From NCBI RefSeq assembly GCF_001487165.1, contig NZ_LN913006.1:1115293-1179292 (forward strand): 64,000 nt of DNA. The letters run 5' to 3'. The position numbers were made by a program, and so were the translations under genes. This document shows, piece after piece, positions 1 through 64,000 of the stretch (the stretch's first letter is position 1; every line of letters begins with the position of its first letter). Below the pieces are notes generated by a model. That model was not told the origin of the DNA. It saw nothing but the letters and a program-made list of their open reading frames with translations, and did not search any database. The DNA is from Blautia massiliensis (ex Durand et al. 2017) (GTDB lineage: Bacteria > Bacillota > Clostridia > Lachnospirales > Lachnospiraceae).

Positions 1-28
1 TTATTTCTGCTGATATTATCTATACTGA

Positions 29-292
29 GCCGCACACAACGGTTCCAACTATCTGAATGGACACTGCTTTGTGAGAGTCATGCTCTGCGTACCTGTCTGG
101 AATGGGGATAAAGTATCTCATCTTTCATTGCACATATACAGAGAAACTGGGTGAGAAAACAGTAAAAGCATATCGGATTGATCTAAGCAGTGTTTGGTTT
201 TGGTCGCCTGTGAAGAGCAAGACAAAGAGAAGCTTGAGGAATATATTACGGAATTACATAAAAAATATAAACACAAACAGAACAGAGATTAA
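29..292 (+). pseudogene. Decayed transposase remnant
   Basis: Coding-like pieces lie in several frames. One frame holds YLNGHCFVRVMLCVPVW (about 50-100), which resembles the core of a DDE transposase seen in Lachnospiraceae. A second stretch in the same frame, after two stops, ends LHKKYKHKQNRD with a stop at 290-292. A 92-codon open frame starting at 102 runs between them but looks like a frame artefact. Start, catalytic residues and inverted repeats are not visible, and the window edge may hide the 5' part. The family call is from memory of similar proteins and is only moderately secure. Confidence 0.4.
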
Positions 293-434
293 AAAATCGG
301 ATATTTCGTTGGCAATGGAAGAGGCAACGGAAAAAAATACTTTTATGAGAACCGATTTCCTTTCCGATGCATCTAATTAGTGTAAAAGTAAACATGAGTA
401 GTAATCCAGCTGGACAAAAGGAGAAGACAAAGTT

Positions 435-974
435 ATGACAAAAGATGTATTTATTAAGGAGGTTCGGGATGCAGAAGCCATGCTGTATCATATATCAAAG
501 TCCATTCTGAAGAATGACTCTGATTGTGGGGATGTTGTGCAGGAAACAATTCTTAAGGCATATGAAAAACTTCCCACTTTAAAGAAAGAAAAATATTTCC
601 GAACATGGATCACAAGGATATTGATCAATGAATGCAAAGGGATTCTTCGGAAAAGAAAAAATGTTATTCCATATGAAGAATATATGGACAATATGAAAAT
701 GGCTGAGGAGGACAGATACAGTCATTTGTATATGGCGATTATGGAACTTCCGGAGGATCTGAGGGTTTTGGTAACATTGTATTATTTAGAAGGATTTTCC
801 TTGAAAGAGATCAGTGAGGCTCTGGATATTCCGGAAGGAACGATCAAAAGCAGACTTTCACGTACAAGAGAGTTTTTGAAGGTGCAGTTATCCGAAGAAG
901 AGAAAAGACCGGCAACTGGGAAAAACAACAAGCAATTAAAGAGAATAACAGGAAAGGGGAAAATGTCATGTTAG
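435..974 (+). CDS. ECF-type RNA polymerase sigma factor (sigma-70 family)
   Basis: A 179-residue protein with the two-domain layout of extracytoplasmic-function sigma factors. Region 2 spans roughly residues 10-75 (YHISKSILKNDSDCGDVVQE, then FRTWITRILINECKGILRK). Region 4 spans about 100-150 and carries the helix-turn-helix LKEISEALDIPEGTIKSRLS. It should direct polymerase to a small regulon. An AGGAG ribosome site lies just before ATG 435. The next gene overlaps its end by 7 bp and encodes a single-pass DUF4179 protein, the usual arrangement for a sigma factor and its membrane anti-sigma. The stimulus cannot be read from the sequence. Confidence 0.9.
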   Translation: MTKDVFIKEVRDAEAMLYHISKSILKNDSDCGDVVQETILKAYEKLPTLKKEKYFRTWITRILINECKGILRKRKNVIPYEEYMDNMKMAEEDRYSHLYMAIMELPEDLRVLVTLYYLEGFSLKEISEALDIPEGTIKSRLSRTREFLKVQLSEEEKRPATGKNNKQLKRITGKGKMSC

Positions 975-2074
975 AGAAGAAATGGAATAATATCGCACCG
1001 GAAGTACCACAGGATTTTCATAATAAATTTGAAGATACACTAAAACAGATTGAACAGGCGGATTCAGTTGATAAAAAATACAAAAGAAAAAAAATCAGTG
1101 GACGATTATTGATTGCAGCAGCAGTAATCTGTACTGGTATGGCTGTTACTGTGGCTGCAAAAGAGTTCTTTAAATGGAATGATTACCTGGTGAAAAGACT
1201 GGATCCATCGGAGGAACAGCAGGAGACACTGCAGGAATCAACTTATATTCAGAATATAGACCAGTCTGTAACACAAAATGGTGTGACGGTTACCCTGACA
1301 GATTCTATTCAGGATCAGGGATTCCTGTATGCTTTTTTTGAAGTGAAAACAGAGGACAGTATTTCTATGACTGATCATACTTCTTTTGAGGAGATGACAC
1401 ATTTTAAGATCGATGGAAAAGAAGTATATGCAGTGGACGATAACAGATTTGGAAGTTTCAATACTGGGGTAGGACAGGATGTGTTACTGAAAACAGATCA
1501 AAATTCTACACATCTTAAATATTTTAACGCCTGTATATCTTATGACGGTGATTATGATCTGAGTAATAAAACAGTAGAAATCACATTAAAGAATCTTACG
1601 GAGGAAGGAGATTATGATACGACTGTTATTACAGATGGAACATGGGATTTTAAATGGACTCTGGGTGCAGTAAAGCCTCCGACAACTCTGGAAGTGAATC
1701 GGAAATGTGATTTTGGAGGTTATGAAATCACAGTGAAAAAAATGGAAGTAACGCCCCTTTTATGGTCATTATATCTTGATTATGATGAAGCTATGAAGGT
1801 GTATGAAGATGAGAAAAACAAGTTTGAGTACACAGGTACAGATTATGGCATGGATCTTTATGGCAGAGCTAATATTGACCAGGTGCGTTATAAAGATGGA
1901 ACGGTTTTAACACTCGATCTGACCATGGGAGGCATCGCTGGCGGTGGAGAAAAACAGGATAAGGAAAATGGTGTCATGATCATCAGAAACAGCTTCCCGC
2001 AACTGGTTGATGTAGATAACCTGCAGGCGGTACATTTTGGGAACATTGACCAGTGGCTTGAAGTGCGGGAATAA
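968..2074 (+). CDS. DUF4179-type membrane protein, probable anti-sigma factor
   Basis: A 368-residue protein with a short cytoplasmic N-terminus (about 45 residues), one transmembrane helix near residues 46-66 (LLIAAAVICTGMAVTVAA) and a large extracytoplasmic part. The part just after the membrane (about 95-190) matches the DUF4179 pattern, with QNGVTVTLTDSIQDQGFLYA. DUF4179 proteins are commonly encoded beside ECF sigma factors. The 7-bp overlap with the sigma gene and the topology suggest it holds that sigma factor at the membrane and senses an envelope signal. Anti-sigma function is inferred from context. Confidence 0.75.
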   Translation: MLEKKWNNIAPEVPQDFHNKFEDTLKQIEQADSVDKKYKRKKISGRLLIAAAVICTGMAVTVAAKEFFKWNDYLVKRLDPSEEQQETLQESTYIQNIDQSVTQNGVTVTLTDSIQDQGFLYAFFEVKTEDSISMTDHTSFEEMTHFKIDGKEVYAVDDNRFGSFNTGVGQDVLLKTDQNSTHLKYFNACISYDGDYDLSNKTVEITLKNLTEEGDYDTTVITDGTWDFKWTLGAVKPPTTLEVNRKCDFGGYEITVKKMEVTPLLWSLYLDYDEAMKVYEDEKNKFEYTGTDYGMDLYGRANIDQVRYKDGTVLTLDLTMGGIAGGGEKQDKENGVMIIRNSFPQLVDVDNLQAVHFGNIDQWLEVRE

Positions 2075-2132
2075 TAGTTTTTTCGGTGATACAGAAAAAT
2101 CCTCCCATAATTAGATAATGAGAAAATACAAA

Positions 2133-2177
2133 AAGAACCGATACAAGGTCTTTGCAAGACTGATATCGGCTCTTTTT
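2133..2177 (+). terminator. Intrinsic terminator after the first sigma/anti-sigma pair
   Basis: An outer stem AGAACCGATA/TATCGGCTCT encloses an inner GTCTT/AAGAC stem and is followed by a T run. Confidence 0.75.
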
Positions 2178-2223
2178 GGCTAAGTCTGCCAAGCCCATTA
2201 CCTTTAGGTGATGGGTAGTTGAC
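2178..2223 (+). mobile_element. Solitary right-end-like hairpin of an IS200/IS605-type element
   Basis: The hairpin CCCATTACC-TTTA-GGTGATGGG (2194-2215) is followed by TAGTTGAC. Shape and sequence resemble the right end of the intact TnpB element near 51.5 kb, where a CCCCCACTT/AAGTGGTGGG hairpin precedes a terminal GTCAC. No transposase gene or left end is nearby, so it is read as a relic or a mini-element end. Confidence 0.45.
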
Positions 2224-2246
2224 TAAATATAGGTAACCATACAGTC

Positions 2247-2292
2247 GGAAAAATGGCTCTGTAACAAAAGACCGTTTTTCCGGCTTTTCATT
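2247..2292 (+). terminator. Hairpin with T run
   Basis: GTCGGAAAAATGG and CCGTTTTTCCGGC pair around a loop and are followed by TTTT, forming a second possible terminator in the 520-bp gap between 2075 and 2594. Confidence 0.5.
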
Positions 2293-2385
2293 TTATCAGC
2301 AGTGAGGCATTCACACCGTTTGAAAATCTGTAAGAACTGAGTCATTGGGGTATGTCATGACGGGTAATCAAATATATGACATAGA

Positions 2386-2463
2386 TTCTGCAATTGTAGA
2401 AAATAAGATTGACTTTTTGATTCTATAGATGTAGAATTAGAAAAGATTTCTACATCTGTAGAA
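2386..2463 (+). promoter_or_regulatory. Promoter overlapped by three TGTA-type dyads, upstream of asnB
   Basis: A -35 TTGACT (2409-2414) and -10 TAGAAT (2432-2437) are separated by 17 bp. Three 16-bp dyads of the same form surround them: 2386-2401, 2421-2436 and 2448-2463. The last is the perfect palindrome TTCTACATCTGTAGAA. The TACA-N2-TGTA core is the known operator form of BlaI/MecI/CopY repressors; no such regulator is encoded in the window. The downstream leader to asnB is about 150 bp and contains a short open frame without a clear start. Confidence 0.5.
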
Positions 2464-2594
2464 AAACAGGGAGAACACAAGCTGAGGCGCAGACTCACAG
2501 ACCACTATGATTACGATGTGACCATGTGGGATTCACTTGTGATAAAAAAGTTGCTGCAGCGTATAAACTACATCAAATAGATACGGAGGATAAA

Positions 2595-4454
2595 ATGTGC
2601 GGAATCTGTGGATTTACAGGTTACAGACAGGATCAGAAGACAGTAATTGAAAGGATGATGAAAGCTATTGAGCATAGGGGCCCGGATAGTGAGGGCTCTT
2701 TTTGCAGGGAGAAGATCACGCTGGGCTTTCGAAGACTTAGTATTATTGATTTAGAAGATGGGCAGCAGCCTATGGAAAGTGCGGACGGAAACCTTCATAT
2801 TGTTTTTAATGGAGAGATCTATGATTATAAGGAACTGCGGGCAGAACTTGAGGCTTTCGGCATTTCATTCTGTACTCATTCTGACACGGAGGTTCTGATA
2901 AATACTATTCAGCAGTATGGGGAGAAGGCACTGGATAAGCTCAGGGGAATGTTTGGGTTTGCTGTATGGAATGAACAGGAGCAGAGTTTGATGCTTGCAA
3001 GGGATTTTTTTGGAATTAAGCCTGTGTACTATGCCGAAATAGATGGACACTTTGTATTTGCTTCTGAAATTAAGAGTATCCTTGCATTTCCAGGCTATGA
3101 AAGGAAAGTAAATCAGAAGGCACTGGAGCAGTATTTGTCATTTCAATATTCCCCTCTGGAAGAGACCTTCTTTAAGGGAATTTATAAACTGATGCCTGGA
3201 CATATGCTTTTATATAAAAACGGAAGCTATGAAATAAAGACTTATTTCAAACCAAAGCTTACACCAGGTCAGTGGGACTATAAGACGAATATGGCGCAGC
3301 TGCGGAGCCAGCTTTCCGAGATTCTAAAGGATTCAGTGAAGCATCATATGTTAAGTGATGTGGAAGTCGGCGCATTTTTATCAGGTGGAGTGGATTCCGG
3401 TTATCTGGCTTCTTCCTCCGGTGCAGATCAGGCATTTACAGTGGGATTTGATGAGGGAGATCGATATAGTGAAGTAAACAAAGCTGCCAAAGTGGCAGAA
3501 AAAGCAGGTTTGAAACACCATGTGAAAATCATATCCAAGCAGGAATTCTGGGATGCCCTTCCAGATGTGATGTATCATATGGATGAACCCCTTGGAGATG
3601 CTTCTGCAGTTGCACTTTATTTTCTTTCCAAAGAGGCTGCCGGACATGTTAAGGTAGTCCTTTCCGGGGAAGGCGCAGATGAACTTTTCGGCGGATACAA
3701 TATTTACAGAGAACCGGAAGCATTAAAGAAAGTTGCCTGGATTCCATTCGGGCTCAGACGTGCTGTCAGAAAGCTGGCCGCAAAGCTGCCAGATGTGAAA
3801 GGACGGGATTTCCTTATCCGTGCAGGAATGAAAGTGGAAGAACGTTTCATCGGAAATGCATATATTTACCGTGAAAAAGAGAAAGCGCAGATTTTGAAAA
3901 ATAAAGTAACAGGACCTTCCACACAGGAATATTTAAGACCATTTTTTGAAGAACTTGAGTCAGAAAACAGAGGATCACTTCGAGACATGGAAAAAATGCA
4001 GTCTGTAGATCTGAGATACTGGCTTCCTGGCGATATTTTGCAGAAAGCAGATAAAATGAGCATGGCACATTCATTGGAAGTCAGGGTACCATTTCTGGAT
4101 AAAGAAGTTTTTGACTTTGCAGCAAAGCTTCCGAAGGAAGCCAAGATTGCAGCGGGTACAACCAAATATATTTTCCGTAAAGCTGTTTCAGAATTTCTTC
4201 CACAGGAAACCGATGAACGTAGGAAACTTGGTTTTCCAATTCCAATCCGTGTGTGGCTGCGGCAGGATGACTGGTATCAGAGGGTAAAGGAGTTATTTAC
4301 CTCGAAAGAAGCAGAAGAGTTTTTTCATACAGATAAGCTTCTTTTACTTCTGAAAGAGCACAAAGAGAAAAAGGCAGATAACAGCCGTAAAATCTGGACA
4401 GTTTTGACATTCCTTATCTGGTATGATAGATTTTTTGCTACATGCTCGAAGTGA
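2595..4454 (+). CDS. asnB: Asparagine synthetase, glutamine-hydrolysing
   Basis: Makes asparagine from aspartate, glutamine and ATP in the cytosol. The start at 2595 is chosen because the mature enzyme needs an N-terminal nucleophile Cys2 (MCGICGF) and GGAGGA lies 4 bp before it; an upstream in-frame ATG at 2526 would bury this cysteine. The class II glutaminase domain covers about 1-190, with HRGPD and FNGEIYDY. The synthetase domain follows, with the ATP-binding SGGVDSGY loop and SGEGADELFGGY. At 619 residues it has the normal AsnB length. It stands alone; the upstream dyads suggest repressor control. Confidence 0.95.
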   Translation: MCGICGFTGYRQDQKTVIERMMKAIEHRGPDSEGSFCREKITLGFRRLSIIDLEDGQQPMESADGNLHIVFNGEIYDYKELRAELEAFGISFCTHSDTEVLINTIQQYGEKALDKLRGMFGFAVWNEQEQSLMLARDFFGIKPVYYAEIDGHFVFASEIKSILAFPGYERKVNQKALEQYLSFQYSPLEETFFKGIYKLMPGHMLLYKNGSYEIKTYFKPKLTPGQWDYKTNMAQLRSQLSEILKDSVKHHMLSDVEVGAFLSGGVDSGYLASSSGADQAFTVGFDEGDRYSEVNKAAKVAEKAGLKHHVKIISKQEFWDALPDVMYHMDEPLGDASAVALYFLSKEAAGHVKVVLSGEGADELFGGYNIYREPEALKKVAWIPFGLRRAVRKLAAKLPDVKGRDFLIRAGMKVEERFIGNAYIYREKEKAQILKNKVTGPSTQEYLRPFFEELESENRGSLRDMEKMQSVDLRYWLPGDILQKADKMSMAHSLEVRVPFLDKEVFDFAAKLPKEAKIAAGTTKYIFRKAVSEFLPQETDERRKLGFPIPIRVWLRQDDWYQRVKELFTSKEAEEFFHTDKLLLLLKEHKEKKADNSRKIWTVLTFLIWYDRFFATCSK

Positions 4455-4501
4455 GAGAGTTGGTTATGAGACGGTAAAAATATAAATATACGAAAAATCC
4501 G

Positions 4502-4530
4502 TTGACAATGGTATTTGGGCCTTTTATGAT
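4502..4530 (+). promoter_or_regulatory. Sigma-70 type promoter
   Basis: TTGACA (4502-4507), a 17-bp spacer and TATGAT (4525-4530). It faces the GH20 fragment and the small membrane-protein genes that follow. Confidence 0.7.
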
Positions 4531-4554
4531 AAAACTCTATTTGTTTGTATAGAA

Positions 4555-4690
4555 ACTTTCGGATTATTGGAGGAAGAGTTTAAGGAGTATGTGGGTGGAA
4601 ATCTGAAAGATCTTACGGTTTTGGATGCTTTCGACTCATTGTTCTTAAATGGAAAGGCAAATCAGGAAGCGCAATTTCAGCAGTTTGCTT
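4555..4690 (+). pseudogene. Fragment of a GH20-like beta-N-acetylhexosaminidase gene
   Basis: About 40 codons read EEFKEYVGGNLKDLTVLD followed by AFDSLFLNGKANQEAQ. They align with residues about 410-442 of the complete GH20 protein encoded at 37768-39654 (EFRNCTGGKFDDFMALDN, FDSLFLNTKENKEAQ). There is no catalytic domain and similarity ends after QEAQ, so this is a leftover internal piece of a related gene and not a functional enzyme. Confidence 0.7.
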
Positions 4691-4706
4691 CCTTGGAAAT
4701 CCACAA

Positions 4707-4940
4707 TTGCAGTCTGTGGCATCTAGGAAAGGAGTTATATTACTATCCTGTATATTTGTTGGATTTATTCTTTTGTTACTTTACAGAGAAACATTTGTTC
4801 ATCTTAGCATAATTTACAGAAGAGAAAAATATAGTGCAGGTAGTAGTGTAAGAAATGTGATCGAACCAAAAGACCTTGGGATGCAGTCCGATTGTGACGA
4901 TGCATGTAACTGGGATGATAAGGAGAATATTTATGATTGA
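4707..4940 (+). CDS. Possible small single-pass membrane protein
   Basis: An open frame of up to 77 codons starting with TTG contains one strongly hydrophobic helix (GVILLSCIFVGFILLLLY) followed by a charged tail ending WDDKENIYD. Its last bases overlap the next start codon and contain that gene's AAGGAGAA ribosome site, which suggests coupling. The true start is unclear because no good ribosome site precedes the TTG. It may itself be a truncated gene. No family recognised. Confidence 0.35.
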   Translation: MQSVASRKGVILLSCIFVGFILLLLYRETFVHLSIIYRREKYSAGSSVRNVIEPKDLGMQSDCDDACNWDDKENIYD

Positions 4941-5172
4941 AGCTGTAGCAGTACTTCTTTTTTTTATAGTTGCAGGAACTCTATGGGGGATAATAGAAAC
5001 TTTTAAATATAGGAAATTTTTTTCAAGAGACTGTGAAAACGGACAAATCTCCACTATTAAAGCGTACCGAATAAAGCGACGTGGATCCTGGCGGATTTTT
5101 GGTGACCGTATTCTAGATGAAAAATCGTTTCTGGTAATGAGGGAAAAGGAGTCAAAGTTAAAAATTCATTAA
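4933..5172 (+). CDS. Small membrane protein, unknown function
   Basis: A 79-residue protein with an N-terminal helix (residues 3-24, AVAVLLFFIVAGTLWGIIETF) and a basic cytoplasmic tail (KAYRIKRRGSWRIFGDRILD). ATG 4933 is preferred over an in-frame upstream start at 4876 because AAGGAGAA lies 8 bp before it. It is followed 21 bp later by a 183-residue gene of unknown function, probably in the same transcript from the promoter near 4502. No family recognised. Confidence 0.55.
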   Translation: MIEAVAVLLFFIVAGTLWGIIETFKYRKFFSRDCENGQISTIKAYRIKRRGSWRIFGDRILDEKSFLVMREKESKLKIH

Positions 5173-5193
5173 TTCAATAGCGGGGTATTTTAA

Positions 5194-5745
5194 ATGGCTG
5201 AACAAAATGTTTTTAATCTAATGCAAAACGATGAGATTGGACTGTTGTGGAAAAAGATATATCAATTACATCAAAAAACCAAAATTTATCTACTTACAGC
5301 CGAAGAAATATCAGAAAATGGGGATGCATTGATTCAGCCATTAAAAGAGCACCGGGATGCATATGATCATATTGTAAGGATTTTTGCTAGCACAACTAAA
5401 AAAGTGCCGGAAGGATACGATTACTATTCTTATATCAAAGGAAATCTTGAGAAAGCATATGGACATGAATATCGTGCTTTTTTTGATACGGCAGACTGGC
5501 TTGCATACAATCTGCGGCATAATTTGAGAGAGCGCATAAATGCGATTCCATATAATAAAAGAAATCAATTAATCCCAAATTGCAAAGAAACAATCAAATT
5601 ATTGAACCAATACCCATTTGAAATTTCTAATCTACGAAATGACAAGGATATAGTAAAAGAGTCTGACTCGGATGAGACAATAAAAGAATATGAAAATTTG
5701 CTTAGGCAATTAATAAAGTTATATAAAGAAATTGATTCAATTTGA
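5194..5745 (+). CDS. Hypothetical protein
   Basis: 183 residues, predicted soluble and mainly helical, rich in charged residues and tyrosine (HRDAYDHIVRIFASTTKKV, RHNLRERINAIPYNKRNQ, YENLLRQLIKLYKEID). There is no signal peptide or membrane segment. The ribosome site (GGGG) is weak. It follows the small membrane protein by 21 bp, so the two may act together. No family recognised. Confidence 0.6.
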   Translation: MAEQNVFNLMQNDEIGLLWKKIYQLHQKTKIYLLTAEEISENGDALIQPLKEHRDAYDHIVRIFASTTKKVPEGYDYYSYIKGNLEKAYGHEYRAFFDTADWLAYNLRHNLRERINAIPYNKRNQLIPNCKETIKLLNQYPFEISNLRNDKDIVKESDSDETIKEYENLLRQLIKLYKEIDSI

Positions 5746-5778
5746 TGTTGCTACTAAAACAATTAATAGACTGATTGA

Positions 5779-6194
5779 TCGTCGAAAGGTATCTGTTTGT
5801 CCATATCAGTGATATGTTACTCCATAAGGAGAGTTCAGGAATATGTAGAATATTACACTTGCAAAAAAAATCTGAGTGCAGAAGTGGCAGACCTTTTTTA
5901 CAAGTGTAATACGGTTTTGCTTTCAAGAGCGACTCAACGACTTGAATATCAGACAATTTAGAGGAATACATTTTATCTGGAAAAGATATTTCTTCAAATG
6001 AAAAAATAGCAAAGCATGAGGTCTGGGTGAAAGAATTGCTGAAAAAATATTCGGATATTAATGCAGAGAACATTCATGCAATTCTTCAAAAAGAAGTAGG
6101 ACTGGTGTTTGTACATGTGCTGGAAGAGTCCGGAGTTTATAAATGCACACCAAAAGGAAGAGAAGATTTTATGCGTTTTGTGGAAAGTTTATAG
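5779..6194 (+). pseudogene. Frameshifted gene remnant, unknown family
   Basis: Two overlapping coding-like frames join near 5950. The first ends LFYKCNTVLLSRATQRLEYQ and the second continues ISDNLEEYILSGKDIS, HEVWVKELLKKYSD and ends REDFMRFVESL with a stop at 6192-6194. Neither has a plausible start. A further short frame just upstream (5746-5815) reads KTINRLIDRRKVSVCPYQ. This looks like a small helical protein broken by at least one frameshift. The stretch also contains the long inverted repeat at 5852-5910. Confidence 0.45.
5852..5910. repeat. 23-bp inverted repeat
   Basis: Arms 5852-5874 and 5888-5910 share ATTACACTTG, then a C or T, then AAAAAA, two purines and TCTG; they are separated by 13 bp. 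It would fold as a long hairpin but lacks a clean terminator T run. Confidence 0.6.
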
Positions 6195-6540
6195 GATGTG
6201 TTTTGACCGTGATTATAATGAATGCTGTAGTATAAAGTACAAAACTACAGAACAAGAAAATATTTTATAACAGCAGTTGCAGCCGGTATCTCATGAGATA
6301 TAAAATGAGAATATCGGCTGCTTTTCATTATTTTTACCTCTAAAAGATAATCTTCTGAAAACCAAAACTGTAGTTTGGATCTCAACTGAAAAAAATTAAA
6401 TTTTTTTGTTACCATCCACTATTTTTTACGATATATAATATGAATGGAAATTTTTTTATTCAAAAAGGCGCCTTATCTGTTGCTGGTCAGATTATGGACA
6501 GTGACTTTTATCTTAAAGAAACCCGGAGGACAACCTGCAA
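6195..6540 (+). other. Intergenic leader before the second sigma operon
   Basis: 346 bp without a gene. It holds a strong terminator (6280-6325), then an AT-rich stretch with GTTACC (about 6408) and CGATATATAAT (about 6429-6439), a possible promoter of either ECF or housekeeping type. A GGAGG ribosome site lies just before ATG 6541. Confidence 0.4.
6280..6325 (+). terminator. Intrinsic terminator
   Basis: GCAGCCGGTATCTCAT pairs with ATGAGAATATCGGCTGC, followed by TTTT. Confidence 0.8.
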
Positions 6541-7098
6541 ATGAATGATGATGAAATTATAAACCTGTTTTTGAAAAGAGATGAGAATGGAATTATAGAA
6601 TTGAGTACTAAGTATCATCCCTATTGCTACAAGATTGCCTGGAATTTATTGGCGAATAGAGAAGATGCCGAGGAATGTCTGAATGATACCTGGTTTTCAG
6701 TATGGTCACAGATTCCACCTACGCATCCTCCTGTATTGGCACACTTTTGCGGTCGGATTACAAGAAATCTTAGTATTGACTGCTTAAGGAAAAAGTTTGC
6801 AGGCAAGCGCCCGGATGTTCATATGGCAGATGTTATGGAGGAAATGGAGCAGCTAAATGTAACTTATACCGTGGAAGAACAGCTGGCGGAAAAAGAACTG
6901 ATGGAAACCATAAATCGTTTTTTGGAAGAAATGTCTCCAAAGGACAGAAATATTTTTGTACGAAGATACTGGTTTTTAGATCCTGTTTCTGCAATATCCA
7001 AAAGGCATCATATGTCAGCGGGAAGCGTGAAAATGAATTTATACAGAAACCGGAAAAAGCTGTTGAAACTGTTGGAAAAAGAAGGAGGACGCATATGA
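6541..7098 (+). CDS. ECF-type sigma factor
   Basis: 185 residues. Region 2 is recognisable at about 20-85 (YCYKIAWNLLANREDAEECL, CGRITRNLSIDCLRKK) and region 4 at about 115-175 (FLEEMSPKDRNIFVRRYWF, then SAGSVKMNLYRNRKKL). The start ATG 6541 has GGAGG upstream. Its stop overlaps the start of the next gene (4 bp), a DUF4179 protein, so this is the second sigma/anti-sigma pair of the window. It differs clearly in sequence from the factors at 435 and 32285, so these are separate lineages, not recent copies. Confidence 0.88.
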   Translation: MNDDEIINLFLKRDENGIIELSTKYHPYCYKIAWNLLANREDAEECLNDTWFSVWSQIPPTHPPVLAHFCGRITRNLSIDCLRKKFAGKRPDVHMADVMEEMEQLNVTYTVEEQLAEKELMETINRFLEEMSPKDRNIFVRRYWFLDPVSAISKRHHMSAGSVKMNLYRNRKKLLKLLEKEGGRI

Positions 7099-8486
7099 AA
7101 AAGTTTGATTTTTCAAAAGAATTTGGTAATATTGATCCGAAATATATAGAGGAAGCAGAGCGGGAATGGAGTGAAAAAAAGGAAAACCGGAGACCAAAAG
7201 GGTGGAGCAAAGCAGCAGCTGCCTGTGTGATCGTCACCTTGGGTTCTGTTATCTTTTCTAATCCACATATCCAGGCTGCAATAAAAAATATTACATTGTC
7301 CATAGGAGAAACCCTTGGTTTCCCAAAAGGCATTGAATCTTATACGGAAGTGTTGAATACCTCTAAGGAAGACAAAGGAATTACTGTAACATTAAAAGAA
7401 GTTGTTCTGGATAATGGGGTTCTGTTAACAAAGGTGCATGCAGAAAAAACATCTTCCGGGCAAAAGGACACGGATGATGTCCAGGATGACTGGACCTTTG
7501 CCAATACACAGCTTGACATTGATTATCAGAAAACTACAATAAATGGACAGAAAATTGAAGAATACGAAAGCGGACACCTTCTGCCATATTCGGACGAAGA
7601 TTTGCTAAATACTGGACTGGATGAAAATGTCTATGATGCTGTTCTGGAATCCCGGTTTTCCCTTGATGGTGATTTGGGAGAAAATCCAGAAGTACATTTG
7701 GTACTCGGTGCCTATCAAAATGAAAATCTTGGCGAAGATTATTTCGCAGAGTTTGAGTTTGATTTTTCTATTCCCCATGAGGAGCTTATGAAACAGACAG
7801 TTCATAAAAAGCTGGAAGATGTTTCTGTTAAAACAGAAGAAGGAACCGTAAAATTAACAGACTTTTCCATGAATAAACTGCAAAGTATAATTAAGGCAGA
7901 AATTCCGGAAGAACTTGAGGAAAAGCTGTATAATGGTAATGAGATGATGCTTATGGGGACAGACAGTAAAGGAAATCAGGTACAGTATGAACTGCGCAGT
8001 AATTCGGCAGCAGATGGTAAAACTCAATGGAGTTTTAAAACCAGTTTCTGGGGCATGTATCAGCTGGATTCTGACGGTCCGGTCCTTTTGCTCCCGGATA
8101 TTGACAGCGATTATCTGGAATTACAGCTTTATACCAGAGAACCTTACATGGCTGCTGCAGACACTGTCTGGGGTGATGACGATTTTGTAGAAATTGGTGA
8201 GACTACAGAAGAGGTAGAAGAAGTTCCAGAGGATACTTTGGAGGGAGAAAATCCGTCAGATGCAGAGGATCAGGTTGAAACTCAAATTATCGGAGGGGCA
8301 GATGCTCCCACAGAAGTAAGGCTTCAAGACGATACAGACCAGAAAGAAAATACCGACGCAGCAGATAAAACGGATGAAGATTACGGAACCGAAGAAAGCG
8401 CATATTATGATGGAGCTACAGGTGAAATCACTGCAGAATCTGGTTGGACACCTGTCGGGGATAAAATAAGGATTCAGATTAGGTAG
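7095..8486 (+). CDS. DUF4179-type membrane protein, probable anti-sigma factor
   Basis: 463 residues. An N-terminal cytoplasmic stretch (about 35 residues) precedes one membrane helix (AAAACVIVTLGSVIFSN, about 36-55). The external part begins with a DUF4179-like segment (EDKGITVTLKEVVLDNGVLL). A very acidic tail (about residues 365-440, rich in E, D and T) precedes the end, perhaps a cell-wall spacer. Start overlaps the sigma gene by 4 bp and GGAGG lies inside that gene. Inferred to restrain the sigma factor encoded upstream. Confidence 0.72.
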   Translation: MKKFDFSKEFGNIDPKYIEEAEREWSEKKENRRPKGWSKAAAACVIVTLGSVIFSNPHIQAAIKNITLSIGETLGFPKGIESYTEVLNTSKEDKGITVTLKEVVLDNGVLLTKVHAEKTSSGQKDTDDVQDDWTFANTQLDIDYQKTTINGQKIEEYESGHLLPYSDEDLLNTGLDENVYDAVLESRFSLDGDLGENPEVHLVLGAYQNENLGEDYFAEFEFDFSIPHEELMKQTVHKKLEDVSVKTEEGTVKLTDFSMNKLQSIIKAEIPEELEEKLYNGNEMMLMGTDSKGNQVQYELRSNSAADGKTQWSFKTSFWGMYQLDSDGPVLLLPDIDSDYLELQLYTREPYMAAADTVWGDDDFVEIGETTEEVEEVPEDTLEGENPSDAEDQVETQIIGGADAPTEVRLQDDTDQKENTDAADKTDEDYGTEESAYYDGATGEITAESGWTPVGDKIRIQIR

Positions 8487-8642
8487 AGAAACGTGAATCT
8501 GTTTTCAAAAATCCCATGTCAAAGAAGCTTTGCATACCTGTTTTTTTCGCTGTAAAAGGTAAATTGCTTTTCATTTGGCAGAAATTTTTATATAATCCAG
8601 GTGAGAAAGCAAAACCGATTGGAAGAACAGGAGCAGAGCAAT

Positions 8643-9080
8643 ATGAACATTGGAACGCAGATATTAAAAATACGAAAAGAAAAGGGACTGACCCAGGAGG
8701 AATTTGGAAAAATATTTCATGTTACCAGACAGACTGTGTCTAATTGGGAAAATGAAAAGAGCTATCCGGATCTGCAGATTCTCATAGACATCAGCAACCG
8801 TTTTGATATTTCTCTCGATGTCTTAATAAAGGAAGATGTCAAAATGGTAAAAACCATGGATAAAGAAAGAGTGCTTGGATCATTGAAACGGGAAAAGTCT
8901 GTTATTGACTTTTTTACAGGTGCAGGAACTGGAATTGTAATCACCTGCCTGTTTTCGGCTGATACAATGGTCAGAACGGTTACCATTGTATTAGGCGTGA
9001 TCATGATCGGAATTGGCTGGTACCGGGAAGCAAAATATGACAAAAGATTGTTCAGATATATGAATAATGAAGAACGGTGA
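8643..9080 (+). CDS. XRE-family transcriptional regulator with C-terminal membrane segments
   Basis: 145 residues. An N-terminal helix-turn-helix of the Cro/C1 type (residues about 5-60: GTQILKIRKEKGLTQEEFGK, TRQTVSNWENEKSYPDL) is followed by a hydrophobic C-terminal region (GAGTGIVITCLFSAD, TVTIVLGVIMIGIGW) with two likely membrane helices. ATG 8643 is preferred because AGGAG lies upstream; an earlier in-frame start at 8601 lacks one. It overlaps nothing but is only 10 bp from the signal peptidase gene, suggesting an operon. Membrane-anchored XRE proteins of this layout are common in Clostridia; the target is unknown. Confidence 0.85.
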   Translation: MNIGTQILKIRKEKGLTQEEFGKIFHVTRQTVSNWENEKSYPDLQILIDISNRFDISLDVLIKEDVKMVKTMDKERVLGSLKREKSVIDFFTGAGTGIVITCLFSADTMVRTVTIVLGVIMIGIGWYREAKYDKRLFRYMNNEER

Positions 9081-9090
9081 GGTGGAGAGC

Positions 9091-9648
9091 ATGAAAATCT
9101 GGCGTGAACTGTTAGGCTATGTGAAATTGCTTGTAATAGTAGTGGCGATTACCCTGGTTATCAATAATGTTGTTTTGATTAACGCAAAAATCCCTTCACC
9201 CTCCATGGAAAAAACACTTATGGTGAAAGACCGCCTTTTCGGCTTTCGGCTTGCGTATGGAATTAATCTTGATCTGTTCGGTTATGAAATTTCTGAAAAG
9301 TTCAAGGACCCGGAGCGATTTGATATTGTAATATTCAAATACCCAGATGATGAAAGTCGTCTTTTTATCAAAAGAGTGATCGGACTGCCGGGAAAAGTAG
9401 TGGAAATTAAGGATGGGAAAGTTTACATTGATGGTTCACCCACTCCATTGGATGACTCTTTCATTCCGGAGAAAATGATTGGAAGTTATGGTCCATATAC
9501 AGTTCCGGAAAACAGTTATTTCATGCTTGGTGACAACCGGAATAATTCGAAGGATTCACGTTCATGGAAAAACAAATTCGTACGATTTGACCAGCTTGTG
9601 GGGAAAGCTGTTATAAGATACTATCCATCTTTCAAGTGGTTAGGATAA
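9091..9648 (+). CDS. lepB: Signal peptidase I
   Basis: 185 residues. It removes signal peptides from exported proteins at the outer face of the membrane. An N-terminal membrane helix (LLVIVVAITLVINNVVLIN, about 12-32) is followed by the catalytic serine in PSPSMEKTL and the catalytic lysine in FIKRVIGLPG, then the GDNRNNSKDSR box. Length is typical of Gram-positive SipS-type enzymes. The start at 9091 is chosen for GAGGTGGAG just upstream; an in-frame ATG at 9067 lies inside the preceding gene. A strong terminator follows at once. Confidence 0.93.
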   Translation: MKIWRELLGYVKLLVIVVAITLVINNVVLINAKIPSPSMEKTLMVKDRLFGFRLAYGINLDLFGYEISEKFKDPERFDIVIFKYPDDESRLFIKRVIGLPGKVVEIKDGKVYIDGSPTPLDDSFIPEKMIGSYGPYTVPENSYFMLGDNRNNSKDSRSWKNKFVRFDQLVGKAVIRYYPSFKWLG

Positions 9649-9652
9649 TAAG

Positions 9653-9701
9653 AAACGCGAATATCAGTGGCTTATTAAGCACTGGAATATTCGCGTTTTT
9701 T
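9653..9701 (+). terminator. Intrinsic terminator after lepB
   Basis: AACGCGAATATCAGTG pairs with CACTGGAATATTCGCGTT, followed by TTTTTT. Confidence 0.9.
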
Positions 9702-9832
9702 ATTTGATATCACTAAGATTATATATTTTCAAATATATGTAATCAGTTGGCCACATGATCAAGTTCTTTACAATACGCATTGGGAGGATTGCAAGGAAGC
9801 CTTTTCCGTAGAGCATGTCCAGCCGTAAGGTA

Positions 9833-9935
9833 TTTAACAGAATATATAGCAAGAATTCTCCTTCCTCTACAGGTGGGAGATGAATTGCAAAATAAAAAAA
9901 CATTTGTTCTACAATGCAAATCGTGGTATAATGAA
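9833..9935 (+). mobile_element. Solitary left end of an IS605/IS1341-type element
   Basis: After a TTTAAC flank (9833-9838) comes ATATATAGCAAGAATTCTCC, a short hairpin region and GAGATGAATTGCA, closely matching the left end of the intact TnpB element (from 49988). The stretch ends near GGTATAATGAAT, as in the copy near 48.1 kb. No tnpB or right end follows, so it is an orphan end. The rest of the 9702-10135 gap holds only this and the PadR promoter region. Confidence 0.65.
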
Positions 9936-10046
9936 TGATTTTCTATAGTTTTTCTATACTTCAAAATACGTGAAAGTATAGTATCTATGCGGATAATCAA
10001 AAATTAGATATAAAATATAAAATTTTTGATAAATCTTATTGATATA

Positions 10047-10109
10047 TTGACAAATAACGTAAAATAATCTATTATATAGACAACCGATATATAGAACGTC
10101 GATATATAG
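10047..10109 (+). promoter_or_regulatory. Promoter and direct-repeat operator of the PadR operon
   Basis: TTGACA (10047-10052), 17-bp spacer and TATTAT (10070-10075) form a good promoter. The 10-bp motif CGATATATAG occurs twice, at 10085-10094 and 10100-10109, covering the expected transcription start. PadR repressors usually bind their own promoter, so this pair is the likely autoregulatory site. Confidence 0.6.
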
Positions 10110-10135
10110 CTTATTCTAAGAAGGGGGTGGACCAG

Positions 10136-10465
10136 ATGGCTATTGAAAGAGCATTGGTTTCAGGAAGTATGGCAATGCTTGTAATGAAACTTTTGTCTGA
10201 AAAGGATATGTATGGATATGAGATGATCGACACACTGAGGCAAAAATCTCAGAATGTATTTGAGCTGAAGGCAGGAACTCTTTATCCATTGCTGCACAGC
10301 CTGGAAGAGAAAGGACTCCTGACAGTATATGAACAGGATGTAGCTGGAAAGACCAGAAAGTATTATAGCCTTACCAGACAGGGAAGAGGATTCCTTGAAA
10401 AGAAAATAGAGGAATGGAAAGAGTATTCTGCAGCAGTGGCCAATGTGCTTATATTGGAGGTGTGA
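10136..10465 (+). CDS. PadR-family transcriptional repressor
   Basis: 109 residues. A winged helix typical of PadR: SEKDMYGYEMIDTLRQKS, FELKAGTLYPLLHSLEEKG and the wing GKTRKYYSLTRQGR. It should bind the promoter of its own operon and release it on a signal. ATG 10136 is preferred over an upstream GTG because AAGGGGGTGG sits just before it. The gene is 3 bp from the downstream membrane protein gene, a typical PadR/HAAS-domain arrangement. Repeats CGATATATAG overlapping the promoter suggest autoregulation. Confidence 0.9.
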   Translation: MAIERALVSGSMAMLVMKLLSEKDMYGYEMIDTLRQKSQNVFELKAGTLYPLLHSLEEKGLLTVYEQDVAGKTRKYYSLTRQGRGFLEKKIEEWKEYSAAVANVLILEV

Positions 10466-10468
10466 GTT

Positions 10469-11821
10469 ATGGACGAATATCTGAAATTATTGCTGGAACA
10501 GATTCGCTGCACAAAAGCCAGACCATACATAAAACAGGAACTGCAGGATCATATGGAGGATCAGATTGCGGAAAACATGAAGGCAGGCATGGATCATGAA
10601 CAGGCAGAGAAGGAAGCCGTCAGAGACATGGGGGATCCTGTGGAAACAGGAATCTCCCTTGACAGTATCCACAGACCTCAAGCTGCATGGAAACTTTTGG
10701 GAATGATTATACTTATCAGCATTGCAGGTGTTCTGATACATGCAGGGATTTCCGGAAAAGCCAGTGAGAATGCGGTAGCCGGTTCTGACAGATATGTGTC
10801 TCATGTTATGATCGGGCTGGCTGTCATGATGATTTTGTATCTGCTGGACTATACCGTACTGGCAAAATTTTCAAAAATAATTGCAGCTGTTTTATTGTCC
10901 GCCTGTTTGCTGGTTATATTGGAAGGAGGCCAGGTAAACGGAGCAAGGATTTTTATATCACTGCCAGGAGGCAGAAGAGGCATGGATGTACAAAAACTGA
11001 TGCTGTTTTATGTCCCCATATATGGAGCAATTTTATATAAATATCATGGGTGGGGATATAAGGGACTGGTAAGAGCAATCTTATGGCTGATTGCTCCAGT
11101 AATATTAGTTTACAGCCTGCCGGCACTCAGGACAGCTTGTGTGATGCTGGTAACTATGCTGACTATGTTGACGATCGCAATCAAAAAGGACTGGTTTACT
11201 GTCAGAAAGAAAAGAACTATCTGTGGAATCTGGGCTGTGTTTTTGACCGCGCCCATAGCAGCTTTCCTGGGTATGTACCTGAGAAACAGGCTGGCGGAAT
11301 ATCAAATTGCGCGCATACAGGCGATGTTTTCCAGCGGTAGCGAAACAGATTATCTCACAAAAATGTTGCATTCACTTTGGAGACAAAATAAGCTGATCGG
11401 GAAAAGCAAATCAGATGTAACGGGAATCCTGCCAGCATTTAACGCGGATTACATTCTGACCTATCTGTCATCTGTATATGGAATAATTGCAGCTATACTT
11501 TTGTGCTGTGTTCTTGCGGTTTTGATTTTTGCAGTCTTTAACACTGCGTTGCGACAGAAAAATCAGCTGGGTATGATGATGGGATGCGGGTGCGGAATTG
11601 TATTTCTCATCAGTTTTTTGATAAATGTCCTTGAGAATCTTGGCGTATTTCCGCAATCAATAACATTTCTTCCGTTTTTTTCAGCCGGAGGAAGCTGTAT
11701 CATAGTTTCTTATGGACTCATGGGAATCGTGCTGAGTACTTACAGGTATAAGAATATTTATCTGCGACATCCTGAAACAGGCTTTATGTCCATTAATTCT
11801 AAGGTAAAAAAAGTATCGTAA
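10469..11821 (+). CDS. HAAS-domain/SEDS (FtsW-RodA-like) fusion membrane protein
   Basis: 450 residues. Residues 1-70 form the helical domain found next to PadR regulators (permease prefix or HAAS type: CTKARPYIKQELQDHMEDQI, EKEAVRDMGDPVETG). From about residue 75 there are roughly nine to ten membrane helices, ending with LPFFSAGGSCIIVSYGLMGI, which resembles the conserved C-terminal loop and helix of FtsW/RodA/SpoVE proteins. SEDS proteins polymerise peptidoglycan glycan strands with a partner PBP; none is encoded here. Whether this divergent member is active is unknown. Co-transcribed with padR. Confidence 0.72.
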   Translation: MDEYLKLLLEQIRCTKARPYIKQELQDHMEDQIAENMKAGMDHEQAEKEAVRDMGDPVETGISLDSIHRPQAAWKLLGMIILISIAGVLIHAGISGKASENAVAGSDRYVSHVMIGLAVMMILYLLDYTVLAKFSKIIAAVLLSACLLVILEGGQVNGARIFISLPGGRRGMDVQKLMLFYVPIYGAILYKYHGWGYKGLVRAILWLIAPVILVYSLPALRTACVMLVTMLTMLTIAIKKDWFTVRKKRTICGIWAVFLTAPIAAFLGMYLRNRLAEYQIARIQAMFSSGSETDYLTKMLHSLWRQNKLIGKSKSDVTGILPAFNADYILTYLSSVYGIIAAILLCCVLAVLIFAVFNTALRQKNQLGMMMGCGCGIVFLISFLINVLENLGVFPQSITFLPFFSAGGSCIIVSYGLMGIVLSTYRYKNIYLRHPETGFMSINSKVKKVS

Positions 11822-11837
11822 TATTATGTTAAATAAA

Positions 11838-11881
11838 ATCAATCAAAAACGCTGAGAATTGCTCCCAGCGTTTTTGATTGG
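11838..11881. terminator. Bidirectional terminator between converging genes
   Basis: CAATCAAAAACGCTG pairs with CAGCGTTTTTGATTG; runs of A and T on the two sides can serve both the SEDS-like gene and the araC gene on the other strand. Confidence 0.85.
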
Positions 11882-11883
11882 TT

Positions 11884-12756
11884 TTATTTTGGACAGCTTT
11901 CTGCATTCGGCACCAGCTGTTTGCGGAACTGTGAAGGGGAAATGCCACACTGTTTTCGGAAAAAGCGGCTGAAATATAATGGATTTTCGTACCCGACCAG
12001 GTTGGCTATTTCTGTGATATTATAATTGGTCGTTTCCAGAAGTATTTTTGCATTGGTAAGCCTCAGAGACTGCACGTATTGAGCAGGTGTAGTATTGGCA
12101 TACTGACGGAAGTTCTGGATGAACCAGCTGATACTTATATTGTGGGAAACAGCATAGTCCTCAATACTTATAGGTTTATTATAATGCATCCGAAAGTACT
12201 GTGCAGCCTGTTCCATATCGTTCATGTTCTGAAGGTTCTTTTTACGTGGCTTTTGCAGTGCTATTCTATGGAGGCTGATCAGGAGAATTGTGAAATAATT
12301 TATCAGCATCTCCTCACAATCAATTCGCTGCAGATTCAGTTCCTCGATCATGGACATAAATAGATTTTTGTACTCAATGGAGATACCGGTATAAATAATG
12401 CGGGTATCGTCGGTAATCCCATATCTTCTCAGAAAGTTCTTTACATTATTTCCAGTAAAGTGAACCCAGTAAACTTCAGTCTGATCCGCTCCATAATAAT
12501 AGCGTTGTTCCTCACGTGGACGGTAGAGTACCATATTGCCGGCTTCTACAACAGTAGGTTTTCCATCAAAATAAAAATGTGCCCGTCCGGATGCGATGTA
12601 AAGAAGCTGATAATCAAGCCGGCCTTTCGGGCGGTGGGTAGGAAGCTTTTCTACGGTGTATAGATGATAAGTGCCGCAGCTTCCAATAAACAGGGGATGT
12701 TTTTTATCCATAAAATCTACCCTGGATTTGTGATAGTATGCTGATAACGTATACAA
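11884..12756 (-). CDS. AraC-family transcriptional regulator
   Basis: 290 residues. An N-terminal cupin-type sensor domain (about 20-150: PLFIGSCGTYHLYTVEKLP, GRAHFYFDGKP) precedes two AraC helix-turn-helix motifs (about 185-285: SIEDYAVSHNISISWFIQNF, ITEIANLVGYENPLYFSRFF). The start is TTG at 12756-12754, supported by AAGGAGGA six bases before it; an internal ATG at codon 16 has no such site. It is divergent from lacZ and probably activates the beta-galactosidase/fucosidase genes in response to a sugar. Confidence 0.9.
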   Translation of the reverse strand: MYTLSAYYHKSRVDFMDKKHPLFIGSCGTYHLYTVEKLPTHRPKGRLDYQLLYIASGRAHFYFDGKPTVVEAGNMVLYRPREEQRYYYGADQTEVYWVHFTGNNVKNFLRRYGITDDTRIIYTGISIEYKNLFMSMIEELNLQRIDCEEMLINYFTILLISLHRIALQKPRKKNLQNMNDMEQAAQYFRMHYNKPISIEDYAVSHNISISWFIQNFRQYANTTPAQYVQSLRLTNAKILLETTNYNITEIANLVGYENPLYFSRFFRKQCGISPSQFRKQLVPNAESCPK

Positions 12757-12775
12757 GTAATGTCCTCCTTGTCAT

Positions 12776-12809
12776 ATTGCACAAAACACAACAATATGAA
12801 TTGTGCAAT
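12776..12809. promoter_or_regulatory. Inverted repeat upstream of araC
   Basis: ATTGCACAA (12776-12784) and TTGTGCAAT (12801-12809) form a perfect 9-bp dyad just before the araC ribosome site; a possible regulator site or a leader hairpin. Confidence 0.4.
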
Positions 12810-12879
12810 TTTACGATTCTACAAAATATTGTTAAAAAATAGTTGGTTATTATGTAATAAGTATAACATTTTGTGCATG

Positions 12880-16034
<3,155 letters not shown>

Positions 16035-16092
16035 TATATGTTCGAAAATAGATAGACATATTGATAGAATTTTGTGAAAAAGGAGAAGGATT

Positions 16093-17526
16093 ATGCTTTA
16101 TACAGGTTTTGAAGAAGATAAACGTTTGGTTCAGGTTGTACCATCAGCAAGACAGATTGCATATGAAAACATGGAATTTTTCTGTTTCATTCATTTCACT
16201 GTAAATACTTTTACCGGAAGCGAATGGGGGGATGGAACAGAACCGGAATCCATTTTTAATCCGACAGAGCTGGACGCACGCCAGTGGGCAAAAACAGCAG
16301 CAGAGGGTGGGATGAAGGGCTTGATCCTCACATGCAAACATCATGACGGATTTTGCCTGTGGCCATCCAAATACACCGAGCATAGTATCAAAAACTCCCC
16401 GTACAAAAACGGAAAAGGGGATATTGTCAGAGAAACAGCCGAAGCGTGCCGGGAGTTTGGACTTAAATTTGGTGTTTATCTTTCACCCTGGGACAGAAAC
16501 AACAGCAGCTATGGAAAGGGAAAAGAGTATGACGATTACTATCTGAACCAGCTGACAGAGCTGCTGACAGAATATGGTGATATCTTTGTGATCTGGCTGG
16601 ACGGTGCATGTGGTGAGGGACCAAATGGAAAGGTCCAGAAATACGACTGGCAGAGATATTATAAAGTGATGCGTGAACTGCAGCCAAATGCGGTGATTTC
16701 TATTTCAGGCCCGGACATCAGATGGTGTGGAAACGAGGCAGGGGAAGTAAGACCGAGTGAATGGAGCGTTGTTGCAAAGGATATGACTGATCCGGCGATC
16801 ACAGCAGCGTTAAGCCAGCAGGAAGATAATGAAGAATTCCGGAACCGGCCGTTGGACGAGACCCAGACAGACCTTGGAAGCAGGGAACGCCTTGCAAATG
16901 AAAAAGAGCTTGCATGGTACCCTGCAGAGACGGATGTTTCTATCCGTCCAGGCTGGTTCTATCATGAGGAAGAAGATGAACAGGTCCGCTCCTTTGAGAA
17001 CCTGAAAGACATTTACTTAAAATCCGTAGGGGGAAATACCACATTATTATTAAATCTTCCTCCGATGAAAAATGGCCGTATCCATGAAACAGATGCTGCA
17101 AATCTGAAACAGTTGGGCGAGTTTATTGAGAATACCTTTAAACATAATCTTTTACAGGATGCGGAAATATCTATACTCTCTGCTTCAAATGCTGAGAAAA
17201 GTAATGGAGAAGCATTAAGAATGGATGATTATGATTCTTATTTTGTAAATGAAGAGGGGGATAAAGAACTCTCTATCAATATAAAATGGGAGAAACCGAG
17301 AAAAGTGTCATATCTGGTCATTAAGGAAGCTATTCCGCTTAGTCAAAGAGTAGAGTCTTTTTCTGTAAGCTATGAGAATGATGGAATTATGCAGGAATGT
17401 TATAAAGGAACAACCATTGGTTATAAAAAAATAATAGATTTACAGGAAATTGAAACAGCAAATCTTATTATTAATATTGATGATGCAAGAGTTGCTCCGG
17501 CAATATCATTTGTTGGCGTATATTAA
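16093..17526 (+). CDS. Alpha-L-fucosidase, GH29 family
   Basis: 477 residues. It removes alpha-linked L-fucose from glycans. The barrel is recognised by EWGDGTEPESIFNPTELDA, LTCKHHDGFCLWPSKY and FGVYLSPWDRNN. The expected nucleophile is Asp170 in FVIWLDGACGEG. A C-terminal beta-domain (about 350-477) resembles the F5/8-type tail of many GH29-B enzymes. There is no signal peptide, so fucosylated oligosaccharides must be imported first. AAGGAGAAGG precedes ATG 16093. It shares a transcript with lacZ and is closed by the terminator at 17536. Confidence 0.93.
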   Translation: MLYTGFEEDKRLVQVVPSARQIAYENMEFFCFIHFTVNTFTGSEWGDGTEPESIFNPTELDARQWAKTAAEGGMKGLILTCKHHDGFCLWPSKYTEHSIKNSPYKNGKGDIVRETAEACREFGLKFGVYLSPWDRNNSSYGKGKEYDDYYLNQLTELLTEYGDIFVIWLDGACGEGPNGKVQKYDWQRYYKVMRELQPNAVISISGPDIRWCGNEAGEVRPSEWSVVAKDMTDPAITAALSQQEDNEEFRNRPLDETQTDLGSRERLANEKELAWYPAETDVSIRPGWFYHEEEDEQVRSFENLKDIYLKSVGGNTTLLLNLPPMKNGRIHETDAANLKQLGEFIENTFKHNLLQDAEISILSASNAEKSNGEALRMDDYDSYFVNEEGDKELSINIKWEKPRKVSYLVIKEAIPLSQRVESFSVSYENDGIMQECYKGTTIGYKKIIDLQEIETANLIINIDDARVAPAISFVGVY

Positions 17527-17535
17527 GGAAGAACG

Positions 17536-17570
17536 AAAGGACCAGATACAGTTTTGTTTCTGGTCCTTTA
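17536..17570 (+). terminator. Intrinsic terminator
   Basis: AAAGGACCAGA pairs with TCTGGTCCTTT after the GH29 gene; it separates this unit from the two-component genes. Confidence 0.75.
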
Positions 17571-17619
17571 ATATTCAAGCCAAGAACCGCAATATTTTAA
17601 TGTTTTATGGGGGAAGGAA

Positions 17620-18756
17620 ATGTATAAAGTATTATTTGCAGAAGATGAATTATTAGTGCGCTTAGGATTACAGAACTCTATTCCCTGGAGTAAATATCAG
17701 ATGGAATTATCTGCACTGGCTGAAAACGGAATAGAAGCTTTCCGGTTATTTGAGTCAATTCGTCCTGATGTCTTGATAACGGATCTTCGTATGGAAGGAA
17801 TGGATGGTGTAGAACTTGTCAAAAGAGTAAGACAGATTGATAAAGATTGTGCCATTGTTGTAGTATCATGTATGAATGATTTCGAAACGTTAAGGAAACT
17901 AATTCCTTATAATATTAATGCTTATGTTTTAAAGGCAAGTATCAGTATTGATGAGGTGTGCGATGCATTGCAGAATGTACAGGAATATCTGATCAGAATA
18001 GGAAGAAAAACGGATAAAGCGGAAAGTAGCAATGATACGTTAGAGACGCATATTTCAAAGTTCTTATTAGGTAAAATAGCAAACTGTACATGGGAAAAGA
18101 CTGATTTCATGGAGTATATGCTGTTGTTCAGCCTAAAAGATGAAGATCAGACAAAAATCAATGCATTGGCAATGGAGTTTATATATGAACTTGTAAGACG
18201 TCAGTTGCCAAATAAACTGCTGATTCCGTTAAAAGAAAAAGAATTTATTATATTCTATGAACATGAAGAACGAAATATAGATGAGCGAATAAAAAGGATT
18301 AACAGTTCCATTGAGGATTTTCTGGGGGTTCGTTTTGTGATCACATATTGTAATAGGAAGGAATCAGAAAGTCTGAAGGACTGGTTTGATCGTGCATATG
18401 TACAGCAATTTAATATAGACTATGATGATAACAGCGGAAAAGCATTGATTCAGAAATCAATATCTTATATGGAGGAACATTATCAGGAAAATCTTAGCCT
18501 GAAGGATATTTCAAGAATAATAGGCCTATCAGGAAGTTATTTTTCGTATTTGTTCAAACAGCAGACAGGTAAGAATTATATAGAATATCTAAATGAAATC
18601 CGGTTGGAAGAGGCAATGAAGGATTTAAAGAACAGTGATGAGAAGATTGTTGTAATCGCTCAAAAACATGGGTTTCAGAATTTAGAATATTTCTCAAGGT
18701 ACTTTAAAAAGAAGACAGGAGAATCACCGGCTAGATGGAGAAAAACAAATCAGTGA
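17620..18756 (+). CDS. Response regulator with AraC-type output domain (YesN-like)
   Basis: 378 residues. The receiver domain (1-120) has the acidic pocket in FAEDE, the phosphoacceptor Asp in RPDVLITDLRMEGMDG and the lysine in AYVLKASISID. The C-terminus (about 280-378) holds two AraC helix-turn-helix motifs (LSLKDISRIIGLSGSYFSYL, VVIAQKHGFQNLEYFSRYFK). It overlaps the histidine kinase gene by 22 bp. Pairs of this type usually activate an adjacent sugar ABC importer, which here starts at 20822. Confidence 0.93.
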   Translation: MYKVLFAEDELLVRLGLQNSIPWSKYQMELSALAENGIEAFRLFESIRPDVLITDLRMEGMDGVELVKRVRQIDKDCAIVVVSCMNDFETLRKLIPYNINAYVLKASISIDEVCDALQNVQEYLIRIGRKTDKAESSNDTLETHISKFLLGKIANCTWEKTDFMEYMLLFSLKDEDQTKINALAMEFIYELVRRQLPNKLLIPLKEKEFIIFYEHEERNIDERIKRINSSIEDFLGVRFVITYCNRKESESLKDWFDRAYVQQFNIDYDDNSGKALIQKSISYMEEHYQENLSLKDISRIIGLSGSYFSYLFKQQTGKNYIEYLNEIRLEEAMKDLKNSDEKIVVIAQKHGFQNLEYFSRYFKKKTGESPARWRKTNQ

Positions 18757-20474
18757 AACGAATGGACTGGAGACAGAAGGTACTTATCTCAATATTAGGA
18801 AGTTTTATTGTGATATTAAGTATTTTATTCTATATTACATATCATTACTTTGTTGCAAAAATAGAAACAGGGAATGAAAAGGTAGTACTAATGACATTTG
18901 AACAGGCTGAAAAAAATCTGAAAAATGTTTTGAAAAATGCAGAGTTATGCTTGGATAAATATGTGACAAATGATCTGATATGGGATTTTGAGAATAATTA
19001 TCCGGAAACGGACATTGAAAGTAATGAATTAAAGGTGAAAATAACGGATAGCTTTATTAATGAAATGTCTGTAAACAGGGAAGTTTCTGCACTTGGATTT
19101 TTGCGCGGAGATGGATGGGGGATTGTATCGTCTGTATTACGTAAAAACAGGACTGGTAACACTCAAATATCTGGAAATTTGCTGAAGGTACTCAAACAAA
19201 GCAAAGATGCATATCCCTATACAACATGGATCCCCAGCTGGGAACTGAACCTAAATAATGAAAGCCCGTTGCGATTGATGAGCCAAAATGCTTCGCTCAT
19301 AGGTATAAAAGCACTGGGGGAGAGCAGTGAACTGGAAAAGGATGGATATCTTATTGTTGCTGTCAGTGAAAGTGATCTTCAAAGTACATATAGGTCAGTA
19401 GCCTTTGATGATAGTACAGCAGTTTTAGTAGACGGAAATAATCAGATAATATCAAATGTCGGGGAAAAGTTACTTGGAGAACAGCTCAAAACAGGTAGCG
19501 ATACGCAAAATATTGAATATGACCTTGATATTTATAATTGGAAATTATGCGACATGATACCAAAACAGGAATATATGAAGGACGCAAAAGATATCAGAAA
19601 TTTCGGGGTGCTTATTTGTTTGGCTGCAATACTATCCACTGCATTTGTGTCAATTGTATGGAGTAGAAAATATACCAGACCAATTGAACTGTTGATGAAA
19701 AACATGCACCATGTCAGATACCAGGAGTTTGAGATAGATAAGCCTCAAAAGCTTGGCTGGAAGGAGCTTGATCGGCTAAATGAAGAATTGTATTATACAG
19801 CGCAAAGCATTAAGGATTATATTGAAAGATTGAAACTGGTGGAAAGGGAAAAAACAAAAGAAGAACTTCTTGCACTTCAATATCAGATGAATCCACATTT
19901 TTTATTAAATTCGCTTAATTCCATTCGTTGGATGGCCATGATGACAAATAACAAGATTGTTGCAGACACACTGGTCACACTAGGAAAGATTATTACTCCC
20001 ATGCTTCGAAATCCCAGTCTCACCTGGAAAATTGAAAATGAGATAGAATTTCTTGATAATTATGTAGCAATGATGCAGCTCAGATTTGGCCATGACATGG
20101 AATACAGTATGAACTGCTCAAAAGAGTGGTATGATCTGGTATTTCCGCGACTTATTTTGCAGCCGCTTATTGAGAATTGCTTTGCGCATGGAAGCAGTTC
20201 AGAAGAGATACGTACTATAAATGTAATCATAGAATGTAATGAACGCATAGAGGTGAAGGTGATTAATAGCGGAGTATTTTTTGATGAGATTCAGTTAAAA
20301 GAAATATATATGAAAATGAAAACTTTTTCTAAGGCATCTGACCATATTGGAATGGCCAATGTTTATAAACGGCTTAATTTGTTATATGGTGACCAGGGCA
20401 GTATGAGAGTTGAATCGAACAGGAAACTTGGATTTATTGTTGAGGTTAGTTTTCCTAAAAGCACAAAAATGTAG
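18735..20474 (+). CDS. Sensor histidine kinase (YesM-like)
   Basis: 579 residues. Membrane helices at about 14-36 (VLISILGSFIVILSILFYIT) and 290-312 (FGVLICLAAILSTAFVSIVW) flank a large extracellular sensor domain. HAMP, then the His_kinase domain with the phosphorylated His in ALQYQMNPHFLLNSLNSIRW and a C-terminal ATPase domain (LILQPLIENCFAHGSSSEEI). The 18735 start overlaps the regulator gene; later in-frame starts at 18753 or 18762 are possible since ribosome sites are weak. Probably senses an external glycan, directly or through the binding protein. Confidence 0.92.
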   Translation: MEKNKSVKRMDWRQKVLISILGSFIVILSILFYITYHYFVAKIETGNEKVVLMTFEQAEKNLKNVLKNAELCLDKYVTNDLIWDFENNYPETDIESNELKVKITDSFINEMSVNREVSALGFLRGDGWGIVSSVLRKNRTGNTQISGNLLKVLKQSKDAYPYTTWIPSWELNLNNESPLRLMSQNASLIGIKALGESSELEKDGYLIVAVSESDLQSTYRSVAFDDSTAVLVDGNNQIISNVGEKLLGEQLKTGSDTQNIEYDLDIYNWKLCDMIPKQEYMKDAKDIRNFGVLICLAAILSTAFVSIVWSRKYTRPIELLMKNMHHVRYQEFEIDKPQKLGWKELDRLNEELYYTAQSIKDYIERLKLVEREKTKEELLALQYQMNPHFLLNSLNSIRWMAMMTNNKIVADTLVTLGKIITPMLRNPSLTWKIENEIEFLDNYVAMMQLRFGHDMEYSMNCSKEWYDLVFPRLILQPLIENCFAHGSSSEEIRTINVIIECNERIEVKVINSGVFFDEIQLKEIYMKMKTFSKASDHIGMANVYKRLNLLYGDQGSMRVESNRKLGFIVEVSFPKSTKM

Positions 20475-20821
20475 AAAAAATCTAATGTTCAAAAAGAAAA
20501 TATATTCAACATTACAACAATATGAAAATAATTGACTTATTTTATGATGCACAATGACGAATAATAAAATGGGTCAAAAACAGTGAAGAAAATGTAAAAA
20601 AACGAAAAATCCGTTAAGCATCAAGTAAGAATGAACATTTAATCAAAGCTTTTACCATGTTAAAATAATAGCATCTTAGGCAGATGAGATTTTAAAAACA
20701 TTTAACTGGCCAGTTAAAAGCAACTATCAAAGTCAAAAAGGAAGACAGCAGGGTACACGGTATGACGGAGATAAATCGTGAACTGTCTAATATAAAATGA
20801 CAGCTAGGAGGGTAAAAGGTT
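20475..20821 (+). promoter_or_regulatory. Regulatory gap before the sugar ABC importer, with an 18-bp palindrome
   Basis: 347 bp without a gene. At 20701-20718 lies the perfect palindrome TTTAACTGGCCAGTTAAA, about 100 bp before the binding-protein gene. A weak promoter (TTAATC, 16 bp, TAAAAT near 20640-20670) may precede it. A repressor of a sugar-responsive family could bind there; which family cannot be told. AGGAGGG lies before ATG 20822. Confidence 0.55.
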
Positions 20822-22570
20822 ATGAAATTAAAGAAAATGACAGCAGTTTTAGGTGCAACTGCTCTGGTTGTATCTTGCCTTGGAGGATGTGGTTCAAGCA
20901 AGGAGAGTGCATCAACTAGCAAAACTACTGCCAAAAGTTCTGATGATGTAGATATGTCAGAAAAAGTAGATATTTCAATTGGCGGATTGTCACTGTTTGA
21001 TTCTGCAACGACAACCTGGCCGACTGAAGTGATTAAGGCGGTTGAGGAAAAATTTAATTGCACTATTACGGTAAAACCGTATGATCAGGAAAGCCTGAAT
21101 CTGGATCTGTCTGGTGGAAATACCACAGATATTGTACAGATTGCAGATGCAAATATTGAAGGTGTCTTAAAAGGAAAGCATGCAGTAAATCTGTTGGATT
21201 ATAAAAATATTGCGCCAAATATCTTTTCAGACGACATGAATTATAGAAACACAATTATGCAGAACTTTAAGAGTGATGGCGATGATACGCAATACTTCGT
21301 TACTCCGCATGTAGTTACAGACAATGCCGAGAAAAATTATGGTTCTGTAATTCCGACAGGCTATGTAGTTCGTTGGGATTTATATAAGCAGATAGGATGC
21401 CCAGAAATTAACAACGATGATGATTATATCGAGGCATTAAAAGCGATGAAAGAGATCTATCCAAAAACAGAGGATGGCTTAGAAACCTATGCAATGAGTG
21501 CCTATAATGATTCGGATCTTCATACTTATTTCTTCAAAGGATGCCTGGGAGAAGGATATGTAAACCTTGAGGATGGTCTGTATGTCCAAGATGCAAAAAC
21601 TAATGATTTAGTAGTGGATGTTTATGATAAAGACGAAGATGTAAAAACTCCATTCTGGTCAGGTGTGGAATTCTATAATAAACTTTACAGAGAAGGCCTG
21701 CTGGATCCGGATAATTTCATTACCCAGGGTGAAGATCTCACAGAAAAATATACAAAAGGTCAGTATCTTGGTGGAACTGTAAACTGGTTCTATGGAACTT
21801 ATAATACAAATAACAAGGGAACAGACAAGGAATACATTGCGTTACCATCTAAACTGGGATGGGTCAATGAGCCAAACAAAGCCGGATGGACAGGAAAATA
21901 TCTGTTTGTGTCCTCTCATTCACCAAATATTGAAAGAGCAGTTATGGTACTTGATTATCTGCAGAGCAGTGAGTTTGCCAGAAGTGCAGAATCTGGTATT
22001 GAGGGACGTTGGGAAAAAGGCGATGATGGAAAACCTCATTTAACAGAGGATACAATGAGCATGAAGACTGACAGCAGCCGTACAGATGAATGGAAAGCAA
22101 GCGGCATCAGCGATAGTGGTACAGATAATCTTGTTGGATGGGATTACAATGATGTATTACCAGATGGTGGTCTTGTAAATCTTTGGAATGATGAAGACGT
22201 CATGAAAGCGAACCTTACCACAGCTGAGCAGGATCTCTGTAAACAGTTTGATATTGATTTACCAAGCGATCTTCTGAAGAAGCGTATCGAGGATGGCACA
22301 AGCATGGATCTTAGTGATGCTAATCCAACGATTCGTATGTGCCTTGAGATAACACCGAAAAATATTACTCGTATAGACAGCAACTGTATTGAACTTACTG
22401 AAAATGCTCTGCCGGGTCTTGTACAGGCAGAATCCGATGAAGCTTTCCAGTCTGCAAAGGAAGCCTTATTACAGCAGCTTGCAGACGCTGGCGTAGAAGA
22501 GTCTATTGAATGGTGGCAGAATGCATGGGAGACTTCAAAGAGTTCAATTGACAAGCTGGAAAGCAAATAA
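20822..22570 (+). CDS. Extracellular sugar-binding lipoprotein of an ABC importer
   Basis: 582 residues. The N-terminus is a lipoprotein signal (KMTAVLGATALVVSCLGGCG) with lipobox LGGC, so the mature protein starts at Cys22 anchored outside. The length and the motif WTGKYLFVSSHSPNIERAV fit the large (LplA-like, CUT1) solute-binding proteins used with YesM/YesN systems. Two permease genes follow at once and no ATPase gene is present, as is common because a shared MsmK-type ATPase serves many CUT1 importers. Ligand unknown; the locus suggests lacto-N- or galacto-N-type oligosaccharides. Confidence 0.9.
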   Translation: MKLKKMTAVLGATALVVSCLGGCGSSKESASTSKTTAKSSDDVDMSEKVDISIGGLSLFDSATTTWPTEVIKAVEEKFNCTITVKPYDQESLNLDLSGGNTTDIVQIADANIEGVLKGKHAVNLLDYKNIAPNIFSDDMNYRNTIMQNFKSDGDDTQYFVTPHVVTDNAEKNYGSVIPTGYVVRWDLYKQIGCPEINNDDDYIEALKAMKEIYPKTEDGLETYAMSAYNDSDLHTYFFKGCLGEGYVNLEDGLYVQDAKTNDLVVDVYDKDEDVKTPFWSGVEFYNKLYREGLLDPDNFITQGEDLTEKYTKGQYLGGTVNWFYGTYNTNNKGTDKEYIALPSKLGWVNEPNKAGWTGKYLFVSSHSPNIERAVMVLDYLQSSEFARSAESGIEGRWEKGDDGKPHLTEDTMSMKTDSSRTDEWKASGISDSGTDNLVGWDYNDVLPDGGLVNLWNDEDVMKANLTTAEQDLCKQFDIDLPSDLLKKRIEDGTSMDLSDANPTIRMCLEITPKNITRIDSNCIELTENALPGLVQAESDEAFQSAKEALLQQLADAGVEESIEWWQNAWETSKSSIDKLESK

Positions 22571-22586
22571 AGAAGGGAGCATGCTT

Positions 22587-23501
22587 ATGAACCGGAAAAG
22601 GGCATTGGTGGAAAAAGCACCGAAAGATTATAAATTGCTTTGGATGGCAATGCCATTTATCGTCATAGTCTTTTTGTTTAGCTATGTTCCGATTTTTGGA
22701 TGGATTTATTCATTTTTTGATTATGTACCTGGAGTAAGTATTTTTGATTGCGATTTTGTTGGCCTGGATTATTTTAAACTGATTTTTAATGATGACAATG
22801 TATTACGATCATTGAAAAATACATTTATTTTCGCACTTATTAACATTTGTTTGACACCGTTGCCAATGTTTATGGCTATTTTGCTTAATGAATTAAGAAA
22901 TGGCCCAATCAAGAAATTTACGCAGACCTTTACAACCCTCCCCAATTTCATCAGCTGGGTCATTATATTTTCCCTCGCTACAGCATTGTTCGCCTCTGAT
23001 GGAATTGTAACAGGTTTGGCAACAGCATTGGGAATTGGAGATGCTTCCAATTCCCTGCTGGGCTCAAATGAAGCAGTATATTGGTTTCAGTCCTTCCTGT
23101 TGCAATGGAAAACATTGGGATGGAACTCCATTATCTATATGGCAGCTATTTCGGGAATTGACCAGGAACAGTATGAAGCAGCAAGGGTAGATGGAGCTGG
23201 ATATCTTCAATGTGCTCTTCATGTAACATTACCTGCAATGATGGAGACCTTTGTGGTGTTATTCATTTTGAATGTAGGTAACTTCCTTAACACAGGATAT
23301 GAACAGTATCTTCTGTTTAAGAACTCACTAACAGCACCAAATATCGAGGTTCTCGATCTTTACACTTACAGGATTGGTCTTCAGAATATGGACTATTCTT
23401 ATGGTGTGGCCATCAGCGTTGTGAAGTCTCTTGTAAGTATCTCGTTGGTTGTGGTAGCAAATCTGGTTGCCAAAAAGATCAGAGGCAAAGCAGTTATCTA
23501 A
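22587..23501 (+). CDS. ABC sugar transporter permease (LplB-like)
   Basis: 304 residues with six predicted membrane helices (first MAMPFIVIVFLFSYVPIFGW). The binding-protein-dependent transport signature EAARVDGAGYLQCALHVTLP (about 220-240) docks with the ATPase. ATG 22587 is chosen because GAAGGGAG lies 7-8 bp before it; another ATG two codons earlier is too close. It partners the permease encoded 13 bp downstream. Confidence 0.92.
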   Translation: MNRKRALVEKAPKDYKLLWMAMPFIVIVFLFSYVPIFGWIYSFFDYVPGVSIFDCDFVGLDYFKLIFNDDNVLRSLKNTFIFALINICLTPLPMFMAILLNELRNGPIKKFTQTFTTLPNFISWVIIFSLATALFASDGIVTGLATALGIGDASNSLLGSNEAVYWFQSFLLQWKTLGWNSIIYMAAISGIDQEQYEAARVDGAGYLQCALHVTLPAMMETFVVLFILNVGNFLNTGYEQYLLFKNSLTAPNIEVLDLYTYRIGLQNMDYSYGVAISVVKSLVSISLVVVANLVAKKIRGKAVI

Positions 23502-23514
23502 AGGAGAGACAATT

Positions 23515-24426
23515 ATGGGCAAAATGAAAATTAAAACTTCACCATCAAGAAAAGCATTTCTTGTGTTTGATTCTTTGCTGATGATACTGCTTGCACTGGT
23601 TTGTATTTATCCGTTTTGGTACGTGTTATGCTATTCATTCAGTGACACAACAGCAGCATCTGTAAATCCTCCTGTGATACTTCCGTCTGGATTTACACTC
23701 AGTAACTATAAAGAAATTCTCACACTGAAGGGTTTCTTTCCGGCATTAGGAATGTCTGTGCTGAGAACAGTAGTAGGAACGGGGTTATCCGTATTCTGCT
23801 GTTCATTCCTTGCTTATCTTTTCACAAAAGATAAAATGCCGGCAAGAAAGATATTATATCGTTTTGTTGTATTTACCATGTATATTAGTGGTGGTATGAT
23901 CGCAACATATATTGTAATAAAATCCTATGGATTGTTAAACAATTTCTGGGTATATATTTTACCTACAATGATTTCAGCCTACAATATGATATTGATCAAA
24001 ACATACATAGAACAGCTTCCTCCAGCACTGGAAGAATCTGCTGCTCTGGATGGGGCCGGATATATAACCTGCTTTTTCAAAATTATACTTCCACTTTGCA
24101 AACCAATCATTGCAACAGTTGTAGTCTTTGTTGCTGTAGGCCAGTGGAACTCATGGTTTGATAATCATATTTATACTCGTGCCAATGAATCACTGACAAC
24201 ATTACAGTACTTATTGTATAACTATCTCAATGAGGCACAAAGACTGGCAGAACAGTTAAAGACTGCATCCAGTGGAGCTGATATGACGCAGGCAATGGCG
24301 GCTATTTCTCCAAAAGGAATTCGTATGACAATAACTGTCCTGGCTTCCTTACCAATTTTTGCATTATATCCATTTATGCAGAAATATTTCTCAAAAGGTA
24401 TTATGGTCGGAGCGGTTAAAGGCTGA
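23515..24426 (+). CDS. ABC sugar transporter permease (YtcP/AraQ-like)
   Basis: 303 residues with six predicted membrane helices (LLMILLALVCIYPFWYVLCY first) and the docking loop ESAALDGAGYITCFFKIILP near 190-210. AAAGGAGAG precedes ATG 23515; an earlier frame extension from 23467 lies inside the upstream gene and has no such site. Forms the heterodimeric channel with the previous permease. A terminator follows. Confidence 0.92.
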   Translation: MGKMKIKTSPSRKAFLVFDSLLMILLALVCIYPFWYVLCYSFSDTTAASVNPPVILPSGFTLSNYKEILTLKGFFPALGMSVLRTVVGTGLSVFCCSFLAYLFTKDKMPARKILYRFVVFTMYISGGMIATYIVIKSYGLLNNFWVYILPTMISAYNMILIKTYIEQLPPALEESAALDGAGYITCFFKIILPLCKPIIATVVVFVAVGQWNSWFDNHIYTRANESLTTLQYLLYNYLNEAQRLAEQLKTASSGADMTQAMAAISPKGIRMTITVLASLPIFALYPFMQKYFSKGIMVGAVKG

Positions 24427-24432
24427 TCATTA

Positions 24433-24475
24433 AAATCCCTGGCACTCGGATTGTAACGGATGTCAGGGATTTTTA
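24433..24475 (+). terminator. Intrinsic terminator after the importer genes
   Basis: AAATCCCTGGCACTCG and CGGATGTCAGGGATTT form the stem, followed by a T-rich tail. Confidence 0.8.
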
Positions 24476-24596
24476 TTTTACGAAAGATAAAAAAATACAT
24501 GGATATTACCAAGTCAGTATTTTTATAGATACTGTAGGAAACGGAACTCCGCAGAACCGGACTCTGCAACAAGGGATAACGGGAGATTACAGAATA

Positions 24597-25052
24597 ATGT
24601 TAAATAATTATGATTTTATGAATGATGACGAAATGAACTATATACAGGCCTGCCTGGAATTTGCTGCACAGTTAGGGCAGATTGCTGATGACACTCTGGA
24701 AGCAGTAGAACGCAGACGCATATTGGAAAATGAAAAAAGAAAAGAACTTCTTGAAAAAGGAATTACTGTTTATGGTCTGAGTAATTTCTCAGTGCCTGCA
24801 TATATACAGTATGAGCTGACAAGATTCCGACTGGATTTTGTCGCAGAGAAAGCTTTGATCAAAAGAAGTTATAATTATTCAATGATTACTTCCAAAGACA
24901 TGGTTTCATTTTGGAATGAGCATCGGGAACTGTTTACCCGTTACCAGGGTGACAGTTTTTCCTATGATGAAGTTGCCATGGTAATAAGGAAACGGATACG
25001 GGAGAAGGAATATGAGCAGGAAATTCAAAACATATTACGTAAGCAGCATTAA
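24597..25052 (+). CDS. Probable helper subunit (I) of a two-part GH136 lacto-N-biosidase
   Basis: 151 residues, all-helical by composition, without signal peptide. The C-terminal half (SKDMVSFWNEHRELFTRYQG, YDEVAMVIRKRIREKEYEQE) resembles chaperone-like helical segments. It overlaps by 41 bp the gene for a right-handed beta-helix protein, which is in turn next to GH112. In several gut Clostridia the GH136 enzyme is split into a helical N-terminal partner and a beta-helix catalytic partner encoded in this order; size and order match. Function is inferred from context and layout; by itself the sequence is uncharacterised. Confidence 0.55.
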   Translation: MLNNYDFMNDDEMNYIQACLEFAAQLGQIADDTLEAVERRRILENEKRKELLEKGITVYGLSNFSVPAYIQYELTRFRLDFVAEKALIKRSYNYSMITSKDMVSFWNEHRELFTRYQGDSFSYDEVAMVIRKRIREKEYEQEIQNILRKQH

Positions 25053-26313
25053 TGGAGATGACTGTAAGAATGGTGAAACACCGGAAACAGCATTTGGATC
25101 CCTGGACAGGATTAATAATCTGGAATTAAACCCAGGTGATCGTGTTTTACTGGAAAGAGGATCTGTTTTTGAAAACCAGTACCTGCATATAAAGGGCAAA
25201 GGAACCAGATCTGACAGAATTGAAATCGGTACTTATGGAGAAGGAACCATGCCGTGCATTCATTCAAATGGCAGCGGAATATGGTATCAGGATTATGGCA
25301 CACCTCTGGATTCGCCATCTCATGTATATAAAGGAGAAGTATCATCTGCCTTACTTCTTTATGATGTGGAATATATTTTGGTTCATGATCTGATCATAAC
25401 AAACTCATCTCCATACACAAACATAGAAGAATATGCGGCACCACACAAAATGGACAGAACCGGCATTGCTGTAGTGGCGAAAAACGGTGGAACACTTCAT
25501 GACATCACCATACGAGATGTATGGGTTCATGATGTTACAGGAAACGTTTATAACAAGCATATGAACAATGGCGGTATTTATATGACTGCCTTAACACCGG
25601 ACAATGAAGAAAAAACAGGAGTCGCAAGATATGACGGGATCACTGTAGAGAATTGTACTGTGTGGAGAGTCAGCCGGTGGGGAATTGCTGTGGGATATAC
25701 TTATCAGCATCAGAAGTTTTCCGGGGTAGAGCTTGATGAAGAAACTTTCAGGAAATACGGACATGAGAATATAATCATACGCAATTGCTATGTCAGCCAG
25801 GCAGGAGGAGATGCCATTACTCCTATGTATTCCCTTGAGCCATTGACAGAACATAATATTGCAGATAGCTGTGCAAAAGAGATGAATGATTCTGTGTATC
25901 GATATCCGGAAGACAGAATGGGAAAGGTAGCGGCTGCCATATGGCCATGGAAATGTAAAAATGCCCGGTTCTGTTACAATGAAGTTACAGATACCAGACT
26001 GAACCAGGATGGTATGGCATATGATGCAGATTCCGGAGATGGTACCTTATATGAGTATAATTCCAGCCGGTCAAATGAGGGCGGTTGCATTATGTTCTGT
26101 ATGGAGGAAGCTGTTCATAATATCTTCCGTAAAAATATCAGTTATGATGATCTGGGAGGGATTATCAGTCCGGCATGTAATCCGGATGCCCTTGTGACTG
26201 AAAATGAATTCTATATGAGACGTGAAGTTCCACTGATAAGGGAAAGTATGCAGGATGGGACAGTTACTTTAAAAAATAATAAAATTACAATAATCAAGGA
26301 GGACGGAAAGTAA
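25012..26313 (+). CDS. Probable GH136 lacto-N-biosidase, beta-helix catalytic subunit
   Basis: 433 residues. Starts TYYVSSINGDDCKNGETPET AFGSLDRIN and LNPGDRVLLERGSVF, the opening of right-handed beta-helix glycan enzymes, followed by parallel beta-helix repeats. The motif QDGMAYDADSGDG then SSRSNEGGCIMF holds Asp333 and Asp340; a seven-residue gap matches the catalytic pair I recall for GH136. Such enzymes release lacto-N-biose from lacto-N-tetraose. No signal peptide, so action is probably intracellular. ATG 25012 has GGGAGAAGG before it. The GH112 gene follows after 1 bp. Alternative: another beta-helix hydrolase or lyase. Confidence 0.65.
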   Translation: MSRKFKTYYVSSINGDDCKNGETPETAFGSLDRINNLELNPGDRVLLERGSVFENQYLHIKGKGTRSDRIEIGTYGEGTMPCIHSNGSGIWYQDYGTPLDSPSHVYKGEVSSALLLYDVEYILVHDLIITNSSPYTNIEEYAAPHKMDRTGIAVVAKNGGTLHDITIRDVWVHDVTGNVYNKHMNNGGIYMTALTPDNEEKTGVARYDGITVENCTVWRVSRWGIAVGYTYQHQKFSGVELDEETFRKYGHENIIIRNCYVSQAGGDAITPMYSLEPLTEHNIADSCAKEMNDSVYRYPEDRMGKVAAAIWPWKCKNARFCYNEVTDTRLNQDGMAYDADSGDGTLYEYNSSRSNEGGCIMFCMEEAVHNIFRKNISYDDLGGIISPACNPDALVTENEFYMRREVPLIRESMQDGTVTLKNNKITIIKEDGK

Positions 26314-26314
26314 G

Positions 26315-28480
26315 ATGACTCAGAGAAAAGGCAGAGTAACAATACCAACAGATCTGGATGTGGTTCCACAGACACTGGAAATGTTAGATAAATGGGGAGC
26401 TGATGCAATAAGAGACTGCGATGGAACAGAGTTTCCGGAAAAACTCAAAAATACAGGAGCAAAAATTTATGCTACGTATTATACAACCCGAAAAGATAAT
26501 AAGTGGGCAAAAGAAAATTCAGATGAAATACAGCAGATGTATATTATGACGTCATTCCATACAGCTGTTTCAGATACACTTGAGATACATCTCATGGATC
26601 ATCTCTATCCGGACATGCTTGCTGTGAACACAAGAGATGACATTCAGAGATGGTGGGAAGTAATTGATCGTACTACCAGTGAAACAGTTGATACAAAATA
26701 TTGGTCTTATGATGAAAAGAGCGGAAATGTTGTTATACATCCTTCAATTGCATTCCATGAATATACCGTAAGTTTTCTGGCTTATATCATGTGGGATCCT
26801 GTACATATGTATAATGCAGTTGTCAATGAATGGAAAGATGTTGAACCACAGATTACTTTTGATGTACGGCAGCCCAAGACAAAAGCACATTCTATGTTGC
26901 GGCTCAGAAAATTCCTTGAAAACCATGATTATGTAGATGTCGTAAGATTTACTACATTTTTTCACCAGTTTACCCTGATCTTTGACGAACTGGCAAGAGA
27001 AAAATATGTTGACTGGTTTGGTTATTCAGCCTCCGTCAGTCCTTATATCCTGGAACAGTTTGAAAAGGAAGTTGGATATAAATTCCGCCCGGAATTTATC
27101 ATCGATCAGGGATATATGAATAATACATATCGTATTCCTTCAAAAGAATTTCAGGATTTCCAGGCTTTCCAGAGAAGAGAAGTGGCTAAACTGGCTAAAG
27201 AGATGGTTGATATTGTTCATGAGTATGGAAAAGAAGCCATGATGTTTATGGGTGACCACTGGATCGGTATGGAACCATTTATGGATGAATTTGCATCTAT
27301 TGGATTGGATGCGGTTGTAGGAAGTGTGGGAAATGGAGCAACCCTGCGTTTGTTCAGCGATATCAAGAATGTTAAATATACAGAAGGAAGATTTCTTCCG
27401 TATTTCTTTCCAGATACATTCCATGAGGGTGGAGATCCGGTAAAGGAAGCAAAAGTGAACTGGGTAACAGCAAGGAGAGCCATTCTGAGAAGCCCGATTC
27501 AGAGAATCGGATATGGCGGATACCTGAAACTTGCTCTGGAATTTCCGGATTTTGTGCAGTATATCCAGGAGGTTTGTGATGAATTCCGTACTTTATATGA
27601 TAATATTCAGGGAACTACTCCGTATTGTGTGAAACGTGTAGCAGTTCTGAATTGCTGGGGTAAAATGCGTTCCTGGGGAAATCACATGGTACATCATGCG
27701 ATTTATTACAAGCAGAATTATTCTTATTTTGGAATTATAGAGGCATTAAGTGGTGCACCGTTTGATGTATCCTTTATTAGCTTTGATGATATCCGTGAAA
27801 ACAGAGAACTGTTGAAAAATTTTGATGTGATCATTAACGTAGGAGATGCAGACACTGCACAGACAGGTGGCGAAAACTGGATTGATGAAACAATCAGTAC
27901 TGCCATCAGAGAATTTGTCTATAATGGTGGAGGATTTATAGGAGTAGGGGAACCAGCTGCTCATCAGTGGCAGGGTAAATTCTTCCAGTTGGATGATATC
28001 CTTGGTGTAGAAGAAGAACGAGGATTCAACTTAAATACTGATAAATATAACTGGGATGAGCATAGAGATCACTTTATCCTTCAGGATACAGAGGGCGATG
28101 TTGATTTTGGTGAAGGCAAGAAAAATATTTTTGCATTGCCGGAAACAGAAATTCTGATCCATAAAAATCAGGAAGTACAGATGGCTGTAAAGACCTTTGG
28201 AAAAGGACGAGGTGTTTATATCAGTGGTCTTCCATATAGCTTCGAGAATAGCCGTGTACTTTATAGAGCAGTTCTCTGGTCAGCATCTGCTGAGAAGGAA
28301 CTTTATTGCTGGTATTCTTCAAATTATAATGTTGAGGTTCATGCATATGTTAAAAATAAGAAATACTGTGTTGTGAACAATACTTATGAACCGCAGGATA
28401 CAACGGTATACATCGGAGATGGAAGCAGTTTTGAACTTCATATGGAACCAAACGAGATTAAATGGTATCAAATTCAGTGA
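26315..28480 (+). CDS. 1,3-beta-galactosyl-N-acetylhexosamine phosphorylase, GH112
   Basis: 721 residues, the normal length for GH112. It phosphorolyses lacto-N-biose or galacto-N-biose to galactose-1-phosphate and GlcNAc or GalNAc. Characteristic stretches are GRVTIPTDLDVVPQTLEMLD, GADAIRDCDGTEFPE, VVRFTTFFHQFTLIFDELA and FMGDHWIGMEPFMDEF. The C-terminal glutamine-amidotransferase-like domain has VAVLNCWGKMRSWGNHMVHH and GGGFIGVGEP. Cytosolic. AAGGAGGACGG lies upstream, and it starts 1 bp after the beta-helix gene. The kinase and Leloir genes that usually complete the pathway are not in the window. Confidence 0.95.
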   Translation: MTQRKGRVTIPTDLDVVPQTLEMLDKWGADAIRDCDGTEFPEKLKNTGAKIYATYYTTRKDNKWAKENSDEIQQMYIMTSFHTAVSDTLEIHLMDHLYPDMLAVNTRDDIQRWWEVIDRTTSETVDTKYWSYDEKSGNVVIHPSIAFHEYTVSFLAYIMWDPVHMYNAVVNEWKDVEPQITFDVRQPKTKAHSMLRLRKFLENHDYVDVVRFTTFFHQFTLIFDELAREKYVDWFGYSASVSPYILEQFEKEVGYKFRPEFIIDQGYMNNTYRIPSKEFQDFQAFQRREVAKLAKEMVDIVHEYGKEAMMFMGDHWIGMEPFMDEFASIGLDAVVGSVGNGATLRLFSDIKNVKYTEGRFLPYFFPDTFHEGGDPVKEAKVNWVTARRAILRSPIQRIGYGGYLKLALEFPDFVQYIQEVCDEFRTLYDNIQGTTPYCVKRVAVLNCWGKMRSWGNHMVHHAIYYKQNYSYFGIIEALSGAPFDVSFISFDDIRENRELLKNFDVIINVGDADTAQTGGENWIDETISTAIREFVYNGGGFIGVGEPAAHQWQGKFFQLDDILGVEEERGFNLNTDKYNWDEHRDHFILQDTEGDVDFGEGKKNIFALPETEILIHKNQEVQMAVKTFGKGRGVYISGLPYSFENSRVLYRAVLWSASAEKELYCWYSSNYNVEVHAYVKNKKYCVVNNTYEPQDTTVYIGDGSSFELHMEPNEIKWYQIQ

Positions 28481-28487
28481 TGAATCT

Positions 28488-28512
28488 GTCTGGCACAGGG
28501 TCACCAGACGTT
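28488..28512 (+). other. Small hairpin between GH112 and nagB
   Basis: GTCTGG and CCAGAC pair around a 10-base loop just before the nagB ribosome site; too short and without T run for a terminator, possibly an mRNA processing or translation element. Confidence 0.3.
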
Positions 28513-28525
28513 CAGGAGGGTATAT

Positions 28526-29251
28526 ATGGTTATTTACAAAGGAAAAGACTATAAGGATGTTAGCAGAAAAGCAGCAAATATTATGTCCGCACAGATTATC
28601 ATGAATCCTAGATCAGTGCTGGGCTTAGCAACTGGTTCAACACCAGTGGGTATGTATCAACAGTTGATCGAATGGTATAAAAAAGGGGATCTTGATTTTT
28701 CAAAAATTACTACTGTAAATTTGGATGAATATAAAGGTTTGTCTCCAGACAATGATCAGAGTTACCGATATTTTATGGATCAAAATTTATTGGACCATAT
28801 AAATATTGAAAAATCCCATACATATGTTCCGGACGGAATGGATGCAGACAGTGAGCATGCCTGTAAAGAATATGACAAGATAATTTCCATGGTGGGTGGG
28901 ATTGATATGCAGCTTCTTGGAATTGGAGGAAATGGTCATATTGGATTCAATGAACCTGGAGTAGCATTTGAAAAAGAAACGCATTGTGTAAATCTTACAG
29001 AAAGTACTATCAAGGCAAATGCCCGTTTTTTTAAGAGCATAGATGATGTACCGAAGCAGGCGTATACTATGGGAATTAAGAATATCATGTCCGCAAAGAA
29101 AATATTATTGATTGCTACCGGTTCATCTAAGGCAAAAGCTATTTATGATTCCCTTTACGGACCGATTACTCCAAATGTACCGGCTTCAATTCTTCAGCTT
29201 CATCCCGATGTAACTATAGTTGCAGATGAAGACGCATTACAACTTTTATGA
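28526..29251 (+). CDS. nagB: Glucosamine-6-phosphate deaminase
   Basis: 241 residues. It converts glucosamine-6-phosphate to fructose-6-phosphate and ammonia. Conserved blocks are LGLATGSTPVGMYQQLIEWY, VNLDEYKGL with the catalytic Asp, and GIGGNGHIGFNEPG with the catalytic His. AGGAGGG lies before ATG 28526. Placed directly after GH112, it channels the GlcNAc released from lacto-N-biose into glycolysis after phosphorylation and deacetylation by enzymes encoded elsewhere. Confidence 0.95.
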   Translation: MVIYKGKDYKDVSRKAANIMSAQIIMNPRSVLGLATGSTPVGMYQQLIEWYKKGDLDFSKITTVNLDEYKGLSPDNDQSYRYFMDQNLLDHINIEKSHTYVPDGMDADSEHACKEYDKIISMVGGIDMQLLGIGGNGHIGFNEPGVAFEKETHCVNLTESTIKANARFFKSIDDVPKQAYTMGIKNIMSAKKILLIATGSSKAKAIYDSLYGPITPNVPASILQLHPDVTIVADEDALQLL

Positions 29252-29295
29252 AAATAGTACAGATAACATAATGTTAATATAGGAGGATAACACGA

Positions 29296-31536
29296 ATGGA
29301 CCATTGGATATTAAGCTACAAAAGCCCGGCAGAAGCCTGGAATGAGGCACTGCCGCTCGGAAACGGAACTCTTGGAGTGATGTCCTATGGCCGTCTGGAA
29401 AATGAAACACTTGAACTGAATCTTGATACTTTATGGTCCGGTGACGGCAGTTCAAAGCTGAATAAAAACGGCCATGCTGATCTTGGGCATCTGCGAAAGC
29501 TGCTTAAAGACCAGAAGCATCAGGAAGCAGAAGATTATTGTAGGAAACATATCCTGGGTGACTGGACGGACAGTTACCTCCCGGCTGGCAGACTCAATAT
29601 GAGTCTGCAGATGTCCGGACAGGCACCCGGCGGATATGTACGCCAGCTCTCTTTGAACCATGCGGTGGAAACAGTGGCATCTGCAGGGTATAAAAGGGAG
29701 CTGTTTGTGAGCATGGCAGATCCTCTGCTGGCAGTCCATTTCCAGGCAGCCCATAAACAGAAACTTCATCTTGAGATTTCACTGGAAAGTGAGATCAGAT
29801 ATGAGAAAATAAAAAACTGTGAAGATACCGTTTTACTTTCTGGACGGGCACCTTCTTATGTGGCACCGCCATACTATGACTGCCCGGAACCGGTTGTTTA
29901 TGAGGCCGGAAAAGGAATCCGGTTTACACTGGCTGTAAAGGTTGTTGTACCGCAGGGCAGTGTGAAATGCTGTGATGGTAAGCTCCTGATCGAGGGAGAA
30001 CAGGACATATTTGTTTATTTTACAGGAAATACAGATTTTGGACGGAATGCAGATACACCACAGCTGGAAAAAGAGTGTATGGAAGTATTGGAAGATCCGG
30101 ATTATGAACAGCTGAAGAAAAGACATCTGGGAGAATACCATAAATATTTTAACCGTATGGAATTATCACTGAACGACACCAGGGAAAACCGTTTGGCAGA
30201 GATGATGTTCCATTATGCCAGATACCTGATGATCTGTTCCTCCAGACCGGGAAGCCAGTGTGCAAACCTCCAGGGAATCTGGAACAACAGGATGCGTGCC
30301 CCCTGGAGCAGTAATTATACCGTTAATATCAACACGGAGATGAATTACTGGATGGCTGAGAGATGCAACCTGAGCGAATGTCAGGAACCACTCTTTGACC
30401 TGATCTGCCGGACAGCAGAGGATGGACGGGAGACAGCCAGGGAGGTCTATGGACTTTCCGGATGGGTGAGCCACCACAACCTGGATATCTGGGGACATTC
30501 CGGACCTGTTGGATATTTCGGGCAGGATGAGGACCCCTGTTCCTATTCTATGTGGCCTATGAGTTCGGGATGGCTCTGCCGGCATCTCTGGGAACATTAC
30601 TGCTATACAGAAGACCTGGATTTCCTGAAAGACAGAGCATATCCGGTGATCGAGGGAGCCGTAAAGTTCTATCTTGGGTTCCTGTTCCCATATGGGGAAT
30701 ACTATGTTACCGGGCCTTCCACTTCCCCGGAAAACCGTTTCTGTGGAGAAGATGGAAAATCCCACAGTGTGGGAATGGCATCCACCATGGATATCAGCAT
30801 CCTGAAAGAACTGTTTGGGTACTACCTGAAAATATGTAACATCCTGGGCATAGAGGGAGAGACAGCGGATGTAAAACGGGTACTTTCAAAACTGCCGCCA
30901 TTTAAGACGGGAAGCTTTGGACAAATCCGGGAATGGTTCCTGGATTATCCGGAAACAGAGATCCATCACCGCCATGTTTCCCATCTGTATGGTCTTTATC
31001 CCGGAAACCTGATCACAGAAAAAAACCCGGAGCTTCTGGAAGCCTGCCGGGTGGCTCTGGAAAGGCGCGGGGACGAAGGAACCGGATGGTGTATGGCATG
31101 GAAGGCCTGCCTCTGGGCCAGACTCCGGGACGGGGAACATGCACTGGGGCTTTTGAAAAACCAGCTCCGTTATACCAGGGAGGAAAATATTTCCTGTGTG
31201 GGAGGCGGCATTTATCCCAATATGCTGTGTGCACACCCACCGTTCCAGATCGATGGGAACTTTGGCTTTGCAGCTGCGGTTGCAGAGATGCTTATCCAGA
31301 GCAGGAAAGGGTATATCCTGTTACTTCCGGCACTTCCGGATGAATGGAAAGACGGAAATGTCCGGGGAATGAAGGCACAGGGTGCCATCACAGTTGATTT
31401 TGAATGGAGAGATGGCAGGATACACAGGGTTCGCCTCTGTTCTTCCTGTGAGCAGAAAGTAACGCTGGAATGTAATGGAATTTCAAAAACAGTATTTTTA
31501 AGACCTGATGGGACAGAGGATATGATTTTTGATTGA
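29296..31536 (+). CDS. Alpha-L-fucosidase, GH95 family
   Basis: 746 residues. An inverting fucosidase that removes mainly alpha-1,2-linked fucose. The N-terminal sandwich opens WNEALPLGNGTLGVMSYG. The (alpha/alpha)6 barrel shows NLQGIWNNRMRAPWSSNYTV then NINTEMNYW, whose asparagines correspond to those activating water in this family, and PPFQIDGNFGFAAAVAEML with the general-acid Asp. No signal peptide. AGGAGG is upstream of ATG 29296. Bases are visibly more GC-rich than in the neighbouring genes, particularly 30400-31300, which suggests a separate history. Confidence 0.93.
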   Translation: MDHWILSYKSPAEAWNEALPLGNGTLGVMSYGRLENETLELNLDTLWSGDGSSKLNKNGHADLGHLRKLLKDQKHQEAEDYCRKHILGDWTDSYLPAGRLNMSLQMSGQAPGGYVRQLSLNHAVETVASAGYKRELFVSMADPLLAVHFQAAHKQKLHLEISLESEIRYEKIKNCEDTVLLSGRAPSYVAPPYYDCPEPVVYEAGKGIRFTLAVKVVVPQGSVKCCDGKLLIEGEQDIFVYFTGNTDFGRNADTPQLEKECMEVLEDPDYEQLKKRHLGEYHKYFNRMELSLNDTRENRLAEMMFHYARYLMICSSRPGSQCANLQGIWNNRMRAPWSSNYTVNINTEMNYWMAERCNLSECQEPLFDLICRTAEDGRETAREVYGLSGWVSHHNLDIWGHSGPVGYFGQDEDPCSYSMWPMSSGWLCRHLWEHYCYTEDLDFLKDRAYPVIEGAVKFYLGFLFPYGEYYVTGPSTSPENRFCGEDGKSHSVGMASTMDISILKELFGYYLKICNILGIEGETADVKRVLSKLPPFKTGSFGQIREWFLDYPETEIHHRHVSHLYGLYPGNLITEKNPELLEACRVALERRGDEGTGWCMAWKACLWARLRDGEHALGLLKNQLRYTREENISCVGGGIYPNMLCAHPPFQIDGNFGFAAAVAEMLIQSRKGYILLLPALPDEWKDGNVRGMKAQGAITVDFEWRDGRIHRVRLCSSCEQKVTLECNGISKTVFLRPDGTEDMIFD

Positions 31537-31567
31537 TCTGTCCTGAGGACCTGAAAATCATAGACAG
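31532..31567 (+). repeat. 36-bp direct repeat, copy 1
   Basis: Runs ATTGATCTGTCCTGAGGA.. to ATAGACAG across the stop codon of the GH95 gene. It matches 31 of 36 bases of copy 2 at 32023-32058, and all five differences are transitions. In one frame both copies read as a C-terminal peptide (LICPEDLKIIDSGK). Confidence 0.6.
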
Positions 31568-31620
31568 TGGTAAGTAATGGGGTACAATAAAATACAGCCA
31601 ATCGATTTTGCCAGAAACTA

Positions 31621-31649
31621 TTGATATTTCTTAGGGTATCGCATATAAT
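31621..31649 (+). promoter_or_regulatory. Promoter of the structured RNA gene
   Basis: TTGATA (31621-31626), 17-bp spacer, TATAAT (31644-31649). Transcription should begin near 31656. Confidence 0.8.
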
Positions 31650-31655
31650 ATAGTT

Positions 31656-31906
31656 AAACTAAAAGGTTTCGTGTAGCGGCACGTAAAAGCTGTACTGTGC
31701 CCGGGCAGGGTAATTACTGGGACTATTTGATACTCGGAAGGGTATTACGCCCACACCAGGGAGATACGGTGAGTCCGCGCCGGGGACTTAATGATACCGG
31801 CGACATTTTAGACGTTCGGAAGGATGTCGCGGCTGACAGCCAGCATAAAACCGCTTTTTAAGATTATGGGCACTGGATAACAAAAAGTTGTCCGGTGCTG
31901 TTTTTA
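31656..31906 (+). ncRNA. Stand-alone structured non-coding RNA with own promoter and terminator
   Basis: About 250 nt with no credible open frame. AGCGG (31675) can pair with CCGCT (31851) to close the whole domain. Inside are GGGTAAT/ATTACGCCC, a hairpin ATACTC-GGAA-GGGTAT, CACC/GGTG, AGTCC/GGACT whose loop CGCCG can pair with downstream CGGCG (an H-type pseudoknot), GCGACAT/ATGTCGC and GGCT/AGCC. A terminator closes it. The GGGAGATACGGTGAGTCC core recalls a cobalamin-riboswitch core only superficially, and no gene follows. A raiA-motif type RNA is my best guess from phylum, size and stand-alone position; the class is not proven. Confidence 0.7.
31870..31906 (+). terminator. Terminator of the structured RNA
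   Basis: GCACTGGATAAC-AAAAA-GTTGTCCGGTGC followed by TGTTTTT. Confidence 0.88.
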
Positions 31907-31934
31907 TATTATAGTGATGATTGGGAAAAGATAG

Positions 31935-32027
31935 ATGGGAAAACAACAGGATAGAGAGAAAATCGTACAGGAGATTAAAATAGCTGCCGATCTGTATAGG
32001 AAGCATTTAGTGTGGCGATTCAATTAA
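31935..32027 (+). pseudogene. 30-codon truncated reading frame
   Basis: ATG 31935 opens GKQQDREKIVQEIKIAADLY then RKHLVWRFN and stops. The amphipathic helical start looks like the N-terminus of a longer protein; the following direct-repeat copy reads as a different protein C-terminus (LIYPEGLEIIDSRIM), so the middle seems deleted. Family not recognised. Confidence 0.4.
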
Positions 32028-32058
32028 TCTATCCTGAGGGCCTGGAAATTATAGACAG
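32023..32058 (+). repeat. 36-bp direct repeat, copy 2
   Basis: Begins ATTAATCTATCCTGAGGG and ends ATAGACAG; see copy 1. The two copies bracket the structured RNA gene. Confidence 0.6.
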
Positions 32059-32094
32059 CCGTATCATGTAAAAACACATGGTATGGCTGTTTTT
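32055..32094 (+). terminator. Intrinsic terminator
   Basis: ACAGCCGTATCATGT pairs with ACATGGTATGGCTGT, followed by TTTT. Confidence 0.8.
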
Positions 32095-32179
32095 CTACCC
32101 TAATAGGACCTGATGATCATAAAAATTCTGAACGATTTCGGGGATGTTTTTATCTGAGATAATTTTTTTAAAAATATTT

Positions 32180-32205
32180 GCAACCTTTTTAGGGATTCGC
32201 ACGTC
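32180..32205 (+). promoter_or_regulatory. ECF-type promoter
   Basis: GCAACC (32180-32185) and CGTC (32202-32205) are separated by 16 bp, the canonical AAC-N16-CGTC form of ECF-sigma promoters. It sits about 80 bp before the sigma gene, so the operon is probably autoregulated. Confidence 0.75.
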
Positions 32206-32284
32206 TAATAAGTAGAAGCACATAAATGAAGCTTCTATAGTATACTACGGATGACTAGTCTGAGATAGGAGAGCCGGAACTACA

Positions 32285-32803
32285 ATGAATGAGGTTTTGA
32301 TACGAAAAGCGAAGAAAGGCGACAAAGATGCTTTCTGCCGACTTATGGATGAGAATGTACAGAGTATGTATAAGATTGCGGCAGCATATCTGAAAAATGA
32401 TGAAGATGTTGCGGATGCAATACAGGATACGATTCTTTCCTGTTATGAAAATCTGAAAAGTCTGAAACAGAACAGATATTTTAAAACTTGGATGATTCGA
32501 ATCTTGATCAACAAGTGTAAGGACATGATACAGAAGAAAAAGCTGGTTACTTATACGGATCAGATGCCGGAAACACCTTTTCACGAAGAAGAATATGCGG
32601 CAATGGAATGGGCACAAGTATTAGAAACATTGGATAGCAAATATCGTTTGGTTGTTCTTTTGTACTATATGGAAGGATTTAGTGTCCGGGAGATCAGTGA
32701 CGCTCTGGATATGAAGGAAAGCACTGTGAAATCTCGTCTTCATCGTGGTAGAAAACAGATTGCAGAGATGTATGGATATAAGGTTAAGGAGGGACGTGTT
32801 TAA
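32285..32803 (+). CDS. ECF-type sigma factor
   Basis: 172 residues. Region 2 (about 8-75: YKIAAAYLKNDEDVADAIQD, FKTWMIRILINKCKDMIQ) and region 4 (about 100-160: YYMEGFSVREISDALDMKES, TVKSRLHRGRKQ). It is similar in design to the factor at 435, and like it is coupled to a DUF4179 gene (overlap of one base). The perfect ECF promoter upstream suggests it switches itself on. The L,D-transpeptidase gene downstream points to a cell-envelope stress role. Confidence 0.92.
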   Translation: MNEVLIRKAKKGDKDAFCRLMDENVQSMYKIAAAYLKNDEDVADAIQDTILSCYENLKSLKQNRYFKTWMIRILINKCKDMIQKKKLVTYTDQMPETPFHEEEYAAMEWAQVLETLDSKYRLVVLLYYMEGFSVREISDALDMKESTVKSRLHRGRKQIAEMYGYKVKEGRV

Positions 32804-34242
32804 TGATGACTTTAAATAATAATGAGAAAGACTTCCAGGAAAAACTTCAAAAGGATACAGAAATGCCGGCAATCGTGCATGAACGTATCAATCAGGCATA
32901 TCGATTGATTGAAAATAATGCTGTGTTACAGAAAAAAGCACCAAAGGATCCATATCACTGGATGAAAATTGGAGGCAGGGTAGCAGGAGGTATGGCAGCG
33001 GTACTGGCAGTCGGATTTATATTCTGTGCAACCAATCCAGTAATGGCAAAGAATATTCCGGTTGTAGGAGGGCTTTTTGAAATCTTGCAGGATAATGTAA
33101 GTTTCTTTGGTGATTTTTCGGATTATGCAACAACCTTGGAATCCGTTGATGGAACAACGGCAGATGGCAGTGAAGCAGATGGGGACAAGACAGGTAATGC
33201 CACTAGTGAGAATGCTTACATTAAAACAGCAGATGGGCTGACAATTACATGTTCTGAGGTATATGCCAACAGCCAGGCAGTCTATATAACTATGCAGTTT
33301 AAGAGTGATAAGCCATTTCCAGAAACGTCAACCAGGGCGGAAAGTGGAACACCGGTCATTGATCTGGATATGACTGGAGGTGTGGACTTTGATTCAGAAG
33401 CTAGTCGGGTGATCGACGGTCATGTGGAAGGACAGTTTCTGGATGACAACACCTATGCATGCATTTTCCGTTATGATCTTGCTCAGGCGGCAAAAGACTA
33501 TACGGAATATAATGAGAAATACAATGAAATGACACAGCAGGTAATGGATGAGATGGGAATAACTCAGGCGGACTTAGATGATCAGACGGATGAAGGTTAT
33601 GCACTGCTGGAAGAGTTTATCAATAAAGTATCTGAGCGTGGTGGAGCATATCAGAAATATATTAAAGATATTGAGATTCCGGATACTTTTAATCTGCATC
33701 TGGATATCTCGAAGGTAAGAGGGCTGGAAGCAGACTATGAGTGGTCAGAAGCGGATGATGAAAACTATGGAAGGGATGCCGGCTACTACAAATATGAAGG
33801 TGACTGGAGTTTCGATATCCCGGTTACAGTAGATGATTCCCGGACAGAAGTATTGGAACTGAATGATACAAACGATGCTGGTATCGGACTCAAATCCGTA
33901 ATTCGTTCTCCGTATGAACTGACGGTAAATGAACTTTATAAGGAAGGATCCAACAGTGACTGCTTCATGGTAGCTCTTGATGCCAACGGAAACACACTTC
34001 CATATAATGAGTCTACTGGAAACTGTAATAACTTCGTAATTCAGGACAGGGATATTTCGACAGTAGATATTTATTTCCTGGATTATATCCAGTATATGGA
34101 TGAACTGAAGGGGCAGCAGAATTTTAATAATCCGACAAAAGAGGATGGACAGAAATGGAAAAAACTTTTAGAGGAGAATGCGAAATATCATAAGACATTA
34201 CATTTTGATAATGACAGTGAGACAGTGCAAAAAACTAAGTGA
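32803..34242 (+). CDS. DUF4179-type membrane protein, probable anti-sigma factor
   Basis: 479 residues. A cytoplasmic N-terminus of about 60 residues, one membrane helix (GGMAAVLAVGFIFCATNPVM, about 66-85), then a large external region with a short linker rich in G, D and T and the DUF4179-like part (IKTADGLTITCSEVYANSQA). Two ATG codons in a row (32803, 32806) are both possible starts. The sigma gene's stop codon overlaps the first. Role as inhibitor of the upstream sigma factor is inferred from gene order and topology. Confidence 0.75.
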   Translation: MMTLNNNEKDFQEKLQKDTEMPAIVHERINQAYRLIENNAVLQKKAPKDPYHWMKIGGRVAGGMAAVLAVGFIFCATNPVMAKNIPVVGGLFEILQDNVSFFGDFSDYATTLESVDGTTADGSEADGDKTGNATSENAYIKTADGLTITCSEVYANSQAVYITMQFKSDKPFPETSTRAESGTPVIDLDMTGGVDFDSEASRVIDGHVEGQFLDDNTYACIFRYDLAQAAKDYTEYNEKYNEMTQQVMDEMGITQADLDDQTDEGYALLEEFINKVSERGGAYQKYIKDIEIPDTFNLHLDISKVRGLEADYEWSEADDENYGRDAGYYKYEGDWSFDIPVTVDDSRTEVLELNDTNDAGIGLKSVIRSPYELTVNELYKEGSNSDCFMVALDANGNTLPYNESTGNCNNFVIQDRDISTVDIYFLDYIQYMDELKGQQNFNNPTKEDGQKWKKLLEENAKYHKTLHFDNDSETVQKTK

Positions 34243-34264
34243 TTCAAAGAAAGATAAGTAGGAT

Positions 34265-35803
34265 ATGAGACAAAAAGAAGTGATAGGGCAGTCAATGAGA
34301 ACCACAAAATCGGCAAGACCAGGTTCAGTTGTGTATGTGCCGATGGATAAATCGGAATTCAGATCTATTATATTTTCAGAAAAGAAGAAAAATAAAATTA
34401 AGAAAATTGTAATATTGATTATATTGATGATTTTTGTTATAGGCTGTTGTATGTATGCAGGTATATCTTATTATTACTCATATCACTTCTTTTATGGGAC
34501 GACCATCAATGGGATTGACAGTTCAAATAAGACAGCATATGAGGTTGAGCAGGAGATTGCTGGGAAAAAGGATAACTATACTATTCAGGTAAGGGCAAGA
34601 ATGCAGGACCCGCAGGCCATTACAGGAAAAGACATTGATTATAAATACGTATCCAGCGGTGCGGTTCTCCAGCTGCTGAAAACTCAGAAATCATGGGAAT
34701 GGATCGGCAGTCTTTTTGAAACAAAAAACTATATGGTTCAAGAAGAGACTTTTTTCAGCCGGGAGAAACTGGAAGAACAGGTAAATTCATTAAATTGTGC
34801 GAAAAAAGAGAATCAGATAGCACCGGAAAATGCGTATGTAAGTTTTGTTAACTCAGAATTCACTATTGTGCCAGAAACGGAAGGCAACGAATTAAATACC
34901 AAAGAAGCTTATCAGATGATATGCAGGGCAATCGATAACGATGCGGCAGAGGTAAATCTGGAAAGTGATCCAAAGGCTTATAAGAAAGCAGATGTGACGA
35001 AAGAAAGTTCAGAACTTCAGAATATGGTAAATACATATAAGAACCTGACAAAAGCAAATATCACATATACATTTGGAGACGAAACGGTAACACTCGATGG
35101 GAATACCATCAAAAACTGGCTGCAGTTTGACGAGAAAGGGCAGCTGCTCCAGAATGATGAAGCCTTCCGGCAGCACGTAGTGGATTATGTGGCACAGCTT
35201 GCAGCAGATCATGATACAGTTGGCACTGAAAGACAATTTCAGACCACGAGCGGAAGGACTGTGTATGTATATGGTTCTGCCTATGGGTGGAAGATTGATC
35301 AGGACAAGGAAGTAGCACAGCTCATGCAGGAAATTCAGTCAGGAACCCAGACAACCAGGGAACCGGTGTATTCTATGAGGGCAAATGCACACGGGATCAA
35401 TGATCTCGGAGATACATATATAGAGGTAGATCTTACAGAGCAGTATATGTGGTATTATCAGAATGGAAATATTATTTTCCAATCAGAAATCGTATCCGGA
35501 CTGCCAAGCGATCCGGATAGAAAAACACCCCCTGGAATATTCACATTGAATTCAAAGAGCAGTCCGTCCGTGCTGCGAGGTGAAATGACAGCAAATGGAA
35601 CCTATTCTTATGAACAGCCGGTAACGTACTGGATGCCATTCAATGGAGGAATTGGCTTTCATGATGCAGACTGGCAGCCGTACTTTGGTGGTGACAGATA
35701 TCTTACAGGTGGTTCTCATGGATGTATCAATCTTCCACCAGAAAATGCCGGACAGCTTTATAGTCTTATTCAGTATGATGTCCCGATAATCTGTTTTTAC
35801 TAA
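34265..35803 (+). CDS. L,D-transpeptidase with peptidoglycan-binding domain
   Basis: 512 residues. It makes 3-3 peptidoglycan cross-links or modifies the wall outside the cell. A cytoplasmic N-terminus (about 45 residues) precedes a membrane helix (IVILIILMIFVIGCCMYAGI, about 47-66). A peptidoglycan-binding (PG_binding_4-like) region follows, then the YkuD catalytic domain from about 380 (YIEVDLTEQYMWYYQNGNII) with catalytic Cys487 in GGSHGCINLP. The gene lies 22 bp after the anti-sigma gene and is closed by a terminator, so it belongs to that operon. Confidence 0.93.
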   Translation: MRQKEVIGQSMRTTKSARPGSVVYVPMDKSEFRSIIFSEKKKNKIKKIVILIILMIFVIGCCMYAGISYYYSYHFFYGTTINGIDSSNKTAYEVEQEIAGKKDNYTIQVRARMQDPQAITGKDIDYKYVSSGAVLQLLKTQKSWEWIGSLFETKNYMVQEETFFSREKLEEQVNSLNCAKKENQIAPENAYVSFVNSEFTIVPETEGNELNTKEAYQMICRAIDNDAAEVNLESDPKAYKKADVTKESSELQNMVNTYKNLTKANITYTFGDETVTLDGNTIKNWLQFDEKGQLLQNDEAFRQHVVDYVAQLAADHDTVGTERQFQTTSGRTVYVYGSAYGWKIDQDKEVAQLMQEIQSGTQTTREPVYSMRANAHGINDLGDTYIEVDLTEQYMWYYQNGNIIFQSEIVSGLPSDPDRKTPPGIFTLNSKSSPSVLRGEMTANGTYSYEQPVTYWMPFNGGIGFHDADWQPYFGGDRYLTGGSHGCINLPPENAGQLYSLIQYDVPIICFY

Positions 35804-35825
35804 TTCTATAGTCAAGATGTACAGG

Positions 35826-35862
35826 ACAGGAGCTAAGTTGTAATGCAGCTGGCTCCTGTTTT
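35826..35862 (+). terminator. Intrinsic terminator after the L,D-transpeptidase gene
   Basis: ACAGGAGC pairs with GCTCCTGT across an imperfect loop, followed by TTTT. The rest of the gap 35804-36126 shows no convincing gene. Confidence 0.75.
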
Positions 35863-36126
35863 CATTGTCAACAGTATCAGATTGGCACATGATCACCCGC
35901 TCGGTAATCCAGAACAAAGCAGACTTGATGTGGAAGTGGCAGAGTGATTGGTAAAAGCTAGCAATCTCTTCCTTTCACAAAGAGTGAAGAAGAGAAGGCA
36001 CATTAATGGGATTGACGTATCAATACTGGAACCATATAATGGGTACAAAGAAAAATTTATTTATGGAAATAAACACATTGACAGAGCATGCAAAAGTGCT
36101 GTGATTAAAGTTTAAAAAGAATCCTT

Positions 36127-36882
36127 ATGAATATCATAAGTAATGCTGTCAAATACAATAAAGAAAAAGGAGTAATACTGCTTAGCTATTATGAAACACA
36201 GGTGGATGACAGGCATATACTGTTTGAGTTTCACTGCAAGGATACCGGAGTTGGAATGAGTAAAGAATTTCAGAACCATATTTTTGAACCATTTACTCAG
36301 GAAACAGGCGGTGCAAGATCTGTTTATGGAGGAACAGGTCTTGGTATGCCAATTACAAAAAAACTAATAGAGAAAATGGGCGGTACGATTAAATTTGAAA
36401 GCGAGAAAAATGTAGGAACCACATTCATGGTACAGCTCCCATTCCTTATTTCTGCTGATATGAAGCAGGCAGAAAGCCAGGAAGACGATGTATCAATTGA
36501 AGGCATGAGAATCCTTTTGGCCGAAGACAATGAATTGAACATGGAAATTGCAGAATTCCTTCTGACAAATGCAGGAGCAGAAATTATAAGGGCTTCAAAC
36601 GGTAAGGAGGCTGTTGAAGCATTTGCAAAATCAGGTGTTGGTGAGGTCAATGTAATTCTGATGGATATTATGATGCCAGTTATGGATGGCCTGGAAGCTA
36701 CCAGAGAAATACGTACAATGAACAGAAGTGATGCATCTGCTGTTGTGATTATAGCTATGACCGCCAATGCTTTTACAGAAGATAAGACTAAAGCACTGAA
36801 GTCTGGAATGGACGATTATCTTACCAAACCACTGGAGTCAGAAAAACTGATTCGTGCCTTAAGTAGATATAAACACAATTAA
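36127..36882 (+). pseudogene. N-terminally truncated hybrid histidine kinase (ATPase plus receiver)
   Basis: 251 codons remain. They begin in the N box of a histidine-kinase ATPase domain (NIISNAVKYNKEKG), with CKDTGVGMS and GGTGLGMPITKKL following, then a receiver domain from about 125 (RILLAEDNELNMEIAEFLL) with phosphoacceptor Asp in VILMDIMMPVMDGLEA. The sensor, membrane and phosphohistidine parts are missing; an in-frame stop lies just upstream of LKRILMN. Without a histidine domain it cannot autophosphorylate normally. It could still be expressed as a fragment. Confidence 0.7.
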
Positions 36883-36978
36883 CAGTAACGTTCTTATTAG
36901 CCTGATTCAGCCATAGAAACAGGGTGTGGTACGAAATATTATGCGTAAATTTATAAAATGGAACAGTAATTCAGACAA

Positions 36979-37015
36979 AGAGGGGCATATCAATTGGACA
37001 ATGATATGCCCCTCT
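36979..37015. other. Strong hairpin
   Basis: AGAGGGGCATATCA pairs perfectly with TGATATGCCCCTCT around a 9-base loop; the T run is weak, so terminator function is uncertain. Confidence 0.5.
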
Positions 37016-37138
37016 GCCGATGTTTGTTAACTGATGCATTTTGTTTATATATTCCCTTATTTTGTACATGGACTCTTTTATATGGAAGGTGTATAGTGAA
37101 TGAAAACTATATGATAAAAATTATGGAGGCATAAGATC

Positions 37139-37690
37139 ATGGCTGACTTGGTAAATTTTGTTACGCTATTGAATGGAAAATTTGATAATAAGGATCAATT
37201 TGAAAAAATAAGTAAGACAAATCCACAGTATCCATATGCAAAGCATATCAATACAATATGTAATTCCAAAATTGCAAATCTCCCAAATGGTTTCGAAGGC
37301 GTATTTATGATTGAAGAGAGCTATTATTCTGTACAGGGAACTACCCGCTCTTCTTCACATTTGTTTCTTTTCATGGAAGAAAGCAATTCAATAAAGCTTA
37401 TTTCTTATGAGATACCGGAAGGATATGATAAAAAGAATTTTACTTACAAAATCTTCAAAGGTGCCGACTATGATCAGCTAAAGTGTTCTGCAAAATTTAC
37501 TCCTGCATTTTTCAGAAAATCAGGTGATACATGGGAAGGCGGAAGTGTAAGTATGTTTTCACCCGTATTGAAATTTTCTCTGCATGAAAAGTTCACTGAA
37601 AATCAATTGGAAGTATCAGAGTCCATGGAAGTAAATGGGAAAAGAACTTTTGGTTATGATGAGCCGATTATTTACAAACGAATAAAATAG
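37139..37690 (+). CDS. Hypothetical protein, possibly CpcT/CpeT-like fold
   Basis: 183 residues, soluble, no signal peptide. The opening LVNFVTLLNGKFDNKDQFEK and MIEESYYSVQGTTRSSSHLF faintly recall the CpcT/CpeT (DUF1001) lipocalin-like family, which has similar length, but this organism type has no phycobilisomes and the match is by eye only. GGAGG lies before ATG 37139. The GH20 gene follows 77 bp later; a shared transcript is possible. Confidence 0.55.
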   Translation: MADLVNFVTLLNGKFDNKDQFEKISKTNPQYPYAKHINTICNSKIANLPNGFEGVFMIEESYYSVQGTTRSSSHLFLFMEESNSIKLISYEIPEGYDKKNFTYKIFKGADYDQLKCSAKFTPAFFRKSGDTWEGGSVSMFSPVLKFSLHEKFTENQLEVSESMEVNGKRTFGYDEPIIYKRIK

Positions 37691-37767
37691 AACATTGACA
37701 GGGGATGCTCTGCTAAAAAGATTGATTTATTAAGAAGAGCAGAATTCCTAAAGAAAGAGGAATACGT

Positions 37768-39654
37768 ATGAACATTGTTTTTTCATCTGATAAGAAAGAA
37801 TATAATACTATTAAAAAAGGTACTGAAATACTGCTGGCTGAAAATGACGGTTTCAACCAAAACATAGAATTGTTTGTTAAATTTCAGGACAGACCAGAAA
37901 TATTGATCAATAAAAGAAAAAACCAGATTCATATCATCTGTCGGGAAATATCTCATTATTACCGCGCACTTAATTATGCCATACATCATATGGAAGAAGA
38001 TGAATTTCAATATCAAGAGCATGTCTGTTTTGAAAGAAACGGTCTTATGCTGGATTGTTCCAGAAATGCTGTATTTACAGTTGAAAAGGTGAAATTCCTG
38101 ATCAAGACACTGGCAAAACTTGGAATGAATGTACTCATGCTTTATACAGAAGATACCTATGAAGTAGAAGGGCAGCCTTATTTTGGAGCTTATCGCGGAA
38201 AATACACCAAGGACGAAATAAAAGAGCTGGATGCTTACGCTTCCATGTTTGGGGTAGAGCTTGTTCCGTGTATTCAGACCCTGGCTCATCTGCACAATGT
38301 GCTGAAGTGGCCGGGAATGGATAAGATTCGTGATTCTGCGGATATTCTCCAGCCTGAAAAAGAGGAAACTTATCAGTTTATTGAAAAGCTGCTCAGCTCA
38401 GTAAAAGAGAATTTTTCTACCAACAGGGTACATCTTGGAATGGATGAGGCTGTCATGCTGGGACTTGGAAATTATCTAAAAGAAAATGGATATAAAAAAG
38501 GGTCACTGATAATCAGGGAACATTGTAACAGGGTCGTAGATATTTGCAGAAAATTAGAATTAAAGCCTATGATATGGAGTGACATGTACATTACAGCAAA
38601 TTCTACAGGCGGATACTATGATCTGCCCGAAAACACGGACTGCTCCAAATGGGAAAAACCGAAAAAAGATCTAGGATTAGTATATTGGGACTATTATCAT
38701 GATGATACCAGAACCTATGAAAAAATGCTGGATATCCATGCGCAGCTTTCGGATAACGTTATTTTTGCAGGAGGATCTTGGATTTGGAACGGAATTTCCC
38801 CCAATTATTCTAAGACCTATGCGTGTACCAAAGCAGCTCTTTTTACTTGTAAAAAATACAATATAAAAGAGGTTCTCTGTACAGCATGGATGGATAATGG
38901 TGCAGAAACCCCGGTGGATGCTTTGCTTCCGGGACTTGTACTTTTTGCACACCTTGATTTTCACAGAGACTATGACGAAACAATCCTTAAGCAGGAGTTC
39001 AGGAACTGCACAGGCGGAAAATTTGATGATTTTATGGCACTTGACAATTTTGATTCCTTATTCTTAAATACGAAAGAGAATAAAGAGGCTCAAAATCCTT
39101 CAAAATATCTGTTATACCAGGATCCAATGTTAGGCATTTTTGATTATCATGTGAAAGAATCAGGTGTCAATACAAAATCTTACTACCAAAACATACAGAA
39201 ATGTATGAAGGAATGTGCAAAAAAAACAGGAAAATATCAGCTTTTATTCTCATTTTATGAAAAACTGGCGGCGGTATTAGCTGATAAAGCCGATTTGGGC
39301 ATGTGTATAAAATCAGCATATGACAGATCGGACAGAGCAGCGTTGAAAGATATCAGTCAGAATGTTATTCCTGGAATCATCTGCAATCTGACAGATATGA
39401 AATCATCAAGAGAAAAAATCTGGATGAACGATGCAAAGCCATTTGGTTATGAGATTCTGGATATAAAAATTGGTGGCGTAATTACAAGACTTAAAAGTAC
39501 AGGATACCGGATTGACAATTATCTGAATGGAAATGTGCTTCGTCTGGAAGAGCTGGAAGAAGAAAGACTTCCCTATTTTACCAAAGGAATGGACAAGCGG
39601 GAGAACTTATGGAATCGCATCATCAGTGGATGTGATTTGAATGACACGATCTGA
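37768..39654 (+). CDS. Intracellular beta-N-acetylhexosaminidase, GH20 family
   Basis: 628 residues. It removes terminal beta-linked GlcNAc or GalNAc. Motifs are ERNGLMLDCSRNAVFTVEKV, LMLYTEDTYEVEGQPYFGAY, and the catalytic Asp226-Glu227 pair in VHLGMDEAVMLGLGNYL. No signal peptide, so substrates enter first. The C-terminal part (about 400-628) is helical and matches the isolated fragment at 4.6 kb. Three copies of AAG/GAGG-type ribosome bases lie before ATG 37768. It complements the glycan locus at 12-31 kb though it is outside that cluster. Confidence 0.92.
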   Translation: MNIVFSSDKKEYNTIKKGTEILLAENDGFNQNIELFVKFQDRPEILINKRKNQIHIICREISHYYRALNYAIHHMEEDEFQYQEHVCFERNGLMLDCSRNAVFTVEKVKFLIKTLAKLGMNVLMLYTEDTYEVEGQPYFGAYRGKYTKDEIKELDAYASMFGVELVPCIQTLAHLHNVLKWPGMDKIRDSADILQPEKEETYQFIEKLLSSVKENFSTNRVHLGMDEAVMLGLGNYLKENGYKKGSLIIREHCNRVVDICRKLELKPMIWSDMYITANSTGGYYDLPENTDCSKWEKPKKDLGLVYWDYYHDDTRTYEKMLDIHAQLSDNVIFAGGSWIWNGISPNYSKTYACTKAALFTCKKYNIKEVLCTAWMDNGAETPVDALLPGLVLFAHLDFHRDYDETILKQEFRNCTGGKFDDFMALDNFDSLFLNTKENKEAQNPSKYLLYQDPMLGIFDYHVKESGVNTKSYYQNIQKCMKECAKKTGKYQLLFSFYEKLAAVLADKADLGMCIKSAYDRSDRAALKDISQNVIPGIICNLTDMKSSREKIWMNDAKPFGYEILDIKIGGVITRLKSTGYRIDNYLNGNVLRLEELEEERLPYFTKGMDKRENLWNRIISGCDLNDTI

Positions 39655-39663
39655 TAAAGGTAA

Positions 39664-39894
39664 ATGAAGGGAATCAGGCTACGTATGAAAATTCTAGTGA
39701 TTTTAATAATTTTTGTATTTGCATTGTCTCTCTTTCGAATGATTCCGGAATGGAGTAAAAATAATAATAAATGTTCTCACCAGCGTTATAAACGATCAGA
39801 AAATAACGGTTTATACAGGAAATCAAAACTATTCTCACAGAATGGTTTTGGTTTCCTTTTTTGCTGTTACAAATCAGTTACAACTGCATTATAG
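39664..39894 (+). pseudogene. Probable frameshifted small exported protein
   Basis: The frame begins with a convincing signal/membrane helix (MKILVILIIFVFALSLFRMI) and then runs into implausible sequence. One base away, after the AATAATAATAA tract near 39760, another frame continues as VLTSVINDQKITVYTGNQNY and ends near 39896. This suggests a slip in the AAT repeats within a short secreted protein. Family unknown. Confidence 0.45.
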
Positions 39895-39909
39895 AATTTA
39901 ATGTATAAT
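39866..39909 (+). promoter_or_regulatory. Response-regulator box and promoter before the OmpR-type genes
   Basis: GTTACAA is repeated with an 11-bp period (39866-39872, 39877-39883), followed by a -10 TATAAT at 39904-39909. Direct heptamer repeats one helical turn apart are typical OmpR-family sites. The same motif precedes the operon at 42137. Confidence 0.65.
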
Positions 39910-39953
39910 TAACCTGTGAAAAGATAGTTATAAAAACATGTGAGGTAATAATT

Positions 39954-40619
39954 ATGAAGGCAAGAATTCTTGTGATAGAAGACGAAATGTCAATCAATGA
40001 CCTGCTATGTATGAATTTGGAGATTGCAGGGTATGAAACAGTGGGATATCTGGATGGAAATGAGGCATATGAAGCAATTATTCAAGATCATGCGTTTCAG
40101 TGTGCACTTGTAGATATCATGCTTCCCGGAAGAGACGGATATAGCCTGTTACCGAAACTGAAGCAGTATGAAATCCCCGTAATATTTCTTACCGCAAAGG
40201 GAGATATCGCGAGCAAGATAAAGGGATTAAAAGACGGTGCAGAAGATTATATTGTAAAACCATTTGAAATGCTGGAAGTAATGGTCCGTCTTGAAAAGGT
40301 ACTGGAACGTAATGGCACTGTACAAGAACAGATTCAAATTGGTGATGTTATCATTGATACGTCTAGTCGTACTGTTACAAAAATGGGCATGGAAATCTAT
40401 TTAAAGCCAATGGAATATAACTGCCTCATGGTGTTCGCCAAAAATCCGAATAAAGCACTGACCAGGAATCAGATTCTGCAGGAACTGTGGAATGAAGAGT
40501 TCTGCGGAGAAACAAGAACTGTGGATGCACATGTGGGTCGTATCAGGAAAAAGCTTGGCTGGCAGGATAAGATTAAAACAATTCCCAGAATCGGTTACAG
40601 ACTTGAGGTGGATTTATGA
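39954..40619 (+). CDS. OmpR-family response regulator
   Basis: 221 residues. Receiver domain (1-115): acidic pocket in IEDE, phosphoacceptor Asp in CALVDIMLPGRDGYSLL and Lys in DYIVKPFEMLE. The C-terminal winged helix (about 130-220) has LKPMEYNCLMVFAKNPNKAL and TVDAHVGRIRKKLG. Its end overlaps the kinase gene by 4 bp. The direct-repeat box before it and before the target operon argues for autoregulation plus control of the lipoprotein/exporter genes. Confidence 0.94.
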   Translation: MKARILVIEDEMSINDLLCMNLEIAGYETVGYLDGNEAYEAIIQDHAFQCALVDIMLPGRDGYSLLPKLKQYEIPVIFLTAKGDIASKIKGLKDGAEDYIVKPFEMLEVMVRLEKVLERNGTVQEQIQIGDVIIDTSSRTVTKMGMEIYLKPMEYNCLMVFAKNPNKALTRNQILQELWNEEFCGETRTVDAHVGRIRKKLGWQDKIKTIPRIGYRLEVDL

Positions 40620-42037
40620 AACTCTTAATAAAGATCTTTTCTCAGACTACATGTATCATTCTGTTGGTATCGTCAGGGATTTTTCTCTATACCACTTATT
40701 GTTGGAAAAATCAGAGTATACAGAATATCAACAGTTATGAAAGCAGTATATTCAGAACAAATATCTTACAGTTTGAAAATAAAACAAGCCTTTCTGACAA
40801 TCAGAAACAGAATGCCGACAACGAAATGCGCCCCCAAATAGTTACTTATGCTTTTCGGCAGGTTTTTCATGACAGCGCGGTTTTATATCTTGATGGAAAA
40901 ATGACCTATAATGGAACTGTTTATGAATTCGATGTAAAAAAGTTAAGAGAATTATGTGCAAGTAAGGCAAACATGGTGGCTCATGGCAGCAACAGTGACG
41001 GTCATGGCCCTATGATCAGTCAGATAAATGGAAGGACACTTTTGTTATTTTACTATGGCAATGTAAATATGGGATATCAGATTGTTACTTATAAAGATAT
41101 AACAGATGTAATAGAAAAAAGTCATCTGCTGTTTTTTCAGACGGGTGTATTTACTTTATCTTTGATCGTGGTGATGGGAATTATCCTTTATTTGAGCCTT
41201 CGAAAAATCACAGCACCGCTTACAAGCCTAAGAGAAGCTACGCTTCTTGTTTCTGAAGGTATTTATGATTTTAAAGTACCGTCAGAGGGAAATACAGAAC
41301 TTGCGCAGGTAGGTGCAACCTTTAATTTTATGACAGGTAAAATAAAAGAACAAATTGAAAGTCTTTCTAACATAAACCGGACACAAAAACAGCTTATTGG
41401 AAGTCTGGCTCATGAGCTGAAAACCCCAATGACTGCAATCATAGGTTATGCAGATACATTGCTTACTGTGCGCCTAACCCCGGAAAGGCAGGAGAAGGCT
41501 CTGATTTATATTGAAAATGAATGTCGCAGGCTGTCAAGACTTTCTATGAAAATGCTGGAATTAACCGGACTCTACGAAGCTTCGGAAGACTCATTCAATC
41601 CAGCTGAAATACAGGTGGATAATTTCCTGAAAGAAGTAAAAGAACTCATTGATTGCAGGCTTCAAGAAAAAAACATCTCTCTTGATGTATTTTGTGAACC
41701 AAAAGAATTGGTAAAGAAGTTTGATCAGGACTTAATGATAAGTGTAGTGACAAATCTAATTGATAATGCAGTCAAAGCTTCCAGGAAAGAATCTAAAATT
41801 GTGCTTGAGGCAACCCCAGACCATCTGATGGTTCAGGATTTTGGAAAGGGAATACCGAAAGAGGATCTGGAAATGGTGACGGAACCATTTTATATGGTAG
41901 ACAAATCTCGTTCCAGGGCAAAAGGAAGTGTAGGACTCGGTCTTTCTTTATGTCAGAAAATTATAGAACTGCACGATTTCCAACTGAAGATTGAAAGCAA
42001 TCCGGGAAAAGGAACTACCGTCTCTGTTTTCTGGTAA
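40616..42037 (+). CDS. Sensor histidine kinase
   Basis: 473 residues. Membrane helices near 8-28 and 170-192 (GVFTLSLIVVMGIILYLSL) flank an external domain of about 140 residues. A HAMP linker is followed by HisKA with the phosphorylated His in GSLAHELKTPMTAIIGYADT and an ATPase domain (NLIDNAVKASRKES, DFGKGIPKEDLEMV, GLGLSLCQKIIELH). ATGA overlap with the response-regulator gene shows translational coupling. The signal may be an envelope-active compound, given the ABC-2 genes it seems to control. Confidence 0.94.
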   Translation: MKLLIKIFSQTTCIILLVSSGIFLYTTYCWKNQSIQNINSYESSIFRTNILQFENKTSLSDNQKQNADNEMRPQIVTYAFRQVFHDSAVLYLDGKMTYNGTVYEFDVKKLRELCASKANMVAHGSNSDGHGPMISQINGRTLLLFYYGNVNMGYQIVTYKDITDVIEKSHLLFFQTGVFTLSLIVVMGIILYLSLRKITAPLTSLREATLLVSEGIYDFKVPSEGNTELAQVGATFNFMTGKIKEQIESLSNINRTQKQLIGSLAHELKTPMTAIIGYADTLLTVRLTPERQEKALIYIENECRRLSRLSMKMLELTGLYEASEDSFNPAEIQVDNFLKEVKELIDCRLQEKNISLDVFCEPKELVKKFDQDLMISVVTNLIDNAVKASRKESKIVLEATPDHLMVQDFGKGIPKEDLEMVTEPFYMVDKSRSRAKGSVGLGLSLCQKIIELHDFQLKIESNPGKGTTVSVFW

Positions 42038-42047
42038 TCACACTAAC

Positions 42048-42103
42048 GTTTACATATCAGTTACAAATCGCGAAAGATTTGGTGTAATGCTCGATGATAT
42101 ACT
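42048..42103 (+). promoter_or_regulatory. Second response-regulator box and promoter
   Basis: TTTACATATCAGTTACAAAT (42049 onward) repeats TTACA with an 11-bp period, as upstream of the regulator gene. A -10 TATACT lies at 42098-42103. The gap from box to -10 is 11 bp longer than in the first promoter, one DNA turn. Confidence 0.6.
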
Positions 42104-42136
42104 TATAACAACCTTAGAAAGGAGATATTACCAGAA

Positions 42137-43621
42137 ATGAGAAAAAACATAAAAAAGTTTGCAGGAATAGTGCTTTGTATTGGAATGTTTACAGGATGCG
42201 CACAGACCCCGGATTCTTCTTTGGTAAAGCCGAAGGGGAGCAAGGCTGTAGATGCTTATACGGAAGCGGATGATGTTAGCGGTTCTAAAGGAGAAGTATC
42301 TGAAAGCAAGAACGATGACGGTTCAGAGTCAAAGACAACCATCAGGAATCTCATTGATGCTCCTCAAAATTATAAAAGCCATGTGGAAGATGACAGTGCC
42401 AAGCTCGTGGTAAATACAGATGCAAGCGTAGAAATTCCGGAAGTGGAAAAGATATCTGCTATTTCTGTCACCGCGGCAGAAGTTACCCAGGAGCTTCTCG
42501 ACCGTATTACAAACGCATTCTTCTCAGAGGCAAAACTTTATACCATGGATAGTTATTACGTGAAGACAAAGGATGAAATTAAAAAAACTCTGGATGAACT
42601 AAAAGAAGACGTTGCAAACGGAAACCTGGACCCGTATAACTATGGAACAGATGATGATGGGAATTATGTCTATGATATCTATGAAGATATTGAGACATGG
42701 GAACAGGAATACGAAACTGCTCCGGAAAAGAAAACCCTGACAGAGGCAAAACCTGTTGCCGGAAATTTTTTCGATTGTATTGCACAAATGCCAGACGATT
42801 CACAATACTATTATAAAATATCTTCCGATGGCTCCGATACCTTGTCAGTCAAGATCAAGAAAGCAGCAAACAAGGGCGGGGAAAAAATACCGGAGGATGC
42901 AATGTGGTGTGATTACGGATATTCTGAAGAGGAAGAAAAACCCACAGAAGAATCTATCGGGCTGTCCCTGGATGAAGCAAAAAAACTTGTAAAGGAAAAA
43001 GTTGAAAAAATGGGCATCACAGATTTACAGTTTTCTAACTGGAATTACGCGGTGTGCAAAAGTTTTGAAGGCGATAATAGTTCAGGTAATTTTGGAAATG
43101 GATATAGAATTGATTATGCACGTACCATAAATGGTGTGCCGGTAACTCAGACAATTGCAGACGGTGGGGCATTGGAAGATATGGACAGCACAATGGAAAC
43201 ATGGTCTTATGAAAGTCTCTGTTTCTATGTCGATAAAGATGGCATAGAAAGCATGACTTATTCAAATCCCTACACAATTGGTAAAATAAAGACAGAGAAT
43301 TTAAATCTTCTTTCATTCAGCGAGGTTATGAAAATTTATGAAAAAATGATGGTGGTAACAAACGCTGATAATATGCAATATGAAAATTCCAGGGTCTATA
43401 ATATTGATCGGATCGTTCTTGGTTATGCCAGAATATATGAGCCGTCTACTGACGCACACACAGGTATTTTGATCCCCGTCTGGGATTTTTTCGGCAGCAT
43501 GACTTCAGAAAGTGAATATAACGGAGAAACAGAATCAAATACCAGTAAAGATCCGAATGAAAGTTTCCTTACCATTAATGCCGTGGATGGCAGTATTATA
43601 AACCGGAATCTGGGTTACTGA
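42137..43621 (+). CDS. Lipoprotein, DUF6034-like
   Basis: 494 residues. Lipoprotein signal peptide with lipobox FTGC (Cys near residue 21), then an acidic, serine-rich linker (DVSGSKGEVSESKNDDGSES) and a large external domain ending DAVDGSIINRNLGY. Regions such as NGVPVTQTIADGG and LGYARIYEPSTDAHTGILIP resemble proteins named DUF6034 in Lachnospiraceae; the name is from memory. First gene of the exporter operon and 1 bp from the next. Perhaps an accessory or sensor lipoprotein of the ABC system. Confidence 0.7.
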   Translation: MRKNIKKFAGIVLCIGMFTGCAQTPDSSLVKPKGSKAVDAYTEADDVSGSKGEVSESKNDDGSESKTTIRNLIDAPQNYKSHVEDDSAKLVVNTDASVEIPEVEKISAISVTAAEVTQELLDRITNAFFSEAKLYTMDSYYVKTKDEIKKTLDELKEDVANGNLDPYNYGTDDDGNYVYDIYEDIETWEQEYETAPEKKTLTEAKPVAGNFFDCIAQMPDDSQYYYKISSDGSDTLSVKIKKAANKGGEKIPEDAMWCDYGYSEEEEKPTEESIGLSLDEAKKLVKEKVEKMGITDLQFSNWNYAVCKSFEGDNSSGNFGNGYRIDYARTINGVPVTQTIADGGALEDMDSTMETWSYESLCFYVDKDGIESMTYSNPYTIGKIKTENLNLLSFSEVMKIYEKMMVVTNADNMQYENSRVYNIDRIVLGYARIYEPSTDAHTGILIPVWDFFGSMTSESEYNGETESNTSKDPNESFLTINAVDGSIINRNLGY

Positions 43622-43622
43622 C

Positions 43623-44513
43623 ATGAGACAGGTATTTGGAATTGTAAGGTACAATTTCTTCGGATTTCTACGCAATCCCAAAGTTGTTTTTATTTTTCTG
43701 TTAGAATTTGTACTTAGTTTCCTGCTTACAGGCAGAATCATGGTTGTAATGGAGACCTACGATACACCGGTACAGGCCATTGAACCATTTATCTGGACAT
43801 TTGGGGATGGGATAGCAGTACTGTCCAGTTCGCTGCTCTTGCTTCTTATGTTTTCTGACCTGCCGAAGATGACACCTGTTACTCCATACCAGCTGACCCG
43901 GACAACCAAGAGGAAATGGCTTTTAGGTCAATTCATTTATGTTATTCTTGTAACTGTTTTATATACGGTTTTGATGCTGCTGTTTACGGCCGTGCTGTGT
44001 ATGAAAAAGAGTTATCCAGGTAATCTGTGGAGCGAAACTGCGGCCATGCTTGGTTATTCAGAATTAGGAAAAAACCTGCAGGTCCCTTCTACAGTAAGAG
44101 TCATGGAAAGTATCTCACCCTATGGCTGTATGCTGCAGGTTTTCTTTCTTCTGTTTTGTTATTCGCTGACCTTAAGCTTTGTAATCCTTGTAGGAAATCT
44201 CTATAAAGGGAAGACTAAGGGGATGATTTTTGGCCTTCTTTACAGTGTCTTTGGTTTTTTATTGGACCCGAAAGTACTGGCTGCAATTTTACATAAAGAA
44301 AAATACGAAATGTATCAGGTAAATGTATTAATCTGCTGGATCAGTCCTCTGAACCAGGCAGTATACGGAAAACATAACTTGGGTTATGACCCATTGCTTC
44401 CGAAAATCACGCATTCCTATATGTTTTTTCTGGGTATTTTAGTTCTTCTTGCAGTTTTTGCAATTAACCGGATGAAAAAATATACCTTTGAATTTCTTGG
44501 AGAAAAGACATGA
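43623..44513 (+). CDS. ABC-2 type transporter membrane subunit
   Basis: 296 residues with about six membrane helices (VVFIFLLEFVLSFLLTGRI, WLLGQFIYVILVTVLYTVLM, MIFGLLYSVFGFLLDPKVLA and others). There is no ATPase motif. It starts 1 bp after the lipoprotein gene and is followed by a second membrane subunit and an ATP-binding subunit, giving a complete ABC-2 exporter. Substrate unknown. Confidence 0.8.
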   Translation: MRQVFGIVRYNFFGFLRNPKVVFIFLLEFVLSFLLTGRIMVVMETYDTPVQAIEPFIWTFGDGIAVLSSSLLLLLMFSDLPKMTPVTPYQLTRTTKRKWLLGQFIYVILVTVLYTVLMLLFTAVLCMKKSYPGNLWSETAAMLGYSELGKNLQVPSTVRVMESISPYGCMLQVFFLLFCYSLTLSFVILVGNLYKGKTKGMIFGLLYSVFGFLLDPKVLAAILHKEKYEMYQVNVLICWISPLNQAVYGKHNLGYDPLLPKITHSYMFFLGILVLLAVFAINRMKKYTFEFLGEKT

Positions 44514-44531
44514 TTGGAAGGGGGAAAACCT

Positions 44532-45260
44532 ATGTGGGGTGAAACAAAACGTATGTTTTTTAATAAGAATTTTCTGGCAGCATGGCTGATAGCCTGCATC
44601 TCCATCGCCCTTGGACAGACTTATCCCAGCTTAAAAAAAGCACTGACATGTGGTACTTTTATCAGTATACTGGAAGGTTCCTTAAAAAGTCAGGCAGTAT
44701 CTTTTGCCATTCCGGTAGCAGCCGTATTGCCATGGAGTGATTCCATTCTGCAAGAATATAAAAGTGGATTTTTAAAGGAAATACTTCCCAGAACGACTCG
44801 CAGACAGTATATCGAAGGTAAAGTCTTTTCCATTATGGTATCTGGTTTTATGGTCTGGACGTTATCTATACTAACGGTACTTTTTATCAATTTTATTGTG
44901 TTCTATCCGCTGGAGATAAAGGGTGCTATTCAGAAAGAAGCACTTCTGGACTTACTCATGAAGGCATTTCGGACAGGACTTATCGGAAGTATCATAAGTA
45001 CTTTCGGTGGAAGCTGCGGGATTTTATGGGATTCTGCTTACATGGCATATGGAATCCCTTTTGTAAGCTTTTATTTCGGAATTATCCTTCATGACCGCTA
45101 TTTTAAGAATCAGATATGGTTTTATCCAGTAGAATGGATACTGGCTGATGAAAATTGGGGACCGGACAAAATAGGAGTTTGGCTATTTCTACTGTTGTTT
45201 TTATTAGTAATGCTGGGAATTCTGGGAGGTGTTTTATATGGAAGATTGGAAGAAATCTGA
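44532..45260 (+). CDS. ABC-2 type transporter membrane subunit
   Basis: 242 residues with about six membrane helices (FLAAWLIACISIALGQTYPS, VSGFMVWTLSILTVLFINFI, WLFLLLFLLVMLGILGGVLY). ATG 44532 is chosen because GGAAGGGGG lies upstream; a TTG at 44514 is in frame but poorly placed. It overlaps the ATPase gene by 23 bp. Partner of the preceding subunit. Confidence 0.8.
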   Translation: MWGETKRMFFNKNFLAAWLIACISIALGQTYPSLKKALTCGTFISILEGSLKSQAVSFAIPVAAVLPWSDSILQEYKSGFLKEILPRTTRRQYIEGKVFSIMVSGFMVWTLSILTVLFINFIVFYPLEIKGAIQKEALLDLLMKAFRTGLIGSIISTFGGSCGILWDSAYMAYGIPFVSFYFGIILHDRYFKNQIWFYPVEWILADENWGPDKIGVWLFLLLFLLVMLGILGGVLYGRLEEI

Positions 45261-45954
45261 AGGGACATTTAATCTGGCCTGTGATCCGCAAAGAGCAAGT
45301 GGAATGATGCAGAACACCTGCGTAAAAATAGAACACGTGACCAAACGTTTCGGTGAAGACATCGTGTTACAGGAAGTAAATCTTTCCCTGAAAACAGGGA
45401 ACGTCTATGGGATTGTTGGAAATAATGGTTCAGGAAAGACCGTCCTTATGAAATGCATCTGTGGGTTTCTTCCTGTAACTACGGGCACTATTTTTGTATT
45501 TGGAAAAAAAATAGGCCATGATGTGGATTTTCCTGAAAGTCTTGGAGTTATTATCGAGACTCCCGGTTTTCTTACACAATATACGGGCTTTAAAAATCTG
45601 GAGATCCTGGCAGACATGAATGGCCGGATCTCGAAGGCCGATATCCGCATAGTCTTAAAAAGGGTAGGATTGGATCCGGACATGAAGAAACCAGTCGGAA
45701 AATATTCCCTAGGAATGCGTCAACGCCTTGGTATTGCACAGGCCATTATGGAAGATCCTCTTTTTTTGATTCTGGATGAGCCGTTTAATGGACTGGATAA
45801 ACATGGCGTGGAAGAAATAAGAGAACTGCTGCTGGATTTAAAAGCAGCAGGAAAAACCATTTTGCTGGCAAGCCATAATGAAGAGGACATCAGAATCTTA
45901 TGTGACCACGTATATGAAATGGATGGAGGAATCTTAAGAGAAAGGACTGCCTGA
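45238..45954 (+). CDS. ABC transporter ATP-binding protein
   Basis: 238 residues. Walker A is GNNGSGKT, the signature is YSLGMRQRLGIAQAIM, Walker B is PLFLILDEPFNGLD and the switch His lies in LLASHNEEDI. ATG 45238 has GGGAGG before it, inside the end of the permease gene. An N-terminal extension of about 25 residues precedes the usual start of the domain. Energises the two ABC-2 subunits encoded upstream. Confidence 0.93.
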   Translation: MEDWKKSEGTFNLACDPQRASGMMQNTCVKIEHVTKRFGEDIVLQEVNLSLKTGNVYGIVGNNGSGKTVLMKCICGFLPVTTGTIFVFGKKIGHDVDFPESLGVIIETPGFLTQYTGFKNLEILADMNGRISKADIRIVLKRVGLDPDMKKPVGKYSLGMRQRLGIAQAIMEDPLFLILDEPFNGLDKHGVEEIRELLLDLKAAGKTILLASHNEEDIRILCDHVYEMDGGILRERTA

Positions 45955-45956
45955 TA

Positions 45957-47270
45957 ATGAAAAATTTATTTGTAAAAACGGCATTAGTATTATGTACGAC
46001 AATAATATTTCTTCCAGCTACCGTTTTTGCCACAGAGCCTCAAAACACGGAGATTACATCTGCTGAAGAAGGATTTACGGACTCAGATCCGTCCGTATCT
46101 TATGAGAATGACAACTCGTTAACCCTTGATGAAAAAGAGGATGATTCTACGAGTACCGAACCTCCGAGTACCGAACCTCCGGCAGAGGATGAAAAGACTC
46201 CTGATAAAGCTGATAGCGATAAAGAAAATCCGGATCCGGATATTTTTACATCAGGAGATGACTTTGGTGATGGTTCTAAATCGAATCCTTTTCATGTTGT
46301 AATAGACAGTGATAATCCGGAGGACGGTGACGCCCCGCAGATAACAGATCCGGTTATAGACAACGGAGGGTATTCGGGCGGTGGGGGAGGAGATAATTCA
46401 ACATCAGACTCATCAAGTGAAAAAATATTACATAAACCGCAGTTATTATTAGAAGACAGCAATCTTTCAGGTGGACGATTGGAGGCTGGTTCTACAACAG
46501 AAATGTCGCTGACATTTCGAAATAAAAGCTGCAGTCAAAATGTATTTGGTTTAAAAATTTCCCTTTCTACAGAGAACAAAGGAATCGAATTTGAGAAAAA
46601 CTCTTTTTATGTACAAGTCCTGGCTCCTGGTGAAGCAATTACTTTGGAACAGATGATTACTATAACAGAAAACTGTGATCCTGGCCAGGCTGTCATTACT
46701 TTTTCTCTGGATTATGAAGATTCGAAAGCAACGGCAACCACCGGTACAGAATTACTGTCTTTTCAGATCATCCAACCGGTTCGTGTTAAGCTGGAAGCTT
46801 CAGATATTCCATCTGTTTTATACACTATGGATACAGTAGAGATCCCGGTAAAAGCAATGAATCTCGGAAGAGACAAAATATACAATGCAAGTGTCAGCTT
46901 AAAGGCTGATGAATTAAGTTCAAACGATACGGCATTCTTAGGGACCATAGAGGCCGGAGATTTATCCCAGGGAAGTCTTCGCATATATGTAAAAGGAAAA
47001 ACAGGAAAATGTGCAGGTCAATTAATTCTTACGTATGAGGATGCCGATGGCAAATCATATGAGGAAGAAATAAAATTTGATTCTGAAATCAAAGAAACCC
47101 AGATAAAGTCCTTAAAGGTTGAAGATGACCAGGAGAAAACCAATAACTGGTGGTATTCCATAGCTGCAGTTGTTGCAGTACTGCTTATTTCCATAATCCT
47201 GATTCTGGTCAGAAAGCTTCATAAGAAAAATATCCTTCTTGAAGAAGCGAGAAAGGCGGCTTCTCATTGA
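45957..47270 (+). CDS. Exported, membrane-anchored protein with Ig/CARDB-like repeats
   Basis: 437 residues. A signal peptide (TALVLCTTIIFLPATVFA) is followed by an acidic low-complexity spacer with STEPPSTEPP and GGGGG (about 30-160). Two beta-sandwich domains (COG1361/CARDB-like; MSLTFRNKSCSQNVFGLKIS, EIPVKAMNLGRDKIYNASVS) follow, then a C-terminal membrane helix (WWYSIAAVVAVLLISIILIL) and basic tail. Related designs occur beside ABC exporters of Firmicutes, where they may extend a transporter outside. It starts 2 bp after the ATPase gene. Confidence 0.72.
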   Translation: MKNLFVKTALVLCTTIIFLPATVFATEPQNTEITSAEEGFTDSDPSVSYENDNSLTLDEKEDDSTSTEPPSTEPPAEDEKTPDKADSDKENPDPDIFTSGDDFGDGSKSNPFHVVIDSDNPEDGDAPQITDPVIDNGGYSGGGGGDNSTSDSSSEKILHKPQLLLEDSNLSGGRLEAGSTTEMSLTFRNKSCSQNVFGLKISLSTENKGIEFEKNSFYVQVLAPGEAITLEQMITITENCDPGQAVITFSLDYEDSKATATTGTELLSFQIIQPVRVKLEASDIPSVLYTMDTVEIPVKAMNLGRDKIYNASVSLKADELSSNDTAFLGTIEAGDLSQGSLRIYVKGKTGKCAGQLILTYEDADGKSYEEEIKFDSEIKETQIKSLKVEDDQEKTNNWWYSIAAVVAVLLISIILILVRKLHKKNILLEEARKAASH

Positions 47271-47974
47271 AAAGAAAAAAAATAGACAGTTTTACCTTAT
47301 TTGTCATACTTCTGCTGGCATTGATACTTACATTATTAGGAATGCTGCTGGCAGGCATGAAAGAAGAAAAACGGCAATTTACTGTGTTGCTCCCACTTGG
47401 AGATCTGGCTTATGATGAAGATTTTTTGCAGAAAGCGAAGAAGATAAAAGGTATAAAAGAAATCTGGCCAGTCATAGAAGTCCCGGTTGTCATCAAAATT
47501 GAAGATTATACGGAAACAACGACTTTTTCAGGAATTGATATGAATGCGTTTGGAAAAAATCCAACTCAGAATGAATTGGGGAAGATGCCGTTGTTATTGC
47601 TGGGAAATGGTTCCCTACGGGATATGAAAGACTATAATAATCATGCCATTTCAAAAAAACAACAGGAAAAATTTCTAGAGATGGGTGAAAACCTAAATAT
47701 TTTTTATTCCCTGGATGAAAAAGAGAAGGATACTTCCAAAGCCACGGATGATCTTACCACTTTGTCCGGCAATTCCGCAAGAGAACCGCAAATCTCATAT
47801 ATGCCCTGTAAAGCCGCTGTAGTAATAGAAGGAAACGAAATCTACATACCCATTTCCCAGGCACAGGATCTCTGCAGAGAAATAGGAGAGCCTTCTGAGA
47901 TCAGTAAAGTATATCTAAAAATAAATGGAAAGAATAACCTGGAGAACGCAAAGAAATTACTTTCAGGAATTTAA
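47267..47974 (+). CDS. Single-pass membrane protein resembling a MacB-like external domain
   Basis: 235 residues. One N-terminal helix (FTLFVILLLALILTLLGMLL) and an external domain with KKIKGIKEIWPVIEVPVVIK and SEISKVYLKINGKNNLENAK, reminiscent of MacB/FtsX periplasmic domains but without the permease helices. The start is TTG, overlapping the previous stop by 4 bp. It ends at a TAA inside TTTAAC, directly followed by an orphan IS605-type left end, so either this is the natural end or the gene lost its 3' part; the shared TTTAAC flank of other copies favours the former. Confidence 0.6.
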   Translation: MKRKKIDSFTLFVILLLALILTLLGMLLAGMKEEKRQFTVLLPLGDLAYDEDFLQKAKKIKGIKEIWPVIEVPVVIKIEDYTETTTFSGIDMNAFGKNPTQNELGKMPLLLLGNGSLRDMKDYNNHAISKKQQEKFLEMGENLNIFYSLDEKEKDTSKATDDLTTLSGNSAREPQISYMPCKAAVVIEGNEIYIPISQAQDLCREIGEPSEISKVYLKINGKNNLENAKKLLSGI

Positions 47975-48100
47975 CATAATATATAGCAAGAAGTCTCTTT
48001 CCTTTACAGATGTGCAATGAATTGTAAAAGCACTGTACGAACGCTGTAAAAGCAAAAAAGAACACTTGGTTGGTGATGCAGTTCATGGTATAATAGTATC
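47970..48100 (+). mobile_element. Solitary left end of an IS605/IS1341-type element
   Basis: TTTAAC (47970-47975) is followed by ATATATAGCAAGAAGTCTC, GCAATGAATTGTAAAAGC and, about 95 bp on, TTCATGGTATAATAG, parallel to the orphan copy at 9.8 kb. No tnpB follows. The remaining gap to 48389 is AT-rich and shows no gene. Confidence 0.6.
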
Positions 48101-48389
48101 AGTTGATAACATAAATGATAAAAAAGCTAATTTTGTAAAAAAAAGAATCACAATGTACATTTGAATATCAGATTTACTGCTTTTTGATCATGTGGTTGTA
48201 ATGTTCCGTACATAGCCCAGAATGGAACTAAGTGAATTTATCAATGTCTGTCCCTTTTTCAAAATCTGAGATTTAAATGATAATGTTTATGGTATGGAAA
48301 AAAGCTTTCGTTGTAGCCTATGGTTCTGCATGGAAAGTTATTGGATAAAAGATACTGATTAATACTTGGTAAAATGAGGAAGCTCACAA

Positions 48390-49367
48390 ATGAAAAAAAT
48401 TACAATTGCCTTAATTATGGTTATATCATTAATAGCACCAATTCAGACAATGGCGGAGAGTGTTACCCAGAACGGTACAATAATAGAGCCTTTGGAACAG
48501 AATATTGAACAGATCATCGATGAAATCACTTCTGAACCGCGTCCAATAAATTCTGATGCAATACAGAATGTAAAAGAATATATTAGTAAATATTTTGGCA
48601 ATCTGGGATATGACAATATAGAATACCAGAAATTCGAATATAACGATGAAAACAATGAGAATGCAATAAGGCATTCCTCGCAGGCGGATGTGTTTCTGGC
48701 ATCAACAGCCGAGAATGCAATTGTTGACGGCATTGGTGAAAATATCATTGTGACAAAAAACTCATCCATTGATACTACAAAAAATCTGATCATAAGTGCC
48801 CATTATGACAGTGCAGAAGATTCGGTGGGCGCCAATGATAACGGTTCCGGAGTGGCAGCAGTGCTTGAACTGGCAAGGATTTTAAAAGATACAGAGATAC
48901 CGTATAATATAAAATTCATCCTGTTCTCGGGCGAAGAGAAATATATGCTGGGTTCAAGATGGTATGTTGGTAAGCTGACGGAGGACGAGCGGAAACAGAT
49001 CATCGGAGTAATAAATATTGATACTATTGCAGAAAAAAGTGATCTGGGTTATATGGCGATGATCGAAGGAAACAAAAGACCAGACAATGCGGAATATGAT
49101 GATGAGGGATTGAAAAAACTGGCAGAATTAAATAAAAACAGTATGTCAGAACTATTTACACCCAGTGACAGATTTTTCCTGACAATGGCAACCAACAGTG
49201 ACCATTATCCGTTTGCATTAGTGAATATCCCGGCAGTATCTATTGTCCAGGACTGGCAAGATGGTTTGAACGTGAATGATAGTTCTGATGTAAAAGAAAA
49301 TATGGATATACAGAGAATTGTGGAAGTGATTGATCAGGTTATGGAAGTACTTCCAACGATCAATTAA
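48390..49367 (+). CDS. Secreted M28-family zinc metallopeptidase
   Basis: 325 residues. Signal peptide KITIALIMVISLIAPIQTMA. The peptidase domain shows the expected zinc and catalytic residues: His/Asp in ISAHYDS, Asp in GANDNGSGVAAVLEL, Glu-Glu in ILFSGEEKYMLGSRWY, a later Asp in IGVINIDT and His in NSDHYPF. M28 enzymes are aminopeptidases or carboxypeptidases. GAGGAAG lies before ATG 48390. The gene stands alone. Confidence 0.9.
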   Translation: MKKITIALIMVISLIAPIQTMAESVTQNGTIIEPLEQNIEQIIDEITSEPRPINSDAIQNVKEYISKYFGNLGYDNIEYQKFEYNDENNENAIRHSSQADVFLASTAENAIVDGIGENIIVTKNSSIDTTKNLIISAHYDSAEDSVGANDNGSGVAAVLELARILKDTEIPYNIKFILFSGEEKYMLGSRWYVGKLTEDERKQIIGVINIDTIAEKSDLGYMAMIEGNKRPDNAEYDDEGLKKLAELNKNSMSELFTPSDRFFLTMATNSDHYPFALVNIPAVSIVQDWQDGLNVNDSSDVKENMDIQRIVEVIDQVMEVLPTIN

Positions 49368-49507
49368 ATTTATATTAAAAATCTCCCACTAATGGTAGTG
49401 CCAGATAAAAAACATTGTAGAAGTCAGTAATATTAATGTTTTTCATGGTGCTAGCACGGTACGAAGTCGAAATAATCAAATACTGACAGAGACTAGGAGG
49501 TGGAATA
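49368..49507 (+). other. Intergenic hairpins
   Basis: CACTA/TAGTG (about 49387-49400) and AAAAACATT/AATGTTTTT (about 49409-49444) can form stems; the second ends in a T run and may terminate the peptidase transcript. Confidence 0.4.
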
Positions 49508-49882
49508 ATGAAAAAATGGATCGTGATGCTGGCGGTACTTGTTATGTTCTGTCTGGCGGGATGTGGGGAAAAGCCGATGACAGCAGTGTATTTTCATACA
49601 GATGATAACAGCTGGTATTTTGCGGATCTGGACACGGACACGATTTTTTCCGGAACGATACCGGATAAGCTTACGGATGAGAATGGAAAGAAGCTGACAG
49701 AGGAAGATATGACAGACGGAGATGTTTACCTGATCTATGGAGATGGTATCATGCTGCAAAGCTTCCCGGGACAGTATCCGGGAATCACAAAGATGGTACG
49801 GAAAGAACAGGGCAATCAGGAAAAGGCCGATCATTACCGGAAGGAGCTGCTTTCCATGATGCGTCCGGTGACTGAAGAGTGA
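49508..49882 (+). CDS. Small lipoprotein, unknown function
   Basis: 124 residues. Signal peptide with lipobox LAGC (Cys at about 19; IVMLAVLVMFCLAGCGE). The mature part is short and acidic with FHTDDNSWYFADLDTDTIFS and LIYGDGIMLQSFPGQYPGI, which looks like a small beta-barrel of the kind found in DUF3221-type lipoproteins. AGGAGG lies before ATG 49508. It stands alone before the TnpB element. Confidence 0.7.
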   Translation: MKKWIVMLAVLVMFCLAGCGEKPMTAVYFHTDDNSWYFADLDTDTIFSGTIPDKLTDENGKKLTEEDMTDGDVYLIYGDGIMLQSFPGQYPGITKMVRKEQGNQEKADHYRKELLSMMRPVTEE

Positions 49883-50191
49883 TAAAATAAAGCTTTTTTA
49901 GAAAAATATTAAAAGAAAATATATATCCATTTCTTCTATATTTTGATAAACTATATATTAAGGCCACTGAGAAGAATAAATTTTAACAAATGTAGCAAGA
50001 ATTCTCCCACCTCTTCAGGTGGTGAGATGAATTGCACATCTGAGCATATCTGCTCAAAAAAAATCTCTATAGTATAAAAGAAACACTCGTTCTCCCTTCC
50101 CTGATGTAGTATACTGAAAAAGAACAATTAGTTCATAAATACATATCCGTCGATATAAGAAAAAGGACGATAAATATAATGGAGTTAGACC

Positions 50192-50329
50192 ATGAAAGAT
50201 GCATTCTGGGGTCAGATCTTCGGCCTGCTCAGTGCAGGTGGAGCAACGATTGAAACGATACGGCAGTATATAGAAAGCCAGGGTGAGAAGAATGAACCGC
50301 GCCGTAAAAATAAGGATCTATCCAAATAA
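50192..50329 (+). CDS. 45-residue element-encoded protein
   Basis: Reads MKDAFWGQIFGLLSAGGATI then ETIRQYIESQGEKNE and ends KNKDLSK. GGAG lies 8-9 bp before ATG 50192. It overlaps the 5' end of tnpB by 38 bp, with the tnpB ribosome site inside it, so translation of the two is probably coupled. The helical ETIRQYIESQ segment hints at a small DNA-binding protein; function unknown. Its position in the element suggests a conserved cargo or regulator. Confidence 0.6.
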   Translation: MKDAFWGQIFGLLSAGGATIETIRQYIESQGEKNEPRRKNKDLSK

Positions 50330-51389
50330 AGAGCAGAGAGTTCAGATAGAGCAAACAATCGGCTGCAGCCGCTTTATCTATAACCAGATGCTTGCAGATA
50401 AGATCAGCTATTACCAGAAAGAAAAAAAGATGCTCCGGAACACACCGGCCGGATATAAAAAGGAATATCCATGGCTGAAGGAGGTGGATTCCCTTGCCCT
50501 GGCGAATGCGCAGCTGCATCTGGAAAGTGCGTTCCGGAAGTTTTTTCGGGAACCAGCCTGCGGATTTCCACGTTATAAATCAAAGAAGCATGCAAGAAAT
50601 TCATATACGACCAATGCACTAAACGGAAATATCCTTTTGCAGGATACCCATCTGAAACTTCCAAAGATGTCCGTCATAAGGATAAAACTTCACCGTCAGA
50701 TTCCATCAGACTGGAAACTGAAGTCTGTAACTGTGAGCCGTGAGCCATCCGGGAAATATTTTGCCAGCCTTTTGTTCTGCTGTGAGAACCAAACAGTGGA
50801 AAAAAGACCGGCAGAGAGATTTCTTGGGATCGATTTTGCCATGCAGGGAATGTGTGTATTTTCTACAGGAGAAAGAGCCGGGTACCCTATGTTTTACAGA
50901 AAAGCAGAGAAAAAACTTGCAAGAGAACAGAGAAAGCTCTCCCACTGTGAAAAAGAAAGCCGGAACTATCAGAAACAGAAAAAAAGGGTAGCTTTATGTC
51001 ATGAAAAGATAAAGAACCAGAGAAAAGATTTCCAGCATAAGCTCAGCAGGGAGCTTGCGGAAAGATATGATGCAGTATGTGTGGAAAATCTGAATCTGAA
51101 GGGAATGTCCGGAGGGCTGCACCTTGGGAAAGGTGTGCAGGATAACGGGTACGGGCAGTTTCTGTTCATGTTGGGATACAAGCTGGAAGAATATGGAAAA
51201 CATCTTATAAAAGTAGACCGTTATTTTGCATCCAGTAAGATCTGCAGTGTATGCGGACATAAGAAAAAGGAACTGGCATTGTCGGACAGAATGTATGTTT
51301 GTGAATGTGGAAATAGGATAGACCGGGATGTGAATGCAGCAGTCAACATCCGTGAAGAAGGAAAAAGAATCTATAAAGAATGTGCCTGA
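50292..51389 (+). CDS. tnpB: TnpB-family RNA-guided endonuclease
   Basis: 365 residues. The N-terminal helix-turn-helix-like region (VKIRIYPNKEQRVQIEQTIG) and wedge precede a RuvC nuclease whose three acidic motifs are intact: Asp181 in RFLGIDFAMQ, Glu265 in YDAVCVENLNLKG and Asp in RIDRDVNAAVNI. A zinc ribbon has CSVCG and CECG. TnpB proteins use an RNA made from the element's right end to cut DNA at sites next to a short TAM. ATG 50292 is preferred over GTG 50283 for ribosome spacing. All key residues are present, so it may be active. Confidence 0.92.
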   Translation: MNRAVKIRIYPNKEQRVQIEQTIGCSRFIYNQMLADKISYYQKEKKMLRNTPAGYKKEYPWLKEVDSLALANAQLHLESAFRKFFREPACGFPRYKSKKHARNSYTTNALNGNILLQDTHLKLPKMSVIRIKLHRQIPSDWKLKSVTVSREPSGKYFASLLFCCENQTVEKRPAERFLGIDFAMQGMCVFSTGERAGYPMFYRKAEKKLAREQRKLSHCEKESRNYQKQKKRVALCHEKIKNQRKDFQHKLSRELAERYDAVCVENLNLKGMSGGLHLGKGVQDNGYGQFLFMLGYKLEEYGKHLIKVDRYFASSKICSVCGHKKKELALSDRMYVCECGNRIDRDVNAAVNIREEGKRIYKECA

Positions 51390-51541
51390 CGGCACAAGAA
51401 AAAAATCCGTAACCGGATAAACATAAAAAACAAAACCGCGGGACACGCGGGGATAGCCTGTTTTAGCTTTGCCCTAAAGGGTAATCGAGCAGGAAGCCCC
51501 CACTTCAAAATCGTAAGATTTAAGTGGTGGGAGCATGTCAC
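51250..51541 (+). ncRNA. Predicted omega (reRNA) scaffold at the right end of the TnpB element
   Basis: In TnpB systems the guide RNA covers the end of tnpB and the right end of the element. Here several stems follow the stop codon: TGTGCC/GGCACA, ATCCG/CGGAT, CCGCG/CGCGG and the terminal CCCCCACTT/AAGTGGTGGG hairpin. The guide would be the flanking sequence that begins near 51542. 5' limit and expression are inferred. Confidence 0.45.
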
Positions 51542-51733
51542 TTGCTTTGTGGAACAGATTGATATTTACAGGGAGGAATCGTATTTCAGATTCTTCAAGT
51601 ACATAAGAGTTCACTTTTCGTTGTATTTTAAAGAAAGAGAGACATGGAAACTTTGGAACAACAGCGAAAGTATCTTTGAAAAAGATCAAGGGATTACAAT
51701 AAAATGATATGTAAATGAAGAGTAAGGGGAAAA

Positions 51734-52493
51734 ATGCTGATTACGGATATTATTAACATTTTGGGGAATGAGTTTAGTAGTATATATTGCGTAAATCGTC
51801 AAGATCAGTACATTCAGATTTATAGACATCTAAATGAAAACACAGAGTTAGATGAATTAATGAACGAGAAGAAAACATATGAAACCGTAATACAAAAGTA
51901 TATAGAGACCAATGTATTTGAAGAAGACAGAAATAAAATGCTGGTTGCTACGGATTTTAATAATATATGCAAACAACTGCAACTGGTCTCACAGTTCACA
52001 ATACATTACAGGATAAAAAATGGTAATGATATTTTGCGTTATCGTATGAAATGTGCAAGAATTGGAAATGCAGATACATTCGAAAAAATAGTGTTTGCGT
52101 TTGCAAGTGAGGATTCAGATATAAGATTAGATGAGTTAGGCATTATGAACTTGAGCAGCACCGGTGAGAAAAGAAAAAGCATCTTTTCTCTGCTTATTAA
52201 GTGATGATTGTGAGCTGGATCATCGGAGAATGGACAATGTTATTAATGAGTTTGTAGAGAATGCTCCGATTAAAGGAATAAAGATTAAATATGGTATTTA
52301 CAAAAATATAGATAAGAATCTTTCAATAGCTACCATATATGATTATGCATCTATGGCGGCAGAAACAGTTATGGAAGATTATAATCATGACTATGCGTAT
52401 TATACAGATGAACTGGCGCAGAAGAGACTTTATAACCAAATGATAGAAAACGATTTTACAGATGCTTTGAAAAATAAGGAGAGATTGGTATAG
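51734..52493 (+). pseudogene. Remnant of a GGDEF/EAL-type signalling protein
   Basis: Two frames overlap near 52164-52204. The first (156 codons) is a PAS-like sensor region (FSSIYCVNRQDQYIQIYRHL, TFEKIVFAFASEDSDIR). The second ends as the C-terminal part of a GGDEF domain and its linker (GIKIKYGIYKNIDKNLSIAT, YAYYTDELAQKRLYNQMIEN), then stops where an EAL domain normally begins. The GGDEF motif itself is absent. Deletion plus frameshift make a working cyclic-di-GMP enzyme unlikely. Confidence 0.65.
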
Positions 52494-52504
52494 ACGATAT
52501 TATT

Positions 52505-52700
52505 TGGATTATTAATCGGCAGGGATAGTCACTTTCCCTTTATATTCCTGCAGGTTTTACATAAGAAGATGGATTTCGGTCAGCAAAGGCAGCTCCCACA
52601 ATGCCTTTTGGATATCCGCTTCTGCAAGTTGTAGTAAGTAATTGCTTCCCATCAAAATCATGGGGAAAGCGAACTGGTCTGAAAGACCGCCAGTTAGTGT
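52505..52700 (-). pseudogene. Possible decayed gene end on the minus strand
   Basis: The minus strand reads LSDQFAFPMILMGSNYLLQL and AEADIQKALWELPLLTEIHL, then after an in-frame stop NLQEYKGKVTIPAD and a final stop near 52520. It looks like a broken C-terminus. Family not recognised and support is weak. Confidence 0.25.
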
Positions 52701-52727
52701 GATGATGATAAGGAGATTTTGAAACTG

Positions 52728-53280
52728 ATGACAGACAGAGATTATGCAATTAAATCAGTGAAAGAAATTACCTTCCATATGGCAAGTCATGCACAGGATT
52801 AAGACATTATACTGATATTAAAGAACTGATGACAAGCTACCAGAAACTGATTTTAGAAAACCAGTTGTATTGGAAGAACTGGATATGGAGTGCCAGGAGA
52901 AAATCAATGAAGATATGGCATATGCATTGAGTTATCTGAGCATTTATAACAATCAGCTGAATGTGCCAAAGATGCACCGGGAAATGAATAACCTGATGAT
53001 CATTTATGGCTTGTCTGATATGATCTATCGTGGAATGACACTGGTGAAGTTCTATGCACCGAATGGTGTGATGCTCAGTGAAATCCTTCATTCCTGTTTT
53101 TGCAGTCATTATAATAAGACAGATGTGGAAGTACAGCAGGAGCTAGGAATAGGCAGGACTTCTTTTTATAAAATGAAGAAGCAGGCACTTGGATATTTAG
53201 GATTTTATTTTTACGAGATCGTGGTACCGCAGGCAAAGGATAAAAGATTTAAACCGTCACTGGGCGTTGAGGAAGAGTAG
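52728..53280 (+). pseudogene. Frameshifted small regulator-like gene, 3' part intact
   Basis: AAGGAG precedes ATG 52728 (TDRDYAIKSVKEITFHMASH), but this frame stops after about 24 codons. The 3' part runs from about 52885 for 131 residues (EKINEDMAYALSYLSIYNNQ, TDVEVQQELGIGRTSFYKMK). The latter contains a helix-turn-helix typical of small sigma-like or ArpU-type phage and element proteins. The 5' end is shifted. The adjoining 126-residue gene follows directly. Confidence 0.5.
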
Positions 53281-53661
53281 GTGAGTAATATGAGATACGA
53301 AGATTCGATGAAAGGTGTAGCTGATCAAATAATCAAAGAACAGCAGCGAGCCAGTAAAATTAAAAACAATCCAGAAGAGTTCCATTGGCATGACGAATAT
53401 GCAACGTTGAATTTCTTTCGGTTTATCTGCAAAAATATCGGTAACTTGAGAAATGGAGAAATTGAAAAAATGGTCACACGTTTAAAGTACATAGATCAGA
53501 AAGCAGTGGAAAACCATGTGAATGGTGCTGTTTGGGCATTTGATTATGATAAGATGTTCTGTGTATTGATGGAAAATGAAATTTGTCGAAAGGTGTGTGA
53601 AAAGAATAAATATAACAGTTGGATGAATCTGATGGGACAGTATTGTGTTTCAAGGACTTAA
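53281..53661 (+). CDS. Hypothetical protein
   Basis: 126 residues, soluble and helical (GVADQIIKEQQRASKIKNNP, FFRFICKNIGNLRNGEIEKM, NKYNSWMNLMGQYCVSRT). Start is GTG 53281, directly after the previous stop codon; ATG 53290 is an alternative. No family recognised; the neighbour suggests a mobile-element origin. A terminator follows. Confidence 0.5.
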   Translation: MSNMRYEDSMKGVADQIIKEQQRASKIKNNPEEFHWHDEYATLNFFRFICKNIGNLRNGEIEKMVTRLKYIDQKAVENHVNGAVWAFDYDKMFCVLMENEICRKVCEKNKYNSWMNLMGQYCVSRT

Positions 53662-53710
53662 AGACGAAGAAAGTTGTTGGAGAGAAATAATTTCCAGCAA
53701 CTCTGTCTTT
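53660..53710 (+). terminator. Hairpin terminator
   Basis: AAAGAC/GTCTTT encloses AGTTGTTGGA/TCCAGCAACT. Confidence 0.65.
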
Positions 53711-53806
53711 AATGAATAGAGTTCATTTTTTTATTCAACTATTCCCATGATATATACAATATGTAAATGTGCAATTCAAATATCAGTTTATGCTAAGTGC
53801 AAAAAT

Positions 53807-53852
53807 AATAATAATTACTATTATTGACAAAAGAATAATTATCATGTATAAT
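53807..53852 (+). promoter_or_regulatory. Promoter with Fur/PerR-like dyad, before rubredoxin
   Basis: TTGACA (53824-53829), 17-bp spacer, TATAAT (53847-53852) is a near-consensus promoter. The dyad AATAATAATTACTATTATT (53807-53825) abuts and overlaps the -35. A related palindrome occupies the same place before the truncated rubrerythrin gene. The AT-rich form resembles boxes of the Fur/PerR family. Confidence 0.7.
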
Positions 53853-53937
53853 ACAGATATACAAGAAACAAAGTGTTAGAAAAATTGCTAGGAACTTGGT
53901 AACAAAAATAAATCGACATTGAAAATGGAAAATGACT

Positions 53938-54102
53938 ATGAAAAAATATGAATGTGAACCATGTGGATATATTTATGATCCGGCAGTAGGAGATCCAGAC
54001 GCCGGTATCGCTCCAGAAACTGCATTTGAGGATATTCCAGATGACTGGACATGCCCAATCTGCGGATTAGGAAAAGATGTTTTCGTTCCTGTAGAAGACT
54101 AA
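53938..54102 (+). CDS. Rubredoxin
   Basis: 54 residues. A small Fe(SCys)4 electron carrier. Both iron-binding pairs are present: [19 protein letters not shown] and [13 protein letters not shown]. It passes electrons from NAD(P)H-dependent reductases to oxygen- and peroxide-reducing enzymes. Start ATG 53938 has GGAA upstream. It begins the hemerythrin transcript under a strong promoter with a Fur/PerR-like site. Confidence 0.95.
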
Positions 54103-54178
54103 GCAGAAAATGCAGGTACGAAACTGCCAGACATTAAAAGAGCCTAAGAGAACATATAAAAGAAATGGAGGTCAAATT

Positions 54179-54613
54179 ATGACTTACGATTTAAACATTA
54201 CCTTTGATGACAATTTAGTAACAGGAAATAAAACAATCGATACACAGCACAAAGAATTGATTGACCGTATCCAGAACTTTGTAACTGCCTGTCAAAATGG
54301 CGACAGCAAAGTAAAAGCAATCAAAATGCTGGATTATCTGGATGAATATACTGACTTTCATTTCAAAGAAGAGGAAAAGCTTCAGGAAAAATCCGGTTAT
54401 CCAGAGCGTGAAAAACATTATGAAAAACATGAAGAGTTTAAAAAGACAATTCAAGAACTGTATGAATACCTTCAGGAGTATGAAGGACCAACAGATCGGT
54501 TCAGTGAACTTGTACAGAAAAATGTAATCGACTGGCTGTTTGGACACATTAAAACATACGACCGCTCTGTGGCAAAATTTATCTTTATGAAACAAAATCC
54601 AGACCGATGCTAA
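54179..54613 (+). CDS. Bacteriohemerythrin
   Basis: 144 residues, a four-helix oxygen-binding protein with a di-iron centre. Iron ligands are visible in DTQHKELID, FHFKEEEKL, HYEKHEEFK and FGHIKTYD. ATG 54179 is chosen for TGGAGG just before it; an upstream in-frame start at 54110 would add a non-conserved tail. Located 76 bp after rubredoxin, in the same unit, and closed by a terminator. In anaerobes it likely binds or removes oxygen. Confidence 0.94.
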   Translation: MTYDLNITFDDNLVTGNKTIDTQHKELIDRIQNFVTACQNGDSKVKAIKMLDYLDEYTDFHFKEEEKLQEKSGYPEREKHYEKHEEFKKTIQELYEYLQEYEGPTDRFSELVQKNVIDWLFGHIKTYDRSVAKFIFMKQNPDRC

Positions 54614-54667
54614 AATAAACCAGGGAACGAGTTCACTCAGAATGTAGACAACGTGATGAAGTAAATT

Positions 54668-54693
54668 AGGGGCTGTCACAATGCAGCCCCTTT
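54668..54693 (+). terminator. Intrinsic terminator after hemerythrin
   Basis: AGGGGCTG-TCACAATG-CAGCCCCT followed by TTT. Confidence 0.75.
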
Positions 54694-54875
54694 CCTGTTA
54701 TAGCGATATTCTAGGTAATATATTGCGCTGGCATGACATATTATTTTACTACTACTATATGGGAAGAGCAAGCAGCTCTTCTTTTTTTTGTCCTTTTTAT
54801 CCAATTTTAAGTTGTAAAGTCTCTTTTCATTCGACAAAATTCTCCACAGACAGAGGATATGCGACGAGCATTGAT

Positions 54876-55025
54876 ATGAACATCTATTTATGGAAAGAGG
54901 ATATTGAAGACGGGGAATCGGTAATGACAGCCGAATATAGACCTGTAGAATACGGAAAGGACTATGATGTTGTCAATAATCCTGATAAATTTCAACTATA
55001 TATAGATGGAAAAGAGATTAAATAG
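54876..55025 (+). pseudogene. C-terminal gene fragment
   Basis: 49 codons (NIYLWKEDIEDGESVMTAEY, NNPDKFQLYIDGKEIK) read like the acidic C-terminus of a larger protein. The frame is open further upstream but with implausible composition, and no ribosome site precedes ATG 54876. Family not recognised. Confidence 0.35.
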
Positions 55026-55141
55026 TAATCTCCTGAAAGCAAGCTTTTTGTCAATTATTTCAAAGAAAAATTAAAGGATAACAATACATAGTTTTGACAA
55101 TGATATTTTGAAAAAATTTATAGGAATGCTCTATTATCAAA

Positions 55142-55169
55142 TTGACATAGGAATATGGTAGCGTATAAT
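55142..55169 (+). promoter_or_regulatory. Sigma-70 type promoter
   Basis: TTGACA (55142-55147), 16-bp spacer, TATAAT (55164-55169), upstream of the small membrane protein/Bcp/YaaA genes. Confidence 0.75.
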
Positions 55170-55204
55170 TAGAATTGAATACACTGAAAAAATGGAGGAA
55201 TTAC

Positions 55205-55417
55205 ATGAAAGCACATAAATATTGGTCAGTAGGAGCATTGATCACAATGCTTGGGACTTTTTACACTGGATATAAAAAGCAAAAATCAAGTCACAAATAC
55301 TTTGCTTTAAGTTCTATGTTATGTATGGTAATGGCGATATATACAGGTCATAAAATGATTACCGGGAATAGGAAGAAAAAGGCGAATAAAGAGAAAGATA
55401 CAGAAAGGGAGGGATAA
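55205..55417 (+). CDS. Small two-helix membrane protein
   Basis: 70 residues with two membrane helices (YWSVGALITMLGTFYTGYK, YFALSSMLCMVMAIYTGHK) and a charged tail. Resembles proteins labelled DUF6219 in Lachnospiraceae, a name given from memory. ATG 55205 follows TGGAGG. The Bcp gene follows 3 bp later, so it belongs to the peroxide-defence transcript. Confidence 0.7.
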   Translation: MKAHKYWSVGALITMLGTFYTGYKKQKSSHKYFALSSMLCMVMAIYTGHKMITGNRKKKANKEKDTEREG

Positions 55418-55420
55418 ATA

Positions 55421-55876
55421 ATGTTGGAAGTAGGGGTTAAGGCACCGGATTTTGAGTTGCCAGATCAAAATGGGAAAATACATAGATTATCGGATTATAC
55501 AGGAAAAAAAGTGATTTTATATTTCTATCCCAAGGATAATACAGCGGGATGCACGAAACAGGCATGTGGGTTTTCTGAGCGATACCCTCAGTTTACCGAA
55601 AAAGGAGCAGTTATTCTTGGAGTCAGTAAGGATTCTGTATCCTCTCATAAGAGATTTGAGGAAAAATATGGATTGACATTTACACTTTTAGCAGATCCAG
55701 AGCGGAAAGTTATTGAAGCATATGATGTATGGAAAGAAAAGAAAAATTATGGCAAAGTCTCTATGGGAGTAGTAAGAACCACATATCTTATTGATGAACA
55801 GGGGATTATTATAAAGGCAAATGATAAAGTCAAGGCTGCAGATGATCCTGAAAATATGCTCAAGGAATTAGATTAA
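55421..55876 (+). CDS. bcp: Thiol peroxidase, Bcp/PrxQ type peroxiredoxin
   Basis: 151 residues. It reduces hydrogen peroxide and organic peroxides using thioredoxin. The peroxidatic cysteine lies in YPKDNTAGCTKQACGFSERY, followed five residues later by the second cysteine typical of PrxQ. Opening VKAPDFELPDQNGKIHRLSD is characteristic. It overlaps the yaaA start by one base. The thioredoxin encoded at 61271 is a possible reductant. Confidence 0.95.
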   Translation: MLEVGVKAPDFELPDQNGKIHRLSDYTGKKVILYFYPKDNTAGCTKQACGFSERYPQFTEKGAVILGVSKDSVSSHKRFEEKYGLTFTLLADPERKVIEAYDVWKEKKNYGKVSMGVVRTTYLIDEQGIIIKANDKVKAADDPENMLKELD

Positions 55877-56622
55877 TGAAGATAATATTATCCCCTGCTA
55901 AAAAGATGATTACAGATACTGACAGCATAGCGCCGGATGGATTGCCTGAATTTATTGAAAAGACGACAGAGATACAAAGTTGGTTGAAAAGTAAGTCAAA
56001 AGAAGAACTGAAGACTATCTGGAAATGTAATGACAAAATTACAGAACAGAACTTCAATAGATTGGAAAACATGGATCTTTATCATTTACTTACCCCAGCT
56101 GTCTTATCATATGAAGGAATTGCTTTTCAATATATGGCTCCATCCGTGTTTGAGGACAGTCAATTCGAGTATGTACAAAATCATTTGAGAATAATATCTG
56201 CATTTTATGGTGTGCTAAAACCAAGGGATGGTGTGACACCTTATCGTTTGGAAATGCAGGCGAAGGTTGGAATAGGAGAAACAAAAAATCTGTATGAGTA
56301 CTGGGGAGATTTATTATACCGCTCAGTGATTGATAACAGCAGGATTATAATCAATCTGGCATCGAAAGAATACTCTAAGTGCATAGAAAAATATCTGACA
56401 CGACAGGATAGATACATTACGATTACATTTTGTGAGTTATCAGGAGATAAACTGGTGACAAAAGGTACATATGCTAAGATGGCCCGTGGTGAAATGGTTA
56501 GGTTCATGGCTGAAAACAGAATTGAAAATCCTGAGGATATTAAGAAATTTGATAGACTAGGCTATTCATTCCGCTCTGATTTATCATCAGATGCAGAATA
56601 TGTTTTTGAACGGAAAAAATGA
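55876..56622 (+). CDS. yaaA: Peroxide stress protein YaaA
   Basis: 248 residues, the family's usual length. MKIILSPAKKM at the start, ENMDLYHLLTPAVLSYEGIA and FKPRDGVTPYRLEMQ-like motifs (LKPRDGVTPYRLEM) identify it. YaaA limits free iron and protects DNA and proteins during peroxide stress. Start overlaps the bcp stop codon, so the two are translationally coupled. Confidence 0.95.
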   Translation: MKIILSPAKKMITDTDSIAPDGLPEFIEKTTEIQSWLKSKSKEELKTIWKCNDKITEQNFNRLENMDLYHLLTPAVLSYEGIAFQYMAPSVFEDSQFEYVQNHLRIISAFYGVLKPRDGVTPYRLEMQAKVGIGETKNLYEYWGDLLYRSVIDNSRIIINLASKEYSKCIEKYLTRQDRYITITFCELSGDKLVTKGTYAKMARGEMVRFMAENRIENPEDIKKFDRLGYSFRSDLSSDAEYVFERKK

Positions 56623-56674
56623 TGATTGAATGATTATTTTAAATAAAAGGTAATCAGTAATATTGATTATTATA

Positions 56675-56706
56675 ATAATAGTAATTATTACTATTATCTA
56701 TTGACA
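56675..56706 (+). promoter_or_regulatory. Perfect 23-bp palindrome and orphan -35 box
   Basis: ATAATAGTAAT-T-ATTACTATTAT (56675-56697) is a perfect palindrome of Fur/PerR-like composition, followed at once by TTGACA (56701-56706). No -10 follows at the right distance; the rubrerythrin fragment begins instead. Confidence 0.7.
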
Positions 56707-56720
56707 ATAAACAGATTGAG

Positions 56721-56912
56721 ATGCACCACGAAGAGAGATATCGTGCACTTCTTAAGAATATTGAAACTGCACAGGTGTTTGAAAAGAGTGAAGTTAAGGT
56801 ATGGGAATGCCGTAACTGTGGACATGTTGTGGTAGGAACAAAGGCACCTGAGATATGTCCAGTATGTAACCATCCACAGAGTTATTTCGAAATACGTGAA
56901 GAGAACTATTAA
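56721..56912 (+). pseudogene. Rubrerythrin, N-terminally deleted
   Basis: 63 codons remain. They begin in the last helix of the diiron domain (HHEERYRALLKNIETAQVFE) and contain the whole rubredoxin-like tail (CRNCGHVVVGTKAPEICPVC). The diiron ligands that make rubrerythrin a peroxidase are lost. The upstream -35 box without a -10 shows that one deletion removed the start site, ribosome site and about 120 codons. A mini-rubredoxin could still be made from ATG 56721, but no ribosome site is seen. Confidence 0.8.
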
Positions 56913-56929
56913 AGAGAAGGAGATTATTA

Positions 56930-57069
56930 CAAAGAAGAAAGTGATTATTAAAAAAAGCAGTAATGATAGGCTGTGGCTTTGTTGGTTCTGCATCGGTTGG
57001 TAAAGAAGCATTAAAGTTTAAGAATCGACGGATGCTTTGAAGAAAGTTATAGAAACAATTGGATTTTAA
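56930..57069 (+). pseudogene. Short decayed reading frames
   Basis: Fragments VMIGCGFVGSASVGKEALKF and KKVIETIGF appear in different frames; the first resembles a dinucleotide-binding GxGxxG start. Too short to name. The superoxide reductase gene follows. Confidence 0.3.
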
Positions 57070-57095
57070 ATTTTAAACATAGGAAGATAAAAAAG

Positions 57096-57470
57096 ATGGA
57101 AGTAAAATATTATGTATGCAATCATTGTGGAAACATTATTGAAATGTTAAAGGATCAAGGCGTACCAGTAATGTGTTGCGGAGAGGCTATGCATGAGTTA
57201 AAAGCTGGAGTGACAGATGCTGCTGTTGAGAAGCATGTACCTGTATATACAGTGGACAAACAGCATGTACATGTTGTGGTCGGTGAAATAAAACATCCAA
57301 TGCTTGATAATCATTTCATTGAATGGATTACACTAAATACAAATCAGGGTATTTATAGAAAACAGCTAATTCCAGGACAGGAACCTATTGCGGATTTCTG
57401 CCTCTGTGATGGAGAATATGTAGAAGAAGTATACGCATACTGCAATCTTCATGGACTCTGGAAATGCTAA
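57096..57470 (+). CDS. dfx: Desulfoferrodoxin (2Fe superoxide reductase)
   Basis: 124 residues. It reduces superoxide to peroxide without making oxygen. The N-terminal desulforedoxin-type centre has YYVCNHCGN and VMCCGEAM. The catalytic centre II has ligands in EKHVPVYT, HPMLDNHFIEWI and YCNLHGLWKC. AGGAAGAT precedes ATG 57096. Rubredoxin, its usual electron donor, is encoded 95 bp downstream. Confidence 0.96.
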   Translation: MEVKYYVCNHCGNIIEMLKDQGVPVMCCGEAMHELKAGVTDAAVEKHVPVYTVDKQHVHVVVGEIKHPMLDNHFIEWITLNTNQGIYRKQLIPGQEPIADFCLCDGEYVEEVYAYCNLHGLWKC

Positions 57471-57564
57471 AAACACTTGACTTTCGTGCTAAGATTACAA
57501 AATAATTCAGATACAACAGTAATATATGCTGTGTATTAATATATTTATAAGGAGGAATAAACTA

Positions 57565-57723
57565 ATGAAATATGTATGTGACGTTTGCGGATGGGAATAT
57601 GATGAAGAGGAAGGTTATCCTGAAGGTGGTATTGCACCAGGAACAAAGTGGGAGGATGTTCCAGAAGATTTTGAATGCCCATTATGTAATGTTGGAAAAG
57701 ATCAGTTTTCAGAAGTTGAATAG
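57565..57723 (+). CDS. Rubredoxin (second copy); stop codon completed by IS66
   Basis: 52 residues with CDVCGWEYDEEEGYPEGGI and FECPLCNVGKDQF. It differs from the rubredoxin at 53938 and probably feeds the superoxide reductase just upstream. ATG 57565 follows AAGGAGGA; a longer frame from 57526 lacks a site. The IS66 element begins at the last base of its TAG stop codon: the TA belongs to the target duplication and the G to the element, so the protein is unchanged. Confidence 0.95.
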   Translation: MKYVCDVCGWEYDEEEGYPEGGIAPGTKWEDVPEDFECPLCNVGKDQFSEVE

Positions 57724-57836
57724 TAAGCGTCCAATAAGAGGGTGTATCGAAATTTCTGGCTGTTGCATGTAAACTATTGATTAGAGTTTTGGGAGTTGAC
57801 TCTAAAAACTCTAAATCTAATCTAAGGAGCAGGCTT

Positions 57837-58235
57837 ATGAATCTTTCTTCTTTGACTCCAGACAAACAGGTGAAACTTCAATACTGGCTGGATGTAATAC
57901 GGCAATGCAGGGCCTCAGGACTGACAAATCAGATCTGGTGTGAACAACACGATATCTCTTTGAAAAGTTATTATTACTGGCTTTCCAAAATTCGAAAGCT
58001 TGCCCTGGAAGAAGTGCCCCGTAAGAAAAACGGCATCCACATGTGTACAGACCAACAGTCAACTGCTTTAACGGAATCCCCGGCTGAGTTTGCGGAGCTT
58101 TCACTTCCGGACAGAAACATTTCCCGTTCCACTCCTGCAGCCATACTTCATATCGGATCCATAACAGTGGAACTTTATGAAGGCACATCTGCCCAGATGC
58201 TGGAAAACATTCTGAAAGCCGTGCAGTCATGTTAG
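57837..58235 (+). CDS. tnpA: IS66 accessory protein TnpA
   Basis: 132 residues. The helical N-terminus with YWLDVIRQCRASGLTNQIWC and EQHDISLKSYYYWLSKIRKL is typical of the first IS66 gene product, a helix-turn-helix protein. ATG 57837 follows AAGGAG; an open extension from 57777 covers the element's left end and has no site. It overlaps the next gene by 7 bp. Confidence 0.88.
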   Translation: MNLSSLTPDKQVKLQYWLDVIRQCRASGLTNQIWCEQHDISLKSYYYWLSKIRKLALEEVPRKKNGIHMCTDQQSTALTESPAEFAELSLPDRNISRSTPAAILHIGSITVELYEGTSAQMLENILKAVQSC

Positions 58236-58600
58236 GAGATCTTTCCCATGTGGAGAAAATCTATATCCGATGCGGCTACACCGATATGAGGAAGCAGCTC
58301 AATGGCTTGCTGGATATCATCCAGTACAACTTCAAACTGGATCCTTACAGCAATTCCTTATTCCTGTTCTGTGGAAAGAGGGCTGACCGGATCAAAGCAG
58401 TCCATTACGAGGAAGACGGTTTCTGCCTTTTATACAAACGGTACGAAAACGGACGTCTCCAATGGCCGCGGACCGGCGAAGAAGCAAAACAGATTTCTGA
58501 TCAGCAGCTGCGCTGGCTTCTGGAAGGTTTGAACCCGGAGCAGCCAAAGGCGGTTCAGAAATGGCTCCCGCATAAGTCTGAAAATACTGAAAATCCTTAG
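58229..58600 (+). CDS. tnpB: IS66 accessory protein TnpB (IS66 Orf2)
   Basis: 123 residues with the hallmark VEKIYIRCGYTDMRKQLNGL, FCGKRADRIKAVHYEEDGFC and LYKRYENGRLQWPR of IS66 Orf2 proteins. Not related to the RNA-guided TnpB of the IS605 group despite the name. Required for transposition of the element; start overlaps the tnpA-type gene. Confidence 0.95.
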   Translation: MLGDLSHVEKIYIRCGYTDMRKQLNGLLDIIQYNFKLDPYSNSLFLFCGKRADRIKAVHYEEDGFCLLYKRYENGRLQWPRTGEEAKQISDQQLRWLLEGLNPEQPKAVQKWLPHKSENTENP

Positions 58601-58666
58601 AAATGCTGGGAAATCTGACGATTCTATGTTATAATAATCCTATCGAAACGAAAGGGTTTTCAGGTT

Positions 58667-60202
58667 ATGTCAGCTACGGAACAGGAGTATAAAAATCATA
58701 TCAAAGAACTGGAACAGCAGGTCCGGCTCCTGAAAGAGCAGGTTGATTTCCTGACCCGTAAACTTTATGGAACAAAATCCGAGAAGACATCTACTCTCGA
58801 AATCGAGGGGCAGATGTCTCTTTTTAATGAAATCGAAACCTGTGCGGATCCTGATGCACACGAACTGGAGCTTGTTGAGATAGAGAAGCACCTACGTAAA
58901 AGGAAGTACACCGGTCAGCGGGAAGAACTGGTAAAAAATCTCCCTCACAGCAAAGTACTCCATACCATAGATGAAAGGGAACAGATATGCGATAACTGCG
59001 GGAGTACGATGGTGAAAGTAGGGGAAGAATTCGTCCGCACAGAAGTACAGTTTATCCCTGCAAAACTCAAGGTGATTGACCATTACCGGGAAACGTATGA
59101 ATGCAGGTCATGCCGGAAAAACGGAACTCTTTATATGGAGAAGGCTCCGGTGCCATATCCTCCCGTCCTGCATTCTCTGGCATCTGCATCTACCATCACC
59201 TGGCTCATCCACCAGAAGTTTGAATTAAGCATCCCGCTGTACAGACAGGAAAAAGAATGGGAGGCTTTGGGATTACGTTTAAGCAGAGCGACTATGTCAA
59301 ACTGGCTTCTGGTTGTCTATCGGGACTGGCTTATACACATCGTCCACCGTCTGAAGCTGGAACTTCTGAAACAGAGATACCTTCATATCGATGAAACACA
59401 TGTACAGGTGCTGAAAGAACCGGGACGGAAAAATACGTCCGATTCCTATATGTGGGTTTACTGCAGCATCAGAGATGCCGTAAATCCCATCCGCTACTTC
59501 GAGTACCAGCCGGGACGAAGCGGGAAATATCCGGAAGCGTTTCTGAGGGAATATGAAGGTTATATCCATACAGACGCTTACTCCGGATACAATGCAGTTT
59601 CAGGAGTAAAAAGATGTCTTTGCTATACGCATCTGCGCCGGGCTTTCGTGGATGCGCTCCCAAAAGACATCCATAATTCGGAAGCATCAAAAGCAGCGGA
59701 AGCAATCCTCCGTCTGAATCAACTCTTTAACATAGAGTCAGAGTTGGAGGCGCTCCCTCCTGATCAGAAGAAAAAAGAACGTCTTATCCGCGAGAAACCG
59801 CTTCTCGAGGCTTTTTGGTCATGGGCAGAAAAAAGTGCCATCGGAGAGCTGCCGAAATCCAAACTTTCAAAAGCTTTTCATTACGCCTTAAATAACCGCG
59901 AAGGTTTTTGGAATTATCTGGAAGACGGGAATTGTTCCATCAGTAATTCGCTTGCGGAAAACTGTATCCGTCCCTTTGTGATCGGCAGAAAGAACTGGCT
60001 GTTCTCCGGCAGTCCGAAAGGGGCGGAAGCCAGTGCAGGAATCTATACACTGGTAGAGACAGCGAAAGCGAATGGGCTTGCCCCGATGAAATATATAAAA
60101 TATATCCTGTCCGACATGCCGGGGAGTGCTTTTCTTGAACATCCTGAATATCTGGATGATTATTTGCCTTGGAATCCTCTTGTAAAAGAATTCTGTCGAT
60201 AA
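58667..60202 (+). CDS. tnpC: IS66 transposase TnpC
   Basis: 511 residues, full length for the family. An N-terminal leucine-zipper-like coiled coil (HIKELEQQVRLLKEQVDFLT) is followed by a zinc-ribbon (CDNCG, CRSCRKNG) and the DDE domain with YLHIDETHVQVL, YEGYIHTDAYSGYNAV and the Glu region ISNSLAENCIRPFVIGRKNW. All catalytic blocks appear intact. The ribosome bases are weak (AAAGG), and translation may be coupled to the gene upstream. Confidence 0.95.
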   Translation: MSATEQEYKNHIKELEQQVRLLKEQVDFLTRKLYGTKSEKTSTLEIEGQMSLFNEIETCADPDAHELELVEIEKHLRKRKYTGQREELVKNLPHSKVLHTIDEREQICDNCGSTMVKVGEEFVRTEVQFIPAKLKVIDHYRETYECRSCRKNGTLYMEKAPVPYPPVLHSLASASTITWLIHQKFELSIPLYRQEKEWEALGLRLSRATMSNWLLVVYRDWLIHIVHRLKLELLKQRYLHIDETHVQVLKEPGRKNTSDSYMWVYCSIRDAVNPIRYFEYQPGRSGKYPEAFLREYEGYIHTDAYSGYNAVSGVKRCLCYTHLRRAFVDALPKDIHNSEASKAAEAILRLNQLFNIESELEALPPDQKKKERLIREKPLLEAFWSWAEKSAIGELPKSKLSKAFHYALNNREGFWNYLEDGNCSISNSLAENCIRPFVIGRKNWLFSGSPKGAEASAGIYTLVETAKANGLAPMKYIKYILSDMPGSAFLEHPEYLDDYLPWNPLVKEFCR

Positions 60203-60243
60203 CCGTTGACCTTTTAGTATAAAAGGCTGACGGTTATTTTTCT
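60200..60243 (+). terminator. Terminator at the end of IS66
   Basis: ATAACCGT and ACGGTTAT enclose CCTTTT/AAAAGG, followed by TTTTT. Confidence 0.75.
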
Positions 60244-60314
60244 ATACACTGTTTTATTTGACGCTTACGTTGAATAGAAGCCTAATCTTGTGTTAAATAC
60301 AGATGGATAAACCA

Positions 60315-60346
60315 AAACCCTGGTGCGTGAGCAACAGGGTTTTTTA
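60315..60346 (+). terminator. Intrinsic terminator beyond IS66
   Basis: ACCCTG-GTGCGTGAGCAA-CAGGGT followed by TTTTTT. Before the insertion it would have closed the superoxide reductase/rubredoxin transcript. Confidence 0.8.
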
Positions 60347-60357
60347 TTGCGATATTT

Positions 60358-60399
60358 TGTGATGATATCACAGAAAATAATCTACCTTTTGCTTATAAT
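60358..60399 (+). promoter_or_regulatory. Class II Crp/Fnr-type promoter of the SDR gene
   Basis: Perfect 15-bp palindrome TGTGATGATATCACA (60358-60372). Its centre is 29 bp before the -10 TATAAT (60394-60399), placing it near -41 from the start point, where it replaces a -35 box. A Crp/Fnr regulator is encoded at 63724. Confidence 0.7.
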
Positions 60400-60431
60400 G
60401 TAGTTAGAAACTAAGTAAGGAGGTAGTCTAA

Positions 60432-61178
60432 ATGAGATTAAAAGATAAAGTTGCAATCATTACGGGTGGAAGCCGTGGTATAGGATTTGCTACAGCTGAT
60501 AAATTCTTGAAGGAAGGTGCTTCAGTTGTGTTGGCAGCAAGTTCACAGGAATCGGCAGATGTTGCTGTAGATAAATTAAAAGAAAAATATCCCAATGCAA
60601 TAGTTGCTGGAATTAGTCCAAATCTGGCAAGCATGGAGTCTGTCAGAAAGGCTTTTAAAGAGGCAACTGAAAAATATGGATGTGTCGACATACTGGTAAA
60701 TAATGCAGGGATTTCAGAAAACACCTCATTTATGGATTATACAGAGGAGACTTTTGATAAAGTCATGGATCTAAATGTAAAAGGAGTATTTAATACTACT
60801 CGTGTAGCAGCAGAATGTATGGTGGCAAGAGGCAAGGGGGTCATTCTCTCAACTTCTTCCATGGTGAGTATTTCGGGACAGCCAAGTGGGTTTGCTTATC
60901 CGGCATCGAAGTTTGCAGTAAACGGATTGACTGTATCATTAGCAAGAGAACTAGGACCTAAAGGTATTCGTGTTAATGCTGTTGCACCTGGAATTACAGA
61001 AACTGATATGATGAAGGCCGTGCCAAAGGAAGTTATCGAACCTATGATTGAAAGAATTCCATTGCGTCGTCTTGGACAGCCAGAAGATATTGCCAACGCG
61101 TTTGTGTTTCTTGCTTCAGATGAGGCGAGTTACATTACAGGTGTTATATTAAGTGTAGATGGTATGGCAAGAAGTTAA
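60432..61178 (+). CDS. SDR-family oxidoreductase
   Basis: 248 residues. A classical short-chain dehydrogenase with cofactor loop TGGSRGIGFA, NNAG in DILVNNAGIS, and the catalytic Ser, Tyr and Lys in STSSMVSISGQPSGFAYPAS followed by K. It resembles FabG-like 3-oxoacyl reductases, but it lies in a thiol-stress gene group, so the substrate is uncertain. AAGGAGG precedes ATG 60432. Probably activated by the Crp/Fnr regulator through the palindrome upstream. Confidence 0.92.
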   Translation: MRLKDKVAIITGGSRGIGFATADKFLKEGASVVLAASSQESADVAVDKLKEKYPNAIVAGISPNLASMESVRKAFKEATEKYGCVDILVNNAGISENTSFMDYTEETFDKVMDLNVKGVFNTTRVAAECMVARGKGVILSTSSMVSISGQPSGFAYPASKFAVNGLTVSLARELGPKGIRVNAVAPGITETDMMKAVPKEVIEPMIERIPLRRLGQPEDIANAFVFLASDEASYITGVILSVDGMARS

Positions 61179-61192
61179 GTTAATGAGGTATG

Positions 61193-61233
61193 GTGATGTA
61201 ATCACGGAAAATAAATGAAATTAAGACTATAAT
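61193..61233 (+). promoter_or_regulatory. Class II Crp/Fnr-type promoter of the thioredoxin operon
   Basis: GTGATGTAATCAC (61193-61205) has its centre 29 bp before the -10 TATAAT (61228-61233), the same geometry as the site at 60358. Confidence 0.7.
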
Positions 61234-61270
61234 AAATCTACAAAAAGAGAAAGATAAGGAGGACTGTAAA

Positions 61271-61576
61271 ATGTCTGCTATTAATATCAATAAAAATAAT
61301 TTTCAGAACGAAGTACTGAATTCCGATAAACCCGTTCTTTTAGATTTTTGGGCATCTTGGTGTGCGCCTTGCCGTATGGTAGTACCTATTGTAGAGGAGA
61401 TTGCAAGTGAGCGTAGAGATATTAAAGTTGGAAAGATTAATGTAGATGAAGAGCCTGAACTGGCAAATAAGTTCAGTATTATGAGCATTCCAACTTTAGT
61501 GGTTATGAAGAATGGGAAGATTGTACAGCAGGTTTCAGGGGCGAGACCTAAGAATGCGATTTTAGAAATGCTTTAG
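61271..61576 (+). CDS. trxA: Thioredoxin
   Basis: 101 residues. Fold markers are PVLLDFWASWCAPCRMVVPI and IMSIPTLVVMKNGK with the cis-proline. The active site is WCAPC where most thioredoxins have WCGPC, which may shift its redox potential. AAGGAGG precedes ATG 61271. First gene of an operon with two rhodanese-domain proteins, so it may serve sulfane-sulfur or CoA-disulfide reduction as well as peroxiredoxin. Confidence 0.94.
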   Translation: MSAININKNNFQNEVLNSDKPVLLDFWASWCAPCRMVVPIVEEIASERRDIKVGKINVDEEPELANKFSIMSIPTLVVMKNGKIVQQVSGARPKNAILEML

Positions 61577-61589
61577 GGGGGGTGTGCTA

Positions 61590-61910
61590 ATGGGATTTTT
61601 TGATCTCTTTAAACAGTCGAATATTAATCAAGGCATAGAAGAATATAAAAGGACTGATGATGCAGTTCTGCTGGATGTACGTACACCGCAGGAATATCAG
61701 GAAGGACATATACCAGAAAGTAAAAATGTGCCGTTGCAGCAACTTGACAATATTGCTTCTGTAGCGAAGAATAAGGATATCCCACTGTTTGTATACTGTT
61801 ATTCCGGTTCACGAAGCCGCCAGGCAACTGGGATACTGCAACGAATGGGATATTCTAAAGTAAATAATATCGGTGGCATTGTAGCTTACTCAGGAAAGGT
61901 GGAAAAATAA
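61590..61910 (+). CDS. Single-domain rhodanese-like protein
   Basis: 106 residues. AVLLDVRTPQEYQEGHIPES and the active-site loop FVYCYSGSRSRQA with the catalytic Cys identify a rhodanese that carries persulfide sulfur. ATG 61590 is chosen because GGGGGGG lies just before it; an upstream GTG at 61584 is too close. It lies 13 bp after thioredoxin and 1 bp before the CoA-disulfide reductase gene. Confidence 0.92.
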   Translation: MGFFDLFKQSNINQGIEEYKRTDDAVLLDVRTPQEYQEGHIPESKNVPLQQLDNIASVAKNKDIPLFVYCYSGSRSRQATGILQRMGYSKVNNIGGIVAYSGKVEK

Positions 61911-61911
61911 G

Positions 61912-63603
61912 ATGAAGGTAATAATTGTAGGAGGTGTAGCCGGAGGAGCTACAGCCGCAGCAAGAATACGCAGACTGAATGAACATGCTGAAATTACTGT
62001 GTTTGAAAGATCCGGATACATATCCTATGCAAATTGTGGACTTCCATATTATATTGGAGACGTGATCACAGACCCGGAAGAACTTACACTACAGACACCA
62101 GAGAGTTTTTTTAAACGCTTCCGTATTAACATGAAAATTCATCATGAAGTTATCTCCATACATCCGGAACGTAAAACGGTTTCAGTGAAAAATTTAGAGA
62201 ATGGTGAGATATTTGAAGAAAAATATGATAAGCTGATCCTCTCTCCAGGTGCAAAGCCAACACAGCCGAGACTTCCCGGAGTAGGTATTGATAAACTTTT
62301 TACACTTCGTACTGTAGAAGACACTTTTCGGATAAAGGAATATATAAATAAGAATCATCCAAAATCGGCTGTATTGGCAGGTGGTGGTTTTATTGGTCTG
62401 GAACTGGCAGAAAATTTGAGGGAGCTTGGCATGGATGTTACGATTGTCCAGCGGCCTAAGCAGCTGATGAACCCTTTTGACCCGGATATGGCATCCATGA
62501 TCCATAATGAAATGAGAAAACATGGGATAAAACTGGTACTGGGCTATACAGTAGAAGGATTTAAAGAAAAAGACACCGGAGTGGAGGTCCTGTTGAAAGA
62601 TAATCCATCCCTTCAGGCTGATATGGTAGTTCTGGCAATCGGAGTCACACCAGACACAGTATTAGCAAAAGAAGCCGGTCTGGAACTTGGCATCAAGGAA
62701 AGTATTGTAGTGAATGACAGAATGGAAACCTCTGTACCGGATATTTATGCTGCAGGTGATGCAGTTCAGGTAAAACATTATGTTACGGGTAATGATGCGC
62801 TGATTTCTTTGGCAGGACCAGCCAATAAACAGGGCAGAATCATCGCTGATAATATTTGTGGCGGTGATAGTCGTTACCTGGGCAGTCAGGGAAGCTCCGT
62901 TATAAAAGTGTTTGATATGACAGCAGCCACTACAGGTATCAATGAAACCAATGCCAAAAAGTCAGGATTAGAGGTAGATACAGTAATTCTTTCTCCTATG
63001 AGTCATGCCGGTTACTATCCTGGTGGAAAAGTGATGACCATGAAGGTGGTTTTTGAAAAAGAGACCTATCGTTTGCTTGGTGCTCAGATTATTGGATATG
63101 AAGGAGTTGATAAACGTATTGATGTGCTGGCAACAGCAATTCATGCAGGGCTGAAGGCAACCCAGCTGAAGGATTTGGATCTCGCATATGCACCGCCTTA
63201 TTCCTCTGCCAAGGATCCTGTAAATATGGCAGGATTCATGATAGACAATATAGCAAAAGGTACCTTAAAACAATGGCATCTGGAAGATATGGATAAGATT
63301 TCTAGAGATAAAAGTGTTGTGTTGCTGGATGTGAGAACTGTAGGTGAATTTAACAGGGGGCATATGGATGGATTCAAAAACATTCCTGTAGATGAACTGA
63401 GGGAACGTATCAATGAAGTTGAGAAGGGAAAGCCTGTTTACCTGATATGCCAGAGTGGGCTACGCAGTTATATTGCAAGCCGTATTTTGGAAGGAAATGG
63501 ATATGAAACATACAACTTTTCAGGTGGATTCCGCTTTTATGATGCAGTGGCTAATGACCATGCACTGATTGAAAGATCATATGCATGTGGTATGGATTAT
63601 TAG
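61912..63603 (+). CDS. CoA-disulfide reductase with C-terminal rhodanese domain
   Basis: 563 residues. FAD domain opening KVIIVGGVAGGATAAARIRR; the single active-site cysteine is in SYANCGLPYYIGD; NAD domain SAVLAGGGFIGLELAENLRE; AAGDAVQV. The rhodanese domain (about 465-560) has VVLLDVRTVGEFNRGHMDGF and catalytic Cys in VYLICQSGLRSYIASR. Such CoADR-Rhd proteins reduce CoA persulfides or polysulfides and handle reactive sulfur. Last gene of the thioredoxin operon; a strong two-way terminator follows. Confidence 0.95.
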   Translation: MKVIIVGGVAGGATAAARIRRLNEHAEITVFERSGYISYANCGLPYYIGDVITDPEELTLQTPESFFKRFRINMKIHHEVISIHPERKTVSVKNLENGEIFEEKYDKLILSPGAKPTQPRLPGVGIDKLFTLRTVEDTFRIKEYINKNHPKSAVLAGGGFIGLELAENLRELGMDVTIVQRPKQLMNPFDPDMASMIHNEMRKHGIKLVLGYTVEGFKEKDTGVEVLLKDNPSLQADMVVLAIGVTPDTVLAKEAGLELGIKESIVVNDRMETSVPDIYAAGDAVQVKHYVTGNDALISLAGPANKQGRIIADNICGGDSRYLGSQGSSVIKVFDMTAATTGINETNAKKSGLEVDTVILSPMSHAGYYPGGKVMTMKVVFEKETYRLLGAQIIGYEGVDKRIDVLATAIHAGLKATQLKDLDLAYAPPYSSAKDPVNMAGFMIDNIAKGTLKQWHLEDMDKISRDKSVVLLDVRTVGEFNRGHMDGFKNIPVDELRERINEVEKGKPVYLICQSGLRSYIASRILEGNGYETYNFSGGFRFYDAVANDHALIERSYACGMDY

Positions 63604-63643
63604 AAATAAATAAAATATTTTTATAGTTTGATTGTAATATAAA

Positions 63644-63698
63644 AAGATCCCCCATTTATTAGAATGACTTCCATAATTCTGATAAATGGAGGATTCTT
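63644..63698. terminator. Bidirectional terminator
   Basis: CCCCCATTTAT and ATAAATGGAGG with inner AGAAT/ATTCT, bordered by A- and T-rich tails; separates the converging CoADR-Rhd and crp/fnr genes. Confidence 0.8.
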
Positions 63699-63723
63699 CT
63701 TTATATGTTACAGAAAAACAATT

Positions 63724-64000
63724 TTATGACCTTTGGAGTGTTTCCAGTCTTTTTGGATCAAGGATTGTGATTTTGCCGCGGGAGAGTTTGACGAGACCCT
63801 CGCCTTGAAAGTATCGAAGCATTCGAGTGATAACTTCCCTGTGGGAACCAAGATGATTAGCAATCGTCTCATGAGTGATTTTCAGCTCGTTTGTTCCTTC
63901 GATAGAGGTCTCTTCTAAAAGAAATGAAGCAACACGCTTATCCAAACTCTTCCACATGATTTGTTCAATCAGCCACATGACATCAGAAAAACGGGTGGCC
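63724..64000 (-). CDS. Crp/Fnr-family transcriptional regulator (partial, 5' end beyond window)
   Basis: The last 92 codons are visible and the frame is open to the window edge. They show the junction helix (RFSDVMWLIEQIMWKSLDKR), then a winged helix-turn-helix with ITHETIANHLGSHREVITRM and RYFQGEGLVKLSRGKITILD. The sensor domain is outside the window, so whether it holds an iron-sulfur cluster is unknown. It converges on the thioredoxin/CoADR operon and probably binds the GTGAT-N3-ATCAC sites at 60358 and 61193. Confidence 0.9.
   Translation of the reverse strand, partial: ATRFSDVMWLIEQIMWKSLDKRVASFLLEETSIEGTNELKITHETIANHLGSHREVITRMLRYFQGEGLVKLSRGKITILDPKRLETLQRS

Follow-up and report, generated by a model that had tools for sequence, protein, structure and literature searches.

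An orphaned structured RNA of Blautia massiliensis is a probable antitoxin to PBECR4 proteins in a type III-like toxin-antitoxin family

The 64,000-nucleotide stretch analysed here (the window), from the genome of the gut commensal Blautia massiliensis, includes ~210 nt of non-coding sequence between a promoter and an intrinsic terminator, and the question that this locus raises is what function an RNA made from it might have. An initial annotation described a stand-alone structured RNA gene, of a class that might be raiA-like or new. The surrounding genes code for a glycoside hydrolase of family 95 (29296-31536), an ECF-type sigma factor (32285-32803) and an L,D-transpeptidase (34265-35803).

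Both of the signals proposed initially, a near-consensus promoter with 17-bp spacing and a strong terminator, are borne out (Table 1), and the homologues of the RNA (referred to here as class A) that were inspected for this have promoter-like sites at the same place. With the start of the RNA predicted near 31655 from the position of the promoter, the predicted transcript 31655-31906 has a folding energy of -85.3 kcal/mol. Shuffles that preserve the dinucleotides give -71.7 (sd 4.3), which corresponds to z -3.17, and one of 200 such shuffles folds as low. A 54-aa frame at 31697-31861 was considered for a coding role and rejected, as it is not conserved in the homologues; any frame is open through the RNA in only five of 53 sequences, and the RNA therefore has no conserved reading frame. 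The scan against Rfam that had been proposed for cobalamin, raiA and other RNAs gives no match for the window RNA at gathering thresholds (Rfam 15), and at E≤10 the sole match is PyrD_leader (E 6.8, far under its cut-off). The raiA-like assignment is thus not supported, and the alternative of a new class agrees with the absence of the RNA from Rfam 15. Seven class A homologues have nothing matching on the RNA at E≤1, and the covariance models of drum RNA (RF02958) and of the abiF RNA motif (RF03085) do not match the window RNA, also at E≤10.

Table 1. Positions of the RNA gene, its structural elements and the adjoining gene remnant in the window
Feature	Position	Strand	Basis and remarks
Promoter TTGATA-17-TATAAT	31621..31649	+	11/12 consensus positions; TTGATA at 31621, TATAAT ends at 31649
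Structured RNA gene (class A RNA)	31655..31906	+	Predicted start (~31655) from promoter, end from terminator
5' hairpin AAAC/GTTT at presumed start	31656..31669	+	Sequence reading; covarying columns 31653-31669 in unguided scan
Hairpin CGTG/CACG	31670..31683	+	GATG/CATC in one large subgroup; 76.9% paired (53 sequences)
Closing helix, 31689-31692 with 31837-31840	31689..31840	+	100% of cells paired in 53 sequences; 2/4 pairs two-sided
Unit 1: H-type pseudoknot and hairpin 31729-31746	31695..31746	+	Covariation, 53 sequences
Middle hairpin CACC/GGTG	31754..31771	+	Least certain helix; 50% paired in 53 sequences, 79.2% in six
Unit 2: H-type pseudoknot and hairpin 31811-31828	31772..31828	+	Pseudoknot is the one named in the initial annotation
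Intrinsic terminator	31869..31906	+	13-pair stem 31869-31899, then T-rich tail GTTTTTATAT; lies between RNA and toxin remnant
PBECR4 gene remnant	31935..32027	+	24 original codons, then short out-of-gene tail and stop; 30-codon open frame
Junction of 573-bp deletion relative to L005	32006..32007		Alignment with L005 (same genus, intact gene)

A DNA search finds the window RNA in nine of 98 genomes, and a covariance model built from six sequences (R1) has matches in the genus (12 of 64 genomes), the family (16 of 397) and the class (four of 291), the genome of the window being included each time. A DNA pattern taken from the 3' half of the RNA yields 85 stretches in named genomes and five in viral contigs, three of the latter new, and R1 confirms the whole RNA (or a part of it at contig ends) in 87 of 88 new loci, L104 being the exception. 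The sources of the homologues include Blautia luti, B. wexlerae, Butyrivibrio, Roseburia and Fusicatenibacter. Isolates of Selenomonas ruminantium and Anaerovibrio slackiae, which have it too, are outside the Clostridia, both genera being members of the Negativicutes. The presence of the RNA both within the Clostridia and outside them suggests horizontal spread.

The secondary structure is conserved, as judged from nine helices in a MAFFT alignment of 53 distinct sequences (<90% alike) that was not structure-fitted and in which the misaligned 5' half of L082 was kept. Over these sequences 88.1% of the cells are paired, compared with 77.4% in shuffled controls and 34.0-49.8% in slid controls, noting that relatedness of the sequences inflates the shuffled control and not the slid one. 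Two-sided changes are present in 30 of the 45 pairs, above all shuffles and slid controls, and in 320 cells (104 when shuffled); none of 500 shuffles reaches the observed values. The initial annotation had staked its stems on covariation among homologues, and by this measure they stand. A scan of column pairs that was not guided by the structure recovers pairs of all nine helices, although some non-canonical column pairs also score high (up to 61, where the top canonical pair scores 69), which is a sign of subgroup signal; because of this, we rely on the helix counts and the slid controls.

From 5' to 3', class A RNA has a 5' hairpin, the CGTG/CACG hairpin and a closing helix (GCTG/CAGC) enclosing two similar units, each an H-type pseudoknot followed by a hairpin, with the middle hairpin between them. 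The lower pairing of the CGTG/CACG hairpin arises because the GATG/CATC subgroup is shifted by one alignment column. In unit 1, the pseudoknot stems 31695-31697/31706-31708 and 31700-31704/31717-31721 are paired in 96.2% and 97.4% of cells, with one of three and five of five pairs two-sided, respectively, and the hairpin is paired in 74.5% (six of seven pairs two-sided). The pseudoknot read initially from the window (AGTCC/GGACT, with CGCCG pairing CGGCG) is that of unit 2, and both of its stems covary over the 53 sequences. The stem AGTCC (31772-31776) with GGACT (31784-31788) is 99.2% paired with three of five pairs two-sided, via two sequences only (L037 and L039), in which the otherwise constant stem is altered on both sides; the stem CGCCGG (31778-31783) with CCGGCG (31797-31802) is 97.8% paired (five of six two-sided), and the hairpin 96.7% (four of seven). 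Two other helices were discarded: a closing stem at alignment columns 20-22/176-178 with a 3' hairpin, which gave way to 31689-31692/31837-31840 in light of the unguided scan, and a 5'-3' stem (GGTTT/AAACC) that is predicted when the window sequence is folded alone and is not kept in the homologues.

The two units resemble each other in sequence within one RNA (mean z 4.6, z>2 in 47 of 53, mean identity 62%). Three RNAs of 102-106 nt (L022, L024 and L038) have a single unit, which looks like the product of recombination between the two hairpins. We note also a 143-nt Anaerovibrio form (L129 11509-11651, L099 6725-6867) of a length between one and two units, in a prophage region lacking PBECR4.

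In other genomes, two proteins whose genes come immediately after the terminator match Pfam family PBECR4 (PF18813) with 81.5 and 92.8 bits (cut-off 27), and we scanned 116 class A loci (not including L041 and L042, with R1 scores of 57 and 46.7 bits) using an HMM made from eight PBECR4 proteins behind the RNA. After removal of 15 near-duplicates and of eight more loci that could not be judged, 93 remained, of which 51 have an intact PBECR4 gene, ten have fragments and 32 have none, such that 42 are without an intact gene. Among the 57 loci listed with this distance, 55 have the PBECR4 start codon 56-92 nt past the point where the RNA model ends, and the other two have it 133 and 146 nt past that point. 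The stand-alone layout of the window, as first described, is thus misleading. All 49 of the uncut RNAs beside an intact PBECR4 gene have two units and none of the three one-unit RNAs is beside one, although these numbers are small. The helices remain paired in orphan RNAs, without an intact gene (95.5% of cells, n=14), compared with 98.7% for RNAs with one (n=33).

The downstream proteins behind RNAs without PBECR4 were scanned in part, and the genes present there include AbiEii (L078), PemK/MazF-like (L064), PIN-domain (L063; also L021 and L023) and Polbeta nucleotidyltransferase (L046) genes. In L009 the class A RNA (minus strand, 1502-1682) precedes an Abi_2/AbiD-like gene at a distance of ~135 nt, with no PBECR4, and the region 1200-1800 does not match the abiF motif RF03085 at E≤10. 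Each of these AbiEii, PemK/MazF-like, PIN, Polbeta and Abi_2 genes is represented by a single locus or by near-copies, and we treat them as neighbours.

The window itself has a remnant of a PBECR4 gene immediately behind the terminator, whereas the initial annotation recorded no gene directly downstream; this remnant matches the N-terminus of the PBECR4 HMM (E 4e-7). Alignment with L005 shows 501 of 507 identical positions over the promoter, RNA, terminator and first 24 PBECR4 codons, and 215 of 230 beyond the 573-bp gap. In the aligned sequences TTAGT is present at both ends of the stretch that the window lacks, which suggests a deletion between short repeats, and the best reading is that the window holds an orphan antitoxin locus that has lost the greater part of its toxin gene. 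A repeat finder reports no direct repeats above threshold at the window locus. By eye, and under that threshold, two similar stretches (31529-31577 and 32020-32064, around CCTGAGG.CCTG.AAAT.ATAGACAG) flank the RNA and remnant, and are perhaps the trace of an insertion. PBECR4 loss took other routes in relatives: in L003/L184 the gene has two internal stops, and in the Blautia luti genome G015 the RNA and the PBECR4 gene are at the ends of two separate contigs.

PBECR is a published predicted RNase domain with a BECR fold, with solo versions in phages and mobile elements, and its description includes a histidine located in a helix and, at the C-terminal side, a Ser/Thr (PMC5512222). An AlphaFold2 model of PBECR4 (31 sequences; pLDDT 93.6, pTM 0.87) places an invariant H50 in helix 45-52 and an invariant R153, together with S151 (>90%), in strand 142-153; the modelled placement of H50 and S151 fits that description. 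Pfam reports PBECR4 alone on the downstream protein, NCBIfam gives nothing over cut-off, no PDB chain matches the PBECR4 profile at E≤10, and Foldseek gives no match to the model at E≤0.001. At a second look, the highest-ranking structural match, a RelE toxin, reaches Z 2.9 over 76 residues with an rmsd of 4.2, and unrelated entries score equally; ToxN, AbiQ and CptN are not among the fold matches listed, an absence that excludes nothing. PBECR4 is thus a predicted nuclease on the grounds of its family and not of a fold match. PADLOC gives no match for PBECR4, and PBECR4 was not found in viral contigs using protein patterns, nor in phage records. A class A PBECR4 protein matches one Butyrivibrio plasmid; a fragment of a class B PBECR4 (see below) has no match among plasmids.

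Some class A loci are in phages. In L130 the intact module is behind phage holin and endolysin genes, which resembles the position of abiF in the lysis module of the C. difficile phage phi027 (PMC12373285). In L026 the RNA and gene follow what weakly resembles the end of a tape-measure gene. Orphan class A RNAs are present in two phage contigs (L027 and L129), that in L129 behind a virion structural gene.

A protein-only search with PF18813 finds PBECR4 genes in the genus (20 of 64 genomes), the class (23 of 341) and the phylum sample (four of 348). We read the DNA upstream of 32 such loci, of which 30 were scored (L138 has class A and L140 lacks a start), and compared them with 55 of the 57 class A loci (two having too little upstream DNA) and with 300 control genes taken from the first ATG of long open frames, some of these control starts being wrong. 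A terminator is within 130 nt of the start at 24 of the 30 other PBECR4 loci, 53 of 55 class A loci and 34 of 300 controls; a promoter-like site is further upstream at 23, 47 and 28, respectively, and both are present together at 19, 45 and five. The fold z-scores of the RNAs are modestly below those of the controls (-1.5 and -2.3, compared with -1.0).

The leader RNAs at these 32 loci were sorted by eye into classes, two of which, class B (eight sequences) and class D (nine sequences), were picked for analysis. In class B RNA the loops of two tandem units are paired to linkers, and an outer loop is paired to the 3' end; 207 of 208 cells (99.5%) are paired, 12 of 26 pairs are two-sided, none of 500 shuffles scores as high, and there is no Rfam match. 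Elsewhere in the genome of the window (L131; G000:C4:3132469-3133041) there is a second PBECR4 gene, intact and encoding 222 aa, behind a class B RNA with a promoter and terminator. The hairpins of class D covary, with two-sided changes in 10 of 18 pairs, and a long-range helix joins one loop to sequence on its 3' side (44 of 45 cells, the best of a small placement scan sought after reading by eye). All nine class D sequences are drum RNA, RF02958 (57.8-101.8 bits, cut-off 43), in L132, L134, L135, L136, L141, L144, L160, L161 and L165. Class E (L147 and L155) shows a weak drum resemblance (34 bits, compared with the cut-off of 43), and the leader of L149, without an Rfam match, reads as two tandem H-type pseudoknots. 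The leaders of L147, L148, L155, L150, L171, L173, L178 and L180 may be separate RNA classes. We note that ordinary FMN and SAM riboswitches are near L010 (1139-1278) and L148 (1097-1214) and are unrelated to class A RNA.

The reverse search, using the drum model alone on 331 genomes of the class, has 21 matches, spread over 16 genomes. Twenty of these have enough downstream DNA, and directly behind the RNA nine have an intact PBECR4 gene, three a fragment and eight none, four of the eight being near-identical copies in one genome (G728). Thus a search that starts from this catalogued RNA leads to PBECR4, and one that starts from PBECR4 leads to the RNA. G728 has five further drum copies (L206-L210), four of which (L206-L209) have near-identical downstream DNA without PBECR4 and the last of which is cut, and it looks as if drum RNA has spread on its own in this genome.

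We propose that 31655-31906 is, with good probability, an RNA antitoxin, now orphaned, from a family of type III-like toxin-antitoxin modules in which PBECR4 is the toxin, because a covarying, pseudoknotted RNA with tandem units is linked to PBECR4 genes, and other PBECR4 loci have the same layout. In intact relatives a single promoter would drive the RNA, with most transcripts ending at the terminator and some reading through into the toxin gene, and the terminator between the two would leave the RNA in excess over the toxin. By analogy with ToxIN, AbiF-RCd22 and AvcID, the two tandem pseudoknot-plus-hairpin units would bind the PBECR4 nuclease and block its toxicity, and a stop in transcription, for example upon phage infection, would lead to decay of the RNA and freeing of the nuclease. 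The window would then hold an orphan antitoxin, the 573-bp deletion between the TTAGT repeats having removed most of the toxin gene and left the promoter, RNA and terminator.

Several observations sit less easily with an antitoxin. Once the toxin is gone, an RNA that is an antitoxin and nothing more would be expected to decay, yet the orphan RNAs stay paired, and they are common, an intact toxin gene missing from 42 of 93 class A loci and 11 of 20 drum loci. We also count against it the lack of a ToxN-type fold among the matches, the L009 RNA before an Abi_2 gene and the modest fold z-scores relative to controls. The orphans cut both ways: they fit an earlier loss of the toxin, yet their number and kept pairing leave room for a role as antidotes. 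In such an independent role in trans, the window orphan would be kept as an anti-addiction RNA against incoming toxin modules or as a phage counter-defence RNA, and the orphans in phage contigs L027 and L129, the several gene-less drum copies in one genome and the described escape of a phage via an RNA mimic of ToxI (PMC3475682) all favour it. Recent toxin loss explains the window equally well, since an identity of 501 of 507 to an intact relative is too close for selection on the orphan to be read, and we regard this role as unlikely, and as one that would complement the antitoxin reading rather than compete with it.

The strongest rival is that class A RNA is a cis-acting leader, similar to an attenuator or riboswitch, that senses a signal and controls read-through into PBECR4 without binding the protein. 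Promoter, structured RNA, terminator and gene are the layout of a leader too, and structured leaders are on record for abiD1 and have been put forward for RCd22 (PMC12373285). However, tandem similar units, several RNA folds before one protein family, and many gene-less orphans with promoter and terminator intact fit a trans-acting RNA better, and a leader is distinctly unlikely. The sequence is also compatible with an RNA that guides, scaffolds or is a substrate for PBECR4, directing or activating it rather than inhibiting it, and RNA-nuclease pairs of this kind exist; no variable spacer-like part is seen, however, and tandem pseudoknots are the layout of type III antitoxins (PMC5086642), which makes such a role very improbable. 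Membership of a known family, for example raiA or the cobalamin riboswitches, was an impression of the initial annotation only, and in light of the Rfam results for the window RNA and its seven homologues the chance of it is close to nil.

Returning to the antitoxin reading, the relatives have four features of the layout and fold of type III systems: an RNA gene with its own promoter before a toxin gene (a remnant in the window), a terminator between them, tandem RNA repeats and a pseudoknotted RNA. ToxIN, AbiQ, CptIN and TenpIN similarly have the RNA before the toxin, an intrinsic terminator between, tandem units and pseudoknots (PMC5086642), with an RNase predicted as toxin here as well. In contrast to these, the toxin here is PBECR4, whose sequence matches none of the solved toxins, and the two units are ~60-65 nt each, compared with two to six short repeats (34-36 nt for the ToxIN family; PMC5086642). 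In AbiF-RCd22 of C. difficile a phage-borne toxin gene is likewise behind a promoter, a two-motif RNA and a terminator, and the RNA has been shown to neutralise the toxin by binding (PMC12373285), as we suppose class A RNA to do; but AbiF is a HEPN Abi_2 protein, and its RNA motif RF03085 is unrelated to the window RNA. AvcID is a type III system with a toxin that is not ToxN-like, which shows that such toxins can count as type III; phage infection leads to loss of its RNA and frees the toxin (PMC10511110). It differs in that its toxin is a deaminase and that no terminator is predicted between RNA and gene (PMC10511110). Drum RNA, with the same layout directly before PBECR4, is the partner RNA of another PBECR4 subgroup, although the window RNA differs from it in fold and sequence. 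The PBECR domains of polyvalent proteins belong to the same domain clade, and the excerpted text on them does not mention an associated RNA (PMC5512222).

Type III systems are few, with three classical families (PMC5086642) and the later additions AvcID (PMC10511110) and AbiF (PMC12373285). Candidate RNAs upstream of ToxN were reported by Fremin and Bhatt in 2021, whose thousands of candidates may include the RNAs described here (PMC8040213). The literature searched describes no PBECR4-RNA toxin-antitoxin system and does not contain the name PBECR4; among the matches listed for type III systems and AbiF there is no PBECR system, and among the papers listed for drum RNA none uses that name or 'drum motif'. 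Drum RNA reportedly stems from a 2017 paper, and work in Cell from 2025 is said to deal with AbiF and Cas13.

A broader proposal, which we offer tentatively, is that PBECR4 proteins of the Clostridia and their neighbours form a large undescribed family of RNA-controlled toxins with at least three covariation-shown pseudoknotted folds (class A, class B and drum), and probably more, and that the frequent orphans in cells and phages are working antidotes in anti-addiction or counter-defence, with drum RNA gaining a partner. If the antitoxin reading is correct, it would add a further type III toxin family with several RNA classes, its domain encoded by 20 of the 64 genomes from the genus, and would widen what is known of this kind of system; it would also give a likely function to the Pfam domain PBECR4 and a partner gene to Rfam's drum RNA. 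The window would then hold a clean natural case in which the antitoxin has been kept and the toxin lost.
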